Shown: piece after piece, positions 1 through 64,000 of the stretch
How positions within the stretch are numbered: position 1 is the first letter of the stretch
Layout: each line of letters opens with the position of its first letter
Source of the DNA: Gemmatimonadota bacterium
GTDB taxonomy: Bacteria > Gemmatimonadota > Gemmatimonadetes > Longimicrobiales > Gaopeijiaceae
Direction of reading: 5' to 3'
Assembly: GCA_015664885.1 (NCBI GenBank)
Contig: DQPL01000122.1
Location: forward strand, 1-64,000
DNA length: 64,000 bases
The notes under the pieces: generated by a model
Database searches by the model: none
What the model saw: the letters and a program-made list of their open reading frames with translations, nothing else
Told to the model about the DNA's origin: nothing
Made by a program: the position numbers and the translations under genes

Positions 1-1
1 C

Positions 2-238
2 ATCTCGGGCACCTCAGAGAAGCTCAAGGTGACGGAGCGCTTCACGCGCGCCGACGAAAACACCTTGAACTACGAGTTCACGGTCGAGGATCCCGAGACC
101 TTCACGCGGCCGTTCAGCGGGGAAGTGCCGTTCAAGGGGCTACCCGAACAGGTCTTCGAGTACGCGTGCCACGAGGGGAACTACGCTCTCTTCAACATTC
201 TGAGCGGCGCGAGGGCGCAGGAGCGCGGGAACAACTAG
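2..238 (+). CDS. C-terminal end of a conserved hypothetical protein (5' truncated by window)
   Basis: The frame is open from the window edge to a TAG at 236-238 and gives 78 residues. The tail has a pattern I associate with a family of uncharacterised, probably secreted bacterial proteins: FTRADENTLNYEFTVEDPET followed by a proline/glycine stretch and EYACHEGNYALFNILSGAR. I recognise the tail pattern, not a function. The start and most of the protein lie upstream of the window. Confidence 0.75.
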   Translation: MSGTSEKLKVTERFTRADENTLNYEFTVEDPETFTRPFSGEVPFKGLPEQVFEYACHEGNYALFNILSGARAQERGNN

Positions 239-268
239 CGGGACAGCCGCCTCGACAACTGGAGTAAA

Positions 269-382
269 GTGGAGGCCGGTGGGTCGGTGGCTCCTGTCGT
301 GGTGTCGCGGCCATGTGCGGGTTGCGCGGTAGCTGGCTGTAGTGGAGGCCGGGGGTCGGTGACTCCTGTCGTGCCGTCGCGG
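269..382. repeat. Imperfect direct repeat, two copies about 73 bp apart
   Basis: Copy 1 is 269-310 and copy 2 is 342-382. Both begin GTGGAGGCCG, share CTCCTGTCGTG and end GTCGCGG. They differ by a few substitutions and one indel. The copies sit in the gap before the operon; function is unknown. Confidence 0.6.
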
Positions 383-492
383 CTGGGGTGCGCGGAGGTG
401 GAGGTGGAGGGGTGCATTGCGCGCAGGCTCACTATGCTGTTGTGGTCCGCGCTCGCTGCTGCTGAGCCCTCGCGAGACGGCGAAGAGCACCG

Positions 493-498
493 TATAAT
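493..498 (+). promoter_or_regulatory. Candidate -10 hexamer for the molybdenum hydroxylase operon
   Basis: A perfect TATAAT lies 69 bases upstream of the ATG at 567. In this GC-rich DNA such a match is rare outside promoters. I see no good -35 hexamer 16-18 bases upstream, so the call rests on the -10 alone. Confidence 0.35.
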
Positions 499-566
499 GC
501 CGTGATGGTAGGAGGTTGTCGGGCCTCTCCCGCTGCCTCCGTATGCCCTCTGCCAGGAGTAGTTCG

Positions 567-1196
567 ATGGGCGACGCTGAATCCGTGGGCTTGCTGGAGA
601 AGAAATACTCCAGGCGGTCCTTCATCAAAGGCGTGATCGCTGTCGGTGCGACCGCCTCCTCCACCGGATACCTGCTGGGTGGTGCCCAAGCTCTCGGCGC
701 GCAGATGCCCGGGGCTACCGAGCGACTAATCACGCTCAACATCAACGGTCAGGATCGTCGCGTCGACGTTCTGCCCCACGAGACGTTGGCGATGACGCTC
801 CGGTACCGGCTCAACATGACGGGCACCAAGTTCGGTTGTGACCGGGCCGAATGCGGCGCCTGTACGGTCCTGGTCGACGGGGTCAATCACTACGGGTGTT
901 CGATGCTCACGCATCAGGTGCGTGGGCGGGCCGTCACCACCATCGAGGGCCTCGAGAATCCGGACACGGGCGAGTTGAGCATCGTGCAGCAAGCGGTGCT
1001 CGAGCAGGGTGGATTCCAGTGTGCTTTCTGCGCTCCGGGCTTCATCATGAGCATGGAAGCGATGATCCGGGTGAATCCGAACCCCACGCGCGAGGAAGCA
1101 GCTCACGCACTCTCCGGCAACCTCTGCAGGTGCGCCGACTACGACAAGATCCTCACCTGCGCGATGCGAGCCGCCGAGCTCGCACGCAGCGTTTAG
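567..1196 (+). CDS. Tat-exported (2Fe-2S) subunit of a xanthine dehydrogenase-type molybdenum hydroxylase
   Basis: This 209-residue protein is the electron-transfer subunit of a xanthine oxidase-family enzyme. The N-terminus carries a twin-arginine signal (SRRSFIK, residues 15-21, then a hydrophobic segment to about 45). Next is a plant-type ferredoxin domain with cluster ligands C91, C96, C99 and C111, then the helical [2Fe-2S]-binding domain with C152, C155, C187 and C189. I chose ATG 567 because AGGAG lies 7 bases upstream at 555-559; a TTG at 516 would put 17 odd residues before the Tat signal. It heads an operon with the Mo, FAD and cytochrome b subunits, so the enzyme should act outside the cytoplasmic membrane. 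The substrate is unknown. Confidence 0.92.
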   Translation: MGDAESVGLLEKKYSRRSFIKGVIAVGATASSTGYLLGGAQALGAQMPGATERLITLNINGQDRRVDVLPHETLAMTLRYRLNMTGTKFGCDRAECGACTVLVDGVNHYGCSMLTHQVRGRAVTTIEGLENPDTGELSIVQQAVLEQGGFQCAFCAPGFIMSMEAMIRVNPNPTREEAAHALSGNLCRCADYDKILTCAMRAAELARSV

Positions 1197-1205
1197 GAGA
1201 GCGAC

Positions 1206-3626
1206 ATGGCTGAGAAACTGATCGGAACCGATATCGCACCGCCGGACTTGATCGCGAAGATCACGGGTCGCGCCCGGTACTCCGAAGACTTTCGTCCGGA
1301 CAATATGGTATTCGCAAAGCTCCTTCTGAGCCCGATGCCGCATTGTCGAGTGCGCGGGGTCGACGCGACCCGTGCGCTCGCTATGGAGGGGGTCATCGGT
1401 ATCCTCCGCGCTGAAGAAGTCCCGTCACGGGAGGGCCCGAGAGAGGCGTGCCTGACCGACGAGCCGCACTACGAGGGTGAGCCTGTGCTCGCGATTGCGG
1501 CGATCACTGAAGAAATCGCGGCTGATGCGATCGAAGCGATCGACGTCGACTTCGAGCCGTTGCCATTCGTTTTGGACCCGCTCGACAGCCTGCGCCCCGG
1601 TGGCCCGACCGCCTATACAGATGGCAACCGCTTCGCGCGGGCGCCCGACGCAGAACAGGGTGACGGGCCGGTCTGGAGTGATTTCAAGTGGACCGAGGCC
1701 GACTTCGCCGAGATCGACGCCGGGCGTATGCCCAGCGACGCGGTTGCGATCAGCAACTGGGACAAGGGCGATGTGGACGCGGCGTTCGCCGAGGCGGACC
1801 TGATCCTCGAAGAGGAGATCGTCCACCAGTCGGTGACGCACCATCCCATGGAGCCCCGCACCAACATGGCGTACTGGGAGAACGGAAAGCTGTTCGCCCA
1901 CGTATCGACCCAGTCCGCGCAGCGCACGAAGGCCGCCGTCGCAGGGGCTGTCGGCATCGATCAAGAAGACGTGGTCCTGATCGCCCCGTATTGCGGGGGC
2001 GGCTTCGGCTCGAAGATCGCCGGTACAACGCCCATGCAGATTCCCGCGATTTTCTCGCGGAAGATCAACCGACCGGTCATGCTGCGTATCACGCGCTACG
2101 AAGAGAACTACGTAGGCCGGGCGCGCCCTGGCTTCCAGGCCTGGGTGAAGATGGGTTTCCGAAGTGATGGAAAGTGCATCGGCATCGACCTCTTCATCGT
2201 TGAGGAGGGCGGCGCGTACGGATCGGGTGACAACGGCACCGCAGGCGCGATCGCCGACCTGATCTATACGCCCGAGAACATGCGCTTCCGCGCTGTGTCG
2301 ATGTATACGAACACTCCGCCCAAGGCTGCGCAGAGAGGTCCAGGTGGGGCGCAGATCGTCTCCATGCTTGAGCCGATCTTGGCCAAGGCGGGCCGCGAGC
2401 TCGAGGTAGACGCCCTCCAGATGCGCTTGATCAACGCGCCGGACCCGGACGTGGCGTTCGGTCCGCGTGGCTCGACGCTTACGAGCGTGCACGCGAAAGA
2501 GGCGCTCGAGCAGGGTGCGGAGCTGTTCGATTGGGCCGGCAAGCAGGCGCTGTCGGGCCGACGCGAAGGCACGAAGGTCACCGGTATCGGCGTGGCGCTG
2601 TCACCGTACACGGCGGGCTCGCGCGGATTCGACGGCCTCATGGTCATTCGCCCTGACGGCAAACTGTACGTGCACCAGGGCATCGGTAATCTCGGCACGC
2701 ATTCGATCTCTGATACGGCCCGCCCGGCCGCGGAGATTCTCGGTCTCAACTGGGACCAGGTAGAGATCGTTTGGGGTGACTCGAGCCGTGGCATGCCGCG
2801 CAGCTCGGTGCAGGCGGGTAGTCAGACGATGCACGCACACACCCGGGCCAACCATGCGGCGGCCACGGATGCGGCGCGCAAGATCCGCCAGATCGCGGCA
2901 CAGAGCCTGGGCGGTTCGCCGGGCGACTACGTGCTCGACAACGGCCGCGTCTTCCGGCGCGGCGGTGGCGCTGGCATGTCGTTCGCGCAGGTCGCTGAAC
3001 GCGCGATCCAGATGGGCGGCGAGTACGACGGCCATGAGCTTCCAGACGACATCCACCGGGAAACGGTGCCAGCGGCCACAATGCTTGCTGGTGAGGGCCT
3101 CATGGGCGTCGCGAAGGACAACTACGGCGGCCGCGGAGGAGTCTACACCTTCGTCGCCGGCTTCGCGCAGGTGGAGCTCGACGTCGAGACCGGCGTGGTG
3201 GACATCAAGGAGTTCGTCGGTGTCACCGACTGCGGAACGGTAGTCCACCCGCGCAGCCTTGGCGCTCAACTCTTCGGTGGTTGCATCCAGGGAATGGGCA
3301 TGGCGATGACGCAGAAGTGGGTGTACGACCCCAAGTACGGGGTGGCGTTCGCGAACCGCCTCTACACCGCGCGACCTCCGGGCTTCCTCGACATTCCACT
3401 CAACATGAAGTGGGCTGCCGTAGGCATCGCCGATCCGCAGACGCCTGTGGGGGCTAAGGGCATCGGTGAACCGCCTGTGGGTGCAGGTGCGGCAGCGCTC
3501 ACGACTGCCATCGCGGACGCAATGGGCACATGCTTGTGCCGGACGCCACTGACGCCCGATATCATCCTGTCCGAACTCGAAGGACGCGATCCCGCGTTCG
3601 GCCGCCTCGACCAACACGTCGGCTAG
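1206..3626 (+). CDS. Molybdopterin-binding catalytic subunit, xanthine dehydrogenase/aldehyde oxidase family
   Basis: The 806-residue catalytic subunit hydroxylates or dehydrogenates an unknown substrate at a Mo-molybdopterin centre. It has the N-terminal a/b hammerhead domain, the GGGFGSK cofactor loop near residue 265, an AQRGPGG loop near 377 and the conserved GEPPVGAG near the C-terminus, where E755 matches the family's catalytic glutamate. There is no signal peptide; in this family the partner's Tat signal can carry the folded complex across the membrane. The ATG follows AGGAG (1196-1200) and starts 9 bases after the upstream stop. Length is usual for the family. Confidence 0.93.
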   Translation: MAEKLIGTDIAPPDLIAKITGRARYSEDFRPDNMVFAKLLLSPMPHCRVRGVDATRALAMEGVIGILRAEEVPSREGPREACLTDEPHYEGEPVLAIAAITEEIAADAIEAIDVDFEPLPFVLDPLDSLRPGGPTAYTDGNRFARAPDAEQGDGPVWSDFKWTEADFAEIDAGRMPSDAVAISNWDKGDVDAAFAEADLILEEEIVHQSVTHHPMEPRTNMAYWENGKLFAHVSTQSAQRTKAAVAGAVGIDQEDVVLIAPYCGGGFGSKIAGTTPMQIPAIFSRKINRPVMLRITRYEENYVGRARPGFQAWVKMGFRSDGKCIGIDLFIVEEGGAYGSGDNGTAGAIADLIYTPENMRFRAVSMYTNTPPKAAQRGPGGAQIVSMLEPILAKAGRELEVDALQMRLINAPDPDVAFGPRGSTLTSVHAKEALEQGAELFDWAGKQALSGRREGTKVTGIGVALSPYTAGSRGFDGLMVIRPDGKLYVHQGIGNLGTHSISDTARPAAEILGLNWDQVEIVWGDSSRGMPRSSVQAGSQTMHAHTRANHAAATDAARKIRQIAAQSLGGSPGDYVLDNGRVFRRGGGAGMSFAQVAERAIQMGGEYDGHELPDDIHRETVPAATMLAGEGLMGVAKDNYGGRGGVYTFVAGFAQVELDVETGVVDIKEFVGVTDCGTVVHPRSLGAQLFGGCIQGMGMAMTQKWVYDPKYGVAFANRLYTARPPGFLDIPLNMKWAAVGIADPQTPVGAKGIGEPPVGAGAAALTTAIADAMGTCLCRTPLTPDIILSELEGRDPAFGRLDQHVG

Positions 3627-3637
3627 GGAGAAGAACC

Positions 3638-4636
3638 ATGGCGATCATCAGAGATATGATTCCGGCCTTCGAGCTCTTCCAGCCGAACACGGTGGACGAC
3701 GCGTTGGCCTTGTTGGATGAGCACCGCGGCGAGGCGTGGGTCCTCGCTGGCGGGCTCGACTCGTACGACTGGTTCAAAGACCGTATCAAACGCCCGGCAG
3801 TGGTGGTCGACTTGGGCGGAATCGAGGAGCTCCACGGCATAACCGAAGAGCAAGGCGGCCTCACGATCGGCGCGATGACGTCGCTCACAGAGGTCGTGAA
3901 CCACGCTCGAGTCCAATCCGACTACTCGTTGCTTGCGACGGCAGCCGAGCACGTGGCGACGCCGCAGATTCGGAACCAAGGCACGCTGGGCGGCAACATC
4001 GCCCAGGACACGCGTTGCTGGTACTACCGAAGCGGTTGGCCTTGCTATCGCGCGGGTGGAAACACGTGCTACGCTGCGGCGCCGAAGGCGATGAACCGCG
4101 AGCACGCCATCATGGGGGCGAGCCGCTGCGTCGCGGTGAGCCCGTCAGACACAGCGCCGGCGCTGGTCGCGCTGGACGCCAAGATGACCGTACGCGGTGG
4201 TGGCTCGCCGAAGGACCACGATGCGGAAGATTTCTTCATCGGCCCGGCGATCGACATCACTCGCATGACGGTGGTGAAGCCCGGGGATTTGCTCACCGCC
4301 ATCCATATCCCGGCGGTATGGGCGAACGCTCAGTTCTACTATGAGAAGGTGCGGGACCGCGGCTCGTGGGACTTCCAGCTCGTGAGTGTCGCGGCGGCGT
4401 TCCAGGTTTCTGGTGGCACGATCACCGACGCGCGCATCTCTGTAGGTGGTGTCGCTCCTTATCCCGTACGGCTCGAGAGGGTCGAGCGGCTCGTCACCGG
4501 TACGACGGGCGGTGAGAGTGTGGCGAACGAGGCCGGCGAGCTGTCGGTCCAGGGTGCACGCGTACTGCGCCATAACGACTACAAGATTCCGATGATGAGG
4601 AACTTGGTCAGACGCGCGGTCAGGAGCGTCGCATAA
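3638..4636 (+). CDS. FAD-binding subunit of the molybdenum hydroxylase, with four extra cysteines
   Basis: This 332-residue protein has the PCMH-type FAD fold (AGGLDSYDW near 37-45, TPQIRNQGTLGGN at 108-120) and the CO dehydrogenase flavoprotein C-terminal domain. Between the FAD motifs lie C127, C136, C144 and C164 in a CWYYRSGWPC...GGNTC...SRC arrangement. Comparable cysteines bind an extra [4Fe-4S] cluster in the b-subunit of 4-hydroxybenzoyl-CoA reductase. ATG 3638 was chosen for the GGGAG at 3626-3630; the frame is open upstream but overlaps the preceding gene. Its stop codon overlaps the next start (TAATG), suggesting coupled translation with the cytochrome b gene. Confidence 0.9.
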   Translation: MAIIRDMIPAFELFQPNTVDDALALLDEHRGEAWVLAGGLDSYDWFKDRIKRPAVVVDLGGIEELHGITEEQGGLTIGAMTSLTEVVNHARVQSDYSLLATAAEHVATPQIRNQGTLGGNIAQDTRCWYYRSGWPCYRAGGNTCYAAAPKAMNREHAIMGASRCVAVSPSDTAPALVALDAKMTVRGGGSPKDHDAEDFFIGPAIDITRMTVVKPGDLLTAIHIPAVWANAQFYYEKVRDRGSWDFQLVSVAAAFQVSGGTITDARISVGGVAPYPVRLERVERLVTGTTGGESVANEAGELSVQGARVLRHNDYKIPMMRNLVRRAVRSVA

Positions 4637-5526
4637 TGGATCTCTGGCGCAGAGCGTTGGACCCGTGGGGCCAGGACGTGCTCATTGGCGTTTCGTGGGA
4701 CCTGATGTGGGCCGCGATCATCGTGGCGGCAGCCTTCCTGATTGGACACGCCGTGTGGATCAAGACTCGCCCGAGTGAAGCGCATGAGGCGACCGAGGTG
4801 CCGGCGGGTATTCCGGAGCGCATCCAGCGCCACTCGTTGGCCTCACGTGTGTTCCACTGGACGATGTCGGCGTCGATGCTCGTCCTTCTAGTTACGGCGT
4901 TCGTTCCGGTGCTAGGGCTGCAGTTTGCGTGGGTGGAGATTCACTGGATCGCCGGCGTGGTGCTGACGGCAACCATCATCTACCACATCATCCACTCGAT
5001 CGGATGGCAGGACTTCTGGTCCATGTTCCAGATCGGCTTCAGCGAGGGCGTTGCGCACCTGAAGCACATCATGTCGCCGAAGGCCCCTGCTCCCAAGGCC
5101 GGTAAGTATCCGTTCGACCATCGCATGTTCCACCACGCAAACGTGGTGGTGGGGCTCGGCGTGATCGCGACGGGAGTGCTCATGATGGTCCGCATCGATA
5201 CGCCTTTCTGGACGCCCAACCCATACATGCTTGCCGACAGCACTTGGGGTGTGGTGTATGTGATCCACGGTCTGTGCGGTGTATCGCTCATCCTCCTCAC
5301 AGCGTCTCACATCTACTTTGCGCTCCGGCCCGAGAAGATGTGGATCACATGGTCCATGATCCGCGGCTGGGTCGACCGCGACCACTACTTGGCGCACCAC
5401 GACCCGGCGAAGTGGGTCGTGACCAACGGGGCCGCTCCTCCTTCCGTGACCGAGGGGACTCCTCGCGCCGCAGAGACTGCCGAGGCCGAAGGCGCTTCTC
5501 CCGAGGCGCGCAGCGCCTCAGAATAG
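4636..5526 (+). CDS. Membrane cytochrome b (formate dehydrogenase gamma/Ni-Fe hydrogenase b-type)
   Basis: This 296-residue integral membrane protein has about five hydrophobic segments and histidines placed as in di-heme cytochrome b subunits: H66/H74 (RHSLASRVFHW), H103, H117/H120 (YHIIH), H166/H167, H211 and H225 (SHIYFAL). It overlaps the FAD-subunit stop by one base. The likely role is to pass electrons from the exported molybdenum hydroxylase to quinone. Most xanthine dehydrogenase-family enzymes lack such a subunit, so the pairing is the notable point. The C-terminal 40 residues are Ala/Glu-rich and low in complexity. Confidence 0.88.
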   Translation: MDLWRRALDPWGQDVLIGVSWDLMWAAIIVAAAFLIGHAVWIKTRPSEAHEATEVPAGIPERIQRHSLASRVFHWTMSASMLVLLVTAFVPVLGLQFAWVEIHWIAGVVLTATIIYHIIHSIGWQDFWSMFQIGFSEGVAHLKHIMSPKAPAPKAGKYPFDHRMFHHANVVVGLGVIATGVLMMVRIDTPFWTPNPYMLADSTWGVVYVIHGLCGVSLILLTASHIYFALRPEKMWITWSMIRGWVDRDHYLAHHDPAKWVVTNGAAPPSVTEGTPRAAETAEAEGASPEARSASE

Positions 5527-5530
5527 CGAC

Positions 5531-5568
5531 GTGCGGGGCGAGGCCCTTCTCTAAGGCCCGCCCCGCAC
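5531..5568 (+). terminator. Hairpin terminator of the molybdenum hydroxylase operon
   Basis: An outer stem GTGCGGGGC/GCCCCGCAC encloses a second GGCC/GGCC stem with a short loop. The hairpin begins 5 bases after the cytochrome b stop and is followed by the pyrimidine run TCCTTTCCCTTCC. The stem is strong but the T tract is interrupted, so termination may be partial and the downstream 132-residue gene could still be reached. Confidence 0.7.
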
Positions 5569-5593
5569 TCCTTTCCCTTCCTCAGGAGTAGCC

Positions 5594-5992
5594 GTGTCCT
5601 CGCTTCGCGATGACGTTAAGGGCCGTATTGATGCCATTGAAGAGAGCTACGAGTTCTTTTTGGCCTTCGCGGCGCAGGGACTGACCAGCGACCAGGGCTC
5701 CAAGTCCGGGGGTCAGTTACGTATCTTTTTGAGTAAGAGCGAGGCAGCGCTGGACGGACTCGCGGGCGCGTTGCGCGGACTCGTCGCGGAGGCATCGCTC
5801 GAGCCCGCTACCACATGGGCGGAGGTTCTGGACGTTGTCGAGCGCGACGCGTCCGACGCGCTGTCGGCGCTCCGGCTCGTGGCCGCGCAGTCCTCGGTCA
5901 GCTCGCAGTTGATCGACAATCTCAATGCGAACATCCACTTTCGGGCGCTACTGACCGATCTCTTCTTGGTGGATGAACTGATCGGGGCCTGA
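5594..5992 (+). CDS. Small conserved-looking hypothetical protein
   Basis: A 132-residue soluble protein, probably all helical, rich in Leu, Ala, Ser and Asp, with no signal peptide, cysteine or recognised motif. A GTG start at 5594 is preceded by CAGGAG at 5582-5587. It lies right after the operon hairpin on the same strand, so it might be an accessory factor of the molybdenum enzyme, but nothing in the sequence shows that. Confidence 0.65.
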   Translation: MSSLRDDVKGRIDAIEESYEFFLAFAAQGLTSDQGSKSGGQLRIFLSKSEAALDGLAGALRGLVAEASLEPATTWAEVLDVVERDASDALSALRLVAAQSSVSSQLIDNLNANIHFRALLTDLFLVDELIGA

Positions 5993-6113
5993 AGCGCGGC
6001 GAGGCACCGGACGGGGGACGGTTCGCAGGGGGGGCTAGGCTCTTCACATTCGTGAAGTACCTTTCTCGGCAGTCGTCGCAAGGCGAGCCACGTCCACTCC
6101 CTTAACACCTTTC

Positions 6114-6668
6114 ATGACCTCTCTTCAATCCCTCGGGAACATCGGAGAGTTCGTCGGCGCCATTGGCGTCGTCATCTCGTTGGTGTACCTGGCGCAACAG
6201 ATGAAGCAAAACACCAATTCGGTGCGCGCGGCCTCGTTCAACTCCATGGTGCAGAACAGCATAGGACTTTTGGAGCACTCGTTTCGGGACTCCGAATTCG
6301 CGGCGTTCCTGGCGCGCGCCGAGCGGGATCCTGCGGCTCTCTCCCCGGGAGAGGCCGTGCGCTGGGATGCGTACATGACCGCCGTGTATCGCCATTTCGG
6401 GAACCTCGTCTACCAGCACCGAGTCGGCGCCCTGGATCATCTCATGTGGGACACGTATCAGGCCACGCTCAAGCAGCACCTGCGCAGCCCGGCGTGGGCT
6501 TCGTGGTATGAAGCGAACGCGCACATCTTCAGCACGGCGCTTACAGCACAGGTCGCTACGGCTCGCGCAGAGCTGGCGGTCGAGGGCGATTCAGGTGGCC
6601 AAGAGTTGGCCATAGGGAGCGATCCGACGCCCGCACAGGTCCCCTCGGAGAGTGGTTCGGCGACGTAG
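6114..6668 (+). CDS. Hypothetical protein with N-terminal membrane anchor
   Basis: A 184-residue protein with one hydrophobic segment at about 8-28 (NIGEFVGAIGVVISLVYLA) followed by a helical domain containing two RWDAYM/WASWYEA-like tryptophan patches. The N-terminal pattern occurs in a widespread family of uncharacterised proteins. The last 35 residues are low complexity. ATG 6114 is the first start in frame. Function is unknown. Confidence 0.7.
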   Translation: MTSLQSLGNIGEFVGAIGVVISLVYLAQQMKQNTNSVRAASFNSMVQNSIGLLEHSFRDSEFAAFLARAERDPAALSPGEAVRWDAYMTAVYRHFGNLVYQHRVGALDHLMWDTYQATLKQHLRSPAWASWYEANAHIFSTALTAQVATARAELAVEGDSGGQELAIGSDPTPAQVPSESGSAT

Positions 6669-6745
6669 CTGGCCGGGGTGGGTCTGCCGCAATAGTCGTC
6701 AGCCGGAGGCAATTTTCGACCTCGTGCAACTTTTTGTCGACCACT

Positions 6746-6784
6746 GTCGTCTACATTGTGTACAGGGTCGTCTACATTGTGTAC
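6746..6784 (+). promoter_or_regulatory. Tandem 21-bp-period operator candidate upstream of padR
   Basis: The 18-mer GTCGTCTACATTGTGTAC occurs at 6746-6763 and, identically, at 6767-6784, separated by AGG. The period of 21 bases is two helical turns, so both copies face the same side of the DNA. Each copy contains a partly palindromic core GTCTACATTGTGTAC, 11 of 15 positions symmetric. It ends 18 bases before the PadR start, as expected for an autoregulatory operator. Confidence 0.6.
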
Positions 6785-6802
6785 GAGGTCGAGGAGGCCG
6801 CG

Positions 6803-7138
6803 GTGAGTCCGAAGTCGTTCTTGGGGGAGTTCGAGCAGATGGTGTTGCTGGCGATCCTGCAACAGGAGAAGAAGGCGTTCGCGCTCGATGTGCGCAGGGA
6901 GATCGAGCGCAGCGCGGGTCGCAGCGTCTCGCGAGGGGCCTTCTACACGACCCTGGAGCGGCTCGAGCGAAAGGCATTAGCCACCTGGAGTGAGGAGGTG
7001 CCTGACGATCCGCATCGCAGCGGTCCTCTGCGGCGCTTCGCCGTGACCCCGAGCGGCGTTGAGGCTCTTCGGGAGAGCCGGCGGGCGCTCGATGCTCTTT
7101 CGCGTGGGCTCGACAACGTGCTCGGAGAAGTCGGTTGA
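6803..7138 (+). CDS. PadR family transcriptional regulator
   Basis: A 111-residue winged-helix regulator. It starts SPKSFLGEFEQMVLLAILQ, has the recognition region SVSRGAFYTTLERLERKA (about 40-57) and ends in a short helical dimerisation segment; this matches the short PadR-s2 type. I chose GTG 6803 because the 23 codons upstream of it in frame translate the operator repeats into VVYIVY repeats. The next gene starts in TTGA overlap with its stop. In this lineage such regulators usually sit before a large ABC permease, which here is only a relic. The likely role is repression of its own unit. Confidence 0.88.
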   Translation: MSPKSFLGEFEQMVLLAILQQEKKAFALDVRREIERSAGRSVSRGAFYTTLERLERKALATWSEEVPDDPHRSGPLRRFAVTPSGVEALRESRRALDALSRGLDNVLGEVG

Positions 7139-7689
7139 GACAGTCGCTTCCGCCGCTGTGGGCTGCCGCGCTTCTCGACCGAGTGCTGCCGCGTGGCGCG
7201 CGAGGGTCGAGCGTACGGGCGGATCTCGATGACGAGTTCCGCGAGCTGGCTACTCGAGTGTCGCTGCGGGTCGCGCGACGTTGGTACGCCTGGGAAGCAC
7301 TCAAGATCACGGCTCACTTCGCCTGAGTTGGGGCCTGGGGTGGCTTGCGGGGAATCTTCGACTTGAACCGGACTTCGGGAGGGGTGGGCGGCATGGAACG
7401 CACGGTGCAGAACCTTCGACTCGCGCTGGGTGCGGAGAGCACGAGTGTCGCCTCGCGCACCATTCTTCGAGGCATGATCCCGGTTGGCCTGGGCGTCTCG
7501 CTCGGGTTACTGGGCGCTGCCCTCGGAGCCGGCTTGCTCAAGGGTCTCGTCTTCGGTGTCGAAACACTGGATCTTGGCACCTACCTAACGGCGCCGGCAA
7601 CGCTCGTGCTCGTGGCGCTTCCTGCGCTAGCTCTGCAAGCGCTTCGGGCCAGCCGAATCGATCCGGTCCGGACACTGCGCGAGGAATAG
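7135..7689 (+). pseudogene. Relic of a PadR-linked ABC transporter permease (internal deletion plus in-frame stop)
   Basis: Residues from 7135 on (DRVLPRGARGSSVRADLDDE, ARRWYAWEALK) match the permease prefix domain found at the N-terminus of PadR-linked permeases. The frame stops at TGA 7324-7326. In the same frame 7345-7689 then gives MERTVQNLRLALGAE joined directly to the last FtsX-like transmembrane segments and the terminal ASRIDPVRTLREE. Intact members are about 800-900 residues, so roughly 600 or more are missing, including the periplasmic domain and six or so membrane segments. The join lies in LRLALGAE, which resembles both the normal N-terminal (DLRYALR) and C-terminal (IRMALGAE) family motifs. 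It cannot make a working transporter. Confidence 0.75.
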
Positions 7690-7770
7690 GCCTCGGCGTC
7701 CACTTGGTCTTGATGGCGCGCGGGTCGTATCATCGGTGCGACCCGCCCACCCCAATGCCCGGTGGAATCG

Positions 7771-9255
7771 ATGCCAGCGTCTTTTCTCCCTCGTCCACGC
7801 CCCATCGTGTTGTTCTTGGTGCTCGGGCTTGTGGCGTGCCAACCGTCCGATCCTCCGCTGCCGAACATCATCTATATGCTGGCGGACGACCTCGGATACG
7901 GAGAGTTGGGTTCGTACGGCCAGACAAAGATCAGGACGCCCTTCCTCGATCAGCTCGCCGCGCAGGGAATTCGATTCAGCCAGCACTATTCGGGTAGCCC
8001 GGTTTGTGCCCCTTCCCGCGGCACGCTGCTCACCGGATTTCACACGGGCCATTCTCAGGTGCGCGACAACTTCGAGTTGGGCGGCTGGATCGACTCCGAA
8101 GAGCGAGGTCAGATGTCGCTCGATCCTGGCACCTATACGATCGGGCGCATGCTTCAGAACGCGGGGTATGTCACGGGCGCCATCGGCAAGTGGGGCCTAG
8201 GGGGGCCGGGCTCCCCGGGCGAGCCCAACCTGCACGGATTCGACTACTTCTTCGGATACTTGGACCAGAAGCAGGCGCACAACTACTACCCGACGCACTT
8301 GTGGCGAAACGGTGAGCGCGTGCCGCTCGACAACGAGTACTTCTCGCCACACCAACGGCTCGAGGGGGATCCCGCTGATCCTTCATCGTACGAGTCGTTC
8401 GCCGGTAACGAGTATTCGCTGGACGTCATGGCGGACGACGCCTTGCGGTTCCTGGAGGACAACGCCGATCGCCCGTTCTTCCTCTATCTCCCGTTCGCCG
8501 TACCTCACCTCGCGCTACAGGTGCCCGACTCGTCGGTGGCCGAATACGATGGCGCGTTCGACGAGGAGCCGTACCTGGGGGATCGCAGCTATCTGCCGCA
8601 CCCGAGGCCGTTCTCCGCCTACGCGGGCATGATCACCAGGATGGACGCACACATCGGCCGTATTCTCGCCAAGCTCGAGCAGCTCGGCCTCACGGACAAC
8701 ACTCTGGTGATGTTTACCAGCGACAATGGGACCACCTACACCGGTGGGGTGGATGCCGACTTCTTCGACAGCAGCGGCGGCCTCCGCGGCCTGAAGGGAT
8801 CCGTATATGAAGGAGGCATCCGAGTGCCTTTCATCGCGCGCTGGCCAGGGCACATCGAGCCGGGCTCGTCGTCTGACCACATCTCGGCCTTTTGGGACAT
8901 GATGCCTACGTTGGCGGATGCCGTGGGCGTAACGTCTCCCAGCGGCATCGACGGCATCTCCTTCTTACCGGCGCTTTTGGGTGAAGCGACGCAGACCGAG
9001 CACACATCTCTGTATTGGGAATACCACGGGCTCTGGAATGGCGCTCAGGCGGTGCGCATGGGTCGTTGGAAGGGCGTTCGCCTGGGCGGCCACGACGATC
9101 CCGAGGCATCAATCGAGTTGTACGACCTCGACGCAGATCCGGCCGAGCAGGCCGATGTTGCCGCGCAGCATCCCGAAGTAGTCCAACGCGTGCGATCCGT
9201 GATGGAGTCCCGAACTGAATCTGACGTGCCCCGGTGGAACTTCGCCCGCCGCTAA
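7771..9255 (+). CDS. Arylsulfatase-type sulfatase lipoprotein
   Basis: A 494-residue type I sulfatase that should hydrolyse sulfate esters outside the cytoplasmic membrane. A lipoprotein signal ends in the lipobox VLGLVAC with C23. The alkaline-phosphatase-like fold shows the metal-binding DD at 39-40 and the formylglycine signature CAPSR, with C79 as the residue to be converted; HLALQ and SDNGTTYTGG follow in the expected order. Conversion needs a formylglycine-generating enzyme, not seen in this window. I chose ATG 7771 over GTG 7762 because GGTGG lies just upstream and the signal then starts normally. Substrate cannot be read from sequence; glycan or aryl sulfates are likely. Confidence 0.9.
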   Translation: MPASFLPRPRPIVLFLVLGLVACQPSDPPLPNIIYMLADDLGYGELGSYGQTKIRTPFLDQLAAQGIRFSQHYSGSPVCAPSRGTLLTGFHTGHSQVRDNFELGGWIDSEERGQMSLDPGTYTIGRMLQNAGYVTGAIGKWGLGGPGSPGEPNLHGFDYFFGYLDQKQAHNYYPTHLWRNGERVPLDNEYFSPHQRLEGDPADPSSYESFAGNEYSLDVMADDALRFLEDNADRPFFLYLPFAVPHLALQVPDSSVAEYDGAFDEEPYLGDRSYLPHPRPFSAYAGMITRMDAHIGRILAKLEQLGLTDNTLVMFTSDNGTTYTGGVDADFFDSSGGLRGLKGSVYEGGIRVPFIARWPGHIEPGSSSDHISAFWDMMPTLADAVGVTSPSGIDGISFLPALLGEATQTEHTSLYWEYHGLWNGAQAVRMGRWKGVRLGGHDDPEASIELYDLDADPAEQADVAAQHPEVVQRVRSVMESRTESDVPRWNFARR

Positions 9256-9299
9256 GGTAGGTTGGCGGCGTCGATCCGACTCCTCTCGACCACCCCTGG

Positions 9300-10859
9300 A
9301 TGCCCACGACACAGGCGCCCCCGCCGCGAACAGCTTCGACCACCGCAGAGCCCCTGTGGGCGAAGGTCATCGACAACACTCGTTGCATCGGGTGTCACGC
9401 GTGCACGACAGCGTGCAAGTCGGAGAACGAGGTCCCGCTTTCGGTTACCCGTACCTACGTGAAGTACGTGGATACTGGCCTTTTCCCGCAGGCGCGTCGC
9501 TCCTTCCAGGTCACGCGCTGCAACCAGTGTGAAGATGCGCCGTGCGTGGCCGCGTGTCCGACGGCGGCCATGTACAAGCGTCCCGACGGCATCGTCGACT
9601 TCGACAAGTCGATCTGCATCGGGTGCAAGGCGTGCATCGCGGCCTGCCCCTACGACGCGATCTTCATCAACCCCGAAGACAAGTCCGCCGAGAAGTGCAA
9701 CTTCTGCGCCCATCGGCTCGATGTTGGGCTGGAGCCGGCGTGTGTCGTGGTTTGCCCGACACAGGCCATCCTGGTCGGCGATATGCACGACCCGCTCTCC
9801 GCTGTCAGCCAGATCATCCATCGAGATGCGGTCACGGTGCGTCGTCCCGAGAAGGAGACGCGACCGAAGTTGTACTACAAGGGCGCGGACCAGGTAACGC
9901 TGGACCCCCTGGCAGCTCGTCGCCCGGATGGCGGGCTGTTCATGTGGAGTGAGCAGGGCGATGTCGACCACCAGGTGCCTTCGGGACGCCCCGCGTCACA
10001 CCCGGGACCGTGGAACAGCTCCGCCGCGGCGGTACTGAGCTACGATATCCCGCACCGGGCTCCCTGGGATTTCCGGGTCAGCTTGTACACGTTCACGAAA
10101 TCGATCTCGGCAGGCGCCTACCTCGTGCCGCTACTGCTGGGGGCGCTCGGCATGCTGCCGTTCACTACAGCGCTGTGGGGCTCCCAGGCGGTGTTGGTGG
10201 CGATGCTCGCGCTGATGTTGACTGGCGCGCTCCTAGTCTGGGACCTCGAGCATCCGGAGCGCTTCTGGATGGTGCTGCTCAAGCCGCAGTGGCGAAGTTG
10301 GCTGGTGCGCGGCGGCTTTGTCATCACGGGGTATGGGGGCTTGCTCGCGGCACATCTCGGTGCCACCTGGATTGGTAGAGCAGACCTTACGCCTTCGTTC
10401 GGTTGGGTTGGCGGTCCGCTCGCGGCCATGACCGCGGTCTATACCGCGTACCTATTCGCTCAGGCGAGGGCTCGTGACCTCTGGCAGAGTCCACTGCTGC
10501 CCGCGCATTTGCTCGTGCAAGCTTTGGTCGCGGGTGCGGGGGTATTGATGCTCATCGTCAGCGATCCGTCGCTTTTGCAGCCGATCACGAGTCTCTTCCG
10601 ACTATCTCTAGCGGGGCACCTCGTGATGGTGCTCGGCGAAGCTTCGATGCGGCATCCCACTGCCCACGCCACGCTGGCAGCGAGGAACATGACACGCGGT
10701 GACTATGCCCACTTCTACTGGGTGGGATTGGCGCTCGCGGTGCTCGCCCTCGTTGTCGCGCTCGCGAGCCCTGTGATCGCCGCGCTTTCCGGTCTCGCCG
10801 GACTCCTTCTCTACGAGCACGCATTTGTGCAGGCGGGCCAATCGGTGCCTCTGGCATGA
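9300..10859 (+). CDS. Fused four-cluster ferredoxin / NrfD-type membrane subunit of a molybdoenzyme complex
   Basis: A 519-residue fusion of the two electron-transfer subunits that are usually separate in polysulfide reductase or sulfite dehydrogenase complexes. Residues 1-200 bind four [4Fe-4S] clusters: C29/32/35/39, C74/77/82/86, C106/109/112/116 and C133/136/148/152. Residues about 250-519 form an NrfD/PsrC-like domain with eight or so hydrophobic segments that should exchange electrons with quinone. There is no signal peptide, so the iron-sulfur part probably faces the cytoplasm. Its stop overlaps the catalytic subunit start (ATGA at 10856). Confidence 0.9.
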   Translation: MPTTQAPPPRTASTTAEPLWAKVIDNTRCIGCHACTTACKSENEVPLSVTRTYVKYVDTGLFPQARRSFQVTRCNQCEDAPCVAACPTAAMYKRPDGIVDFDKSICIGCKACIAACPYDAIFINPEDKSAEKCNFCAHRLDVGLEPACVVVCPTQAILVGDMHDPLSAVSQIIHRDAVTVRRPEKETRPKLYYKGADQVTLDPLAARRPDGGLFMWSEQGDVDHQVPSGRPASHPGPWNSSAAAVLSYDIPHRAPWDFRVSLYTFTKSISAGAYLVPLLLGALGMLPFTTALWGSQAVLVAMLALMLTGALLVWDLEHPERFWMVLLKPQWRSWLVRGGFVITGYGGLLAAHLGATWIGRADLTPSFGWVGGPLAAMTAVYTAYLFAQARARDLWQSPLLPAHLLVQALVAGAGVLMLIVSDPSLLQPITSLFRLSLAGHLVMVLGEASMRHPTAHATLAARNMTRGDYAHFYWVGLALAVLALVVALASPVIAALSGLAGLLLYEHAFVQAGQSVPLA

Positions 10860-13783
10860 CCGACCTCAATGAGCTGAACCGACGTGTCTCCGCGGCCAAG
10901 GCCGAGGTGGAGGCTCGCGGTGAGACGTTCTACCCAGGTGCCAGCCGTGTGCATCTCGCATCGTTCCCGCCCAAGGAGCGTTGGAACGATTGGGTCGAGC
11001 TCGACTCGAAGTCGTGGCCGAACCGGGTCGAGAAGCGCTACATGCTCGTTCCGACGACGTGCTTCAACTGCGAGTCGGCGTGTGGGCTACTCGCTTATGT
11101 CGACCGGGATACGCTCCAGGTGCGCAAGTTCGAGGGCAACCCAGAGCATCCTGGTTCGAGAGGGCGCAACTGCGCCAAGGGGCCCGCGACAATCAACCAG
11201 ATCACCGACCCGGACCGCATCCTGTATCCACTCAAACGTGCGGGCGCGCGTGGGCAGGGGAAGTGGGAGCGCGTCTCATGGGACGAGGCGCTGGACGACA
11301 TCGCCGCGCGCATCCGGCGCGCGATGGAGGAGGAGCGCCACGAACAGGTGATGTACCACGTCGGGCGCCCTGGCGAGGACGGGTACACGACGCGCATGCT
11401 AGCCGCGTGGGCGGTCGATGGTCACAATTCGCATACCAATGTGTGTTCGAGTGGCGCGCGCGCGGGCTACCACTGGTGGATGGGCATGGACAGGCCGAGC
11501 CCGGACTTCGCCAACGCGAAGGTCATTGTGCTGGTCAGCAGCCACCTCGAGACAGGTCACTACTTCAACCCGCATGCCCAACGCATCATCGAAGGCAAGA
11601 AGGGCGGTGCGAAGCTGATCGTTCTCGACACCCGCCTCTCGAACACGGCGACGCATGCGGACCACTGGCTCTCGCCTTACCCGGGGTCGGAGGCGTCGAT
11701 CTTCCTGGCCATCGCCAATTGGATGATTCAGGAGCGCAAGTACGACCGCGAGTTCGTGCGCCGATGGTGGAACTGGCAAGAGTACATGGAGGCGGTGCAG
11801 GGCGAGCAGAGTGCCACGTTCGAGCGCTTCGAGCAGGTGCTGCGCGAGACGTATTCCGAATACACTTTCGAGTTCGCGGCCCGCGAGTCAGGTCTGGAGG
11901 AGGATGTTCTGCGAGAGGTCGCCGGGGTCGTCTCCACGGCAGGCACACGCCTCGCCACGCATAACTGGCGCAGTGCTGGGTCGGGCAACCTCGGTGGATG
12001 GCAGGTCGCGCGCACGTTGACCCTGCTCAACGCGCTGCTCGGTGCGCTGGCGACCGAGGGCGGCACGTTCCCGAACTCGTGGAACAAGTTCACGCCCAAA
12101 CCGCCGCGCTTGCCGCACCAACGCCCACGTCGCTGGAACGAGGTGCTCTGGCCGCGCGAGTATCCGCTCGCGCTCATGGAGATGTCGTTCCTGATGCCGC
12201 ACCTCATGCGGGACCAGGATGCGTACGTGGACGTGTACTTCACTCGCGTCTACAACCCCGTATGGACCAACCCCGACGGCTTCTCGTGGATCGAGATGCT
12301 CACCGACGAAAGCAAGATCGGCCTGCACATCGCTCAGACGCCGACTTGGAACGAGACCGCCTACTTCGCCGACTACGTGCTCCCGATGGGTCACGCCTCT
12401 GAGCGCCACGACCTGACCTCCTACGAGCAGTACGACGGCCAGTTCATCGGCTTCCGGCAGCCGGTGCTGCGCACTGCGCGCGAGCGTCTTGGTGAACAGA
12501 TCACCGACACGCGCCAGGTCAACCCGGGAGAAGTGTGGGAGGAGAACGAGTTTTGGATCGAGCTGACGTGGAGAATCGATCCTGATGGCTCGTTGGGCAT
12601 CCGGCAGTTCTTCGAGTCGCGTGAGCACCCTGGCGAGAAGATGACGGTCGACGAGTACTACGGTTGGATCTTCGACAACTCCGTGCCCGGCCTGCCCGAA
12701 GCTGCGGCCGCCCAGGGCATCTCGCCCCTTGAGTACATGCGTCGCTTTGGCGCCTTCGAGGTGGCGAGCAAGGTCGGTCAGGTATACGAACAGGCCGTCT
12801 CGGATTCCGAGCTCGAGGATGTGCGTGTGGACGAGATGGGTCGGGTGTTCACTCGTGCCGCATCGCCGCCCAGCCCGAAAGCACCGGGTGGCACCAAGAT
12901 CGATCCGGACGAGGAGGGGCGGCGCCGGGTCGGAGTCCGCGTGGACGGTGAGATACTGCGCGGGTGGCCGACGCCCAGCGGCAAGCTGGAATTTTGGTCG
13001 CGCACCTTAGCTGAATGGGGATGGCCGGAGCTCGCGATCCCGACCTACGTGAAGAGCCATGTGCATCGGGATAACCTGGAAGACGACCAGATGCCGATGA
13101 TCACCACCTTCCGGGTCCCTGTGCAGATTCACACCAGGAGCGCCAATTCGAAGTGGCTCGACGAGATCGCTCATACGAACCCGCTTTGGATCCACCCGAC
13201 CGACGCCGCACGCGTGGGTGTCGAGAAGACCGGCGACCTCGTCCGGGTTCAGACCGATATCGGCTACTTCGTGCTCAAGGCTTGGATTACCGAGGGGATC
13301 CGGCCGGGGGTAGTTGCGTGCAGCCACCACATGGGCCGCTGGAAACCCGAAGGGCAGGAGGGGCAACGCATGGGCATGATGACGGTTGCTCTGGATCAGC
13401 AAGGCTCGGAGTGGGGGCTCACGCCGAAGCAGCGCGGAGGTCCCTTCTCGTCCTCGGACCCGGACACGCTTCGCGTCTGGTGGACCGACGTTGGGGTCCA
13501 TCAGAACCTCACCCACGCGGTACACCCAGACCCGATCTCGGGCCAACACTGCTGGCACCAAGCGGTGCGGGTCGGCCCCGCCCAGCTTGGGGACAGCCAA
13601 GGCGACGTCTTTGTCGACACGCGCGAGTCGCGGGCGATGTACGAGAAATGGCTCGAGATGACGCGCTCGGCAGACGACTATTCGCCGGACGGCACGCGCC
13701 GTCCGTGGTGGATGCTTCGTCCGGTGCGTCCCGAGCGAGATGCGTATAAGCTACCCGTCAAGACCGAACCCGCGACCGTCTGA
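10856..13783 (+). CDS. Molybdopterin oxidoreductase catalytic subunit, DMSO reductase family (PsrA/SoeA-like)
   Basis: A 975-residue Mo-bisMGD enzyme. The N-terminal [4Fe-4S] motif is C69, C72, C76, C106. The likely Mo ligand is C197 in NVCSSGARAG, placed as in the polysulfide/thiosulfate reductase and sulfite dehydrogenase branch. The C-terminal cofactor domain is present (TTFRVPVQIHTRS and ACSHHMGRW). No Tat signal precedes the cluster motif, so catalysis is probably cytoplasmic, as in SoeABC sulfite dehydrogenases, and unlike periplasmic PsrA. It sits between the fused FeS/NrfD gene and a TorD-type chaperone. Sulfite or another sulfur/oxyanion substrate is an inference from the neighbouring SulP transporter and sulfatase. 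Confidence 0.9.
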   Translation: MTDLNELNRRVSAAKAEVEARGETFYPGASRVHLASFPPKERWNDWVELDSKSWPNRVEKRYMLVPTTCFNCESACGLLAYVDRDTLQVRKFEGNPEHPGSRGRNCAKGPATINQITDPDRILYPLKRAGARGQGKWERVSWDEALDDIAARIRRAMEEERHEQVMYHVGRPGEDGYTTRMLAAWAVDGHNSHTNVCSSGARAGYHWWMGMDRPSPDFANAKVIVLVSSHLETGHYFNPHAQRIIEGKKGGAKLIVLDTRLSNTATHADHWLSPYPGSEASIFLAIANWMIQERKYDREFVRRWWNWQEYMEAVQGEQSATFERFEQVLRETYSEYTFEFAARESGLEEDVLREVAGVVSTAGTRLATHNWRSAGSGNLGGWQVARTLTLLNALLGALATEGGTFPNSWNKFTPKPPRLPHQRPRRWNEVLWPREYPLALMEMSFLMPHLMRDQDAYVDVYFTRVYNPVWTNPDGFSWIEMLTDESKIGLHIAQTPTWNETAYFADYVLPMGHASERHDLTSYEQYDGQFIGFRQPVLRTARERLGEQITDTRQVNPGEVWEENEFWIELTWRIDPDGSLGIRQFFESREHPGEKMTVDEYYGWIFDNSVPGLPEAAAAQGISPLEYMRRFGAFEVASKVGQVYEQAVSDSELEDVRVDEMGRVFTRAASPPSPKAPGGTKIDPDEEGRRRVGVRVDGEILRGWPTPSGKLEFWSRTLAEWGWPELAIPTYVKSHVHRDNLEDDQMPMITTFRVPVQIHTRSANSKWLDEIAHTNPLWIHPTDAARVGVEKTGDLVRVQTDIGYFVLKAWITEGIRPGVVACSHHMGRWKPEGQEGQRMGMMTVALDQQGSEWGLTPKQRGGPFSSSDPDTLRVWWTDVGVHQNLTHAVHPDPISGQHCWHQAVRVGPAQLGDSQGDVFVDTRESRAMYEKWLEMTRSADDYSPDGTRRPWWMLRPVRPERDAYKLPVKTEPATV

Positions 13784-13789
13784 AGTGGC

Positions 13790-14749
13790 ATGAGCCAGCT
13801 CTCACATGCGGCGCCTACCGAGGACAGGAGCGACATCCCGCCCACACCGCCTGTCGAACTCCTGCGGGTGCTCGCTGTGCTCGCGGAGCCCCCGAGTCCG
13901 GAGTATGCCCGAGTGGCGGAGGCAGCGGGCCTCGGCCCCGCCCCCACGGCGTCCGAGCACGGCGATGTGTTCCTTTTCCAGCTCTATCCGTACGCGTCTG
14001 TGCACGTCGGTGCCGAGGGTATGATGGGGGGCGAAGCGCGAGATCGCTTGGCGGGGTTCTGGCGCGCGCTGGGTCGCACGCCGCCCGCGGAGCCCGATCA
14101 TCTGTCCGCACTGCTGGCTCTCTATGCGTCTCTCTGGGAGGAGGAGCGACCAGAAGCCGCACACAGTGCGATCATGGAGCAGAGCAGAGCCGCGCTGCTC
14201 GACGAGCACATCGCTCCGTGGCTACCTCACTACCTCGCGCGGGTGCAGGAGCTAGCGCCCGGCTTCTACTCGGGGTGGGCCGAGCTACTGTCGCGGATCC
14301 TGGCAGCCGAAGCCGACCGCTCGGGACCCGCGGACCGGCTGCCGCTTCATTTGCGCGAGGCTCCGGGCCTACCCGATCCCCGACGCGACGGCGGCGACGC
14401 GTTCCTGGCTGGACTGCTTGCCATGGTACGATCCGGCGTGATGATCACGCGCGCAGATCTAGCCTCGATCGCCGCGACGCTCGACCTCGGGCTACGCGCG
14501 GGAGAGCGACGGTACGCCTTGGCTAGCCTTCTCAGCCAGGAGCCGGTTGGCGTGCTCCGGGCATTCGCGGCCGAGGCCCGTCGTCAGGGCGCCATGCACG
14601 AGCTTCGTACCGATCGCTGGGGCGCTGGCAGCGAATTCTTGGCGGCGCGCGCGCGGACCACTGCAGAACTCCTGGAGCAGCTTGCGGCCGAGGGCTTCGA
14701 TCCGTGCGAGGATCCGCCCTCCAAATCCGCAGCCCGCGTCGGATCATGA
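13790..14749 (+). CDS. TorD/DmsD-type molybdoenzyme maturation chaperone
   Basis: A 319-residue mostly helical protein with the TorD-like pattern EPDHLSALLALYASLWEEE near 103-121 and a following HIAPWLPHYLARV, which corresponds to the family's EPxDH and PWxP motifs. It starts 6 bases after the catalytic subunit gene. These proteins hold the apo-enzyme until the cofactor is inserted. It is longer than typical TorD proteins (about 200 residues); the C-terminal 100 residues (about 210-310) are an extra helical region that I do not recognise. Confidence 0.82.
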   Translation: MSQLSHAAPTEDRSDIPPTPPVELLRVLAVLAEPPSPEYARVAEAAGLGPAPTASEHGDVFLFQLYPYASVHVGAEGMMGGEARDRLAGFWRALGRTPPAEPDHLSALLALYASLWEEERPEAAHSAIMEQSRAALLDEHIAPWLPHYLARVQELAPGFYSGWAELLSRILAAEADRSGPADRLPLHLREAPGLPDPRRDGGDAFLAGLLAMVRSGVMITRADLASIAATLDLGLRAGERRYALASLLSQEPVGVLRAFAAEARRQGAMHELRTDRWGAGSEFLAARARTTAELLEQLAAEGFDPCEDPPSKSAARVGS

Positions 14750-16281
14750 CTACCCCGGTCCGCTCGGATCCAGTGCATGGATTCTCGTGGAGAGACGTAG
14801 TGGCCGGGTTGAGCGTCGCGCTCGTGCTCATTCCCCAGTCCGTGGCGTACGCTGAGCTCGCCGGCATGCCGAGCCATCACGGTCTGTACGCCGCGGCACT
14901 GCCGCCGATCGCGGCCGCGTTCTTCGCCTCCTCGCCCTATTTGCAAGCCGGTCCAGTCGCGCTCACCGCGCTACTCACGCTCGGCGCGCTGCTCCCGCTC
15001 GCTCAAGCCGGTAGCGCCGAGTACGTGGGGCTCGCCGCACTTCTCGCGTTGGTGGTCGGGGTCGTCCGCATGCTGGTCGGCGCGTTGAAAGCGGGGTGGC
15101 TCAGCTACTTGATGTCTCGACCGATGCTGAGCGGCTTCACGTCGGCCGCCGCGATCCTGATCGTTTCGTCGCAGCTTCCGGGCGCGCTCGGATCGCCGGC
15201 GCCGGACGGGAGCGTCCTGGGTAGGGCCGTCTGGGCCATCGGGCATCCAACATCTTGGGAGGTCGCGTCGATCGGCCTGACTGCTGTGACGGTGCTTCTG
15301 GTTTTGGGGGGACGGGCGATTCACTTCCTCGTTCCCGGGGTCCTGCTGGCGGCCGCCGGAGGAATTGTTTTTTCGAGCTTGACTGGCTATGCGGGCGCCG
15401 CTGTAGGCGACATCCCGGCCGGGCTGCCCAGGCTCACGTTGGATCTACCGTGGCACCGGCTGCCGGTGCTGCTGCTGCCCGGTGCCGTAATTGCGCTCGT
15501 CGGCTTCGCCGAGGCTGCCTCCATTGCGAGGGTCTTTGCCAGCGAAGATCGACAGCGCTGGGACGCGAACAGGGAATTCCTCGGCCAGGGCGCCGCCAAC
15601 TTGGCAGCCGCAATCGCCGGCGGCTTTCCGGTAGGTGGCTCTTTCACCCGCAGCAGCGTGAACCGGCTGTCGGGGGGGAGGAGCCGTTGGAGTGGTCTGG
15701 TCACCGGCTTCAGCGTGCTCCTGTTCCTGCCCTTTGCGGGGGTACTCGCCCCCCTTCCGACCGCGGTGCTCGCCGGGATCGTCATTGCGGCGATTTCGAC
15801 CCTCTTTCGCCCACGCGAGCTGCTCCGACTGTGGAGGCTTTCGCGGCCGCAAGCGTTCGTGGGATGGGGGACCTTCGCTTTCACTCTGCTTCTGGCCCCG
15901 CACATCGAACAGGCGGTCCTGCTCGGAGTGGTCATGGCTACGGCTGTGCATTTGTGGCGCCAACTCCGGCCAGGATTGGTAGCGCGGCGCGAAGGAGACA
16001 CTTTGTACCTTGAGCCGAGCGGCGTTCTCTGGTTCGGGTCAGCCCCTGCTATGGAAGACGCTTTGTTCGCTCGACTGGACGACGAGCCCGATGTTCGACG
16101 TGTCGTGCTCAAGTGCTCGGGCCTCAGCCGGATCGACATAACGGGGGCGTACAGTCTGGCGGAGATGCTCGATCACGTGCATCGGGCGGGCCTGGAAATG
16201 GAGATCGAAGGCGTGCCCGAGCACGCCCGCCGCATACTCGAAGCCGTGGGGGTCGGAACACCTAAGCCCCCTGCTTCGTAG
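14746..16281 (+). CDS. SulP family sulfate/anion transporter with STAS domain
   Basis: A 511-residue transporter: SulP N-terminal signature (SVALVLIPQSVAYAELAGMP), about 11-12 membrane segments, then a cytoplasmic STAS domain (SGVLWFGSAPAMEDALF, CSGLSRIDITGAYSLAEML). I chose ATG 14746, which overlaps the TorD stop (ATGA). Its place inside the molybdoenzyme operon suggests it moves the substrate or product of that enzyme. If the enzyme oxidises sulfite in the cytoplasm, sulfate would have to leave; SulP proteins are better known as importers, so the direction is open. Confidence 0.9.
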   Translation: MTTPVRSDPVHGFSWRDVVAGLSVALVLIPQSVAYAELAGMPSHHGLYAAALPPIAAAFFASSPYLQAGPVALTALLTLGALLPLAQAGSAEYVGLAALLALVVGVVRMLVGALKAGWLSYLMSRPMLSGFTSAAAILIVSSQLPGALGSPAPDGSVLGRAVWAIGHPTSWEVASIGLTAVTVLLVLGGRAIHFLVPGVLLAAAGGIVFSSLTGYAGAAVGDIPAGLPRLTLDLPWHRLPVLLLPGAVIALVGFAEAASIARVFASEDRQRWDANREFLGQGAANLAAAIAGGFPVGGSFTRSSVNRLSGGRSRWSGLVTGFSVLLFLPFAGVLAPLPTAVLAGIVIAAISTLFRPRELLRLWRLSRPQAFVGWGTFAFTLLLAPHIEQAVLLGVVMATAVHLWRQLRPGLVARREGDTLYLEPSGVLWFGSAPAMEDALFARLDDEPDVRRVVLKCSGLSRIDITGAYSLAEMLDHVHRAGLEMEIEGVPEHARRILEAVGVGTPKPPAS

Positions 16282-16313
16282 TGGAGGAGTACACCTCACC
16301 GTTTGGGGGAAAC

Positions 16314-16595
16314 ATGTTTGGACTCTTAGCTGCCGGAATCGCTGGCATAACAGGCGTATACGGGCATATCAAGTCCCGAGAATTCGTTCGCCAGCGCCTG
16401 CGCTACACCAGCTTGGTGGAGAAGCCCGCGGTCGGATTGTTCGCGGGCGTGGGTGCGATGATCGTAGCGGCACCGATCGTGGCGCTGCTCCCGGTCATAG
16501 GCGCCGGGACTGCGATCGCTGTCGGGATTGGTGTGGGCACCGGAGTGGCTCTTGGCGTGAAGGACACCAAGAACCCGCCCTTGCTCGAGGATTGA
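16314..16595 (+). CDS. Small glycine-rich membrane protein
   Basis: A 93-residue protein with an N-terminal hydrophobic stretch (about 1-17), a basic segment (HIKSREFVRQRLRY) and a second long Gly/Ala/Val-rich hydrophobic region (about 42-80) likely to form a helical hairpin. ATG 16314 has GGGGGA 5 bases upstream; a GTG at 16281 is less likely. Its stop overlaps the next start (TGATG). I do not recognise the family. Confidence 0.65.
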   Translation: MFGLLAAGIAGITGVYGHIKSREFVRQRLRYTSLVEKPAVGLFAGVGAMIVAAPIVALLPVIGAGTAIAVGIGVGTGVALGVKDTKNPPLLED

Positions 16596-17671
16596 TGCGC
16601 CACTTCGCGCTCGTGACATACGCTGCTTTCGCCCTGGCTCTTGGGGCCCTTCCCGCGTCCGCGCAGTCGGAAGGAGACGTGGGGCTGGCCATCGCACAGG
16701 TGTGCGGGGAGGTGGATGAGCGCACACAAGGCGTGCTCGCCGGCACGGTGCGGGACCAGTCGAGCGGTGTCTTGCTCGACAACGCGGCGGTGGTGCTCAA
16801 GTGGTCGATCCCTATGAACGAATACCCTGGCACCCAGGCCGAGCGCACCAACTCGGAGGGCTTCTTCCTCTTCTGCCACGCTCCGGGAGGTTTCGCGATC
16901 GATGTGTACGCCGAAAGTCTCGGACACCGCTCCGAAGCTGTCACCGTCGGCGTCGAGCCTGGGACCCTGGTCGTCGAACACATCGTCGTTGAGGTTTCCG
17001 ACCCATCGGTGCCAGGCTTCATTACCGGACGCATCATCGACCGATCCACGGGCCGCGGGATCGAGAACGCGGAGCTGAGCATCCGCGACGAGGGCATAGG
17101 CACGCTGACGAACATTCGTGGGATGTTTGTCTTCGAAGAAGTCCCGTACGGCGTTTATATCATCGATGTCCGTCACCTCGCCTTCGCGGACCGCGAAGTG
17201 GCGTTGCACGTCGCTGGCGGCCTCACCCAGAACCTCGTGATCGAACTCTCCGAACAGGCGATGGAGCTCGAGGGGCTTACCGTGACCGTCGAGCCCAAAC
17301 GGTTCTACAACGATATGGAGGGTCTCGTCCGGCGCATGAACATGGGGTTCGGAGACTTCATGTTGCGTTCCGACATCGAGGCAAGCTCGGCGAGTTCCTT
17401 GACTCACTTGCTTCTGGGGCGGGGCGTGCGCTTGAACGATGCCGGCCGGAGCCTGGTAATCAGAGGTCGGATCTGTACTCCAATGGTTTTCATAGACGGA
17501 CGAATGACCCGGCTAGACCCCGATCGAGGCCTACTCGATATCAGTGTTTTGGACGCCGAGGCCGTCGAGTTCTACAAGGGCACGGCTTCTATCCCGGCAG
17601 AGTTCAACTACAGCAACAACCTTCAGGTCGGCTGTGGAGCGATCGTGATCTGGACCCGCAGGGGGCGTTGA
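16595..17671 (+). CDS. Secreted carboxypeptidase-regulatory-like protein with TonB-plug-like C-terminus
   Basis: A 358-residue protein with a signal peptide ending near ALPASAQ. Two carboxypeptidase regulatory-like b-sandwich domains follow (about 45-125 and 140-215; GTVRDQSSGVLLDNAAVVLK and GRIIDRSTGRGIENAELSI). The last 100 residues resemble a TonB-receptor plug (SLTHLLLGRGVRL, VIRGRICTPMVFIDGR, VEFYKGTASIPAEF, GAIVIWTRRGR), but no b-barrel follows. Stand-alone plug proteins of this type are common in Gemmatimonadota and Bacteroidota; their role is unknown. The start overlaps the preceding stop by one base. Confidence 0.8.
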   Translation: MRHFALVTYAAFALALGALPASAQSEGDVGLAIAQVCGEVDERTQGVLAGTVRDQSSGVLLDNAAVVLKWSIPMNEYPGTQAERTNSEGFFLFCHAPGGFAIDVYAESLGHRSEAVTVGVEPGTLVVEHIVVEVSDPSVPGFITGRIIDRSTGRGIENAELSIRDEGIGTLTNIRGMFVFEEVPYGVYIIDVRHLAFADREVALHVAGGLTQNLVIELSEQAMELEGLTVTVEPKRFYNDMEGLVRRMNMGFGDFMLRSDIEASSASSLTHLLLGRGVRLNDAGRSLVIRGRICTPMVFIDGRMTRLDPDRGLLDISVLDAEAVEFYKGTASIPAEFNYSNNLQVGCGAIVIWTRRGR

Positions 17672-19017
17672 GCCGGGCCTCTGGAGAAGGCGGCGGAGAT
17701 CTCCGCCGCGCGATTGGGCTCAGGCACGCGACCGCGATGGTGGTCGGGACCATCATCGGCGCAGCCATCTTCGTTCAGCCATCCGAGGTGACCGGGCAGG
17801 TCCCAACCATGCTCGGCGTGTTTGCGGTGTGGCTCGCCGCCGGGGTGCTCACAATGTTTGGAGCCCTGGTCTGTGCCGAGCTGGCGAGCAACTACCCGGA
17901 AGCGGGTGGCGTCTACGTGTACTTGCGGGAGGCTTTTTCGCCGGCGCTCGGCTTTCTTTGGGGCTGGGCGATGTTCTGGACGATGCACTCCGGCATCATC
18001 GCGGCGATCGCAGTGGTGTGCGCTCGCTACCTCGGCTTCCTGGTGGAGTTGAGCGACCTCGGCCAGAAGTCCGTCGCGGTGGCCATCATCGTGATCCTTT
18101 CCGTGGTCAACTACTTCGGCGTGAAGCACGGCAGTGTATTGCAGACGGTGATCACCGCGGGGAAGCTCGTCGCGATCGCGGCCATCGTAGTGCTCGGCTT
18201 CGCGTTCGGGGGCGATGCCCATGAGGCGGTCGTGAGCGCCGCTGCGACGCCAGAGCCGGGGTCCTTCGGCGTCGTGGAGTTCGCGCTCGCACTGGGGGCG
18301 GGCCTGTTCGCGTTCGGTGGCTGGCACATGGTCACCTACAACGCGGAAGAAACCACGGATCCGCGAACCACGATTCCACGAGCTCTGGTGATTGGCACGC
18401 TGGTTGTCACGGCATGTTATGTGGTGCTCAACGCGGTGTACCTCTATGTACTGCCGATGGAAACGGTCGCCTCGTCCGATCGCGTGGCTGCAGATGCCGC
18501 CGACGCCGTCTTCGGTCGCGGGGGCGGCGTCGCGATTTCAGTCCTGGTGATCTTCTCCAGCTTCGGCGCCCTTTCCGGCATCGTGCTCGCGGGACCGAGG
18601 GTCTACTTCGCCATGGCTCGAGACGGCCTACTCTTCCGCTGGCTCGGGCAGGTCCACGAGACCCACCGGACTCCTCATCGCGCGATCGCGCTTCAAGGCT
18701 TCTGGTCGAGCGTGCTCGTGATCACCGGGTCCTACCGGGAGCTCTTCACACGGGTGATCTATACCGAGTGGATCTTCTTTGGGCTCATGGCGATCGGGCT
18801 CATCCTGCTGCGTCGGCGCGCCGAAGTTTCCCGCACCTATGAAGTGTGGGGCTACCCCTGGGTGCCGGGGATCTTCGCGATTTCTGCGTTTGCGGTCGTT
18901 GTGAATCAGGTGATTTCTCAGCCGGTCGAAAGCTTGACCGGCCTGGGGCTGGTGCTCGTAGGACTGCCCGTCTACTTCATTTGGGCTCGTAAACCAATCG
19001 CCACGGGATCCACATGA
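17668..19017 (+). CDS. APC family amino acid permease (LAT-like)
   Basis: A 449-residue transporter with 12 predicted membrane segments. The first carries the APC unwound-helix motif GTIIGAAIFVQPSEV, and NYPEAGGVYVYLREAF and the GWHMVTYNAEE segment are typical of the SLC7/LAT branch. The TTG at 17668 overlaps the previous stop (TTGA); the next in-frame ATG at 17737 would cut into the first membrane helix. It is translationally coupled to the amidohydrolase gene downstream (ATGA), so it may import that enzyme's substrate. Confidence 0.85.
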   Translation: MSRASGEGGGDLRRAIGLRHATAMVVGTIIGAAIFVQPSEVTGQVPTMLGVFAVWLAAGVLTMFGALVCAELASNYPEAGGVYVYLREAFSPALGFLWGWAMFWTMHSGIIAAIAVVCARYLGFLVELSDLGQKSVAVAIIVILSVVNYFGVKHGSVLQTVITAGKLVAIAAIVVLGFAFGGDAHEAVVSAAATPEPGSFGVVEFALALGAGLFAFGGWHMVTYNAEETTDPRTTIPRALVIGTLVVTACYVVLNAVYLYVLPMETVASSDRVAADAADAVFGRGGGVAISVLVIFSSFGALSGIVLAGPRVYFAMARDGLLFRWLGQVHETHRTPHRAIALQGFWSSVLVITGSYRELFTRVIYTEWIFFGLMAIGLILLRRRAEVSRTYEVWGYPWVPGIFAISAFAVVVNQVISQPVESLTGLGLVLVGLPVYFIWARKPIATGST

Positions 19018-20000
19018 TCGTCGACTTCCACAACCACTATTTTCCGCCTGAGTACCTTGATGCGATTCGGTCCGGAGGCAGTCACTTCCAGGTCACATCA
19101 GACGACGACGGCAACCCGGTGCTGCATTCGCCGGGTGACTACAACGTGTTGGTACCCGGGCACCGCGACCTGGACTTCCGCGAGAAGGCTCTGGACGAGG
19201 CGGGCGTGCGCATGCAGGTCATCACGTTCACAGCACCAGGGACGAGCATCGAAACACCTGAACGAGCCGCGGAGTTATGCCAGGTCATCAACGATGCGTT
19301 CGCCTCGGAGGTGCGCGCGCGTTCCGAACGTTTCACCTCGCTCGCGACCCTGCCCATGAACGCCCCAGAAGCCGCTGCTCGCGAAACCGAGCGAGTCGTC
19401 GGCGAGCTCGGCCTTCCGGGTGTGATGCTGCTCTCGAACGCGAGCGGTGTGCCGCTGTTCGAGCAGCGCTTCTGGCCTGTATACGAGCGTCTCAACGAGG
19501 CGCGTGCCGTGATCTACATCCACCCGACCTACCCGGTCGGCGTGGAGGTCATGGAGAAGTTCATGCTCATGCCCATGGTTGGCTTCCTGACCGATACCAC
19601 GCTCGCGGCGGCCGGGTTGGTCTACTCCGGGGTGGTCGAGCGTTTCCCGGACATCACGTGGGTGCTCGCGCACCTCGGCGGCGCGGTGCCCTACCTGGCA
19701 GAGCGCTTCGATCGCGGCTTCGAGGCCTATCCCGAATGCCGCGAACACTGCTCGACGCTACCCAGTGAGTTGCTCCAAAACTTCTACTATGACACGGTGA
19801 ACTTCGACAAGCGCTGCCTGGACCTGGCGCTCGATTTCGCCGGTGTGGATCACATAGTCGCGGGCTCGGACTACCCGCACATGATCGGTAGCCTCGACAA
19901 GATGGTGGACAGCATCGCCGGTCTCGATCTCTCGGAGGAAGACAAGAACAGGATCCGCGGGGGGAATGCAGCTCGCATTTTGGGGTTGGACGGTGATTGA
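19014..20000 (+). CDS. Amidohydrolase family protein (ACMSD-like decarboxylase/hydrolase)
   Basis: A 328-residue TIM-barrel metalloenzyme. Metal ligands follow the aminocarboxymuconate-semialdehyde decarboxylase pattern: HNH at residues 6-8 (VDFHNHYFPPEY), H in YIHPTYP, H in WVLAHLGG and D in VAGSDYPHM. Related enzymes decarboxylate or hydrolyse aromatic catabolism intermediates. The coupling with an amino-acid-type permease would fit breakdown of an imported aromatic or amino compound, but the substrate is not determined. Confidence 0.85.
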   Translation: MIVDFHNHYFPPEYLDAIRSGGSHFQVTSDDDGNPVLHSPGDYNVLVPGHRDLDFREKALDEAGVRMQVITFTAPGTSIETPERAAELCQVINDAFASEVRARSERFTSLATLPMNAPEAAARETERVVGELGLPGVMLLSNASGVPLFEQRFWPVYERLNEARAVIYIHPTYPVGVEVMEKFMLMPMVGFLTDTTLAAAGLVYSGVVERFPDITWVLAHLGGAVPYLAERFDRGFEAYPECREHCSTLPSELLQNFYYDTVNFDKRCLDLALDFAGVDHIVAGSDYPHMIGSLDKMVDSIAGLDLSEEDKNRIRGGNAARILGLDGD

Positions 20001-20267
20001 TCTGGATCCGTCGATCTCGCCGTTGCCCCAAGTGCGCGTGCGGCGCGAATCACGTGCCGACCCCCTGGTACTACCGACCGCTTCGCCGCCTCTTTCCCTC
20101 GTCGTCCTCCATGCGCGCTTGCCCAGACTGTGCATGGAAGGGTTTCATCATAGTCTGGTGACAGGCCCAACAGGCCGTGCGCCAGTGGCACGAGCCAGCA
20201 CTCCCTTGAGCGCGGGCTCGCGCTTCCCCACGTTGGCGATGTCACGATCACTCAGACCTCCGCGACC

Positions 20268-21659
20268 ATGAGCAACCGTCCTCCCGCCGATTCCGGCTCG
20301 CTTCCGCGACGCGACCTTCTCAAGCTGGGCGTAGCAGGCCTTGGTCTGAGCGCCACGGCAGCCATGCCGGGCCTCGCATCCGGCGATGCGCCCAATCAGG
20401 AACGGCCCGACCTCGGCCCCGCGCCCGCCACTCCCTTCGCCGCGCAGCCACTCGATGCGGTGCGCGTCGGGTTCGTCGGAGTCGGCGGCATGGGGGGCGC
20501 GCACGTTCGCAATTTCCTTGGCCTAGCAGACGTGGAGATCACCGCGCTCTGTGACATCAACGAGGCTCGCAACACCGAGGTCGCGTCCTGGGTCACCGAG
20601 GATGGTCGCCCCAGGCCGGCCATGTATGGCCGGAACGAGACCGATTTCGTGCGCATGTGCGAGACGGAGGATCTCGACCTCGTGCTCACCGCCACACCAT
20701 GGGAGTGGCACGTGCCGGTGTGCGTGGCCGCGATGGAGAACGGCAAACACGCGGCCACCGAGGTGCCCGCGGCGTACCGGACGGAGGACTGTTGGAAGAT
20801 GGTCGAGTACGCCGAGAAGTATCAACGGCACTGCGTGATGATGGAGAACTGCAATTACGACCGCCCCGAGATGATGGTATTCCACATGGCTCGCCTCGGT
20901 CTTTTTGGCGAGATCCTCCATGCCGAGTGTGGCTACTTGCACGACCTGCGCTCGATCAAATTCTCCGAGACCGGCGAGGGACTCTGGCGCCGGGCCCACG
21001 CGATGGTCCGCGACGCCAACCTGTACCCTACCCACGGACTGGGCCCGGTGGCGAACGTCATGGACATCAACCGTGGTGACCGCTTCGACTATCTGGTGTC
21101 GATGAGCTCACCGTCCCGTGGGTTACAGGAGTGGGCGGAGGCCCACTATCCGGAGGGCCACGCGAAGCGGCAGGAACGCTACATGCTCGGGGATGTGAAT
21201 ACGACGATGATCAAGACCGTCCAGGGCAAGACGATCTACCTGGGCCACGATACCAATTTGCCGCGTCCTTATTCGCGCATTCACATGGTGCAGGGGACGA
21301 AGGGGCTTTTTCAGGGCTACCCGAATCGCGTATACCTCGAAGGCATGAGTCCCGAGCACCGCTGGCAGGACTGGATGGAGTTGAGGGAAGAATTCGACCA
21401 TCCACTCTGGAAGGACCTCGAAGCACAGTCTGAGGGCGCGGGCCATGGAGGCATGGACTTCATCGAGGACTACCGGCTAGTAAAGTGCCTGCTCGAGGGC
21501 AAGCCGACCGACATGAACGTATACGACGCCGCGGCCCTATCGGTAATCACACCTCTCTCTGAGTGGTCGGTTGCCAACCGTAGCAGGCCCATCGACGTGC
21601 CCGACTTCACGCGTGGGCGCTGGGCGCAATGGCCGAAGCTCGAGATCCTGAGGGCGTGA
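20268..21659 (+). CDS. GH109-type Gfo/Idh/MocA family protein, Tat-exported
   Basis: A 463-residue protein with a Tat signal (PRRDLLKLGVAGLG, about 13-26) and a Rossmann motif VGFVGVGGMG near 66-75. Its body follows the pattern of GH109 NAD-dependent a-N-acetylgalactosaminidases closely: TPWEWHVPV, GKHAATEVPAAY, LYPTHGLGPVANVMDINRGD, GHDTNLPRPYSRIH, GHGGMDFIEDYRL, NVYDAAALSVITPLSEWSVA and DFTRGRW. GH109 enzymes cleave glycosidic bonds by transient oxidation using tightly bound NAD. It overlaps the following galactokinase gene, which supports a role in galactosyl sugar use. Specificity is inferred. Confidence 0.85.
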   Translation: MSNRPPADSGSLPRRDLLKLGVAGLGLSATAAMPGLASGDAPNQERPDLGPAPATPFAAQPLDAVRVGFVGVGGMGGAHVRNFLGLADVEITALCDINEARNTEVASWVTEDGRPRPAMYGRNETDFVRMCETEDLDLVLTATPWEWHVPVCVAAMENGKHAATEVPAAYRTEDCWKMVEYAEKYQRHCVMMENCNYDRPEMMVFHMARLGLFGEILHAECGYLHDLRSIKFSETGEGLWRRAHAMVRDANLYPTHGLGPVANVMDINRGDRFDYLVSMSSPSRGLQEWAEAHYPEGHAKRQERYMLGDVNTTMIKTVQGKTIYLGHDTNLPRPYSRIHMVQGTKGLFQGYPNRVYLEGMSPEHRWQDWMELREEFDHPLWKDLEAQSEGAGHGGMDFIEDYRLVKCLLEGKPTDMNVYDAAALSVITPLSEWSVANRSRPIDVPDFTRGRWAQWPKLEILRA

Positions 21660-22894
21660 CGAACGAGAGAAGCACAGATTCAGAGCTGTTCTCGTCGCTG
21701 TTTGGCGGTGCCCCGACCCATGTCGCGCGTGCCCCCGGCCGTGTGAATCTCATGGGGGAGCACATCGACTATTGCGACCTCGCGGTGTTGCCGATGGCGA
21801 CGCAACACGAGGCTCAGCTCCAATTCCGGGCACGGGATGACGGCCTAGTCCGAATCACGAACCAAGATCCAGAGTTCGACCCGGTGGAGTTCGAGCTCGG
21901 TCCTGCGATCGCCCCGGGCTCGCGGGGTGACTGGCGCAATTATCTGCAGGCGCCAGCCAACGAGTTGGCCCGGCAGTTCGCAATCTGGCGAGGTCTCGAC
22001 GGGGTCCTTTCCTCGGACATTCCGGTTGCCGCAGGACTCTCGTCTTCAACCGCACTGGTGAATGCGGTTGGGCTGGCGCTCGCAGAGGTCAACGAAGTCC
22101 TCCTCGCCCCCGCGCAGTTTGCCGAGCTCATGGCCGAGGCCGAGCACTACACGGGCACGCGCGGCGGAGGTATGGATCAGGCGATCGGATTCGGGGCTCG
22201 CGCTGGCCACGCGGCTTGCATCGCCTTCAGCCCCCTGCGCATGCGACACGTCGCGGTGCCTGAAGATTGGTGCTTCGTGGTGGCCGATACCGGAGTGCGG
22301 GCTGAGAAATCGGGACGAGCACAAGGCCCGTACAACCAGCGGCGCTCGGAGTGCGAAGAGGCCCTCGATGTCGTCGTGCAGTTCGCGTTGCAGCATGACC
22401 GACTTCCCACTAGACCGCGTGGCTATCCAGATCTTCTGCGCATGCTCGGAGCAGCTGAGGTGATCAGCTTGGCGGAGGAGGCACTTGAAGCGCGCCTACT
22501 CAAGCGCTTCCGCCACGTCGTGACCGAGGCCGATCGGGTGGACCAGGCCGTCGACTGCCTGTTGAGTGCGGACCTGGCAGGATTTGGCACGTTGATGGAC
22601 GCTTCCCATGGCAGCCTGTACGCCGACTACCAGGTGAGCTCTCGGGAACTCGACGAACTAGTAGCTATCGCGCGGGAGGGGGGCGGCGCCGGGGCACGGC
22701 TCACAGGTGCGGGCTTCGGTGGCTGCATCGTTACCCTGGCTGATCGGGGAACGGTGGGGGCGGTTCTAGAGACGCTCGCCGAGCAGTACTTTGAGCCTCG
22801 TGGCATGGGCGATGGCATCGACGATCGCCTCTTCGTTGCGGTGCCGTCGGCAGGAGCTTCCGTGGGTAATTCTGTAGCAGCGGCAGGAGCTTGA
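21656..22894 (+). CDS. galK: Galactokinase (GHMP kinase family)
   Basis: A 412-residue sugar kinase. The galactokinase signature APGRVNLMGEHIDY lies near residue 27, the ATP-binding loop PVAAGLSSSTALVNA near 125, and the third GHMP motif LTGAGFGGCIV near 352. I chose GTG 21656, which overlaps the upstream stop (GTGA); a start at 21629 is possible. It should phosphorylate galactose at C1, or perhaps N-acetylgalactosamine given the coupled GH109-type gene. No galT or galE is seen nearby. Confidence 0.85.
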   Translation: MTNERSTDSELFSSLFGGAPTHVARAPGRVNLMGEHIDYCDLAVLPMATQHEAQLQFRARDDGLVRITNQDPEFDPVEFELGPAIAPGSRGDWRNYLQAPANELARQFAIWRGLDGVLSSDIPVAAGLSSSTALVNAVGLALAEVNEVLLAPAQFAELMAEAEHYTGTRGGGMDQAIGFGARAGHAACIAFSPLRMRHVAVPEDWCFVVADTGVRAEKSGRAQGPYNQRRSECEEALDVVVQFALQHDRLPTRPRGYPDLLRMLGAAEVISLAEEALEARLLKRFRHVVTEADRVDQAVDCLLSADLAGFGTLMDASHGSLYADYQVSSRELDELVAIAREGGGAGARLTGAGFGGCIVTLADRGTVGAVLETLAEQYFEPRGMGDGIDDRLFVAVPSAGASVGNSVAAAGA

Positions 22895-22954
22895 CGACGG
22901 TAGGCCCTGCTGCCTTCTTCAGCCTCTGCCATTCTCGCTCGCAACTCCTGTTCT

Positions 22955-23722
22955 GTGCTCGGTCCCTCGTCCAAGAAGATCATGCTCTGCGTTCTGGTGG
23001 CGTGTTTCGCCGTCCAGACGGGCCTGGTCTATTCGGACGACGTGGATCTCCAACTGTCGCAGCAGGCGATCGAAGGACGTCGACTCTTTCACGAGAAGGC
23101 GTGTCAAGTCTGTCACCAACTCTGGGGCCAGGGGGGATTCCTCGGCCCAGACCTCACGAACTCTGCGAGCCGTGTCGATGAGACGCGGCTCGCTTCGCTT
23201 CTGACCGTTGGCAGTGGTCAGATGCCCGCGTTGCACTTCGACTCCAAACAGATCGCTGCCATGCGAGCGTTCCTGGAAGAACTCGATCGAGCCGAGGTCG
23301 GACGGGGCGAGCTGCGATTGGGCGACCCCGACGGAACGACGAGTCCGCAGGCCGCGTTCGAGGCGGCAGTCCTCGCCGCCTCAGCGCCATCAAATGCGGT
23401 GGCCGGGTTCGAAGTGCTGCGCTCCGGCGTGTGTAGCGCGTGTCACTTCCCGTTCCAGGTGTCGATCGTTGGCGCCCCCGATCTTTCCACCGTGGTCGCA
23501 CGCCTCGATGAATCGGCGTTGCACGAGGTGCTGACGAGCGGGCGTCCGGAGCAAGGAATGCCGCCGCCGGTTCCGGCGCTCTCTCAGGCCCAACGCCAGC
23601 AAGTGATCGAGTATTTTCGGTGGCTCAACAGCGATCGCGACGCGCTCCGGTCGGAGACCGCGCGTCGCCAGTCCGGAAGGAGGCTCGACTGGTCGAGACT
23701 GCCGTGGTGGGAGTACCGGTGA
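22955..23722 (+). CDS. Membrane-anchored di-heme cytochrome c, NorC-like
   Basis: A 255-residue protein with a short basic start, one N-terminal membrane anchor (about 9-26) and two c-type heme sites: CQVCH (C50, C53, H54) and CSACH (C160, C163, H164). Likely sixth ligands are M90 (GQMPAL) and the Met in GMPPPVP. The N-terminus and first domain resemble NorC (anchor, then GRRLFHEKACQVCHQLWGQG); the second cytochrome domain is extra relative to mono-heme NorC. GTG 22955 keeps the KK before the anchor; ATG 22982 is the alternative. Its stop overlaps the NorB-like start (GTGA). It probably feeds electrons to that subunit. Confidence 0.85.
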   Translation: MLGPSSKKIMLCVLVACFAVQTGLVYSDDVDLQLSQQAIEGRRLFHEKACQVCHQLWGQGGFLGPDLTNSASRVDETRLASLLTVGSGQMPALHFDSKQIAAMRAFLEELDRAEVGRGELRLGDPDGTTSPQAAFEAAVLAASAPSNAVAGFEVLRSGVCSACHFPFQVSIVGAPDLSTVVARLDESALHEVLTSGRPEQGMPPPVPALSQAQRQQVIEYFRWLNSDRDALRSETARRQSGRRLDWSRLPWWEYR

Positions 23723-25158
23723 CGGCCGAAGGGGGGCCCTGGCGTCCGTTCGACGAGGCCGATCCGGTTCGTCAGTTCGCGACGCTCATGTTCATCCGCG
23801 GTGGCTTGATCGCGATGGCTATCACCCTGTTGGGTGGTATTTTGAGCGCTTTGTACTCGGTGCCCGCGCTCGCCCCATCGTTCCAATCGATCGGACTCGA
23901 CCTGCGTCAGCTTCGGCCCATTCACACAGCCTTCGCGGCCGCGTGGATCTTCCTCGGCGGCGTGGCCGTGGTGCATCGCTGGCTTCAGGATCACGGAGGC
24001 GTGGCGACGGCCGGCGATCGCTGGCGCCTGCGCATCCAGGTGGGATCGTGGGCGATCGCCGGTTTGGGAATTCTGGTGACGCTCGCGATGGGTATCGGTT
24101 CCGGCCGCGAGTACGTCGGGTTCCACCCGGTCTTCAGCGTCTTCATCCTGCTCGGATGGATCTGCTTTGTTTGGAACTTCTTCCGTGTGGCGGGCCCCGA
24201 CTTCTTCGAGAGGCCGCTCTACCTGACGATGTGGGGCGTTGGCATGCTCTTCTTCGTCGTCACGTTTGTGGAGCAGCACCTCTATCTGCTGCCCAGCTTC
24301 TTCGGAAACCCGGTGCAGGATCTCCAGGTGCAGTGGAAGGCGACCGGCACCTTGGTGGGGAGCTTCAACCTCTTCGTCTACGGCTCGATCATCTACATCG
24401 GCGAGCGCATCAGCCGAGATGCCCGCTACGGTCATTCCAGGCTGGCATACGCACTCTTCGCCGTCAGCCTGCTGAATTCGTTCACGAACTTTGCGCACCA
24501 CTCCTACCACCTGCCGCAGGATCACATCGTCAAGTGGATCTCCTTTGTGGTGAGCATGTTGGAGATCACGATCCTTTGTCGCGCCGTCTACGAGCTGTGG
24601 AGGCTCGTGAATGCGACCGACGAGCAGGCGTTCTGCGCCGCGCGAGGCAGCTTCGCCGCCTCGAAGTATTGGACGGTATTCATCCTGTTGTCGTCGGTAT
24701 TGATCTCGATTCCACCGCTCAACGCGCTCATCCACGGCACGTACGTCGTGACTGGGCACGCGATGGGCGCCACCATCGGGATCGATACTATGATCCTGCT
24801 GGGGGCCGTCATCTGGATCCTGAGCGAACACTTGCAGGCGCGAGAAGGGGAGTTGGCCTCCGCCGTACTGCACACAGCAGGAGTGAAAGGCATCGTTGTG
24901 GGGCTCAACCTGAGCGTGGCTGCGCTCGTAATGTGGCTCCACGTTTCCGGTGTGATCACCGGAGTGACGCGGGCGGGTTTTTCGCCAGGCGAGACCTACG
25001 TGTCGCCGACATGGCTCGCGAACTGGAACGGCGTGTTGTTCGCGGCAACCGGTATGGTCGCGCTGCTATTCTTCGTGCTCCTGCTTGCCCGCCTCGTCCC
25101 GGTCGCGTTTCGCTACTGGTGGGTCGCACCTACAAGCCCACCCGCGGGAACGTCTTGA
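23719..25158 (+). CDS. NorB-like heme-copper oxidase superfamily subunit with altered metal-ligand residues
   Basis: A 479-residue, 12-helix protein. It keeps H69 (RPIHTAFAAAW, low-spin heme ligand), H260-H261 (NFAHHSYHLP, two FeB ligands) and H347 (VTGHAMGATIGIDTMIL, high-spin heme ligand). Canonical cNOR has HLWVEG in helix VI; the aligned stretch here is NLFVYG, giving N217 for the third FeB histidine and Y221 for the catalytic glutamate. The canonical HxH of helix X reads HxM (M349). H187 in VEQHLYLLP of helix V could supply another ligand. I read it as a non-canonical NO reductase-like enzyme; oxygen reduction or NO dismutation cannot be excluded. GTG 23719 overlaps the cytochrome c stop. 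Its 3' end overlaps the convergent symporter gene by 29 bases. Confidence 0.8.
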   Translation: MTAEGGPWRPFDEADPVRQFATLMFIRGGLIAMAITLLGGILSALYSVPALAPSFQSIGLDLRQLRPIHTAFAAAWIFLGGVAVVHRWLQDHGGVATAGDRWRLRIQVGSWAIAGLGILVTLAMGIGSGREYVGFHPVFSVFILLGWICFVWNFFRVAGPDFFERPLYLTMWGVGMLFFVVTFVEQHLYLLPSFFGNPVQDLQVQWKATGTLVGSFNLFVYGSIIYIGERISRDARYGHSRLAYALFAVSLLNSFTNFAHHSYHLPQDHIVKWISFVVSMLEITILCRAVYELWRLVNATDEQAFCAARGSFAASKYWTVFILLSSVLISIPPLNALIHGTYVVTGHAMGATIGIDTMILLGAVIWILSEHLQAREGELASAVLHTAGVKGIVVGLNLSVAALVMWLHVSGVITGVTRAGFSPGETYVSPTWLANWNGVLFAATGMVALLFFVLLLARLVPVAFRYWWVAPTSPPAGTS

Positions 25159-26896
25159 TCAGCCCCACGGCCGCAGCGGCGGTGGCAGCAAAGCAGGCCA
25201 TCGATAGCCCAACCTGACCGTACAGCGCGTACCCTGTCCCGCAGAGCGCGCCGTAAACCACGACGCACGCCAGGAACCAGGCGAGGAATGCTGCGCTCGG
25301 ACCCTGAGCGTCGGGGTCCGGCTCCAGTCCTAGGCCGGCTCCTCGCCAACCCGGGCCCATTGGCTTGATGAGCTCGTGGAAGGTCCGGAGTGTGTCCGGC
25401 TGTGCGGGAGGGGTGAGGAACGTCACGGTCACCCAGCCGACCGAGGTGATGAGCACACCGAGCACGAGCTGAAGAGACGGGTCTACAGCCTCGAAGCCGA
25501 GCGCTACATGTGCAAACTGGAAGTAGATGGCGACCAGGAACGAGATCACCATCGCGGAAAGCTCGCTCCAAACGTTGATGCGCCACCAGAACCAGCGCAG
25601 TAGGAAAACCAGCCCGGTCCCAGCTCCGATCTGCAGCAGGATCTGAAACGCTTGTAACGCATTTTCCAGCCACAGCGAAACGATGCTTGCGAGCATGATC
25701 AGCCCCACGGTCGCGGCGCGTCCGACTTGCACGTAGTGCCGCTCGTCCTTGGCCGGGGCCACGAACCTTCTGTAGCAGTCGTCGACCATATAAGACGCAC
25801 CCCAGTTGAGGTGCGTGCTGATCGTCGACATGTATGCCGCGGCAAGGGAGGCCACAACCAACCCGAGTAGCCCGGACGGCAAGAAGACGAGCATGGCCGG
25901 GTACGCCAGGTCGTGGCGTACGATCGATGGATCGACGAGCGGGAACGCCGCCTGGATCGACTCGAGCGTCGGGTACATGATGAGCGATGCGAGCGCGACC
26001 ACGATCCATGGCCAGGGTCGCAGCGCGTAGTGTGCGACATTGAACCACAGCGTGGCCTTGAGCGCGTGGGATTCGTCCTTGGCTGCGAGCATGCGCTGAG
26101 CTACGTAACCACCGCCTCCCGGTTCTGCGCCGGGATACCAGGTACTCCACCACTGGACGGCGATGGGCACGATGAAGACGGCGGTGGCGGTCCTCATGTC
26201 AGTGAAGTCGGGCAGCAGACCGAGTTTGCCCTCGAGCGCCGGGTTGGCGAACAGCCCGGAGAGTCCTCCCACATCGGGTTGCGCGACCGCGTAGTATGCC
26301 GCGGCGAAAGAGCCGATCATCGCTATGGCAAACAGCAGAAGATCAGTCACCACCACGCCCCAAAGGCCGGACGTCGCCGAGTACAAGGCGGTTACCGTGC
26401 CAGCCACCAATACCACCTCGTACTTGGACGCCCCCAGCACCACGCCGCCGATCTTGATCGCGGCGAGCGTCACGGTCGCCATGATCATCACGTTGAAGAA
26501 GACGCCGAGGTAGATGGCCCGGAATCCTCTCAAGAAAGCGGCCGGCCGGCCCGAGTAGCGGAGCTCGTAGAAGCCGACATCGGTCAGGACTCCGGAGCGG
26601 CGCCAGAGCCGTGCGTAGAAAAAGACGGTGCACATCCCTGTGATGAGGAATGCCCACCAGAGCCAGTTTTGGCTGACGCCTCCGGTACGGACCAGGTCGG
26701 TGACCAGGTTTGGGGTGTCGGTGGAGAACGTCGTCGCCACCATCGACGTGCCGAGTAGCCACCACGGCATGGAACGACCGCCGAGAAAAAACTGCTCGGT
26801 CTCGCTGCCGGCTCGGCGCGCGAAATAGAGGCCGAGGGTCAGCGCGATGACGCCGTATGCCGCGATGACCGTCCAATCCAGGGAGGTGAGTTGCAT
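25130..26896 (-). CDS. Sodium:solute symporter family protein
   Basis: A 588-residue SSS-family transporter with 13 or so membrane segments. The N-terminus shows LTLGLYFARRAGSETEQFFLGGRSMPWWLLG, split by the first helix pair, followed by STDTPNLVTDLVR; the core helices contain GAASYMVDD-type residues near NWGASYMVDDCYRRFV. Some relatives take up sugars, others organic acids; the substrate is unclear. It is convergent with the NorB-like gene, and its promoter region lies beside the 328-bp inverted-repeat element. Confidence 0.88.
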   Translation of the reverse strand: MQLTSLDWTVIAAYGVIALTLGLYFARRAGSETEQFFLGGRSMPWWLLGTSMVATTFSTDTPNLVTDLVRTGGVSQNWLWWAFLITGMCTVFFYARLWRRSGVLTDVGFYELRYSGRPAAFLRGFRAIYLGVFFNVMIMATVTLAAIKIGGVVLGASKYEVVLVAGTVTALYSATSGLWGVVVTDLLLFAIAMIGSFAAAYYAVAQPDVGGLSGLFANPALEGKLGLLPDFTDMRTATAVFIVPIAVQWWSTWYPGAEPGGGGYVAQRMLAAKDESHALKATLWFNVAHYALRPWPWIVVALASLIMYPTLESIQAAFPLVDPSIVRHDLAYPAMLVFLPSGLLGLVVASLAAAYMSTISTHLNWGASYMVDDCYRRFVAPAKDERHYVQVGRAATVGLIMLASIVSLWLENALQAFQILLQIGAGTGLVFLLRWFWWRINVWSELSAMVISFLVAIYFQFAHVALGFEAVDPSLQLVLGVLITSVGWVTVTFLTPPAQPDTLRTFHELIKPMGPGWRGAGLGLEPDPDAQGPSAAFLAWFLACVVVYGALCGTGYALYGQVGLSMACFAATAAAAVGLIKTFPRVGL

Positions 26897-26909
26897 ATGG
26901 GAGCGGTGG

Positions 26910-27237
26910 CTAGGGAACCTCTGAACAAGTAGGGCACGCCGCGTTACGGTGCCACGGCCCCAGATCCTAGGTGGGGCTTAGATGGCATAGCCGTCGCTAC
27001 GTCGAGAAGCTCCAACGACGGAGATGGGGCCGTGCCATCGTAACCCCACAAACCGTCAAGTGTTTTCACGATTGGTGTTGGGGCGCAGGGGGGTCGCGGC
27101 CCAATAGGTCGTTTCTCCTCCTCGGACCACCGCCTTCGGCGGCGGTGCCCGAACAACTACGACTCGTCGTCGTGCCTACTATTGAACTCGCGAGACCCCT
27201 GCGCGCGGCGCGCCCTACTTGTTCAGAGGCTCCCTAG
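26910..27237. mobile_element. MITE-like element with 34-bp terminal inverted repeats
   Basis: Left end 26910-26943 and right end 27204-27237 are inverted copies matching at 32 of 34 positions; both begin with CTAG and contain CCTCTGAACAAGTAGGGC or its one-base variant. No transposase or other convincing gene lies between them. A second, internal inverted repeat (26943-26966 with 27021-27044, 20 of 24) and a CCGCC-TTCG-GGCGG type hairpin near 27129-27147 give it a fold-back structure. Ends of this kind with a CTAG/TA target fit IS5-family elements, so this is probably a non-autonomous derivative; that family assignment is inference. It fills the whole gap between the symporter and nucleotidyltransferase genes. 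Confidence 0.8.
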
Positions 27238-28157
27238 GTGTCCAATGCGGAGAAGGCTTCCCGTAGGCTAGCCGGATACGCGCCCTCCTCGACGCGTTGG
27301 CGCAAGATCTCCACCGCCTGGTCCCGATCCTCCGCGTGCGTTACTCCGAACCATGTATCCGGGGCGTGCAGCACGTAGACCTGTGAAGCCCTGATCTGGA
27401 TCTGGTCGTTCACCGCAGTCGAGAGGAAGAACTCGCGTGATGTGTCCGCGCCCCAGCGACCGAGGAAACGAGCGAACTGCCTGTGCATGTGCTCGATAAT
27501 AGGTGCGGTGAAGCCCCAGAGATTCATGGACACGATCTCGTCGCCGGAGAGGTCGAGCGAGCTACCGTCGGTGTACATGCCAGCGATCCAGCCATCGATA
27601 CGTCGGATCTCACGCACTTCGGAGACGCGCGATAGCAGCCCGTCCCGACTCAGGACGCAGACCCCCCGAGCTACGCCACCACATCCCGACAGCGTCTGGT
27701 CGAGAGTGTACCCGACCAAAGCGGCTTCGGTCGGGACCGGATCGGAGGACAGATGCTCGTACATCATCGAGAACGCGCCGGGCCCATAGAGGTCGTCGGA
27801 GTTGCATACCGCGAAGGGTCCATGGATGAGCCTCGACGCGCACAAGACGGCGTGGCCCGTGCCCCAAGGCCGCACGCGATCGGGAGGTGTCCGGAACCCC
27901 TCGGGCAGTTCGTCCAGGTCCTGGTGCACGAACTCCAACGGGAGAGTATCACCCACGACGTTGGCCACGTGCTCGCGAACCGCCTGCTCAATCTCCGGTC
28001 GCACGACGAAGATCATGTGGTCGAAGCCGGCGCGGGCGGCGTCGTACACGTTGTAATCCATGATCGCTTCACCGCCCGGCCCCAACGGGTCCAACTGCTT
28101 CAAGCGCCCGTAGCGCGTGGACAGGCCGCCGGCGAGCACGACCAGCGGCACGCTCAC
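27234..28157 (-). CDS. Sugar nucleotidyltransferase family protein
   Basis: A 307-residue protein of the nucleotidyltransferase (GT-A) fold. It starts with PLVVLAGGLSTRYGRLKQLD, a variant of the GGxGTRL-x-K nucleotide-binding loop, and has the metal-binding VCNSDDLYG near 119-127. The product would be an NDP-sugar or similar activated compound. GTG 28157 is preferred; the frame is open to 28217 but would then overlap the upstream gene and add 20 residues before the binding loop. The TAG stop sits in the terminal CTAG of the inverted-repeat element, so the C-terminus may have been trimmed by its insertion. Confidence 0.82.
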   Translation of the reverse strand: MSVPLVVLAGGLSTRYGRLKQLDPLGPGGEAIMDYNVYDAARAGFDHMIFVVRPEIEQAVREHVANVVGDTLPLEFVHQDLDELPEGFRTPPDRVRPWGTGHAVLCASRLIHGPFAVCNSDDLYGPGAFSMMYEHLSSDPVPTEAALVGYTLDQTLSGCGGVARGVCVLSRDGLLSRVSEVREIRRIDGWIAGMYTDGSSLDLSGDEIVSMNLWGFTAPIIEHMHRQFARFLGRWGADTSREFFLSTAVNDQIQIRASQVYVLHAPDTWFGVTHAEDRDQAVEILRQRVEEGAYPASLREAFSALDT

Positions 28158-28197
28158 GAGCCTGGCCGCTCCGTCATGGTCCCTGGCTCCGTGAGCA

Positions 28198-29835
28198 TCA
28201 GGGTCCGACGCCCGCATACCTCACGCCGGTCAGGTGCGCGATGTCACGCTTCCACGTCGTGAGATCCGTTGTGCTGAAGTCCCGAAGGTTGGTGTGCCCG
28301 CAAGCGCGGGCGAGCACCTGCATGAGCTCGACCGAAGCTTCTAGGAAGTTGGCGAGTCGTCGCGCGGACTCATCCACGATCAGACGGGCTCGCAGCCCCT
28401 TCTGCTGCGTGGCGATGCCGACCGGGCAGTTGTTGGTGTGGCGGGCACGCATGCCGAGGCATCCGATGGCCTGCAGAGCCGAGTTGGCGATCGCGACGCC
28501 GTCCGCCCCGAGCGCGAGAGCTTTCACGAAGTCCGACTCCGTGCGCAGCCCTCCGGTGATGATGAGCGTCACACCGTCGACACCTGATGCGTCCAAATGA
28601 CGGCGAGCGCGGGGCAGCGCCACGAGGGTCGGCACCGAGATATTGTTCTTGAAGATCAGGGGAGCAGCTCCTGTCGCGCCGCCACGGCCGTCGAGGATGA
28701 TGTAGTCGCACCCGACCTCGAGTGCGAAGTCGATATCGTCCTCGATGTGCTGCCCGCTCAACTTGAAACCGATGGGGATGCCACCGCTGACCTCGCGCAC
28801 TTCCGCTGCGACCGCACGGAAGTCCTCGGTCGTCACAAGGTCGGGGAAAGCGGGTGGGCTGATCGCGGGCTGACCCGCTTGGAGCCCGCGGACCTCGGCG
28901 ATCTTGCCAACCACTTTGTTGCCGGGCAGGTGCCCGCCTGTCCCGGTCTTCGCTCCCTGGCCGCCCTTGAAGTGGAACGCCTGGCATTTGGCGACCTTGT
29001 CCAGGCTCCAGCCGAATTTGGCTGACGCCAGCTCGTACAGGTACCGGCTGTTCGCCTCACGCTCTTCTTCCAGCATGCCTCCCTCGCCCGAGCAGATGCC
29101 GGTTCCGACTAGCTCCGCACCCGCTGCCAAGGCAACCTTTGCTTCCTCGGAAAGGGCGCCGAAGCCCATGTCGCTCACGAAGATCGGGACGTCGAGGCGA
29201 AGAGGCTTGGCAGCGTTCGGGCCGATCACGAGCTCAGTGCCTGCGGGCTGGTCATCGAACGCGGGGCGTCTGACCAACTGCGCAGTGAGCAGTTGCAGGT
29301 CGTCCCAGCGCGGTAGCTCGTTGAGCGGGACCCCCATCGCCGACATCGCTCCGTGGTGACCGAGCTTGGATAGCCTGTCTCGCGCGAGGCCCTGGATGTA
29401 GCTGTTGTGCGGTTCCTCCGGGCCCCGTGCACGTCCTGGTACAAGCCCAGGTATTCGGCACGTCGGTAGGGCTGCGGGTGGGCCTCCGCGAATGCCGCGA
29501 CCTCGGCCTCGTCCACCCAGACCGCGTCAGCCTCTTCGTCGACCACGGCGCCGAAGCGGTGCAATGCCTCGTCATTGTTGTATTCGCTGACACCCGTGTC
29601 GTACCGATAGTCCCAGCCGTGGACACCGCAGATGAGGTTCCGCCCATCGACATAGCCGTCCGCGAGCAGCGCGCCCCGATGATGGACAACGCCCATACAT
29701 CACAGCGACCTGATCGTCGAAGCGGATTACGACGAGATCTACGTTCGCCACGAGCGCATAAGCGGGCTGTCTGTCGCCGAGTTGGCTCCAGACAGCGACT
29801 CGTGCATTGGCTCCGTTCACGGTCGGGAGATTCAT
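28198..29835 (-). pseudogene. Rieske domain-FMN glutamate synthase-like fusion, interrupted by two compensating frameshifts
   Basis: Read on the minus strand from ATG 29835 (GGGAG upstream), the protein begins with a Rieske domain, shifts frame near 29679-29686 inside the CPHRG motif, continues through LICGVHGWDY, then shifts back near 29420-29427 in a GGGGCCC run after YQDVHG. It continues as an FMN-binding glutamate synthase domain (PHNSYIQGLARD, GHHGAMSAMGVPLNELPRW, SDMGFGALSEEAK, GGQGAKTGTGGHLPG, DGRGGATGAAP). Net length is about 545 residues, as expected for an intact gene. The shifts are +1 then -1. Either the gene is newly broken, or these are sequencing errors. The C-terminal domain alone (28198-29346) is open and could be made from ATG 29346. 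Confidence 0.8.
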
Positions 29836-29929
29836 GCAAGACTCCCACGAGGGTGTTGGAAGAGAACAGCGGTAGGTGGATGTAGTCCTTACAACCGATT
29901 GTTACAACACCCGATTCCTACGAGGGCCT

Positions 29930-29965
29930 GCGCCACCCGATTGGGGCGCCAGCACGCGGTGGCGC
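29930..29965 (-). terminator. Possible hairpin downstream of the small membrane protein gene
   Basis: GCGCCACC at 29930-29937 pairs with GGTGGCGC at 29958-29965, beginning 5 bases past the minus-strand stop at 29970. No T tract follows on the minus strand, so termination is only possible. Confidence 0.35.
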
Positions 29966-29969
29966 GTGA

Positions 29970-30200
29970 CTAGGCTTCGGCCTCGGACTCGGCTTCGGCC
30001 TGAGCTTTCCGGGAGCGGCGGAAGAAGAACACGCCTAGACCGAGCGCGGCGCCGACGGCGAGGGCCATCAGCGCGATCTTGAGCGCCGCGGCGAGCAAGC
30101 CCATGACCCAAGCGGTCACCGGGATCATGAGGATCTTGAGGGCCTCCAACAGGAGCCAGCCAATGACCCCAGTAGCCGTCAGTCCCGCTGCAAACCTCAT
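29970..30200 (-). CDS. Small two-helix membrane protein
   Basis: A 76-residue protein with two hydrophobic segments (about 4-24 and 30-56, the second ending VGAALGLGVFFF), then RRSRK and an acidic Ala/Glu tail. The positive residues after helix two suggest a cytoplasmic C-terminus. ATG 30200 is preferred over the adjoining GTG 30203. Family not recognised. Confidence 0.6.
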   Translation of the reverse strand: MRFAAGLTATGVIGWLLLEALKILMIPVTAWVMGLLAAALKIALMALAVGAALGLGVFFFRRSRKAQAEAESEAEA

Positions 30201-30515
30201 CACGTTGCCCTGGCCTCGTAGTTCCTACGCTGGCCGTCACCTGGCCGTCGTTCGCTGAGGGATTCTACGCGACTCGGCGGTCCAGGGTTTCAACCGTTGG
30301 ATGCAAGATAGTCGCACGGGTTTACGGAGGCGAGACAACACCTCAGGGGGCCAGGGCGTCCAAGTAGGGTAGAAGTGCCGATTTCGAGCCGCACCCTGTC
30401 GACCGCGATGTGGCTGGGACGGACCGACCGGAAACCGTTCGACAGCTTCGAACGTATTGGGTACATGAGGGTGGCGGCAGGGGTCGCCGTCCGGAAAGCG
30501 ATGGGAGAGGGGACG
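30201..30515. other. Divergent intergenic region
   Basis: 315 bases between two divergent small-membrane-protein genes. I find no convincing gene here: open frames exist on both strands but have no ribosome site or recognisable content. A short direct repeat CTGGCCGTC occurs at 30231-30239 and 30241-30249. It must hold promoters for both sides, but none is clear. Confidence 0.4.
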
Positions 30516-30884
30516 ATGATCAACACACATATCAACCAGAAAAAGGGAGCCCCGTGGTGGGCTGCCGTCGGCGCGCCCCTGGTGGGCGTCTCGCTCATGG
30601 TCGCGCTACTGGCGCTTGCATCTCCGAAGGAGAAAGCTCCTGTGGGCGAAGCCGACACTGGGGTACGGGCCGAGCAGGTGGAGCCCCAGGTCGTGCATCC
30701 CGCCGAACTCGAAGCCCAATACGTCGAAGTACATCGGCAGAGCGGACCGGCACCAATCGCGCCCTGCTTTGCAGATCTTCTAGCTCGGGCCGCAAGGCTC
30801 AGCCTAGGTTCGGTGCAGATTACGCCGCCCTCTTCCGGGCGGCGTTTTTCGCTGATGGAACTCGTCCCCTTCACGGCCGTATAG
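30516..30884 (+). CDS. Small single-pass membrane protein, doubtful 3' end
   Basis: A 122-residue frame from ATG 30516, which has a strong GGGAGAGGGG site 4 bases upstream. The start MINTHINQKKGAPWWAAVG is followed by one membrane helix (to about 35) and an acidic extracytoplasmic stretch. A complete intrinsic terminator (30823-30849) lies inside the last 20 codons, so the natural gene may end earlier in another frame after an indel, or the tail may be spurious. No family recognised. Confidence 0.5.
   Translation: MINTHINQKKGAPWWAAVGAPLVGVSLMVALLALASPKEKAPVGEADTGVRAEQVEPQVVHPAELEAQYVEVHRQSGPAPIAPCFADLLARAARLSLGSVQITPPSSGRRFSLMELVPFTAV
30823..30849 (+). terminator. Intrinsic terminator, stem CGCCGCCC/GGGCGGCG plus T5
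   Basis: A perfect 8-bp GC stem (30823-30830 with 30837-30844), a 6-base TCTTCC loop and TTTTT at 30845-30849. It is the cleanest factor-independent terminator in the window. It lies 35 bases before the stop of the preceding frame and 41 bases before the next start. Confidence 0.85.
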
Positions 30885-30890
30885 GCATCC

Positions 30891-31829
30891 ATGGAAGAGA
30901 TCCGAATTCCCAACGACGCGACCTATGCTCCGGTCTCGCTGACCGACATCATGGCCACCGCACCGCTCGCATCGAGGCTCTTTCTCGGCGCGACCCTTCC
31001 CGGAAGAGTCCTCAGCGCCGCGGCGTTCGGCATGTACGCCGGCAGCGCAGTGAAGGACTGGATGAGTCGTCGCCAAATGAAGTGGATCGACTTCGACCTC
31101 GAGTTTGGAGCGGACATCAAGAGCCTTCAGGGGATGCCCGACGAAGCTCGAAGAGATGAGATCAAGAGGCTCGCGACCCGACTCAACGACATTTACACCG
31201 ATGAACGCGTGCCCAGGGCTGAGCTCGCCAAGGCCGTCAACGGGCACCTCACGGAGTACATGGCCAGCATCACCGGCCAGCGCGTGCACACCAGCTCCGA
31301 GATTCGGGAATTCACGCTCGCGAAGCTGGTCTTCCCCTTCGCGATGGGAGTCTGCGACATCATCTCTGGGGACGTTGCCCTGTTCAAGGACACCGGCATG
31401 TTCGAGGCGCACGTCATCTGTCATGAATTCGTGCACCGGAAAGGCTATTGGAAGGAGCTTCACGCCCAGGCACTTTCCTACCTCGCGCTCATGTCCTCGG
31501 GCGATCCATTGATGGTCCAGTCTGCGCTAGCGGAGCGCCTTCACAGGCAGCTCAAGTCGATCGCGGGCGAAGATCATCAGGAGTACCACGACCTCGTGGA
31601 CGATCTGGCGCTGCGCTCGGAACTGGCAAGCGAGTTGCACTCCTTACGTCCGGACGCTGGCGTCTACGAGAGCTCGGTCTCATTGGTCATGAAGAAGATG
31701 TACGACGAGCGCATGAAGTTGACCGGTCAGAACGGGCTTTCGGACTACGATGTGGGCTTCACGAATTTCCTGTGGAGCTTCCAGCGCAGTCCCGGTGCTA
31801 GGCAGGAGCGGTGGCAGGCGGAGTTCTAG
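30891..31829 (+). CDS. HExxH zinc-metallopeptidase-like protein (DUF3810-like)
   Basis: A 312-residue protein with a hydrophobic N-terminal region (about 20-50), a charged helical middle and a gluzincin-like motif VICHEFVHRKGYWKELHAQA near 170-189: HEFVH supplies two zinc ligands, and a downstream Glu or His may be the third. Layout and motif resemble the DUF3810 family of membrane-associated peptidase-like proteins. ATG 30891 has no clear ribosome site and follows a terminator closely. The TAG stop is at the edge of a short sequence related to the end of the MITE-like element. Confidence 0.65.
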   Translation: MEEIRIPNDATYAPVSLTDIMATAPLASRLFLGATLPGRVLSAAAFGMYAGSAVKDWMSRRQMKWIDFDLEFGADIKSLQGMPDEARRDEIKRLATRLNDIYTDERVPRAELAKAVNGHLTEYMASITGQRVHTSSEIREFTLAKLVFPFAMGVCDIISGDVALFKDTGMFEAHVICHEFVHRKGYWKELHAQALSYLALMSSGDPLMVQSALAERLHRQLKSIAGEDHQEYHDLVDDLALRSELASELHSLRPDAGVYESSVSLVMKKMYDERMKLTGQNGLSDYDVGFTNFLWSFQRSPGARQERWQAEF

Positions 31830-31846
31830 GCTCAGAGGCTCCCTAG
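31826..31846. repeat. Solo copy of the MITE-like element's end
   Basis: TCAGAGGCTCCCTAG at 31832-31846 is identical to the outer 15 bases of the element's right end (27223-27237). A second CTAG lies at 31826-31829, so a 13-base tail sits between two CTAG sites, as an excision scar or deletion remnant might. The rest of the 271-base gap after the 312-residue gene holds no gene that I can support. Confidence 0.45.
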
Positions 31847-32023
31847 CTCGGGCTACAGAACAAATCCATCTGGGGCTTCCCCCGGGTCGGGGGGCCGGAC
31901 GAACGACGCGGTTGGGTGGATTCCAGGGCGTTCCACGGCCGTGCAGGACGGGCAGGGCTTGTGACCTCCACATGGTGCAGAAGGTAGCCGAAGAAAAACC
32001 GTAAGTCGAGACCAAGAGTGAAA

Positions 32024-32054
32024 GAGGCCCCTCCCGCGCAGCGGAAGGGGCCTC
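32024..32054 (-). terminator. Hairpin terminator between convergent genes
   Basis: GAGGCCCCTCCCGC (32024-32037) pairs with GCGGAAGGGGCCTC (32041-32054) with one mismatch. It lies 46 bases past the stop of the minus-strand 143-residue gene and is followed on that strand by TCTTTCACTC. It may serve both strands, since the genes on either side converge. Confidence 0.65.
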
Positions 32055-32100
32055 TGAGCCTGGGCAGGCAAAACTGCCCACCTTCGTTCAGCTCAAGGCG

Positions 32101-32532
32101 TCAGGCCTGCTCAATGTCGTAGCAGACGCGCCAGTCGACCATGTTCTCCGGGTCGCCTGTGCCTTCGTCGGTCGGTTGGTGCTGCCCGATCCAGGAGGAC
32201 GCGGAGCCGAAGAACTCGCGCCGATAGTCCTCCAGGTGATCGTTGGCCGTCAACTGGTCCAGCTCGACGCCGAAGAGCTCCACGACCAGGCTATCGCCCA
32301 CTGCACCCTCGTACAAAGTCTTGTCGATCTTGTCGACCTTGTTGTGCCGCGGGTGATCGGAGATGGACCAGTAGCCCTGTTCCGGGAATTCCACCTCATG
32401 GCTTTCGCCATCGGTCGTGATCTTCGAGCGGAAGCGGAACTCGCCCTCGTCGTCCCACACGGCTTCTTTGTTGTCCTTGATTTGAATCCACCGCAGGATC
32501 ACGCGGATTCGCTCGACACCATTCTCCGACAT
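32101..32532 (-). CDS. Hypothetical protein, b-rich
   Basis: A 143-residue acidic, b-rich soluble protein without signal peptide. It starts with VERIRVILRWIQIKDNKEA, then EGEFRFRSKITTDGE; alternating hydrophobic residues suggest a C2-like or jelly-roll sandwich. The ATG has GGGAG about 6 bases upstream on the minus strand. I recall similar uncharacterised proteins but no function. Confidence 0.7.
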   Translation of the reverse strand: MSENGVERIRVILRWIQIKDNKEAVWDDEGEFRFRSKITTDGESHEVEFPEQGYWSISDHPRHNKVDKIDKTLYEGAVGDSLVVELFGVELDQLTANDHLEDYRREFFGSASSWIGQHQPTDEGTGDPENMVDWRVCYDIEQA

Positions 32533-32629
32533 TAGTGCTCCCGGTTTCGTCGAACCTTAATAATGCGGGTGAAATAGAGCTTCGAGCGGTCCCTGGTCAA
32601 GGGTCTCTTCGAAGCCATGCTTAGCGGTT

Positions 32630-33016
32630 CTAGGACTTGGCGACCCCGCACATCAGCGCTAGCTGGTTCTCTTCGCTGTCTTTGAAGAACGCCAACCACA
32701 ACTCGTGATCCCCCATGTCGTGCACGAAGTGCGGATCGACATCGAATGTGACGCCGCGCTCGACCAGCGTTTCATGTGCGTCGCCGATGTCGGGGACCTT
32801 GTAGTACAGGATCGAAGCCCCGTGGCTCCCGGATCCCTCGGGCTCACCGAGCATGAGGTGGATTCCGTCCAAGTCGAAGAAGGCCATGCGGGGAGGGGCC
32901 TCGAAGAGGAAACGAATACGTAGGGTGTCTCGATAGAATGCCACGGCTCGCTCCAACTCCTGTACGGGCACGAAGACCTGCCCCAGTGCCTGAATGCCGA
33001 AGCTCTTTTCGTTCAT
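32630..33016 (-). CDS. VOC (glyoxalase/dioxygenase) family protein
   Basis: A 128-residue single VOC domain made of two bababb units: LGQVFVPVQELERAVAFYRD and later ILYYKVPDIGDAHETLVERG, ending ELWLAFFKDSEENQLALM. The first usual metal-binding His is Gln here (GQVFV), so it may not bind metal at that position. Start is supported by GGAGG 6 bases upstream. Enzymes in this superfamily include glyoxalases, dioxygenases and resistance proteins; no specific activity can be assigned. Confidence 0.82.
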   Translation of the reverse strand: MNEKSFGIQALGQVFVPVQELERAVAFYRDTLRIRFLFEAPPRMAFFDLDGIHLMLGEPEGSGSHGASILYYKVPDIGDAHETLVERGVTFDVDPHFVHDMGDHELWLAFFKDSEENQLALMCGVAKS

Positions 33017-33107
33017 AGGTGCCTCCGAGTGGCAATCTCTGGTTCCGGATCGTGCATGGGTTGCGCTGACTTCACCAGCAGAACGACGAGAAGCGACGCC
33101 AGCTGGC

Positions 33108-34589
33108 TCAGCGGATCGGTATCCTGAGCGTCAACTGATGAGTGAGCACCGAGGCATCCTGAAGCGTGAGCGGGGCTTCAGGGGCCACGATGAAGTCGGC
33201 GCCGGCGCGCAGCGCAGTATCGGCCTCGCCGCGCCACGCCTGAACCGTGCCTGGTTGGCCGGTCCCGGTCGTGAGCCGGCCGGCATACCTGAGCTCGAGG
33301 TCCGAGAACCGGAGGGTGGCCCCGAACGTCGGCGTCCACTCCATCCACGATTCGTCCTGATCGCGAAACGAGTTCTCGACGTGGTTGGTCTGCTCGAGCG
33401 TGTAGTCGTAGGAGCGCCCCTCGAGCCCGCCTTGCAGCCCGATGTCCTTCAGTTGGTGGGCGAGACCAGCTCGCAGGATCACATTGGTGAAGAAGAATTC
33501 GTTCTCGATCGTCCGTCCACCTGCCTTGATCAGCTTGCCATCGCTGGTCGTGACGTCCTTGTCGGCCTCCTGCCAGGTCTCGCTCCAGATCGGCTGTAAC
33601 ACGACGTCGATCCCGAAAGTTGTCGGGCCGCGCGTGCGCCCGAATCCGAATCCGGCCTCGTATGCCCATGTAGTGCCGGGGTCACGTGGGATGTTTTGGA
33701 TGCTGTAGTTGGGGATCTTCGGATGCGACTTCCGATTCACCGTCGCTGCCGCTCCCACGCGCCAGCCCGGAGCTTCGAGATCGCGGTCCCAGGAAAGTTG
33801 TCCTCCCCAGGTCCGCGTCTGGTCTTCGTTGATCTCGATGCGGGCCTGGGCGATCGGGCGCTGAATGGGATCGTCCCAAATGAAGTCGACGTAGGTGACG
33901 TCGTGGGTCATGGAAATGCGGTTGTTGACGAGGATGATGGACAGGCGCTCCCGATCCCCCTCGCGGTAGAATCCGACGCGCAAATCGGACACGCTGCCCG
34001 ATTGATCGATACGGTCCGCGCCGGCGTACAAGAGGTCGACACCGTCCACTGCGTCGAGGTGCGCAGTGGAGGCGGCCACGCCGATCGACCAAGGACCGGT
34101 CCCGAGTCGACGCCCGAGAAATCCGCTTGCGTACAGGTTGCGAGACGAAGCGTCAGTAAGGCGGCGTTGCGGTCCGATCCACTGTACGAATGGGTCGATG
34201 AAGATCCTGTTGCCACTAGAGTTGTCGACTTGCTGCATCGCGAGCGACGCTCCTCCAAACCAGTCGGCGCCGCGGAAGAGACCCGCGAGCGGGAACGTCT
34301 TCCCCGAGCCCCCGTTGTCGGAGATCCCGTAAAACGTGGGTGAGCCCAGGAACGACGACTCTTCGATGAAGACGCCCTTGGCAGGGTTTACCCACGGATC
34401 GCCGAGCGAATCGTTGACGGCGAAGCGGACTCCTGCCATGCCGAGGTTGGAGCTCGGCAGCACGAGGAACTGATCGCCGGACGCCACTGGTACCGTACGG
34501 ATCGGCACGAGCTGGGCGGCGAGCGGCATGGCTTGGATCGAGATGAGAGCGGCGAGAGCCGCAAGGGTTCGAACGAATGAAAGACGCAT
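33108..34589 (-). CDS. Outer-membrane b-barrel protein
   Basis: A 493-residue secreted protein: signal peptide ending near MPLAAQ, then a long series of amphipathic b-strands with aromatic girdle residues and a C-terminal strand LTHQLTLRIPIR. No plug, enzyme or lipid motif is seen. ATG 34589 is preceded by GGAGGTG at a good distance. It is the last gene of the sigma/anti-sigma/TonB-receptor unit, 75 bases after the receptor gene. Confidence 0.75.
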   Translation of the reverse strand: MRLSFVRTLAALAALISIQAMPLAAQLVPIRTVPVASGDQFLVLPSSNLGMAGVRFAVNDSLGDPWVNPAKGVFIEESSFLGSPTFYGISDNGGSGKTFPLAGLFRGADWFGGASLAMQQVDNSSGNRIFIDPFVQWIGPQRRLTDASSRNLYASGFLGRRLGTGPWSIGVAASTAHLDAVDGVDLLYAGADRIDQSGSVSDLRVGFYREGDRERLSIILVNNRISMTHDVTYVDFIWDDPIQRPIAQARIEINEDQTRTWGGQLSWDRDLEAPGWRVGAAATVNRKSHPKIPNYSIQNIPRDPGTTWAYEAGFGFGRTRGPTTFGIDVVLQPIWSETWQEADKDVTTSDGKLIKAGGRTIENEFFFTNVILRAGLAHQLKDIGLQGGLEGRSYDYTLEQTNHVENSFRDQDESWMEWTPTFGATLRFSDLELRYAGRLTTGTGQPGTVQAWRGEADTALRAGADFIVAPEAPLTLQDASVLTHQLTLRIPIR

Positions 34590-34664
34590 AGTCACCTCCG
34601 GTGGGGTCAGCGGCACTGCGCCGCCGTCACTCAGAGAACGACTGCGAACGCGCAGCCGTGACGC

Positions 34665-36941
34665 TCAGAACGAGAAGGCGACTCCGAGGACCGGAAGCAG
34701 CGGCCGTTCGGCGAGTGGCTTGAGCTCGTCGCTACGCCACGACTGGAACGTGTAGAACAGCGCGTCGCGACGATCGAGTGCGTTGAGGATGCGCAGGTAG
34801 GGTCGTACGCTCCAGTTTCGGTCTCCCCAGCGGGGACGCAGGAGCGCGTGCACTTCGACGTCAATGCGAAGGAACTCTTCGTCGAGACCTGTTACGAGCG
34901 GAGAGTCCTGGCTCCTCTGGCGAGCAGGTTCTCGTCCCTCCGGGTTCGAGGTCAGATCGTCCGACGCCCCCACGGCGCCACCGAAGGGGATGCTCGTATA
35001 GGGGAGGCCTGCACCGTAGGCGACTCTAATCTCCCCTCGCAGCGGTCCTCCGAGCGCCCCTGAGAGGCCCGCGCTCAGCAGATGGCGACCGGCGAAATCC
35101 GAACTGTATCCGGAGAGGTCCTCGGTCGACCAGAACCACGAGAGGCCATACCCCAACCACACCGCTGCCCGCGTGCCCATGCTCCTCAATTGCAGATCGA
35201 TGCCGGACGAGCGGATCGTTTTGTCTCGTGCCGCCTCCAGCCCCTCGTACCGTTTCCAGAATCCTTGCAAGCTGAGCCGCACGCTTGTGCCGAGGGTCTG
35301 GTCGAGTGATACCACCACGTGGTCTGCCGTAGCCACGGGCAAGAGGGCGGAGGCTGGCAGGCCTTGCTCGACCACTTCCGCCAGCGTTCTCTCGACTTCG
35401 ACATCAGGCGTGCGGGTAGGCTGATGGTAGCGCCCTACCGCTATGGTGATCAGCGCGTTTGGATCGAAGCCCCACATCAACGCCACGCGTGGCGCGACAC
35501 GGAATCCGCCCGGCGAGAACGCGTCTGCGCGCAGGCCGGCGCGCAGGCTCAGTCCGGGCCCCAGTGGTCGAGTCGCGTCCACGTAAGCGCCGGTTGAGGT
35601 GGTCTGGGTCCGTGTGCTCGTCGATGAGCCTCCGCCGAGGGCTCGCGCGGCGAAGGTCGCGTCGATGCGTTCGTGGGACATGCCGAGCCGGAGTCTTGCT
35701 TCCGGAGCACCCCACGCGAACTCGCCGACCATCCTGAGGCGGTCGGTCGCCGCTGTCGCGAGCAAAGCGTCGGGTGTAGGGTCGTCGGCCGGCGCAGTTG
35801 GCTGCAGGGGAAGCGAGGCGTTGTATCCACTGCCGGCGGCCATCAACTCGAGTGTGCCGGCGCCCACTGCTCCTGAGTACTTCACCGAGGCGGCGCGGTT
35901 CGACCAGCTCGCGTCGTCGGGCGCATGGGCGAAGTCCAACAGAACCGCCTCGGAGTTCCAGAAACCAGTGCCGCGCAGCAAGTGTCCGTTCGTCGGCTCG
36001 AATTCCATGCTGAGCAGCACGTCCTGGTAGCCGTACGGGCGCTGGCCTCGCAGAGCAGTCGCGCCCAGGTCGTGAAGTGACCGAGCCGATGCGACGTAGC
36101 CTCCTCGTGAGCCGAGCGGGCCCTCCAGGGAGGACGTGGCGGCGAGCAGGTCGAGCGAGCCCGACGCTCTGATGCGATCTCTGCGGGGGCGGCGCGTCTC
36201 GAGGTCGAGGATGTGGGTGAGGCCCCCGTCGTACCGTGCCGGAGCCCCGCCGACGTGAAGCTCTGCGCTGCCGAGGACAGCCGGTTCGAAGCTCCGCATG
36301 AGTCCGGCAACGTGAAACGGCGTGTAGACGGGCGCGCCATCGAGCAAGACCAGCTTCAGGTCCGTGGTCGAACCCCTCATGTAGAGCATGTCGGTGGCGT
36401 CGGCGGGATCGTTGCCGGGCAGCGCCTGGATCGCGTCGAGCAGGCCTGGATGTCCGACCCCAGGTGTGAGATCCAGCGCCTGAACCTCGAGCACAGGCAT
36501 CGGCTCCGGTTCGCCGGTCGCAGGATTTACGTTCTGAGCGCTCGCCTCCCCCACCACGTCGAGGGGGTCCAACTCGACGGGCTGGGCCTGCAGTTCGAGA
36601 TCGACGCGTACGTGGGCACCGGCGGGAACGAGCACCTGTACGGAAAGCGATATGTGCCCGGCGTGCACCACGCTGAGACGGACCTCCCCAGCCGGAAGGT
36701 CATCGAGTCGATACTGCCCAATGCTGTCCGCCAGAACCGTTCTGCGGGTGCTCACCATGAGCGCCCCGACTACCGCGTTCGGCAGTGATGTCCGTCTCCC
36801 GTCGAAAATCCCAGTCACCACACCGGATATGGACGCGGTGGCGGAGTCCTGTGCTTGGGCTTGCGTCATGCACGGGGCGCAGGCGAAGGCGCCGAGCACG
36901 GCGACTATGCGCAGAGCCCGGGAGTACGGTGATGTTGCCAT
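34665..36941 (-). CDS. TonB-dependent receptor with carboxypeptidase-regulatory domain
   Basis: A 758-residue outer-membrane receptor. In order: signal peptide (to about 30), carboxypeptidase regulatory-like domain (about 38-115), plug domain (about 150-250; LLDAIQALPGNDP, LYMRGSTTDLKLVLLDGAPV) and a C-terminal b-barrel ending LPVLGVAFSF. There is no classical TonB box that I can point to. Its gene begins 2 bases after the anti-sigma factor stop, so its synthesis is tied to the ECF sigma factor. The ligand is unknown. Confidence 0.87.
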   Translation of the reverse strand: MATSPYSRALRIVAVLGAFACAPCMTQAQAQDSATASISGVVTGIFDGRRTSLPNAVVGALMVSTRRTVLADSIGQYRLDDLPAGEVRLSVVHAGHISLSVQVLVPAGAHVRVDLELQAQPVELDPLDVVGEASAQNVNPATGEPEPMPVLEVQALDLTPGVGHPGLLDAIQALPGNDPADATDMLYMRGSTTDLKLVLLDGAPVYTPFHVAGLMRSFEPAVLGSAELHVGGAPARYDGGLTHILDLETRRPRRDRIRASGSLDLLAATSSLEGPLGSRGGYVASARSLHDLGATALRGQRPYGYQDVLLSMEFEPTNGHLLRGTGFWNSEAVLLDFAHAPDDASWSNRAASVKYSGAVGAGTLELMAAGSGYNASLPLQPTAPADDPTPDALLATAATDRLRMVGEFAWGAPEARLRLGMSHERIDATFAARALGGGSSTSTRTQTTSTGAYVDATRPLGPGLSLRAGLRADAFSPGGFRVAPRVALMWGFDPNALITIAVGRYHQPTRTPDVEVERTLAEVVEQGLPASALLPVATADHVVVSLDQTLGTSVRLSLQGFWKRYEGLEAARDKTIRSSGIDLQLRSMGTRAAVWLGYGLSWFWSTEDLSGYSSDFAGRHLLSAGLSGALGGPLRGEIRVAYGAGLPYTSIPFGGAVGASDDLTSNPEGREPARQRSQDSPLVTGLDEEFLRIDVEVHALLRPRWGDRNWSVRPYLRILNALDRRDALFYTFQSWRSDELKPLAERPLLPVLGVAFSF

Positions 36942-36943
36942 GC

Positions 36944-37681
36944 TCAGGGCACGATGAATCGGATGCCTTCGGGGTCTTGCTCGGGGGCGAATCCGAAGAG
37001 GAGGTTGCCGTCCTTGCGACTCAGATACGTACGTCCGTTCACGGTGAGCGATACCTCATCGATCGCGTCGGGAAACTCCACGGTCACCGGCCCGCCCACG
37101 ATCGTTGCCTGCATGCGGCCCTGCGCGGAGCTGAAGGAGCTTCCCGGGGCCGCTCGTACCGCGACCGACGAGCCGGGGACCAACAGCACTTCTATCGAGG
37201 TCCCTGGGGGCACTTGGTCGAGCTCAACGATCACGGGACCGTCTTGTACGCTCATGCGCATGCCTACGGGCTCGATCGGCGCAGGCATCAAGGCACTCGG
37301 TGCGGGCGGGTCGAGGCTGCGACTGCTGATGAAGTCGCGTACCGGCGAACCGGGGAGAGCTGACAGAGCGCCGGTGGTCAGGAGCAGGAACGTCGCGGCC
37401 CTACCGAGCGTCCAGAAGGGCGCGCGCGCGCTCGGCCGGCGTCCGCCCCCGGCGGTGGTCGCGCGACCGGCGAGCCGAGCCGCAACGGCCTCGCGTGCCG
37501 ATGCCACGTCGAAGCCCTCGTCGAGGTCCGTGAGCGCCGATGCGATGTCGACCGAGCGTGCCTCTGCTTCCTCCAGCGCCGTCCGGCACACGGCACACTC
37601 GTCCAGATGGGCGCTCGCGTCGGCATCGACGGGGACGCCGTCGCGCAGCTCCAAGATCGTTCGTTCGGTGAGGTGGCTCAT
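36944..37681 (-). CDS. Anti-sigma factor with zinc-finger-like N-terminus
   Basis: A 245-residue membrane protein. The N-terminus has SAHLDECAVCRTALEE (about 24-39), the H-x3-C-x2-C of zinc-binding anti-sigma (ZAS) domains. One membrane helix lies near 93-110 (TLGRAATFLLLTTGALSAL), followed by an extracytoplasmic b-rich domain (about 145-240). ATG 37681 overlaps the sigma factor stop (ATGA). It should hold the ECF sigma factor until a signal is sensed outside, perhaps through the coupled TonB receptor. Confidence 0.82.
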   Translation of the reverse strand: MSHLTERTILELRDGVPVDADASAHLDECAVCRTALEEAEARSVDIASALTDLDEGFDVASAREAVAARLAGRATTAGGGRRPSARAPFWTLGRAATFLLLTTGALSALPGSPVRDFISSRSLDPPAPSALMPAPIEPVGMRMSVQDGPVIVELDQVPPGTSIEVLLVPGSSVAVRAAPGSSFSSAQGRMQATIVGGPVTVEFPDAIDEVSLTVNGRTYLSRKDGNLLFGFAPEQDPEGIRFIVP

Positions 37682-38193
37682 GCCGGCTCTCCCGCCGCGG
37701 CGAGCACGGATGTGAATCGGTGTTCTGCCCGAGCGAGCAGCGTGCCGACCGACGTGGCGGCAACATCGACGGTGTCGGCGATCTCGCGATAACTGAAGCC
37801 GGAGTAGCGCATGAGCAGCATCTCGCGGTCCCGGGCCGGCATGGCATCCAGCGCGCGGCGAGCTCTCGCCCGGTTTTCGGTTCGCTCGAGGGCCGCGTCG
37901 GGAGTTTCTGGATCCGTCGTCATTACCGGGTTCTCGCGCAAGAGTCGCATTCGGTTTCCTTCGACCCGGTAGCGGTCCCGAATCAGGTGCGTCGCGGTCT
38001 TGAAGAGCCACGCTCGGACTCCCGCGGAGCTGCCTTCGACGCCGTGCTCGAAGAGCCGGACCATCGCTTCTTGGGCGACGTCCTCGGCCGTATCTCTGTC
38101 ACCGCTCAATCGGTGACAGTAGCGCACGAGTGGCAGGTACTCCTCGTCGAACGTGGTGTTGAAGTCCACAGCGTTCCTGGTGGGGTCTGGCAA
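37678..38193 (-). CDS. ECF-family RNA polymerase sigma factor
   Basis: A 171-residue sigma-70 family protein with region 2 (FDEEYLPLVRYCHRLSGDRD, AEDVAQEAMVRLFEH, WLFKTATHLIRDRYR) and region 4 (ALDAMPARDREMLLMRYSGF, YREIADTVDVAATSVGTLLA). It opens the minus-strand unit of anti-sigma factor, TonB receptor and barrel protein. Such pairs usually control their own operon. It is divergent from the M24 peptidase gene across 237 bases. Confidence 0.9.
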   Translation of the reverse strand: MPDPTRNAVDFNTTFDEEYLPLVRYCHRLSGDRDTAEDVAQEAMVRLFEHGVEGSSAGVRAWLFKTATHLIRDRYRVEGNRMRLLRENPVMTTDPETPDAALERTENRARARRALDAMPARDREMLLMRYSGFSYREIADTVDVAATSVGTLLARAEHRFTSVLAAAGEPA

Positions 38194-38430
38194 TACCGAC
38201 GCAATGCGCGTCGGTTCTGGCCGGTTCTACCCGGTCAGGGGTCATCGGGTCTTTGTTCGAGAAACGACTGAGGGCCCGCAACTGTGACACTGAAGAAATC
38301 GTGCTTGGCCAGGAGTCGAGTCCTCTGCCGGTTTCCAGCCCGAACCTGGGCACGCAAATTGGTCCACTCCCACCACTCCTGCGGAGGAATCGATGAGCCG
38401 GTATCCCTTGTTCGTCCTGGTGCTCGCCCC

Positions 38431-39735
38431 ATGAGATATGCACTGGTCGTACTCCTGACCTGCGCGTGCGCCCTTGCTCCGGCGGCGACGAGCGCCCAGG
38501 AAGCGCGCGCGCGCTGGGAGCGTATGTGTCAGATCCGCGCCGAGAAGTTCGATCTCGTGCTTCCAACTGCGATGCACGACAACGACCTGGACATGTGGAT
38601 CGTGGTCATGAGGGAGGGGCTGCTCGACCCGATGTGGGAGGCACTAGGCCGTGGTTATGTAGGAGGCTGGGCCTATTACGTCTTCACGGATCGAGGCGAC
38701 CGCGTCGAGCGCGCCGCATTAGGCGTAGGCGGGTACATGCTCGAGCAGTGCGGCGTCTACGACTACTTCGGCGGTGCCGAGGAGCTGGCAAGCTACGTCG
38801 CGGAACGAGAGCCTCAGCGCATCGGCGTCAACATGGCTGCTTCGATCGGCGGGGCCGATGGGCTCTCCCATACGTCCTATCTGCACCTGAGGCGCGAGCT
38901 CGGGCGCCACGGTGAGCGCTTGGTATCGGCTGAGCGCTTCGTCTCCGACTTCCGAGCCACGAGGACTGCGGTCGAGATCGCCACTTTCGCGGAGGCGGGT
39001 GAGCTCTCCCGTGAAATCGCGGAGCGCGCCTTTTCGAACGAGGTCATCACTCCCGGCGTGACCACGCTCGAGGACGTCGCTTGGTGGATGTCGGATCAGC
39101 AGCTCGCGCGTGGGCTGAAGTCCTCGTTCGACATGCCTTCCGTCTACATCACCGGTCCCGAGGGCATCGTTGCGACGTCGAGTGACCGCATCATCCAACG
39201 CGGTGACCTGCTGATGGTGGATTGGGGCGTAGGCTTCCTCGACTTCTATACCGACATGAAGCGTATCGCCTACGTTCTCCGGGAGGGTGAGACGCGGGTG
39301 CCTGCTGGAATCCAGCACGCATTCGATCGTGCCAAGCAGGTGCGGGATGTGATGAAGGCGAGCATCAAGCCGGCGCCTACGGCGCAGCAAGCGGTCGACG
39401 CCACCTGGCGCGCGATTGAGCGAGCGGGCTTCAACCGCATCGAGTTCAACGAGCCGAGCTCGGACCCCAACATCACGGATGTTGTGATTGGACCTCACTC
39501 GGTCGGGAACTGGGGCCACGGGTTCGGCCCCTCACTCGCGTTCTTCAACCCCACGCGACTGACCTACGAGCTGCGGCCGGGCACCCTGATTTCAGTGGAA
39601 CTGTTTGCGTACACGGCCAACCCCGACTGGGGCAACGCCAAGGTGCGAATTCCGTTGGAGGACGACGCGTTGGTCACGGAGCGGGGTGTCGAATGGCTCT
39701 ATCCGGTGATCGATCGCATCCTGCTGATCAGGTGA
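38431..39735 (+). CDS. Secreted M24 family (Xaa-Pro aminopeptidase-like) metallopeptidase
   Basis: A 434-residue protein with signal peptide (MRYALVVLLTCACALAP...TSAQ). The creatinase-type N-terminal domain is followed by the pita-bread domain with ligands D in MVDWG, D in YTDMKR, H in WGHGFGP, E in SVELFAY and E in VTERGVEWL. ATG 38431 starts a clean signal peptide; the frame is open further upstream. It would cleave N-terminal residues before proline or act on a related amide. Its stop overlaps the next start (GTGA). Confidence 0.85.
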   Translation: MRYALVVLLTCACALAPAATSAQEARARWERMCQIRAEKFDLVLPTAMHDNDLDMWIVVMREGLLDPMWEALGRGYVGGWAYYVFTDRGDRVERAALGVGGYMLEQCGVYDYFGGAEELASYVAEREPQRIGVNMAASIGGADGLSHTSYLHLRRELGRHGERLVSAERFVSDFRATRTAVEIATFAEAGELSREIAERAFSNEVITPGVTTLEDVAWWMSDQQLARGLKSSFDMPSVYITGPEGIVATSSDRIIQRGDLLMVDWGVGFLDFYTDMKRIAYVLREGETRVPAGIQHAFDRAKQVRDVMKASIKPAPTAQQAVDATWRAIERAGFNRIEFNEPSSDPNITDVVIGPHSVGNWGHGFGPSLAFFNPTRLTYELRPGTLISVELFAYTANPDWGNAKVRIPLEDDALVTERGVEWLYPVIDRILLIR

Positions 39736-40454
39736 AAGTGCGCAGCCAGCGCCATGCTCTGGACTTTGAGCGGTTCGACGCGATCACCTTCGACTGCTAC
39801 GGCACCCTGATCGACTGGGAGGCTGGGATCCTGGCGGCTCTCGATCCGCTTCTCGATCCGCACGGAGTCGTGGGCCGATCCGATGAGGAGCTTCTGGAGC
39901 GGTTCGCCCGCCTGGAATCCGAGGCCGAGCGGGGGCCATTCCAGCGGTACCGCTCCATTCTAGCCCGTGTTGCGCGCGGCTTCGGCGGCGAGTTCGGTTT
40001 CGAGGCGACTTCTGCCCAAGTGGAGGCCTTCGCCGCCTCGGTCGTCGCATGGCCACCTTTCGCGGACGCGCCCCCGGCGCTAGCAGCGCTCGGAGCTCAG
40101 TACCGCCTGGCCATCGTGTCCAACGTGGACGACGACCTGTTCGCCGGGTCCGCTCGTCAGCTCGGGGTCGACTTCTCCGAGGTGGTCACGGCCCAGCAGG
40201 TGCGCAGTTACAAGCCGGCTCACCGTCACTTCCACGAGGTGCTCGACAGGCTCGACCTGCCACGGAATCGGGTTCTGCACGTCGCGCAGAGCCTATACCA
40301 CGACATCGCTCCGGCACGGGAGCTCGGCATCGCGTGCGTCTGGGTCAATCGACGCGCGGGAAGGGTAGGGAGTGGCGCCACCAAAGCCAGCGCGGTCCGC
40401 CCAGACCACGAGGTCCCCGACTTGCGCACGCTGGTGCTCGAACTGGGGCTATAG
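39732..40454 (+). CDS. HAD-family hydrolase, haloacid dehalogenase type II-like
   Basis: A 240-residue HAD protein. Motif I is FDCYGTLIDWE (D as nucleophile, near 17), motif II IVSNVDDDLF, motif III the Lys in SYKPAHRHF, and the last motif LHVAQSLYHDIAPA. The DxYGT form fits type II 2-haloacid dehalogenases and phosphatase relatives. GTG 39732 overlaps the M24 stop. The physiological substrate is unknown. Confidence 0.83.
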   Translation: MKVRSQRHALDFERFDAITFDCYGTLIDWEAGILAALDPLLDPHGVVGRSDEELLERFARLESEAERGPFQRYRSILARVARGFGGEFGFEATSAQVEAFAASVVAWPPFADAPPALAALGAQYRLAIVSNVDDDLFAGSARQLGVDFSEVVTAQQVRSYKPAHRHFHEVLDRLDLPRNRVLHVAQSLYHDIAPARELGIACVWVNRRAGRVGSGATKASAVRPDHEVPDLRTLVLELGL

Positions 40455-40532
40455 CGCCGCCAACACTCGGCTCGATCTTCAACAACGTGGTGAACCCGCG
40501 TTTCGGCCGGTCCGGAGGTGGCAACTTCATGA

Positions 40533-41414
40533 TCATCGGGTAGCGGGGTCTCGACCCCGTTCCTCGAGGAAGATGCGCCGAGCGCCCACATCGTAGACGT
40601 CGCCGGGGCCGAGCCATCGCAGCGGAATCAACGACAACGGATCGGTCGCGTCGTATACGGCGACTCGGTTGCCCAGCACTTCGGCGAGATCGCGTGTGAC
40701 GAGGATCGCCGACCCCTCGGATAGGCCCAGCCCCAACAAGTGCGGGTACTGCTTCAAGACGTCGAGCAGATTGTTTTCGCGGCCGCGCGCGAGAATGTGC
40801 TGGTCGATTGCCACGTTCCGCAGGAAGCCGAAGCCGATGTCTTTGTCGGGAGCCATCACTAGGGCTGCGTCCTCTGACCCTCGTACCAGATATGAAGCGA
40901 GCGCCGACGCGCCGGCGGAGTTGCCCCCTATTATGCCGCCTCGTTCGAGCACTGCCCGAAGTTCCCGGTGCGTCTCCGTTTGCAAATAGACATCCACGAG
41001 GCGGAACTGACGGCCCCCAGAAAACCACACTCCTGTAGCCTCCTTGAGCGGGGCGGCGAAGGCCGCGAGGTCGGCGACCGCGCTGCTGCGCGTATGCAGG
41101 ACCTCGAGCTGTTCGACCCCAGCTCTCTGGAGCTCCTCGATCGCAGTCCAGCCGTCGTGAGAACCGTAGCGGGCGCCCGCGGTGGGTATCAGAACGATCT
41201 TGGCGTTTTCGCCCCCCGCTAACTTGACGAACCTTCTGTAGATCGAAGTGTCGAGTTTGCCCCCGCCCGCGGCGATAATCGCGCCGTGTCGCGGGCCTAC
41301 GCAGGGACGCTCGCAGCCCTGGGAGGTCGCCTCAGCCGCGTTCGCAGCGAGAAGCAGGCCGGCGACAAGCGCGGATAGCGCTGGTCTATAGGTACGGATT
41401 AGCGCCCGACTCAT
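40533..41414 (-). CDS. Secreted cyanophycinase-like serine peptidase (S51 family)
   Basis: A 293-residue protein with a signal peptide ending near AANAAEA. The body has the glutamine-amidotransferase-like S51 fold: GAIIAAGGGKLD, IVLIPTAGA, VWFSGGRQFRL and the nucleophile elbow GGNSAGAS with S166. Cyanophycinases degrade the polymer of Asp and Arg; secreted relatives may cleave other acidic peptides. ATG 41414 overlaps the 3' end of the upstream NfuA-like gene by 29 bases. Confidence 0.82.
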   Translation of the reverse strand: MSRALIRTYRPALSALVAGLLLAANAAEATSQGCERPCVGPRHGAIIAAGGGKLDTSIYRRFVKLAGGENAKIVLIPTAGARYGSHDGWTAIEELQRAGVEQLEVLHTRSSAVADLAAFAAPLKEATGVWFSGGRQFRLVDVYLQTETHRELRAVLERGGIIGGNSAGASALASYLVRGSEDAALVMAPDKDIGFGFLRNVAIDQHILARGRENNLLDVLKQYPHLLGLGLSEGSAILVTRDLAEVLGNRVAVYDATDPLSLIPLRWLGPGDVYDVGARRIFLEERGRDPATR

Positions 41415-41994
41415 GATCAGTGATGTCGTGCACGGCGGTAAGCTCCGGGATCGCCTCCTTGAGCATGCGCTCCACGCCTTGCCGTAGCGTCGCGGCGGAG
41501 AGTGCACAACCCTGGCAGCCACCGCTCATCTCGACCGAGATCTCCGTGTCCTGGACATCGATCAGGGAGATGTGGCCTCCGTGGGCAGCGATCGCCGGGT
41601 TCACGTTGTTGTCGAGGACCTCTCGAACCCGTTCGGCGATCTCCCCAGTCGGGGGCGTCGCCGCGTCCGCTTTGCTGGCCTCGGCTCCGCTATCGTTCTC
41701 GGCGTCACGGGTGCGGACTTCGAAGCCGCTCTCATTGACTCGATCAACGAAGTCGACGGTGGCTCCCTCGAGTCGGTCGACTGCGGTCTCCCGCACGAGG
41801 ACCGAGAAGTCACCGAGGTCCACCTCTCGCTCGTCTTCTTTGCGCTCTCCCAACGCGACCAGGGTCAAGTCGAAGTGCGGCCCCCCTTTCAGGTCGCCGT
41901 CTCGAAGCGAAATACGCAGCGCTTCCAGCTCGCCATCGCTCTGGCCTAGGAATGAGAGAACTTCTTCGCGGGCGCGATCTGTAAACGTGATCAT
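41386..41994 (-). CDS. NfuA/NifU-type iron-sulfur cluster carrier
   Basis: A 202-residue protein with two domains. Residues 1-95 resemble the A-type scaffold fold but lack its cysteines, as in NfuA. Residues about 118-190 are a NifU C-terminal domain (VREVLDNNVNPAIAAHGGHI) with the cluster motif C160-x2-C163 (SGGCQGCAL). It should pass [4Fe-4S] clusters to apoproteins. ATG 41994 (MITFTDRAREEVL) is the natural family start. Confidence 0.85.
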   Translation of the reverse strand: MITFTDRAREEVLSFLGQSDGELEALRISLRDGDLKGGPHFDLTLVALGERKEDEREVDLGDFSVLVRETAVDRLEGATVDFVDRVNESGFEVRTRDAENDSGAEASKADAATPPTGEIAERVREVLDNNVNPAIAAHGGHISLIDVQDTEISVEMSGGCQGCALSAATLRQGVERMLKEAIPELTAVHDITDHESGANPYL

Positions 41995-42137
41995 GCGAAT
42001 CGTGCTGAGGGTGACTTCTGCGAGTGCGACACAACTGCTACCCCGACCCCGCTGCACAGGTTTCTATGGCCTCCGAGGCCGTTGATCGTCCCGAGGGCCT
42101 CGAATACCTTTCGCGGCTCGACTCCCGACGAAAAAAA

Positions 42138-42155
42138 CCCCTGAAACTAAAGGGG
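42138..42155 (+). promoter_or_regulatory. Small hairpin covering the glyS ribosome-binding site
   Basis: CCCCT (42138-42142) can pair with AGGGG (42151-42155), which is also the Shine-Dalgarno sequence, 4 bases before the ATG at 42160. An A7 run precedes it. The stem is short, so an effect on translation is only possible. Confidence 0.3.
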
Positions 42156-42159
42156 ATTC

Positions 42160-43476
42160 ATGGCCAACCCGGACCTCATGGACAAGTTGGTATCGCTGTG
42201 CAAACGGCGAGGCTATGTCTTTCAGTCTTCGGAGATCTACGGCGGCACGGGGTCTGTATGGGACTACGGCTCGCTCGGTGCCGAACTCAAGCGCAACGTG
42301 AAGGATCTCTGGTGGTCGTCGATGGTCCACCAGCGCGACGACATCGAGGGCATCGACGCCGCCATCTTGATGCATCCTAAGGTTTGGGAGGCGTCGGGCC
42401 ACGTGGAGGGATTTTCGGATCCGCTGGTGGAGTGCACGAACTGCCACCGCCGCTTCCGCGCTGATCTACCCGAGGTCGAGGGCGGACAATGCCCGACCTG
42501 CGGCACGAAGGACGTCTTCACCGAGCCCCGCATGTTCAACCTCATGTTCAAGACGTTCATGGGGCCCGTGGAGGACTCCTCCGCGACGATCTACATCCGT
42601 CCGGAGACCGCCCAAGGCAGCTACGTGAACTTTCTGAACGTTCAGGGAACGGCGCGCCAGACGGTGCCATTCGGAATCGCGCAGATCGGCAAGGCGTTCC
42701 GCAACGAGATCACGCCTGGGAACTTCATCTTCCGCACGCGCGAGTTCGAGCAGGCTGAAATGCAGTTCTTCGTAAAGCCCGGCGAAGATGAGGCGTGGTT
42801 CGACCAGTGGATGGAGATCCGCATGCAGTGGCACAAGGATCTCGGCATCGACGACGCGAAGCTGCGTTTTCACGAGCACGGCCCCGACGAGCTTGCACAC
42901 TACGCCAAGAAGGCGTTCGACATCGAGTACGAGTTTCCGTTTGGGTGGAAGGAGTTCGAGGGCATCCACAACCGCACGGACTTCGATCTGGCCCGACATC
43001 AAGAGTACTCGGGCAAGCGGCTCGAATACATTGATGCACCCACTAACGAGCGCTTCTTACCCTACGTGGTGGAGACGGCCATGGGGGTCGACCGCACCGC
43101 CCTCGTCCTACTCGTCGACGCCTACCGGGAGGAAGACATCGACGGCGACCAGCGAGTAGTACTGGGGCTGCACCCCAAGGTCGCACCCACCAAGGTTGCA
43201 GTCTTTCCGCTGGTGAAGAAGGATGGCATGCCGGAGATCGCACAGAAGCTGCAAGCTGACTTGCGCAGCGCGGCGATCCCCTCGTTCTACGACCAGTCGG
43301 GAGCGATCGGGCGGCGCTACCGGCGGCAGGACGAGGTCGGGACCCCCTGGTGCGTCACCATCGATGGCGAGACTGCCGAGCAGAACTCGGTGACCATCCG
43401 GGACCGTGACTCGCTCGAGCAGGTGCGCGTGGCGACTGACAAGGTGGTCGCCTGGGTCCGGGAGCGACTCCTCTGA
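42160..43476 (+). CDS. glyS: Glycyl-tRNA synthetase, class II a2 type
   Basis: A 438-residue cytosolic enzyme that charges tRNA-Gly. The N-terminus (LVSLCKRRGYVFQSSEIYGG) and a four-cysteine zinc module (C92-x2-C95, then C110-x2-C113, approximate) are typical of the dimeric GRS1 type. RPETAQGSYVNF, FRTREFEQAEMQFF (motif 2) and AMGVDRTALVLL (motif 3) complete the catalytic core, and an anticodon-binding domain ends the protein. Length is usual for bacterial a2 enzymes. It is coupled to the YtoQ gene by TGATG. Confidence 0.93.
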   Translation: MANPDLMDKLVSLCKRRGYVFQSSEIYGGTGSVWDYGSLGAELKRNVKDLWWSSMVHQRDDIEGIDAAILMHPKVWEASGHVEGFSDPLVECTNCHRRFRADLPEVEGGQCPTCGTKDVFTEPRMFNLMFKTFMGPVEDSSATIYIRPETAQGSYVNFLNVQGTARQTVPFGIAQIGKAFRNEITPGNFIFRTREFEQAEMQFFVKPGEDEAWFDQWMEIRMQWHKDLGIDDAKLRFHEHGPDELAHYAKKAFDIEYEFPFGWKEFEGIHNRTDFDLARHQEYSGKRLEYIDAPTNERFLPYVVETAMGVDRTALVLLVDAYREEDIDGDQRVVLGLHPKVAPTKVAVFPLVKKDGMPEIAQKLQADLRSAAIPSFYDQSGAIGRRYRRQDEVGTPWCVTIDGETAEQNSVTIRDRDSLEQVRVATDKVVAWVRERLL

Positions 43477-43916
43477 TGGACATCGTCATCTATGCCGCGG
43501 GCGAGATCCACTCCGACTGGCGCGTGGCGCTCCGCGATCACTTGCAGGCTGCCGGTGTGGACGCCGAGCTGGTTGGTCCGCAAGAAGACCACGACCGGTC
43601 GGACGACATAGGTGAGCAGATCCTCGGGAAGCAGCCGAACCCGCTCTACAGGGATCTCCAGGGTGCGCGCGTAAACACGCTGCGGACCCGCGTGCTCATG
43701 CAGCGCGCCGACCTCGCGGTCGCGTACTTCGGTCCCAAGTACAAGCAGTGGAACACTGCCTCGGACGCGGGCTTCGCGCTCGCCTCCGGGCTGCCACTGG
43801 TCATGGTGCGGTCTCAGGAACACGTGCATGCGCTCAAGGAGCTTGACGCTCTTGCGACGCTCACCGTCGAGACGATCGAGCAGGCCGCCCAAGCCATCGC
43901 ATACATCTTCGAGTAG
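43476..43916 (+). CDS. ytoQ: YtoQ family protein
   Basis: A 146-residue protein related to nucleoside 2-deoxyribosyltransferase-like folds. Family pattern: YAAGEIHSDWR near the start, VGPQEDHDRSDDIGE, ILGKQPNPLYRD, NTLRTRVLMQRADLAVAYFG and YKQWNTASDAGFALA. The full family length is present. YtoQ proteins have no firmly known function. Its start overlaps the glyS stop by one base. Confidence 0.88.
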   Translation: MDIVIYAAGEIHSDWRVALRDHLQAAGVDAELVGPQEDHDRSDDIGEQILGKQPNPLYRDLQGARVNTLRTRVLMQRADLAVAYFGPKYKQWNTASDAGFALASGLPLVMVRSQEHVHALKELDALATLTVETIEQAAQAIAYIFE

Positions 43917-43927
43917 GGGAGTCGCTC

Positions 43928-45388
43928 GTGGCCTCGAAGTCCGAAGTCTTCAGCTCACGGTGGGGCATGTTGCTCGCCATGCTCGGCATGGCGGTGGGGA
44001 CCGGCAACATCTGGCGCTTCCCGCGCATCGCCGCGAGCAACGGGGGAGGGTCCTTCCTGGTCGCGTGGGTCGTCTTCCTTCTCCTATGGTCGGTTCCCCT
44101 GCTCATCCTCGAGTTCGGAATGGGGAAAGGGACGCGCAAAGGGGCGATCGGCGCGTTCGTGAAGACCCTGGGTCCGAATTTCGCCTGGATGGGCGCGTTC
44201 GTCGCGTTCGTCGCTACGGCGATCATGTTCTACTACAGCGTGGTGATGGGGTGGACGATCCGTTTCTTCGTCGGTACGCTCACCGGCGAAGTGCCCGGTG
44301 CCACGCCCAGCGCGTTCTGGGATTCATTCCACTCGACGTCGGGCGCGCTGGTCACGCACGTCATCGCGATGGCATTGGGCGTCTTTGTGGTCTCCAAGGG
44401 TGTGAAGGGCATCGAGACTGCAGCCAAGGTCCTGATCCCGAGCCTCATCGTACTGGTGGTCCTGCTTGCTCTGCGCGCGGTTACGCTGCCCGGAGCGAGC
44501 GCGGGGCTCGCCTTCCTGTTCACACCCGATTGGGCCGCGCTGGGCAATTATCAGATCTGGGTTGAAGCGCTCACGCAGAACGCATGGGATACGGGCGCAG
44601 GGTGGGGACTGGTGCTCACGTACGCCGTGTACATGAGGGCGAATGAAGACACTGCGCTCAACGCTTTTGTAATCGGCTTCGGAAACAACGCGATGTCGCT
44701 GCTCGCGGGCATCATGGTGTTGTGCACGGTCTTTTCTGTCATGCCCGAGGCCGCCGATGAGATCGTCGGGGCGGGGAACGAGGGCCTGACGTTCATCTGG
44801 GTACCGCAGCTATTTGCACAGATGCCGGGTGGACGCTTTTTCCAAGCGCTCTTTTTCCTCGCTCTGGTCTTCGCGGCATGGACGAGCCTGGTCGCGATGA
44901 TCGAGATGGCGAGCCGAGTCCTCATGGATCTGGGCCTGTCCCGCGGGCGCGCGATCAGCATCATCGGAACCGCGGGGGTGCTATTCGGCATACCGAGCGC
45001 GCTCAAGCTCGAGGTCTTCCAGAACCAGGACTGGGTCTGGGGTGTTGCGCTCATGATTTGCGGCTTCTTCTTCGCGTTCGCGGTGTTGCGCTTTGGCGTG
45101 ACCAAGTGGCGGGAGACTTTCATCAACCAGGAAGGCTCCGATATCCACATCGGCGCGTGGTGGGATTGGGCGATGCGCCTGGTGGCGGTAGAGGCGGTCG
45201 TGCTTACCGGCTGGTTCCTCTGGAGTGCCCGCACCGACGACTTTCGTGAAACGTGGACGCTGCTCAGCCCCTACAATGTGGGTTCGGTGGTGATCCAGAT
45301 CGCGATCGCGATCGTTGTGCTCGTGCTCGCGAACCGTTGGCTTGCCGCCCGGGTGCAAGAGGTTGATATGACGCACGACGAGGCCTGA
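43928..45388 (+). CDS. Sodium-dependent NSS/SNF family transporter
   Basis: A 486-residue transporter with 11-12 membrane helices. The first helix carries the NSS signature MAVGTGNIWRFPRIAASNGG (sodium and substrate site). Related bacterial proteins are MetP- or LeuT-like and import amino acids. The GTG start has AGGGGAG 6 bases upstream. MetP-type members need a small MetS subunit; one is found at 51327-51455, about 6 kb downstream. Confidence 0.9.
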   Translation: MASKSEVFSSRWGMLLAMLGMAVGTGNIWRFPRIAASNGGGSFLVAWVVFLLLWSVPLLILEFGMGKGTRKGAIGAFVKTLGPNFAWMGAFVAFVATAIMFYYSVVMGWTIRFFVGTLTGEVPGATPSAFWDSFHSTSGALVTHVIAMALGVFVVSKGVKGIETAAKVLIPSLIVLVVLLALRAVTLPGASAGLAFLFTPDWAALGNYQIWVEALTQNAWDTGAGWGLVLTYAVYMRANEDTALNAFVIGFGNNAMSLLAGIMVLCTVFSVMPEAADEIVGAGNEGLTFIWVPQLFAQMPGGRFFQALFFLALVFAAWTSLVAMIEMASRVLMDLGLSRGRAISIIGTAGVLFGIPSALKLEVFQNQDWVWGVALMICGFFFAFAVLRFGVTKWRETFINQEGSDIHIGAWWDWAMRLVAVEAVVLTGWFLWSARTDDFRETWTLLSPYNVGSVVIQIAIAIVVLVLANRWLAARVQEVDMTHDEA

Positions 45389-45423
45389 TCGCGCCACCGT
45401 CGAATTCGAGCCCGGAGTCGAGC

Positions 45424-46155
45424 ATGGAGTTCGAGGCCTTCGAGGCCGCGGCCCGCGCGGCCTACCAAGAGATCCCCGACGCGTTCAAGGAAGGCGTCGG
45501 CGGGCTCGTCGTGAGCCGCGAAGCGTTGGTTCACGCCGAGTACCCCGACGTCTTCACGCTCGGGCACTGCTTGACCGAGGATCACCCCTCGGACTACGGA
45601 AGTCCGGACACGACGCGCTCGGTCATTGCACTCTATTGGGGCTCGTTCCGTCAACTGGCGAAGCTCGATCCCAGCTTCGACTGGGCCGACGAGCTGTGGG
45701 AAACGCTCACCCACGAGTTGCGTCACCATCTCGAGTCCCTTGCCGGTGAGGACGAACTCGAGGGCGTTGACTATGCCGCCGACGAGACCTTCAAACGGGA
45801 TAAGGGGCTCGACTTCGATCCTTGGTACTACCAGCACGGGGAGGCCGTCGCTTCCGGGGCCTTCCGCATCGAGAATAGCTGGTACCTCGAACAGTCTTTT
45901 ACCTCTGGACGCTTCGAGCGTGCGACGCATCTGGACTTCGAATGGAAGGGCGTGGCGCTGCGCGTACCGAGGCCTGAGCGACTCGGCGACGTGCACTTCG
46001 TTCGGATCCGGGGTATCGAGCTCGAGCACGCGACGCTCGAGCTCGTGCTATTGCGAAACCGCAGCTGGTGGGAAGATGTGAAACGCTTGGCTGGAGCCTC
46101 ACGACCGGTCGTCTACGAATCGGAAGCGGAGGCGGAACCCGCCGCGGACTGCTAG
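45424..46155 (+). CDS. Metallopeptidase family protein (zincin-like)
   Basis: A 243-residue soluble protein. ETLTHELRHHLESLAGEDEL (about 97-116) contains the HELRH zinc motif of small zincin-like domain proteins. The rest is acidic and lacks a signal peptide, which points to the cytoplasm. ATG 45424 has GGAG at a good distance. Substrate unknown. Confidence 0.75.
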   Translation: MEFEAFEAAARAAYQEIPDAFKEGVGGLVVSREALVHAEYPDVFTLGHCLTEDHPSDYGSPDTTRSVIALYWGSFRQLAKLDPSFDWADELWETLTHELRHHLESLAGEDELEGVDYAADETFKRDKGLDFDPWYYQHGEAVASGAFRIENSWYLEQSFTSGRFERATHLDFEWKGVALRVPRPERLGDVHFVRIRGIELEHATLELVLLRNRSWWEDVKRLAGASRPVVYESEAEAEPAADC

Positions 46156-46164
46156 CGGGCTGCC

Positions 46165-46950
46165 ATGACGCTCCACGACTCATACGCGCGCCTGACCCCC
46201 TACGAGATCGCGTTCCAGGACCCGGACGCGGTAGACGTCTTGATCGTCGATATCGAGAGAGAGGCGGAAGGGCGTGGCGCCGATCCGTCGAACCCACAGG
46301 CGTTCATCACGATGGGTTCTGTGGGCGCTTTCGTGCGAGAGTTGCAGGGTCCCGACGCCCTCCCCGAAGCGATCCATCAGTATGGAACTCTGGTATTCCA
46401 TGCAGTCCACTTCAGGACAGCAGATTGCCCACTGTATCAGCTCGACATCCATGCGGCCCGCTACCTGGTCGAGGGGGTGCCCGATGGGGACCCTAAACCG
46501 CCCACACCTGCTGGGTACCTCCAGCTACCTCAGCACCTGTTCTGGACCGTTGGCAATGACGCGGATCCGGCGGAATCGATCGATGGCATGTTCTGGATGA
46601 TTTCCGGGGCAGGGTCGATTCACGTGTTGCTCATCAAGGGACTTCGTCCGGACCGACCAGGATTCAGCACGATCGTGGTGCCTGAAGCCCCTGCCGCCGA
46701 GGCGGGAGAGTGGCTCGGCACTGTCGTGCGGGAATCGGCGCCCGACTTCTCGAGTGAGCTGCCGGGCAGCGAACTGGACGGCCTGTACGCGGTCGAGGCG
46801 GTGGGAGAGGTCCTCAAGTTGCTCGCGCGTTTCTTCGCGTACGTCTCGGCGGTACCCGATGCGCTCGAGCACGTCGACGTACCGGTTGCGCGAGACGGTG
46901 TACCTTCTCCCTCTGCCCTCTCCCACGTGCGGGTGACGCTACATCCTTAG
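46165..46950 (+). CDS. Hypothetical protein
   Basis: A 261-residue soluble a/b protein without signal peptide or cysteine clusters. Recognisable stretches: FHAVHFRTADCPLYQLDIHA near the middle and FWMISGAGSIHVLLIKGLR. It starts 9 bases after the zincin gene and ends 11 bases before endonuclease III, so the three are probably co-transcribed. I do not know the family. Confidence 0.65.
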   Translation: MTLHDSYARLTPYEIAFQDPDAVDVLIVDIEREAEGRGADPSNPQAFITMGSVGAFVRELQGPDALPEAIHQYGTLVFHAVHFRTADCPLYQLDIHAARYLVEGVPDGDPKPPTPAGYLQLPQHLFWTVGNDADPAESIDGMFWMISGAGSIHVLLIKGLRPDRPGFSTIVVPEAPAAEAGEWLGTVVRESAPDFSSELPGSELDGLYAVEAVGEVLKLLARFFAYVSAVPDALEHVDVPVARDGVPSPSALSHVRVTLHP

Positions 46951-46961
46951 AGAGACGCTAG

Positions 46962-47612
46962 ATGCCTAGAGAGTCGAAGAAGGCCAAAACCGCACGCGCT
47001 GCCGAGGCCTTCGACCTGTTGACGGAAGAGTATCCAGAGGCGCACTGCGAGCTCGACTTCGTCGACGCTTTTCAGCTGGGCGTGGCCACGATCTTGTCGG
47101 CGCAGACGACCGACGTGCGCGTCAACATGGTCACGCCCGAACTATTCAGGCGGTACCCCGGCGCGGAGGCGCTCGCCAACGCCGCGCAGGAAGACGTCGA
47201 GCAAGTCGTCAAGTCGACTGGATTCTTCCGCAACAAGAGCAAGAACATTATTGGCTTTGCACGTGGGCTCATGGCGGACCACGATGGCGCCGTACCGAAG
47301 ACCATGGCGGAGTTGTCGGCGCTGCCGGGCGTCGGACGCAAGACGGCCAACGTGATCCTGGGCAACGCCTTCGGACTCGACGAGGGAGTGGTGGTCGATA
47401 CCCACGTGAAGCGGCTCACGACGCTGCTCGGTTTCACCAAGGAGAAGACGCCAGAGAAGGTCGAACGAGACTTGATGGTGCTGTTCCCGAGGGATCGCTG
47501 GACATTGCTGGCCCACCTGCTCATTTGGCACGGTCGCCGCGTATGTGATGCGAAGAAGCCGAGATGCGAGGCTTGCACACTGTCGGGATTGTGCCCTTCG
47601 TCACGTGTATAG
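46962..47612 (+). CDS. nth: Endonuclease III (DNA glycosylase/AP lyase)
   Basis: A 216-residue base-excision repair enzyme. The helix-hairpin-helix LPGVGRKTAN carries the catalytic K127; D146 lies in VVDTHVKRL. The C-terminal [4Fe-4S] loop is C195-x6-C202-x2-C205-x5-C211. All key residues and the usual length are present, so it should remove oxidised pyrimidines. Confidence 0.94.
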   Translation: MPRESKKAKTARAAEAFDLLTEEYPEAHCELDFVDAFQLGVATILSAQTTDVRVNMVTPELFRRYPGAEALANAAQEDVEQVVKSTGFFRNKSKNIIGFARGLMADHDGAVPKTMAELSALPGVGRKTANVILGNAFGLDEGVVVDTHVKRLTTLLGFTKEKTPEKVERDLMVLFPRDRWTLLAHLLIWHGRRVCDAKKPRCEACTLSGLCPSSRV

Positions 47613-47652
47613 AAGGCCGCGGAAGCGCGACTGACCCGAACCGGTGCCCACG

Positions 47653-48222
47653 ATGCCCGACCGAGCACATGCCGTCGCCCTGCTGGAAGAGTGGGTCAAG
47701 AACGAAGGCCTACAAAACCACATGTACGCCGTAGAGGCCGCCGTTCGTCACTACGCTCGACTTCGCGGGGAAGACGAAGACGTCTGGGGCCTCGCGGGCC
47801 TGCTACACGACCTGGACTGGGAGAAATTCCCCGACAACCACCCTGTCCCCGCCGTCAATCACCTGCGCAAGTTCGGATACCCGGAGATCGTACTTCAGGC
47901 CATCCTTGCGCATCGCTCCGACTTTACTGGCGTCGAGCCGCAGAGTGAGCTGGACAAGGTCCTGGTCGCGTGCGATGAGCTCTCCGGTATCGTGTTCGCC
48001 TGCTGTCTGGTGCGCCCGAACGGCATCGACGACCTCAAGCCCAAGTCCGTAGTGAAGAAGCTGAAGGACAGGACTTTCGCCGCCGGTGTCAGCCGGGAAG
48101 AGGTCGCGCACGGCGTCGAGCTCGTCGGTCTGGAGCGGAGCGAGCACATCCAGAACGTGATCGATGGGCTGCGCGGTATCGCGGAGCAACTCGGGATCCG
48201 TGCGCAAGACCGAGCGGGCTGA
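47653..48222 (+). CDS. HD domain (HDIG-type) hydrolase
   Basis: A 189-residue protein with an HD phosphohydrolase domain: N-H-M-Y near 25 (NHMYAVEAAVRHYA), the central LLHDLDWEKFP and the later HRSD, giving the expected metal-binding His/Asp set. Small proteins of this kind are annotated as HDIG hydrolases; nucleotides are likely substrates. ATG 47653 is preferred over GTG 47644. Confidence 0.82.
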   Translation: MPDRAHAVALLEEWVKNEGLQNHMYAVEAAVRHYARLRGEDEDVWGLAGLLHDLDWEKFPDNHPVPAVNHLRKFGYPEIVLQAILAHRSDFTGVEPQSELDKVLVACDELSGIVFACCLVRPNGIDDLKPKSVVKKLKDRTFAAGVSREEVAHGVELVGLERSEHIQNVIDGLRGIAEQLGIRAQDRAG

Positions 48223-48317
48223 GGGCTCTTTGCTGCCGATCGCACCATTTGTGTAGGAACGGCCCTTTCTTCCGTCGTGTATGGAAAGCGACCCTGTCCC
48301 GTGTCCGTAGGATCGAC

Positions 48318-50822
48318 ATGCGCCTAAAGCTGCTCGTCCGTGCGTTCGTGATCGCCCTTCCGTCGGCCGTGGTCGCGCCTGTGTGTGTGCTCGTGGCGCA
48401 AGACGTCGAGGCCTTGGGAGAGCGTTACGGGACGGTTCCCCCGGCGGCGTATTTCGAGCGACTCGCAGTCGATCCGGACGCATACCGGTTCGCTGGCGGG
48501 AGGACGGCTCGCCTGCGCGCGCGAATGGCTGCCGAAGCCGAGGTCGACCCCGAGGTGTTGCGGGTGCTCGGCCCGCGAGACGGTCCGGTGCTCGGCACCT
48601 TCCACATCCCGGTCGTTCTGGGGCTCTTCAGCGATTCTCCTGATTCTCTCCGTTACGCCGGCGATACCGTCCAGGCGGCGTACTTCGGCGACGCAGCAGG
48701 CACGATCACCGACTTCTATGATGAGCTGTCCGGCGGTCGCGCTAAGATCGTCGGCGACGTCATAGACTGGACGCGCGCGTCCTATACGCAGGCGGAGGCC
48801 ACGGGCGGCGAGAGCGGGCTCGCGGGCACCACGGGTGAGTTCATCACGCAACTACTTTTGCGCCTGAACGACGTGGAATGGGGCCTCTATGACAACGACG
48901 GGCCGGACGGTCTTCCCAACTCCGGTGATGACGACGGCTATGTCGACGCGCTCGCGGTCATACATCCCACAGCGGCCGCGGAGTGCGGAGGGGGCAGCCA
49001 GGACGACCGCATCTGGTCCCATCGGTGGAGTCTGGGTGCGCGCGGCAACAATTTCGTGACGAACGTGCCTGCCTTCGGTGGCGACTTCATTCGCATCTCG
49101 GACTACTTCATTCAGCCCGTGTTCGCGTGCAACCAGAGCGACTTGAGCCCGATCGGCATTTTCGCGCACGAAATGGGCCATGCGTTCGGGTTGCCGGACC
49201 TGTACGACACGAGGTCGTCTAGCGGAAAACACGCCGGCGCCGGTACCTGGGACCTCATGTCGTCCGGTTCGTGGGGTTGTGACAATCGATCGCCGGAGAG
49301 CCCATGCCACATGGGGGCGTGGACCAAGTCGATACTGGGCTGGGTCGACGTCACCACCGTTCCGCCGAACACCGATATCAGCGAGTTGATCCTGGAGCCC
49401 GTGGAGACCGGGGGCGCCATCTATCGTGTCGACGCGATCGACGGGTCTGGTGAGTATTTCCTTCTGGAGAATCGGCAGCGGATTGGCTTCGACCAGAACC
49501 TATACGGAGAGGGTCTTCTGGTCTGGCATATCGATCCGGACTGGGTAGCGCAGCGTTGGAGCAGGGCGAATGCCAATGAGCACAGGGGGGTCTGGCTTCG
49601 CCAAGCCGATGGACTGGACGAGCTTGGCGCGCCGGGCGGCGGCAGGGGCGATAGCGGCGATCCATTTCCCTTCGAGGGTGACGAGACCGGCAGAGACGTC
49701 TTCCACGCGGCGTCCCGCCCGGCGGCCATTTCCTTTCTAGGTACGCCGACCGGGCTGACCTTGGTCGATATCGAGGCAGCGGGTGACGACATCCGCATGA
49801 GGCTGTTGAATCGCTTCACGACGGTCACGCTTTCGGCAGATGGCGCAGACGACTCCGGGGGATTGTTCACGGTGGATGGCGCGTCCCTGGAGCCCGACAG
49901 CGAAGCCTTCGCGTCCGCGCCGTTTGTCGTGCACACTGTGGAGGCGGCGCGAGGTCAGGAGATTGAGCCAGGCGTGCGTCGCGTATTCCTCGGCTGGGCC
50001 GACGATGCGACAACCGACCTGAGTCGCGACATCACCTGGCCGCTCGAGGACCTCGACCTGGTCGCTCAGTACGGCGGGCGGCAGCTCGAACTTGCGATCG
50101 AGCTCATAGGTGGGGTCAACGGAGTCGCTCCGGGGGCGTTGAGCGCTCAACCGGCGGCTCCGGACCTTTGGTACGAAGAAGGCACGCAAGTAACCGTCGA
50201 GGCAGTCGCCACCACCGGATTTGAGTTCGTCGCTTGGACGGGGGCGTTCGAGGGGCAGTCGAATCCTGCTACCCTCACGCTCGCAGCACCCATAGCTGCT
50301 GCGGCGACGTTCACGTTGACCTACACGATTCCCCCGACCACGGTCGACTTCCCGGCCGCGAGCCCGGTGGACATCCAATTCGAGGTCGAGAACGGGAACG
50401 ACCCCGTCACCTGGGTGCGAGCGAGCGGCGCGCTCCCCGACGGCCTGACTCTGAACTCACAGGGTCGGCTCACGGGTTCGGCACTCGAGCTCGGCTCATT
50501 TCAAGTAGATGTGGTGGCTCGGGACGTGCTCGGTCTCTTGGCCGAGGCCACGATCACATTGGAGGTCGGCGACCCTGGCATCTCGCTCGCCCAGCTCGCT
50601 TCACCGTTCCTGGGGGTCGGCGAGCAGCTCACGTCGCTGCAGGAGGACTTCCTGGACCATGTCGGCAATGGTTCGGGCGGCTACGACCTAGGTGACCTCC
50701 GGGCCTGGGTGCTTGCCAATCCCGACCTTCCGTTCACCGCGAACTTGAGCGTGCTCGCGCTAGTCGGCCCGCGCACGGTCGTGCTCCAGTCGCAGCGTGA
50801 TAGCCGAGAGTCTGGCCGATGA
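48318..50822 (+). CDS. Secreted M6 family metalloprotease with C-terminal repeat, Ig-like and dockerin-like modules
   Basis: An 834-residue exported protease. Signal peptide (to about 28), then an M6 (immune inhibitor A-like) catalytic domain with HEMGHAFGLPDLYD, H284 and H288 as zinc ligands. After about 500 come b-rich modules: EFVAWTGAFEGQSNPATLTL (bacterial repeat type), then a putative Ig-like domain (WVRASGALPDGLTLNSQGRL) and a calcium-binding, dockerin-like end HVGNGSGGYDLGDLRAWVLA. ATG 48318 gives a normal signal peptide. It is coupled to a small lipoprotein gene (ATGA). The likely job is extracellular protein breakdown. Confidence 0.87.
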   Translation: MRLKLLVRAFVIALPSAVVAPVCVLVAQDVEALGERYGTVPPAAYFERLAVDPDAYRFAGGRTARLRARMAAEAEVDPEVLRVLGPRDGPVLGTFHIPVVLGLFSDSPDSLRYAGDTVQAAYFGDAAGTITDFYDELSGGRAKIVGDVIDWTRASYTQAEATGGESGLAGTTGEFITQLLLRLNDVEWGLYDNDGPDGLPNSGDDDGYVDALAVIHPTAAAECGGGSQDDRIWSHRWSLGARGNNFVTNVPAFGGDFIRISDYFIQPVFACNQSDLSPIGIFAHEMGHAFGLPDLYDTRSSSGKHAGAGTWDLMSSGSWGCDNRSPESPCHMGAWTKSILGWVDVTTVPPNTDISELILEPVETGGAIYRVDAIDGSGEYFLLENRQRIGFDQNLYGEGLLVWHIDPDWVAQRWSRANANEHRGVWLRQADGLDELGAPGGGRGDSGDPFPFEGDETGRDVFHAASRPAAISFLGTPTGLTLVDIEAAGDDIRMRLLNRFTTVTLSADGADDSGGLFTVDGASLEPDSEAFASAPFVVHTVEAARGQEIEPGVRRVFLGWADDATTDLSRDITWPLEDLDLVAQYGGRQLELAIELIGGVNGVAPGALSAQPAAPDLWYEEGTQVTVEAVATTGFEFVAWTGAFEGQSNPATLTLAAPIAAAATFTLTYTIPPTTVDFPAASPVDIQFEVENGNDPVTWVRASGALPDGLTLNSQGRLTGSALELGSFQVDVVARDVLGLLAEATITLEVGDPGISLAQLASPFLGVGEQLTSLQEDFLDHVGNGSGGYDLGDLRAWVLANPDLPFTANLSVLALVGPRTVVLQSQRDSRESGR

Positions 50823-51205
50823 GGCGCCTCTCCGGCCCACGCTGGGCCGCACTGCTGGCGCTGATTGTGCTGGCCGGCTGCGAGTTCGGCCCCAAGGGTC
50901 CCGGCGTGATCAACGGGACGATCATCAGTCCGTTCGACCTCGGCGCGGTCGTGCTCGAGGTGGAGGGCACGGGCGTGCGCGGCTTCGTCGGGAACGGCGA
51001 TACCCAGGCCTATGGGTCGGTCGTGCCGGGCGTTGGTGGGCGGCATCGGGTCGTGCTCGTGAGCCGCTCAGGTTCATCGATCCAGTTCGGGATCGAAGTC
51101 GAGGATCTTCGGGCTGAGACGCCGATCGCAATAGTGGTTTTTGCCGCCGGAGCGGACAACATCCCCAAGCTGCTGGCAGGTACTCTGGTCGAGCTCGAGC
51201 ACTGA
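50819..51205 (+). CDS. Small lipoprotein coupled to the M6 protease
   Basis: A 128-residue protein with lipobox VLAGC (C21) and a single b-rich domain (about 28-125). The start overlaps the protease stop. A role as inhibitor, chaperone or anchor for the protease is a guess from the coupling; no domain is recognised. Confidence 0.72.
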   Translation: MRRLSGPRWAALLALIVLAGCEFGPKGPGVINGTIISPFDLGAVVLEVEGTGVRGFVGNGDTQAYGSVVPGVGGRHRVVLVSRSGSSIQFGIEVEDLRAETPIAIVVFAAGADNIPKLLAGTLVELEH

Positions 51206-51326
51206 TTTTCTACCGCTTGCTGCTCCACTCCCCTATAGCGACCTTACGCGGGCTGTTTTGCTGGACCCGCCATCCAGCGCCGCGGCCCCGCCAGTCGACG
51301 AGCAGAAGCAACCTCCGAGGACGCCC

Positions 51327-51433
51327 ATGACCACATCTACTTGGATCACGATGATCGTGATCATGGTGTGCGTTTGGGGCGGCTTCTTCTGGGTGCTTCT
51401 CACCGCCATCCGAAAGGAGTCTGGGAAGAGCGC

Positions 51434-51455
<22 letters not shown>
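51327..51455 (+). CDS. MetS-like small subunit of an NSS amino acid transporter
   Basis: A 42-residue single-helix membrane protein. It starts [20 protein letters not shown], which fits the short MetS family (MTTSAI...VIWGG pattern) required by MetP-type NSS transporters. The ATG has GAGG about 7 bases upstream. MetS genes normally sit directly next to their transporter; here the only NSS transporter in the window is about 6 kb upstream. The last 22 bases overlap carB in another frame. Confidence 0.7.
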
Positions 51456-54676
<3,221 letters not shown>

Positions 54677-54711
54677 CGTCGGGTGCGCCACTCAATGGGG
54701 ATCTTGATACA

Positions 54712-55686
54712 GTGAGTGCCGCGACCGGCTTTTTCCTGCACCCGGCGTCATCGCTCCACGACACGGGCTGGAGGCACCCAGAGCATCAGGGTCGCCTGCG
54801 CGCCTTGGCGTCGACGGTCGGTCAGGATCTGCTTACGCTGCACGGTTCAGTCGAGCAAATGCAGCAAGGGGAAGCGTCCTTAGAGGACCTGCTGCGCGTG
54901 CACACGGAGCAGCAGGTGAAGCGGGTGCGTGAGGCCTGCACGATGGCCGAACAGTCCGAGCGGATCGTATCGATCGACCCGGATACGAAGGTGTCCGCGG
55001 CGTCGTGGGATGCCGCGGTTGGCAGCGCGGGCACGGCGATCGCCGCGGCGCGGGCCGTCGTTGAGGGCACCATCGAGAACGCCTTCGTCGCGACGCGGCC
55101 CCCTGGCCACCATGCCACGCCCGATCAGGCGATGGGCTTCTGCCTCTTCAACAACATCGCGATCACCGCACGATGGCTTCAGGCACACGGCCACGCCGAG
55201 CGCGTGCTGATTTTGGACTGGGACGTGCACCACGGAAACGGCACCCATGATGCTTTCTACGACGATCCCTCTGTCTTCTTCATCTCGCTGCACCAGTGGC
55301 CGCATTATCCGGGGACGGGACCGGCCGAGCAGACCGGAGTAGGGGAGGGCGTCGGGTACACGTTGAACGTGCCACTAGCAGCCGGTACGTCGGCCGTGGA
55401 GCACCGTGGGCACTTCGAACGGGCTATCGCGGAGGCGCTCAGCCGCTTCGAGCCCGACTTCGTGCTCGTATCGGCCGGTTTCGACGCCATGGCGGGTGAC
55501 CCGCTGGGGCAACTTCGGCTCGAGCCGTACGACCTGTACGACATGACCCGCCACGTAATGGACGTTGCGGCCGGTCGGTGCAATGGCCGCGTAGTGACGC
55601 TACTGGAAGGTGGATACGACCCGAAGCGTCTCGGCGAGGGAGCTGTGGCAGTGATTCGAGCGCTTGCGGGGCTGGAGGCGCCGTAG
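54712..55686 (+). CDS. Histone deacetylase/acetoin utilisation family deacetylase
   Basis: A 324-residue zinc-dependent deacetylase-fold protein. Active-site features: PPGHHATPDQAMGF with the His pair, LDWDVHHGNGTHDAF with zinc ligands D and H, and SAGFDAMAGDPLG with the third ligand D; YPGTG follows. Bacterial members deacetylate proteins (AcuC), polyamines or other acetyl amides. The GTG start lacks a strong ribosome site. Confidence 0.88.
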   Translation: MSAATGFFLHPASSLHDTGWRHPEHQGRLRALASTVGQDLLTLHGSVEQMQQGEASLEDLLRVHTEQQVKRVREACTMAEQSERIVSIDPDTKVSAASWDAAVGSAGTAIAAARAVVEGTIENAFVATRPPGHHATPDQAMGFCLFNNIAITARWLQAHGHAERVLILDWDVHHGNGTHDAFYDDPSVFFISLHQWPHYPGTGPAEQTGVGEGVGYTLNVPLAAGTSAVEHRGHFERAIAEALSRFEPDFVLVSAGFDAMAGDPLGQLRLEPYDLYDMTRHVMDVAAGRCNGRVVTLLEGGYDPKRLGEGAVAVIRALAGLEAP

Positions 55687-55744
55687 GGTCGAGCGGCCCG
55701 CTGCACCGCGTTGCCCCCGCCGCCCCGGTCCCTACCTTTCTCGA

Positions 55745-56758
55745 ATGCCGCCAACCGAAGCCGGAACGGAAGGGTACGCCCCGACCGTTCCTTCCATGCT
55801 CGACCTGGTCCGGTTGAGTCCACGCCTTCTTTTCCCCCCCGGGGGCGTCGATCTCTACCGGCAGATTGCGGTGCTCACCGAGATGGGCGAGGACGGCGAG
55901 GTGCTCGACGTCGCATGCGGCAAGGGCGTCTCCCTCGAGTACTTCGTGAAAGAGTTTGGAGTGCACGGGTCGGGGGTCGATGTCGACCCCACAATGATCG
56001 AGCAGGCGGAGGCGCGCAGCCGCGACGAGGGCATCGCGGATCGGCTCCAGTTCCAGACCGGCCGCTCAGACGCGCTTCCTTATCGCGACGAGATCTTCGA
56101 CGCGACGGTCGGCGAGATCGGCCTTTCCAATCACTGTGAGCCGGCAGCCGCCATCAGCGAGCTCGTACGCGTGACGAAGCCGGGCGGCGTCGTCGTGCTC
56201 GTCCAGCTCGTTTGGAAGGCCCCCGTCGACGAGCAACGCCGGGTCGTACTGGCCGATCATCTGGGCGCTCGACCGCTTATGGTCGTGGAGTGGAAACGGT
56301 TGCTGCGGGAGAGCGGTATCTCCACAGTGCACACCGAAGACTGGTCGGATGAAGAGACGGCGTTCCGACCCACCGTAGCCAAGCCGTTCCCGGACTTTGC
56401 CGAGTTGTTCTCGGTCGGTGAGAAGATCGGCATCTTGCGGAGGGCGTGGACGCGGTGGGGGTGGCGAGGCGTGCGCACGGTGTTGGAAAGGGAGCGGGAG
56501 GTTCACCGGCTGCTCACGCGCGAGCGCATCCTCGGGCTCGACCTCTTGAAGGGCCGGAAAGGCGAGGCGGCAGAGGATTCCGTGGCGCGAGCCGAGGCTG
56601 AGTCCGCGCCGCCGGATCATGAGTCGCAAACAGAAACTGCGACAGTGGGCGAAGAGACTGTGACCGTGCCCGAAGCTGCCAGGGACGACGAACGGGAAGA
56701 AACCGATACGGCTGGCCTGCCTCTTTTTGGCTCCGACGCCGACAAACCAACCCACTAA
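55745..56758 (+). CDS. Class I SAM-dependent methyltransferase
   Basis: A 337-residue protein. The SAM-binding motif I is VLDVACGKGVSLEYF (about 53-67), followed by GSGVDVDPTMIEQAEARS and ALPYRDEIFDATVGE. This is the UbiE/type 11 methyltransferase pattern. After about 230 residues the sequence becomes charged and low complexity to the end. ATG 55745 is chosen from similarity of the start; no ribosome site is clear. Substrate unknown. Confidence 0.82.
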   Translation: MPPTEAGTEGYAPTVPSMLDLVRLSPRLLFPPGGVDLYRQIAVLTEMGEDGEVLDVACGKGVSLEYFVKEFGVHGSGVDVDPTMIEQAEARSRDEGIADRLQFQTGRSDALPYRDEIFDATVGEIGLSNHCEPAAAISELVRVTKPGGVVVLVQLVWKAPVDEQRRVVLADHLGARPLMVVEWKRLLRESGISTVHTEDWSDEETAFRPTVAKPFPDFAELFSVGEKIGILRRAWTRWGWRGVRTVLEREREVHRLLTRERILGLDLLKGRKGEAAEDSVARAEAESAPPDHESQTETATVGEETVTVPEAARDDEREETDTAGLPLFGSDADKPTH

Positions 56759-56781
56759 CACAGCCGAGGCTAGACACGCAC

Positions 56782-57977
56782 GTGAGCACTGCTCTTCTCT
56801 GCACCGCCGACGGGGTCACTAGAGTCCAAGGTGCGCTTCGCGACCAAGAACTCGACGGATGGCTGCTCTACGAGTTCCACGGCCTGAACCCGATCGCGGT
56901 ACGGTTGCTCGGACTCGGCAAGACCACCCGGCGCGGCTATGTGCTCATCCCGGACGAAGGCGAGCCGATCGCGCTCATCCATGCGATCGAGGCGTCGTCC
57001 TGGCGTCATTGGCCTCATGCTGTCCGTACGTACTCGGGCTGGAAGGACATGGAGGAGCAGCTCGGGGCGTTGGTCGAAGGGAAGACACGGCTCGCCATGG
57101 AGGTGTCCCCCGGTGCTGCGGTGCCGACGCTCGACTACGTGCCGGCCGGCATCGCGGGGGTGATCCTGAACCTCGGCGTCGAGGCGACGAGCTCAGGCGA
57201 CCTGGTCTCGCGCTTCCACTCGGTGTGGACCGCTGAGCAGCGGGAGCGCCACGGGGAAGCCGCTGAAATCGTCGCAAGCGTGGCGAAACGCGCGTTCGAG
57301 CGTGCTGCAGATGCCGTTCGTGACGACGAGCCCACGAGCGAGGGCGCGCTCTCCGATTGGATCCGTGTCGAGCTCACTGGCGCGGGACTCGTGGTGAAGC
57401 CCGACTGCATCGTGGCGATCGGGCCGCGAGCCGCCGACTCGCATTACGCACCGGTCGGGGCAGGCGAGACCATCAACCGCGGCGATCTCCTGCTCATCGA
57501 CCTGTGGGGTGCTTTCGAGGGCATGGTATTCGCGGACCAGACCTGGATGGGCTTTCTGGGGAGTGAGGTCGACGCGCGCACGCAAGAGATCTGGGAAGCG
57601 GTCCGCGACGCACGCGACGCGGCGGTAGCGTTCCTGCGAGGTCGTTTCGACGCGGGCGAGGACGTGCGTGGCTTCGAGGTCGACGATGTCTCCCGTGACG
57701 TGATCAGCGAGCGGGGCTACGGTTCCTACTTCGTACATCGCACAGGACATTCGATGGACATCGACCTGCATGGCAGCGGTCCGAACCTCGACAACCTTGA
57801 GACCCGCGACGACCGACTCATCGTCCCGGGTGTCGGATTCAGTGTGGAGCCCGGCATCTACCTCGCCGACGACATAGGTGTGCGCAGTGAGATCAACGTG
57901 CACTGGGGATCGAACGGGCCGGAGGTGACTCCTTCCGAGATCCAGCGAGAGATATTCCTGTTGTTAGAAGAAGACGG

Positions 57978-57981
<4 letters not shown>
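56782..57981 (+). CDS. M24 family metallopeptidase (Xaa-Pro peptidase-like), cytoplasmic
   Basis: A 399-residue creatinase/prolidase-type protein without a signal peptide. Metal ligands: D in LIDLWG, D in FADQTW, H in HRTGHSMD, E in SVEPGIY and E in VRSEINV. The N-terminal domain differs from the secreted paralogue at 38431. The GTG start is 23 bases after the methyltransferase gene; the stop overlaps priA (TTGA). Confidence 0.86.
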
Positions 57982-60461
<2,480 letters not shown>

Positions 60462-60536
60462 CCGCCATTGCAGTCGAAGGGGGCTGCTGGATAAATTCGG
60501 GCAGCGGATTTCCACCATGGGCTGCCAGGAGGGGCT

Positions 60537-61118
60537 GTGGGTTGTTTGGCGCTGAACGCCTCGTTCGAGCCACTTACGATCATCCCCGCTCGTCGAGCGG
60601 TCCGGTTGGTCCTCGACGGTAAGGCCGAGATTCTGGAGAAGGACGGAACCAGGCGCTTCCGCTCGGAAACCCGCATCGTTCCCTGTCCCGCGGTGATCCG
60701 CCTGGTCCGGTACGTCCACGTCCCGCGCCGGTTCCGCCGACAAGTGACCAACACCTTCCTGTTTGCTCGCGACGAGTACTCCTGTCAGTACTGCGGAAAG
60801 CACAAGAAGGAACTCCGTGGTCGCCAGTTCCTTACCCGAGACCACATCGTGCCGTTGTCCCGCGGCGGAGACAACACGTGGGAGAACGTGGTTACGAGCT
60901 GCTCGCCGTGTAACAACCGCAAGGGTGATCGGCTCCCTCGGGAGGTGGGTCTCAAGCTATTGAATGAGCCCGGGCAGCCCAATTACGTGCACCTCGTCTG
61001 GATGGTCAGGAGGGTGACCGGAGCGCAGGCAAAATACATTCGAATGTTCTATGGCGAGGGCGCGCTCGACGTGGTGTCGCAACGGCGCTCTGAGGAACCG
61101 GTGGAAATCAGCTTGTAG
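60537..61118 (+). CDS. HNH endonuclease family protein
   Basis: A 193-residue protein. The N-terminal ALNASFEPLTIIPARRAVRL is typical of a common family of HNH proteins; the nuclease core is CQYCGK (first zinc pair), DHIVPLSRGGDNTWEN (catalytic His) and CSPCNNRKGD (second zinc pair). The GTG start has a strong AGGAGGGG site upstream. It may act in DNA repair or defence; not an intron or intein homing nuclease by context. Confidence 0.88.
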   Translation: MGCLALNASFEPLTIIPARRAVRLVLDGKAEILEKDGTRRFRSETRIVPCPAVIRLVRYVHVPRRFRRQVTNTFLFARDEYSCQYCGKHKKELRGRQFLTRDHIVPLSRGGDNTWENVVTSCSPCNNRKGDRLPREVGLKLLNEPGQPNYVHLVWMVRRVTGAQAKYIRMFYGEGALDVVSQRRSEEPVEISL

Positions 61119-61224
61119 GGGCTCGATAGCAGCCCGTGGCAGAAGCTGCTAGTCCTTGAGCCAGGCGTAGGGTCGCTCGTAGAATTGGCCAAACCCGCGC
61201 ACGGTCCCTCTATGTGCGTACTCC

Positions 61225-61620
61225 TTACCAGCGGATGATCCACCCGCGCACTTCGTCTTGGCTCACCTCGTATGAGAATCCGGGTTGACTGGAGCGCTCG
61301 GCCAGGAACCGTCGGAGATAAGCGGGCATGTTGCTGATGCCTTCGGCCTCGAAGTCCGAATCCGTCATCTCTACGTTCGAACCGCGGATCTCGGACTCGG
61401 ACATCTTGAGCGCCCGGATCGCCTCCTCTACGTCCGTCTTTACCGGCGCGAGTTCTGGGGACGAGCCTGTGCGCGCCTTAATCACCTTGACGAGCCCGTC
61501 CGTGCCGGGCGCTGACAACTCCTCGCGGGCGCCCTGGAAATCGCTCAGGAGCCGCTCGTGCAGGCGAAGGAGTTGCTGGTACTCCCGCTTCGTCTGGTGC
61601 TCGGAATTGGATGAGGACAT
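61225..61620 (-). CDS. Hypothetical protein, largely helical
   Basis: A 131-residue charged protein. Residues 1-40 look like a coiled coil (KREYQQLLRLHERLLSDFQG), the middle is acidic and the end is PAYLRRFLAERSSQPGFSYE. No family is recognised. It is divergent from the next gene. Confidence 0.6.
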   Translation of the reverse strand: MSSSNSEHQTKREYQQLLRLHERLLSDFQGAREELSAPGTDGLVKVIKARTGSSPELAPVKTDVEEAIRALKMSESEIRGSNVEMTDSDFEAEGISNMPAYLRRFLAERSSQPGFSYEVSQDEVRGWIIRW

Positions 61621-61757
61621 GCCTTAAAGTGTTACCCATGAGGCCCTTACGGCAACCGTCTACTGGCGCCCCGTCTAGCGCAGCGGCCATCGGGTTGCCG
61701 ACCGCCGCTACTGCATGCTTGATTGACGCCATCACCACCGCCTACCCAGATGCAGCG

Positions 61758-62240
61758 ATGACCGACTCGCGTGACGAAAAAGACGGGCGAACCGACGTGC
61801 AGCCTCCCCCGGCGCGCCTGCCTCAGCCGGTGAGAGGAATCACACCTGCCCCGGCCCTAGAGCGTCAGGCACCCGAGCCTGGCAAACCGACGCCGGTACG
61901 CGACGTCGCGAAGCCCGTCGCCCCACGTGTTGCCTCCCCGGACGAAAAGCCTGACGACGGCGAGGCTACCGTTGAAGTCGACGGCACGTTGTGGACGGTC
62001 CGTGTCCAGGGTCGCTCCGGGGGGGTCTCCTCCGCGAAGCCTCCCCTTTTGCTGTTGGGCTTTTGGAGGGTTGCGACTGTGGACTCCCAGCCGGACCGCG
62101 AGGCGATGGTCGTGGGTCGACGGTTTAGTGACCTGACCGACGGCGATTTGGAGACGGCGCTGGCAGAGAGTCGCGACCCCTCCGTCGTCGACCGCAGCAA
62201 GGCGTTCTTCTCCGAGGTCAGAGAGCGCCTGCGCTCCTGA
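61758..62240 (+). CDS. Hypothetical protein with proline-rich N-terminus
   Basis: A 160-residue protein: a Pro/Ala-rich, probably disordered first 75 residues, then a compact b-rich C-terminal domain (EVDGTLWTVRVQGRSGG, KPPLLLLGFWRV, VVGRRFSDLTDGDLETAL). The frame is open from 61638; I prefer ATG 61758, which leaves 137 bases for divergent promoters. The C-terminal domain looks conserved; function unknown. Confidence 0.55.
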   Translation: MTDSRDEKDGRTDVQPPPARLPQPVRGITPAPALERQAPEPGKPTPVRDVAKPVAPRVASPDEKPDDGEATVEVDGTLWTVRVQGRSGGVSSAKPPLLLLGFWRVATVDSQPDREAMVVGRRFSDLTDGDLETALAESRDPSVVDRSKAFFSEVRERLRS

Positions 62241-62435
62241 TTCGGCGCGATTGGCCTCTTCCTCCCTTGCCGATGGCCCTCGGAGGCACCTCCAGCAGGG
62301 GCTCCCGTGTCTAACAATACAGACGGTGGCGGACTCCAGAGGGTGTGCGATCCGAACCCTCGGGTGCCCTGAGGCCGTTCCGCGCTGTAGGTTGTTTGCG
62401 ACTGACGCGGTTCTTCAACAAGGCGCGACTCTGCG

Positions 62436-63020
62436 GTGTCTTTAAACCGATCCGACATACCGACTGACGGCGATCTGGTCCAGCGAGCCAAACGGGGTGA
62501 TGAATTCGCCTTCGGGCAGCTCGTGGAGCGGTATCAAACGGCTTCCTATGCGGTTGCCCTATCCGTCACTGGTCGGCACGAGGACGCCGAGGACGCAGCT
62601 CAGGAGTCCTTTCTGGTAGCGCTGCAACGGCTCGACGAGTGCAGGAGTCCGGAGCGGTTCGCGGGGTGGTTGATGACCATCGTGCGCAACCGGTCTCGCA
62701 ACCTCGTGAGGCGAGAGTCATTGCGGCATACGGATCAGGTCCCTCCAGGGGCCCAATCGCTGGTGCCGCTGCCGGATCGGGTTGCTGAGACCTTGGAGTT
62801 GCGAGAGATGCTGAGGGAAGGCCTGGCCGCGCTTCCCGAAGTACAACGACAGATCGTGTTGCTGCACGACTTGGAGGGTTGGAAACACCGCGAGATCGCG
62901 GATCGGTTGGGGTTGCCGTCCGGTACGGTTCGGTCGCACCTCCATTTCGCGAGGAAAGCGTTGCGGGCGTCGCTTAGTGGGATGCCAGCGGGGCCTGACT
63001 TGCAGAGGCAAGTGTTATGA
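62436..63020 (+). CDS. ECF-family RNA polymerase sigma factor
   Basis: A 194-residue sigma factor with region 2 (FAFGQLVERYQTASYAVAL, AEDAAQESFLVALQRL, FAGWLMTIVRNRSRNLVR) and region 4 (GLAALPEVQRQIVLLHDLEG, HREIADRLGLPSGTVRSHL). It leads an operon with a membrane protein, a periplasmic sensor-like protein and a TolC-family protein. GTG 62436 is the first start. It probably directs transcription of this operon. Confidence 0.9.
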   Translation: MSLNRSDIPTDGDLVQRAKRGDEFAFGQLVERYQTASYAVALSVTGRHEDAEDAAQESFLVALQRLDECRSPERFAGWLMTIVRNRSRNLVRRESLRHTDQVPPGAQSLVPLPDRVAETLELREMLREGLAALPEVQRQIVLLHDLEGWKHREIADRLGLPSGTVRSHLHFARKALRASLSGMPAGPDLQRQVL

Positions 63021-63427
63021 GGGAAAACGTGCATAATGGGTCGGATTACACCGAGGGGCTCAATCAGGAAGACGAGCTAGCTCAGGCTCTGGGTCTTCTC
63101 GATCCGGCGCAGCAGGATCCGAGCTACTGGGTCCGTTTCCGTTCGTGGGTTGTCAGCAACGCTGGCGCCGAGTTGGCGCGACGCCGGCTAGTTCGTGAGC
63201 TAACGGTGGCGGACGTGATGAGCTCTTGGGCGAGGGCTGTGGTCTCCACCGCCGCTCTAGTCGCTGCGCTTGCGGGCCTATTGCTGGTGCGTGGCGCAGG
63301 CCCTCCGGCTCTGCAGCTGGTCGGCGTCGAGGAACTTCTGGTCAGCGAGGTCGAGGGCGAGACGATTCCGACCTTGCTCGCCCCCGAAACCAACGGAACG
63401 GTCGCCTTTGCGGCGGAGATTTTCTAA
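63017..63427 (+). CDS. Single-pass membrane protein, probable anti-sigma factor
   Basis: A 136-residue protein: about 75 cytoplasmic residues (helical, with DPSYWVRFRSWVVSNAGAE), one membrane helix at about 75-92 (VSTAALVAALAGLLLVRG) and an extracytoplasmic tail. It overlaps the sigma factor stop (ATGA) and the next start (TAATG). Position and topology suggest the anti-sigma factor; there is no zinc-finger motif. Confidence 0.65.
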   Translation: MRENVHNGSDYTEGLNQEDELAQALGLLDPAQQDPSYWVRFRSWVVSNAGAELARRRLVRELTVADVMSSWARAVVSTAALVAALAGLLLVRGAGPPALQLVGVEELLVSEVEGETIPTLLAPETNGTVAFAAEIF

Positions 63428-63819
63428 TGGAACATGGATTGCGTACCAGGCTCGTAACCGCCGTGATGCTCGTAGTGGTCTTCGCGTCAGGCGTGTTGCT
63501 GGGCGTCGCAGGCGACGGCAACTTGGTCGCCGCTGAAAGCCAGGGTAAAAAGCAGAGCATGTACGAACAAGTCGGACCGACGCCCGATCAGATGGTCTTC
63601 ATCGACTCGATTGTGAAGGACCATAGCGCCGGCATGCGGGCGCTGCACGATGAGTTTCGTAGAGCGTACTACCCGAGCTACCGGGAGCTCATCGAGCATA
63701 CGCGGGGTGCGATCAAGGAGGTCTTCTCGGAGGAGCAGGCTGCGGAGTACCAAGCGTTGCTCAATGACTTCGATCGGCGAAAGGCTGCCGAGCGAAAAGA
63801 GGCGGAAGACCGGGACTAG
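63427..63819 (+). CDS. Periplasmic heavy-metal sensor-like (CnrX/Spy-type) protein
   Basis: A 130-residue protein with an N-terminal membrane anchor or signal (about 9-30), then a helical domain: GPTPDQMVFIDSIVKDHSAG, MRALHDEFRRAYYPSYREL and VFSEEQAAEYQALLNDFDRR. The helical hairpin and the final charged helix are like CnrX/ZraP/Spy proteins, which sense or buffer metals and misfolded proteins. The gene order sigma/anti-sigma/sensor/TolC supports a metal-stress or envelope-stress role. Confidence 0.72.
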   Translation: MEHGLRTRLVTAVMLVVVFASGVLLGVAGDGNLVAAESQGKKQSMYEQVGPTPDQMVFIDSIVKDHSAGMRALHDEFRRAYYPSYRELIEHTRGAIKEVFSEEQAAEYQALLNDFDRRKAAERKEAEDRD

Positions 63820-63823
63820 CTCC

Positions 63824-64000
63824 ATGACATCGATAAGCCGTACCGCGGCCTGCGTACTCACAGGCCTGGCGTTTTTGGCGCCCCACTTCGCCGCCGCGCA
63901 GCAGACGATCAGCCTCGACGAGGCCGTTCAGCGGGCCTTGGGTCGCAGCACACAGATGCTGCAGCAGGACCAAATGGTGGACAACGCAGCACTGGCTGAG
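63824..64000 (+). CDS. TolC-family outer membrane efflux protein, N-terminal part (cut by window)
   Basis: Open from ATG 63824 to the window edge, 59 codons. Signal peptide (TAACVLTGLAFLAPHFAAAQ) followed by TISLDEAVQRALGRSTQMLQ, the usual beginning of TolC/OprM-type proteins. It starts 4 bases after the sensor-like gene. The remaining efflux genes should lie to the right. Confidence 0.8.
   Translation, partial: MTSISRTAACVLTGLAFLAPHFAAAQQTISLDEAVQRALGRSTQMLQQDQMVDNAALAE

Follow-up and report, generated by a model that had tools for sequence, protein, structure and literature searches.

A NorCB-like gene pair conserved in Gemmatimonadota with an altered set of metal and heme ligand residues

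The window analyzed here comprises 64,000 nucleotides of contig DQPL01000122.1 from a Gemmatimonadota metagenome-assembled genome (assembly GCA_015664885.1). It carries two open reading frames that overlap by 4 bases, with the stop codon of a NorC-like gene lying over the start codon of a NorB-like gene. The original prediction had described a NorC/NorB-like pair, and both reading frames, as well as the two CxxCH sites of the cytochrome partner, were confirmed. The ORF tool placed the NorB-like start at an upstream GTG at 23620; homologues start at the position of the GTG at 23719, and residues are numbered from this codon. In that numbering, the residues previously singled out (H69, H187, N217, Y221, H260, H261, H347, and M349) are all present. 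The features of the pair, in window coordinates, are as follows.

22955 to 23722, + strand: NorC-like diheme cytochrome c, 255 aa, with two heme c domains and a conserved PWWEY/F tail
23102 to 23116, + strand: heme c site 1, CQVCH, kept in 23/23 partners
23432 to 23446, + strand: heme c site 2, CSACH, in 22/23 partners and absent from the partner at locus L053
23719 to 25158, + strand: NorB-like heme-copper oxidoreductase subunit I, 479 aa, start GTG at 23719
23923 to 23925, + strand: H69, low-spin heme ligand of helix II (His60 of cNOR), invariant in alignment A2 and nearly so in alignment A3
24271 to 24279, + strand: E185-Q186-H187 at the end of helix V, clade motif TFxExH, candidate replacement ligands, with E185 and H187 in 39/39 clade members
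24334 to 24339, + strand: W206-K207, a Trp anchor common to NORs and cbb3 followed by a clade-specific Lys
24346 to 24348, + strand: G210, position of FeB ligand His207 by alignments, hhalign, and HMMs
24358 to 24360, + strand: G214, position of FeB ligand Glu211 by alignments
24367 to 24369, + strand: N217, near Glu215 of cNOR and not His207, by alignments and HMMs
24379 to 24381, + strand: Y221, clade-invariant and one turn below N217
24496 to 24501, + strand: H260-H261, helix VII metal ligands (His258/259 of cNOR), kept and invariant in all 65 A3 sequences
24562 to 24564, + strand: E282, equivalent to the second-sphere Glu280 of cNOR, a possible third metal ligand, invariant in the clade
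24757 to 24759, + strand: H347, proximal ligand of heme b3, kept and invariant in A3
24763 to 24765, + strand: M349, at the helix X position where a His otherwise binds the low-spin heme; Met throughout the clade, His in all 35 other rows

The hydrophobic N-terminal segment of the NorC-like protein is taken as a membrane anchor, and the MP segment that follows each CxxCH would be expected to provide the Met ligand. At 23/23 loci examined there was a NorC-like gene sharing this N-terminal plan, 22 of them encoding two-heme proteins and the basal locus L053 a one-heme protein; in divergent loci it was the sole conserved neighbor. The canonical Gemmatimonadota cNORs at L096-L103, which have HLWVEG and HxH, also possess a NorC with a second heme c domain, and the second heme of the clade partner is therefore not special. 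The pair is flanked (20268-22894 and 25130-28217) by a cluster conserved in marine relatives that may be a locus for sugar use; it encodes a GH109-like oxidoreductase, a galactokinase-like GHMP kinase, an SSF symporter, and an NTP transferase. This neighborhood is kept within one family and not in others, so that the neighboring genes are uninformative on function. A lone glutamate-synthase-like FMN domain (PF01645) is encoded at 28201-29346 on the - strand; it is also found at L011 and L061, and not in the other relatives compared.

The NorB-like protein matched COX1 with an E-value of 1.3e-16. Direct phmmer/hmmsearch searches of the PDB with the window NorB-like protein gave no match, nor did the window NorC-like protein yield one at E<=0.01. 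The NorB-like protein of basal L053 matched cNOR first in the PDB (4xyd_A, 4.7e-12; 3o0r_B, 1.7e-9), and its one-heme partner matched NorC best (3o0r_C, 2.8e-12; 4xyd_B, 7e-12). An AF2 model of the window NorB-like protein made from 65 sequences had a pLDDT of 91 and a pTM of 0.91, an earlier model from 9 close relatives having been poor (pLDDT 64). VIA-align 2 gave 4xyd_A as the best match of the model (Z 39.6, rmsd 2.4, 425 aligned), with 3o0r_B at Z 37.4 (rmsd 2.7, 426 aligned) and cbb3 close after cNOR at Z 36.9 (rmsd 3.3, 444 aligned). The predicted fold is cNOR-like, at an identity to cNOR of about 15-18%.

In a phylogenetic tree the NorB-like family formed a single clade (support 100/99) apart from cNOR, qNOR, and cbb3. 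Upon addition of eNOR and aa3 rows, the clade was sister to cNOR plus qNOR (97/92) and lay away from eNOR and aa3; the tree tool flags long branches, and the separateness of the clade is more secure than its exact sister relation. Kinship with B-family oxidases was thus not supported, and the earlier suggestion of kinship with NO dismutases or already named NOR families found no backing, the clade grouping with cNOR and qNOR. A further divergent heme-copper branch, with motifs such as WWYGHN with HHLIGG or HHFLYS, was seen beside cbb3 (L107, L114, L121, L122, and L123).

A profile search detected the NorB-like family in about 41 of 395 Gemmatimonadota genomes, spread over several families of the order and class. 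The most divergent members were L051 and L052 (41-44% identity) and L053 (30%). The motifs TFxExH, NxxxYG, HHxYH, and HAMG were kept in 39/39 non-identical clade sequences. Values of dN/dS for the NorB-like gene were 0.08-0.13 against four relatives, indicating purifying selection, and a reading of the gene as a pseudogene was rejected. The clade has so far been seen in Gemmatimonadota only, the phylum covered by the whole-genome searches; no member outside it was found, one contig scan with patterns from a single sequence gave only close relatives, and the window NorB-like protein had no match among plasmids.

A histidine sextet, including the helix VI His and the bis-His low-spin heme, has been treated as a fixed signature of heme-copper oxidoreductases (PMC3413370). 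In a 12-helix subunit I the sextet comprises two ligands of the low-spin heme, three of CuB or FeB, and one proximal ligand. Four of the six are kept here (H69, H260, H261, and H347); the NorB-like protein belongs to the superfamily by descent and not by its His sextet. Also kept are E131 (Ca-site Glu135 of cNOR), D201 (Asp198), S279 (Ser277), and E282 (Glu280), the roles of the cNOR residues, including Glu280, being those given in PMC3431322. Lost relative to cNOR are His207, Glu211, Glu138, and His349, the last being replaced by Met. New and invariant in the clade are E185, H187, K207, N217, Y221, H264, and M349, with E185 and H187 absent from all cNOR, qNOR, and cbb3 references.

The register of helix VI is anchored by Trp206, a residue conserved through cNOR, qNOR, and cbb3, where it stands 4 residues ahead of the FeB or CuB His. 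In AxqNOR the spacing Trp-x3-His-x3-Glu corresponds to Trp482, His486, and Glu490 (PMC10256718). The stretch VQDLQVQW of the NorB-like protein matches VQDAFMQW of cbb3, and by alignment count the distance from Trp206 to the HH pair is 54 residues in the clade protein, as compared to 54 in cbb3 and 55 in cNOR. When members were aligned to reference HMMs built without the clade, the HMM of all groups together placed Gly in the His column for 30/30 members (posterior code 9 in 28), and the HMM from cbb3 only did so for 29/30. With the HMM from cNOR only, Gly occupied the column in 24 and Thr or Ser in 6, while with cNOR plus qNOR the column was spread over Gly, Asp, Thr, Ser, and one gap, with mostly low posteriors. 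Asn was found in the His207 column in 0/30 members with any of the four reference sets. Similarly, hhalign against cbb3 put Gly210 at the His position; against cNOR it left a gap opposite the His and paired N217 with Glu215. The AF2 input alignment was already in the Gly210 register, and the model is no independent evidence on this point.

These alignments support a Trp206-anchored register in which His207 corresponds to the invariant Gly210 and Glu211 to the invariant Gly214, with N217 predicted to sit two turns deeper than the His207 position. The equation of NLFVYG with HLWVEG made in the original prediction is accordingly off by seven residues. Since both positions are Gly, the loss from helix VI is larger than had been described; of the four cNOR FeB ligands, the HH pair alone is kept. 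The broader claim of a non-canonical FeB site held, and the site is fixed across the clade. By residue spacing, K207, G210, G214, N217, and Y221 share one face of helix VI, so that a two-Gly gap would open at the former place of FeB, with the Lys above and Asn and Tyr below. The expectation that N217, Y221, and M349 would be both conserved in a clade and located at metal sites stood in part: all three are conserved and M349 is at a ligand position, but N217 and Y221 do not fall at the positions of His207 and Glu211.

The change at the low-spin heme came through as foreseen, with HxH becoming H347-A-M349 without a gap in every clade member. Where cNOR has a bis-His low-spin heme (His60 and His349), H69 is kept and Met is fixed across the clade at position 349. 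M349 is therefore a putative ligand, implying a His/Met low-spin heme b. Such ligation has a precedent in heme b558 of cytochrome bd.

The partner type, fold, ligand set, and clade-wide fixation seen in sequence and model are best accounted for by a membrane NorCB-type complex, in which cytochrome c would feed a heme b3 reductase whose non-heme site is made of two His or of two His and one Glu, and which would serve outside denitrification; we consider this explanation to stand at about an even chance. We are equally divided on whether the clade, next to cNOR and qNOR, forms a third branch whose chemistry is its own, having dropped the universal helix VI metal ligand and the helix X low-spin His and working instead with a His/Met low-spin heme and either a two-His or two-His/one-Glu site or no second metal at all. 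A periplasmic donor would supply electrons, which the c-hemes would relay to low-spin heme b (H69/M349) and on to heme b3 (H347), and His/Met ligation would raise the potential of the low-spin heme. A non-heme metal, if present, would have H260 and H261 as ligands, together with E282 or water, and its insertion would need no NorQ; the two glycines would leave an open cavity at the metal site. A third metal ligand, if there is one, may be E282 or E185/H187. The most likely task of the complex would be to reduce or scavenge some small oxidant on the periplasmic side of the membrane. Kinship and the retained E282 make NO the leading candidate substrate, with a probability we put just short of even, followed by O2 or peroxide. 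With Glu211 and the third His gone, it is plausible that NO-reductase activity has changed or disappeared, and the loss of the metal ligand and Glu211 could equally mean that NO reduction has been lost.

An alternative that we regard as unlikely but credible is an enzyme with no non-heme metal, in which heme b3 acts alone and H260/H261, K207, N217, and Y221 are its distal residues. It could then be a heme-only reductase such as a membrane cytochrome c peroxidase. Every member has Gly at two of the four FeB ligand positions of cNOR, and the new Lys207 would share a face of helix VI with the Gly210 position and stand one turn higher. The absence of NorQ, the AAA+ protein on which Paracoccus cNOR depends for FeB insertion (PMC9976466), points the same way: NorQ was detected in 0/41 clade genomes and in 6/8 genomes with canonical cNOR (Fisher p 2e-6, uncorrected for kinship), in the latter lying a few hundred bases away from norB on the same contig. 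Two canonical-cNOR genomes, G359 and G141, are without NorQ, and qNOR works without it (PMC9976466), so that the absence of NorQ is no proof of an altered metal site. Against the heme-only alternative, the invariant H260 and H261 are more easily explained by metal binding, and E282 is kept.

That the protein is an ordinary NO reductase, making N2O at normal rates with its changes tolerated, we judge improbable. It would agree with the fold, the partner, and the retention of E282, S279, E131, and D201, and genes of marine Gemmatimonadota have already been named norB (PMC10581226). On the other hand, the third His and Glu211 are gone, the latter critical in cNOR for activity and proton uptake (PMC3431322), and in the clade genomes NosZ is depleted and NirK rare. 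NosZ was over the cut-off in 3 clade genomes versus 126/395 genomes overall, and NirK in 6/41. Four clade genomes also hold an eNOR-type enzyme, 3 of these with NirK, and where nitrite yields NO another NOR is thus often present too. This distribution of NosZ, NirK, and eNOR indicates that the NorB-like protein is not tied to denitrification. The four eNOR-type proteins (L137-L140, in G189, G014, G003, and G376) have GHSSQQ, with Gln at the Tyr position, and a CuA-type subunit II; in G189 the gene adjoins nirK. The depletion of NosZ also led us to reject the clade as the missing NOR of Gemmatimonadota having nir and nosZ (PMC12569097). Other COX1 proteins were present in 41/41 clade genomes, with strong aa3-type matches in most. 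Under our preferred explanation, a NorCB-type reductase apart from denitrification, the role of the complex would be protection or redox balance in aerobes.

Ligand migration, with E185, H187, or both standing in from the end of helix V for the helix VI His and Glu and giving a near-ordinary FeB site, is doubtful and in our view quite improbable. Neither residue varies within the clade, even at 30% identity, and neither occurs in any reference; room is left where the two helix VI ligands are now Gly. In the AF2 model, however, H187 lies just past helix V (167-186), whereas Gly210 is 12 residues into helix VI (198-232), and a helix V metal ligand is not known to us from any heme-copper enzyme.

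The site as originally proposed, in which two His and Asn217 coordinate FeB and Tyr221 takes the place of Glu211, is very improbable. By eye NxxxY does resemble HxxxE and HPEVY, and both residues are invariant, but the Trp anchor and the HMM columns contradict this placement, which would shrink the His-to-HH spacing from 50-51 residues to 43 and require 7-8 residues to have been deleted between helix VI and HH. Scarcely credible is a NO dismutase or NOD-like enzyme: NOD likewise has altered FeB ligands in a NOR-like protein, but is described as a single-chain qNOR-like protein with His-to-Asn and Glu-to-Gln changes and no heme c (PMC3413370), a description from which the clade is set apart by residues, kinship, and architecture, having Gly at both helix VI positions and a heme c partner.

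Among named systems, cNOR (NorCB; 3O0R, 4XYD) shares with the clade the fold, a two-gene operon with a NorC-type cytochrome having an anchored heme c domain (joined here by a second heme domain), the heme b3 His, the HH pair, and the equivalents of Glu280, Asp198, and Glu135. It differs in that the clade has Gly for His207 and Glu211, Met for His349, no Glu138, and the new residues E185, H187, K207, and Y221, lacks NorQ in its genomes, and falls outside cNOR plus qNOR. The likeness to qNOR (NorZ) extends to the fold, the sister position in the tree, and the dispensability of NorQ, but qNOR is a single chain with a heme-less cytochrome-like domain and all FeB ligands, whereas the clade has a 479 aa subunit with no fused N-terminal domain and a separate cytochrome gene. 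The CcoN subunit of cbb3 is similar in its helix VI start (VQDxxxQW), Trp-to-HH spacing, and cytochrome c electron input; the clade differs in lacking the helix VI CuB His and CcoO/CcoP, in having HxM for HxH, and in lying off the cbb3 branch. The eNOR, sNOR, gNOR, nNOR, and bNOR enzymes, described as related to B-family oxidases (PMC11388526), are likewise proposed or shown NORs with altered active-site residues, and eNOR, sNOR, and gNOR have a cupredoxin subunit II (PMC8756737). The clade is separate in the tree from the GHSSQQ eNOR-type sequences of its relatives and has a cytochrome c as its partner; from sNOR, gNOR, nNOR, and bNOR, compared by description only, it differs in its NorC-type partner and its grouping with cNOR and qNOR.

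No paper describing the clade was found in a literature search that left PNAS 2024 e2316422121, on new NOR families, outside it, and an earlier description is possible. A survey reported norB without nosZ in 59.5% of marine Gemmatimonadota MAGs, from which N2O production was inferred (PMC10581226). Within the family of the source genome we found this clade and a few eNOR-type enzymes, and no canonical cNOR. Because no NorB-like protein other than these was detected there, the surveyed norB is probably the protein of this clade. If so, the claim of N2O production by marine Gemmatimonadota would be unsafe; with several metal-holding amino acids lost, labeling the NorB-like protein an N2O producer is unsafe. 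The clade offers a natural experiment on the purpose of FeB and Glu211, and a conserved, selected clade that breaks both signatures would show how far the heme-copper site can be rebuilt.
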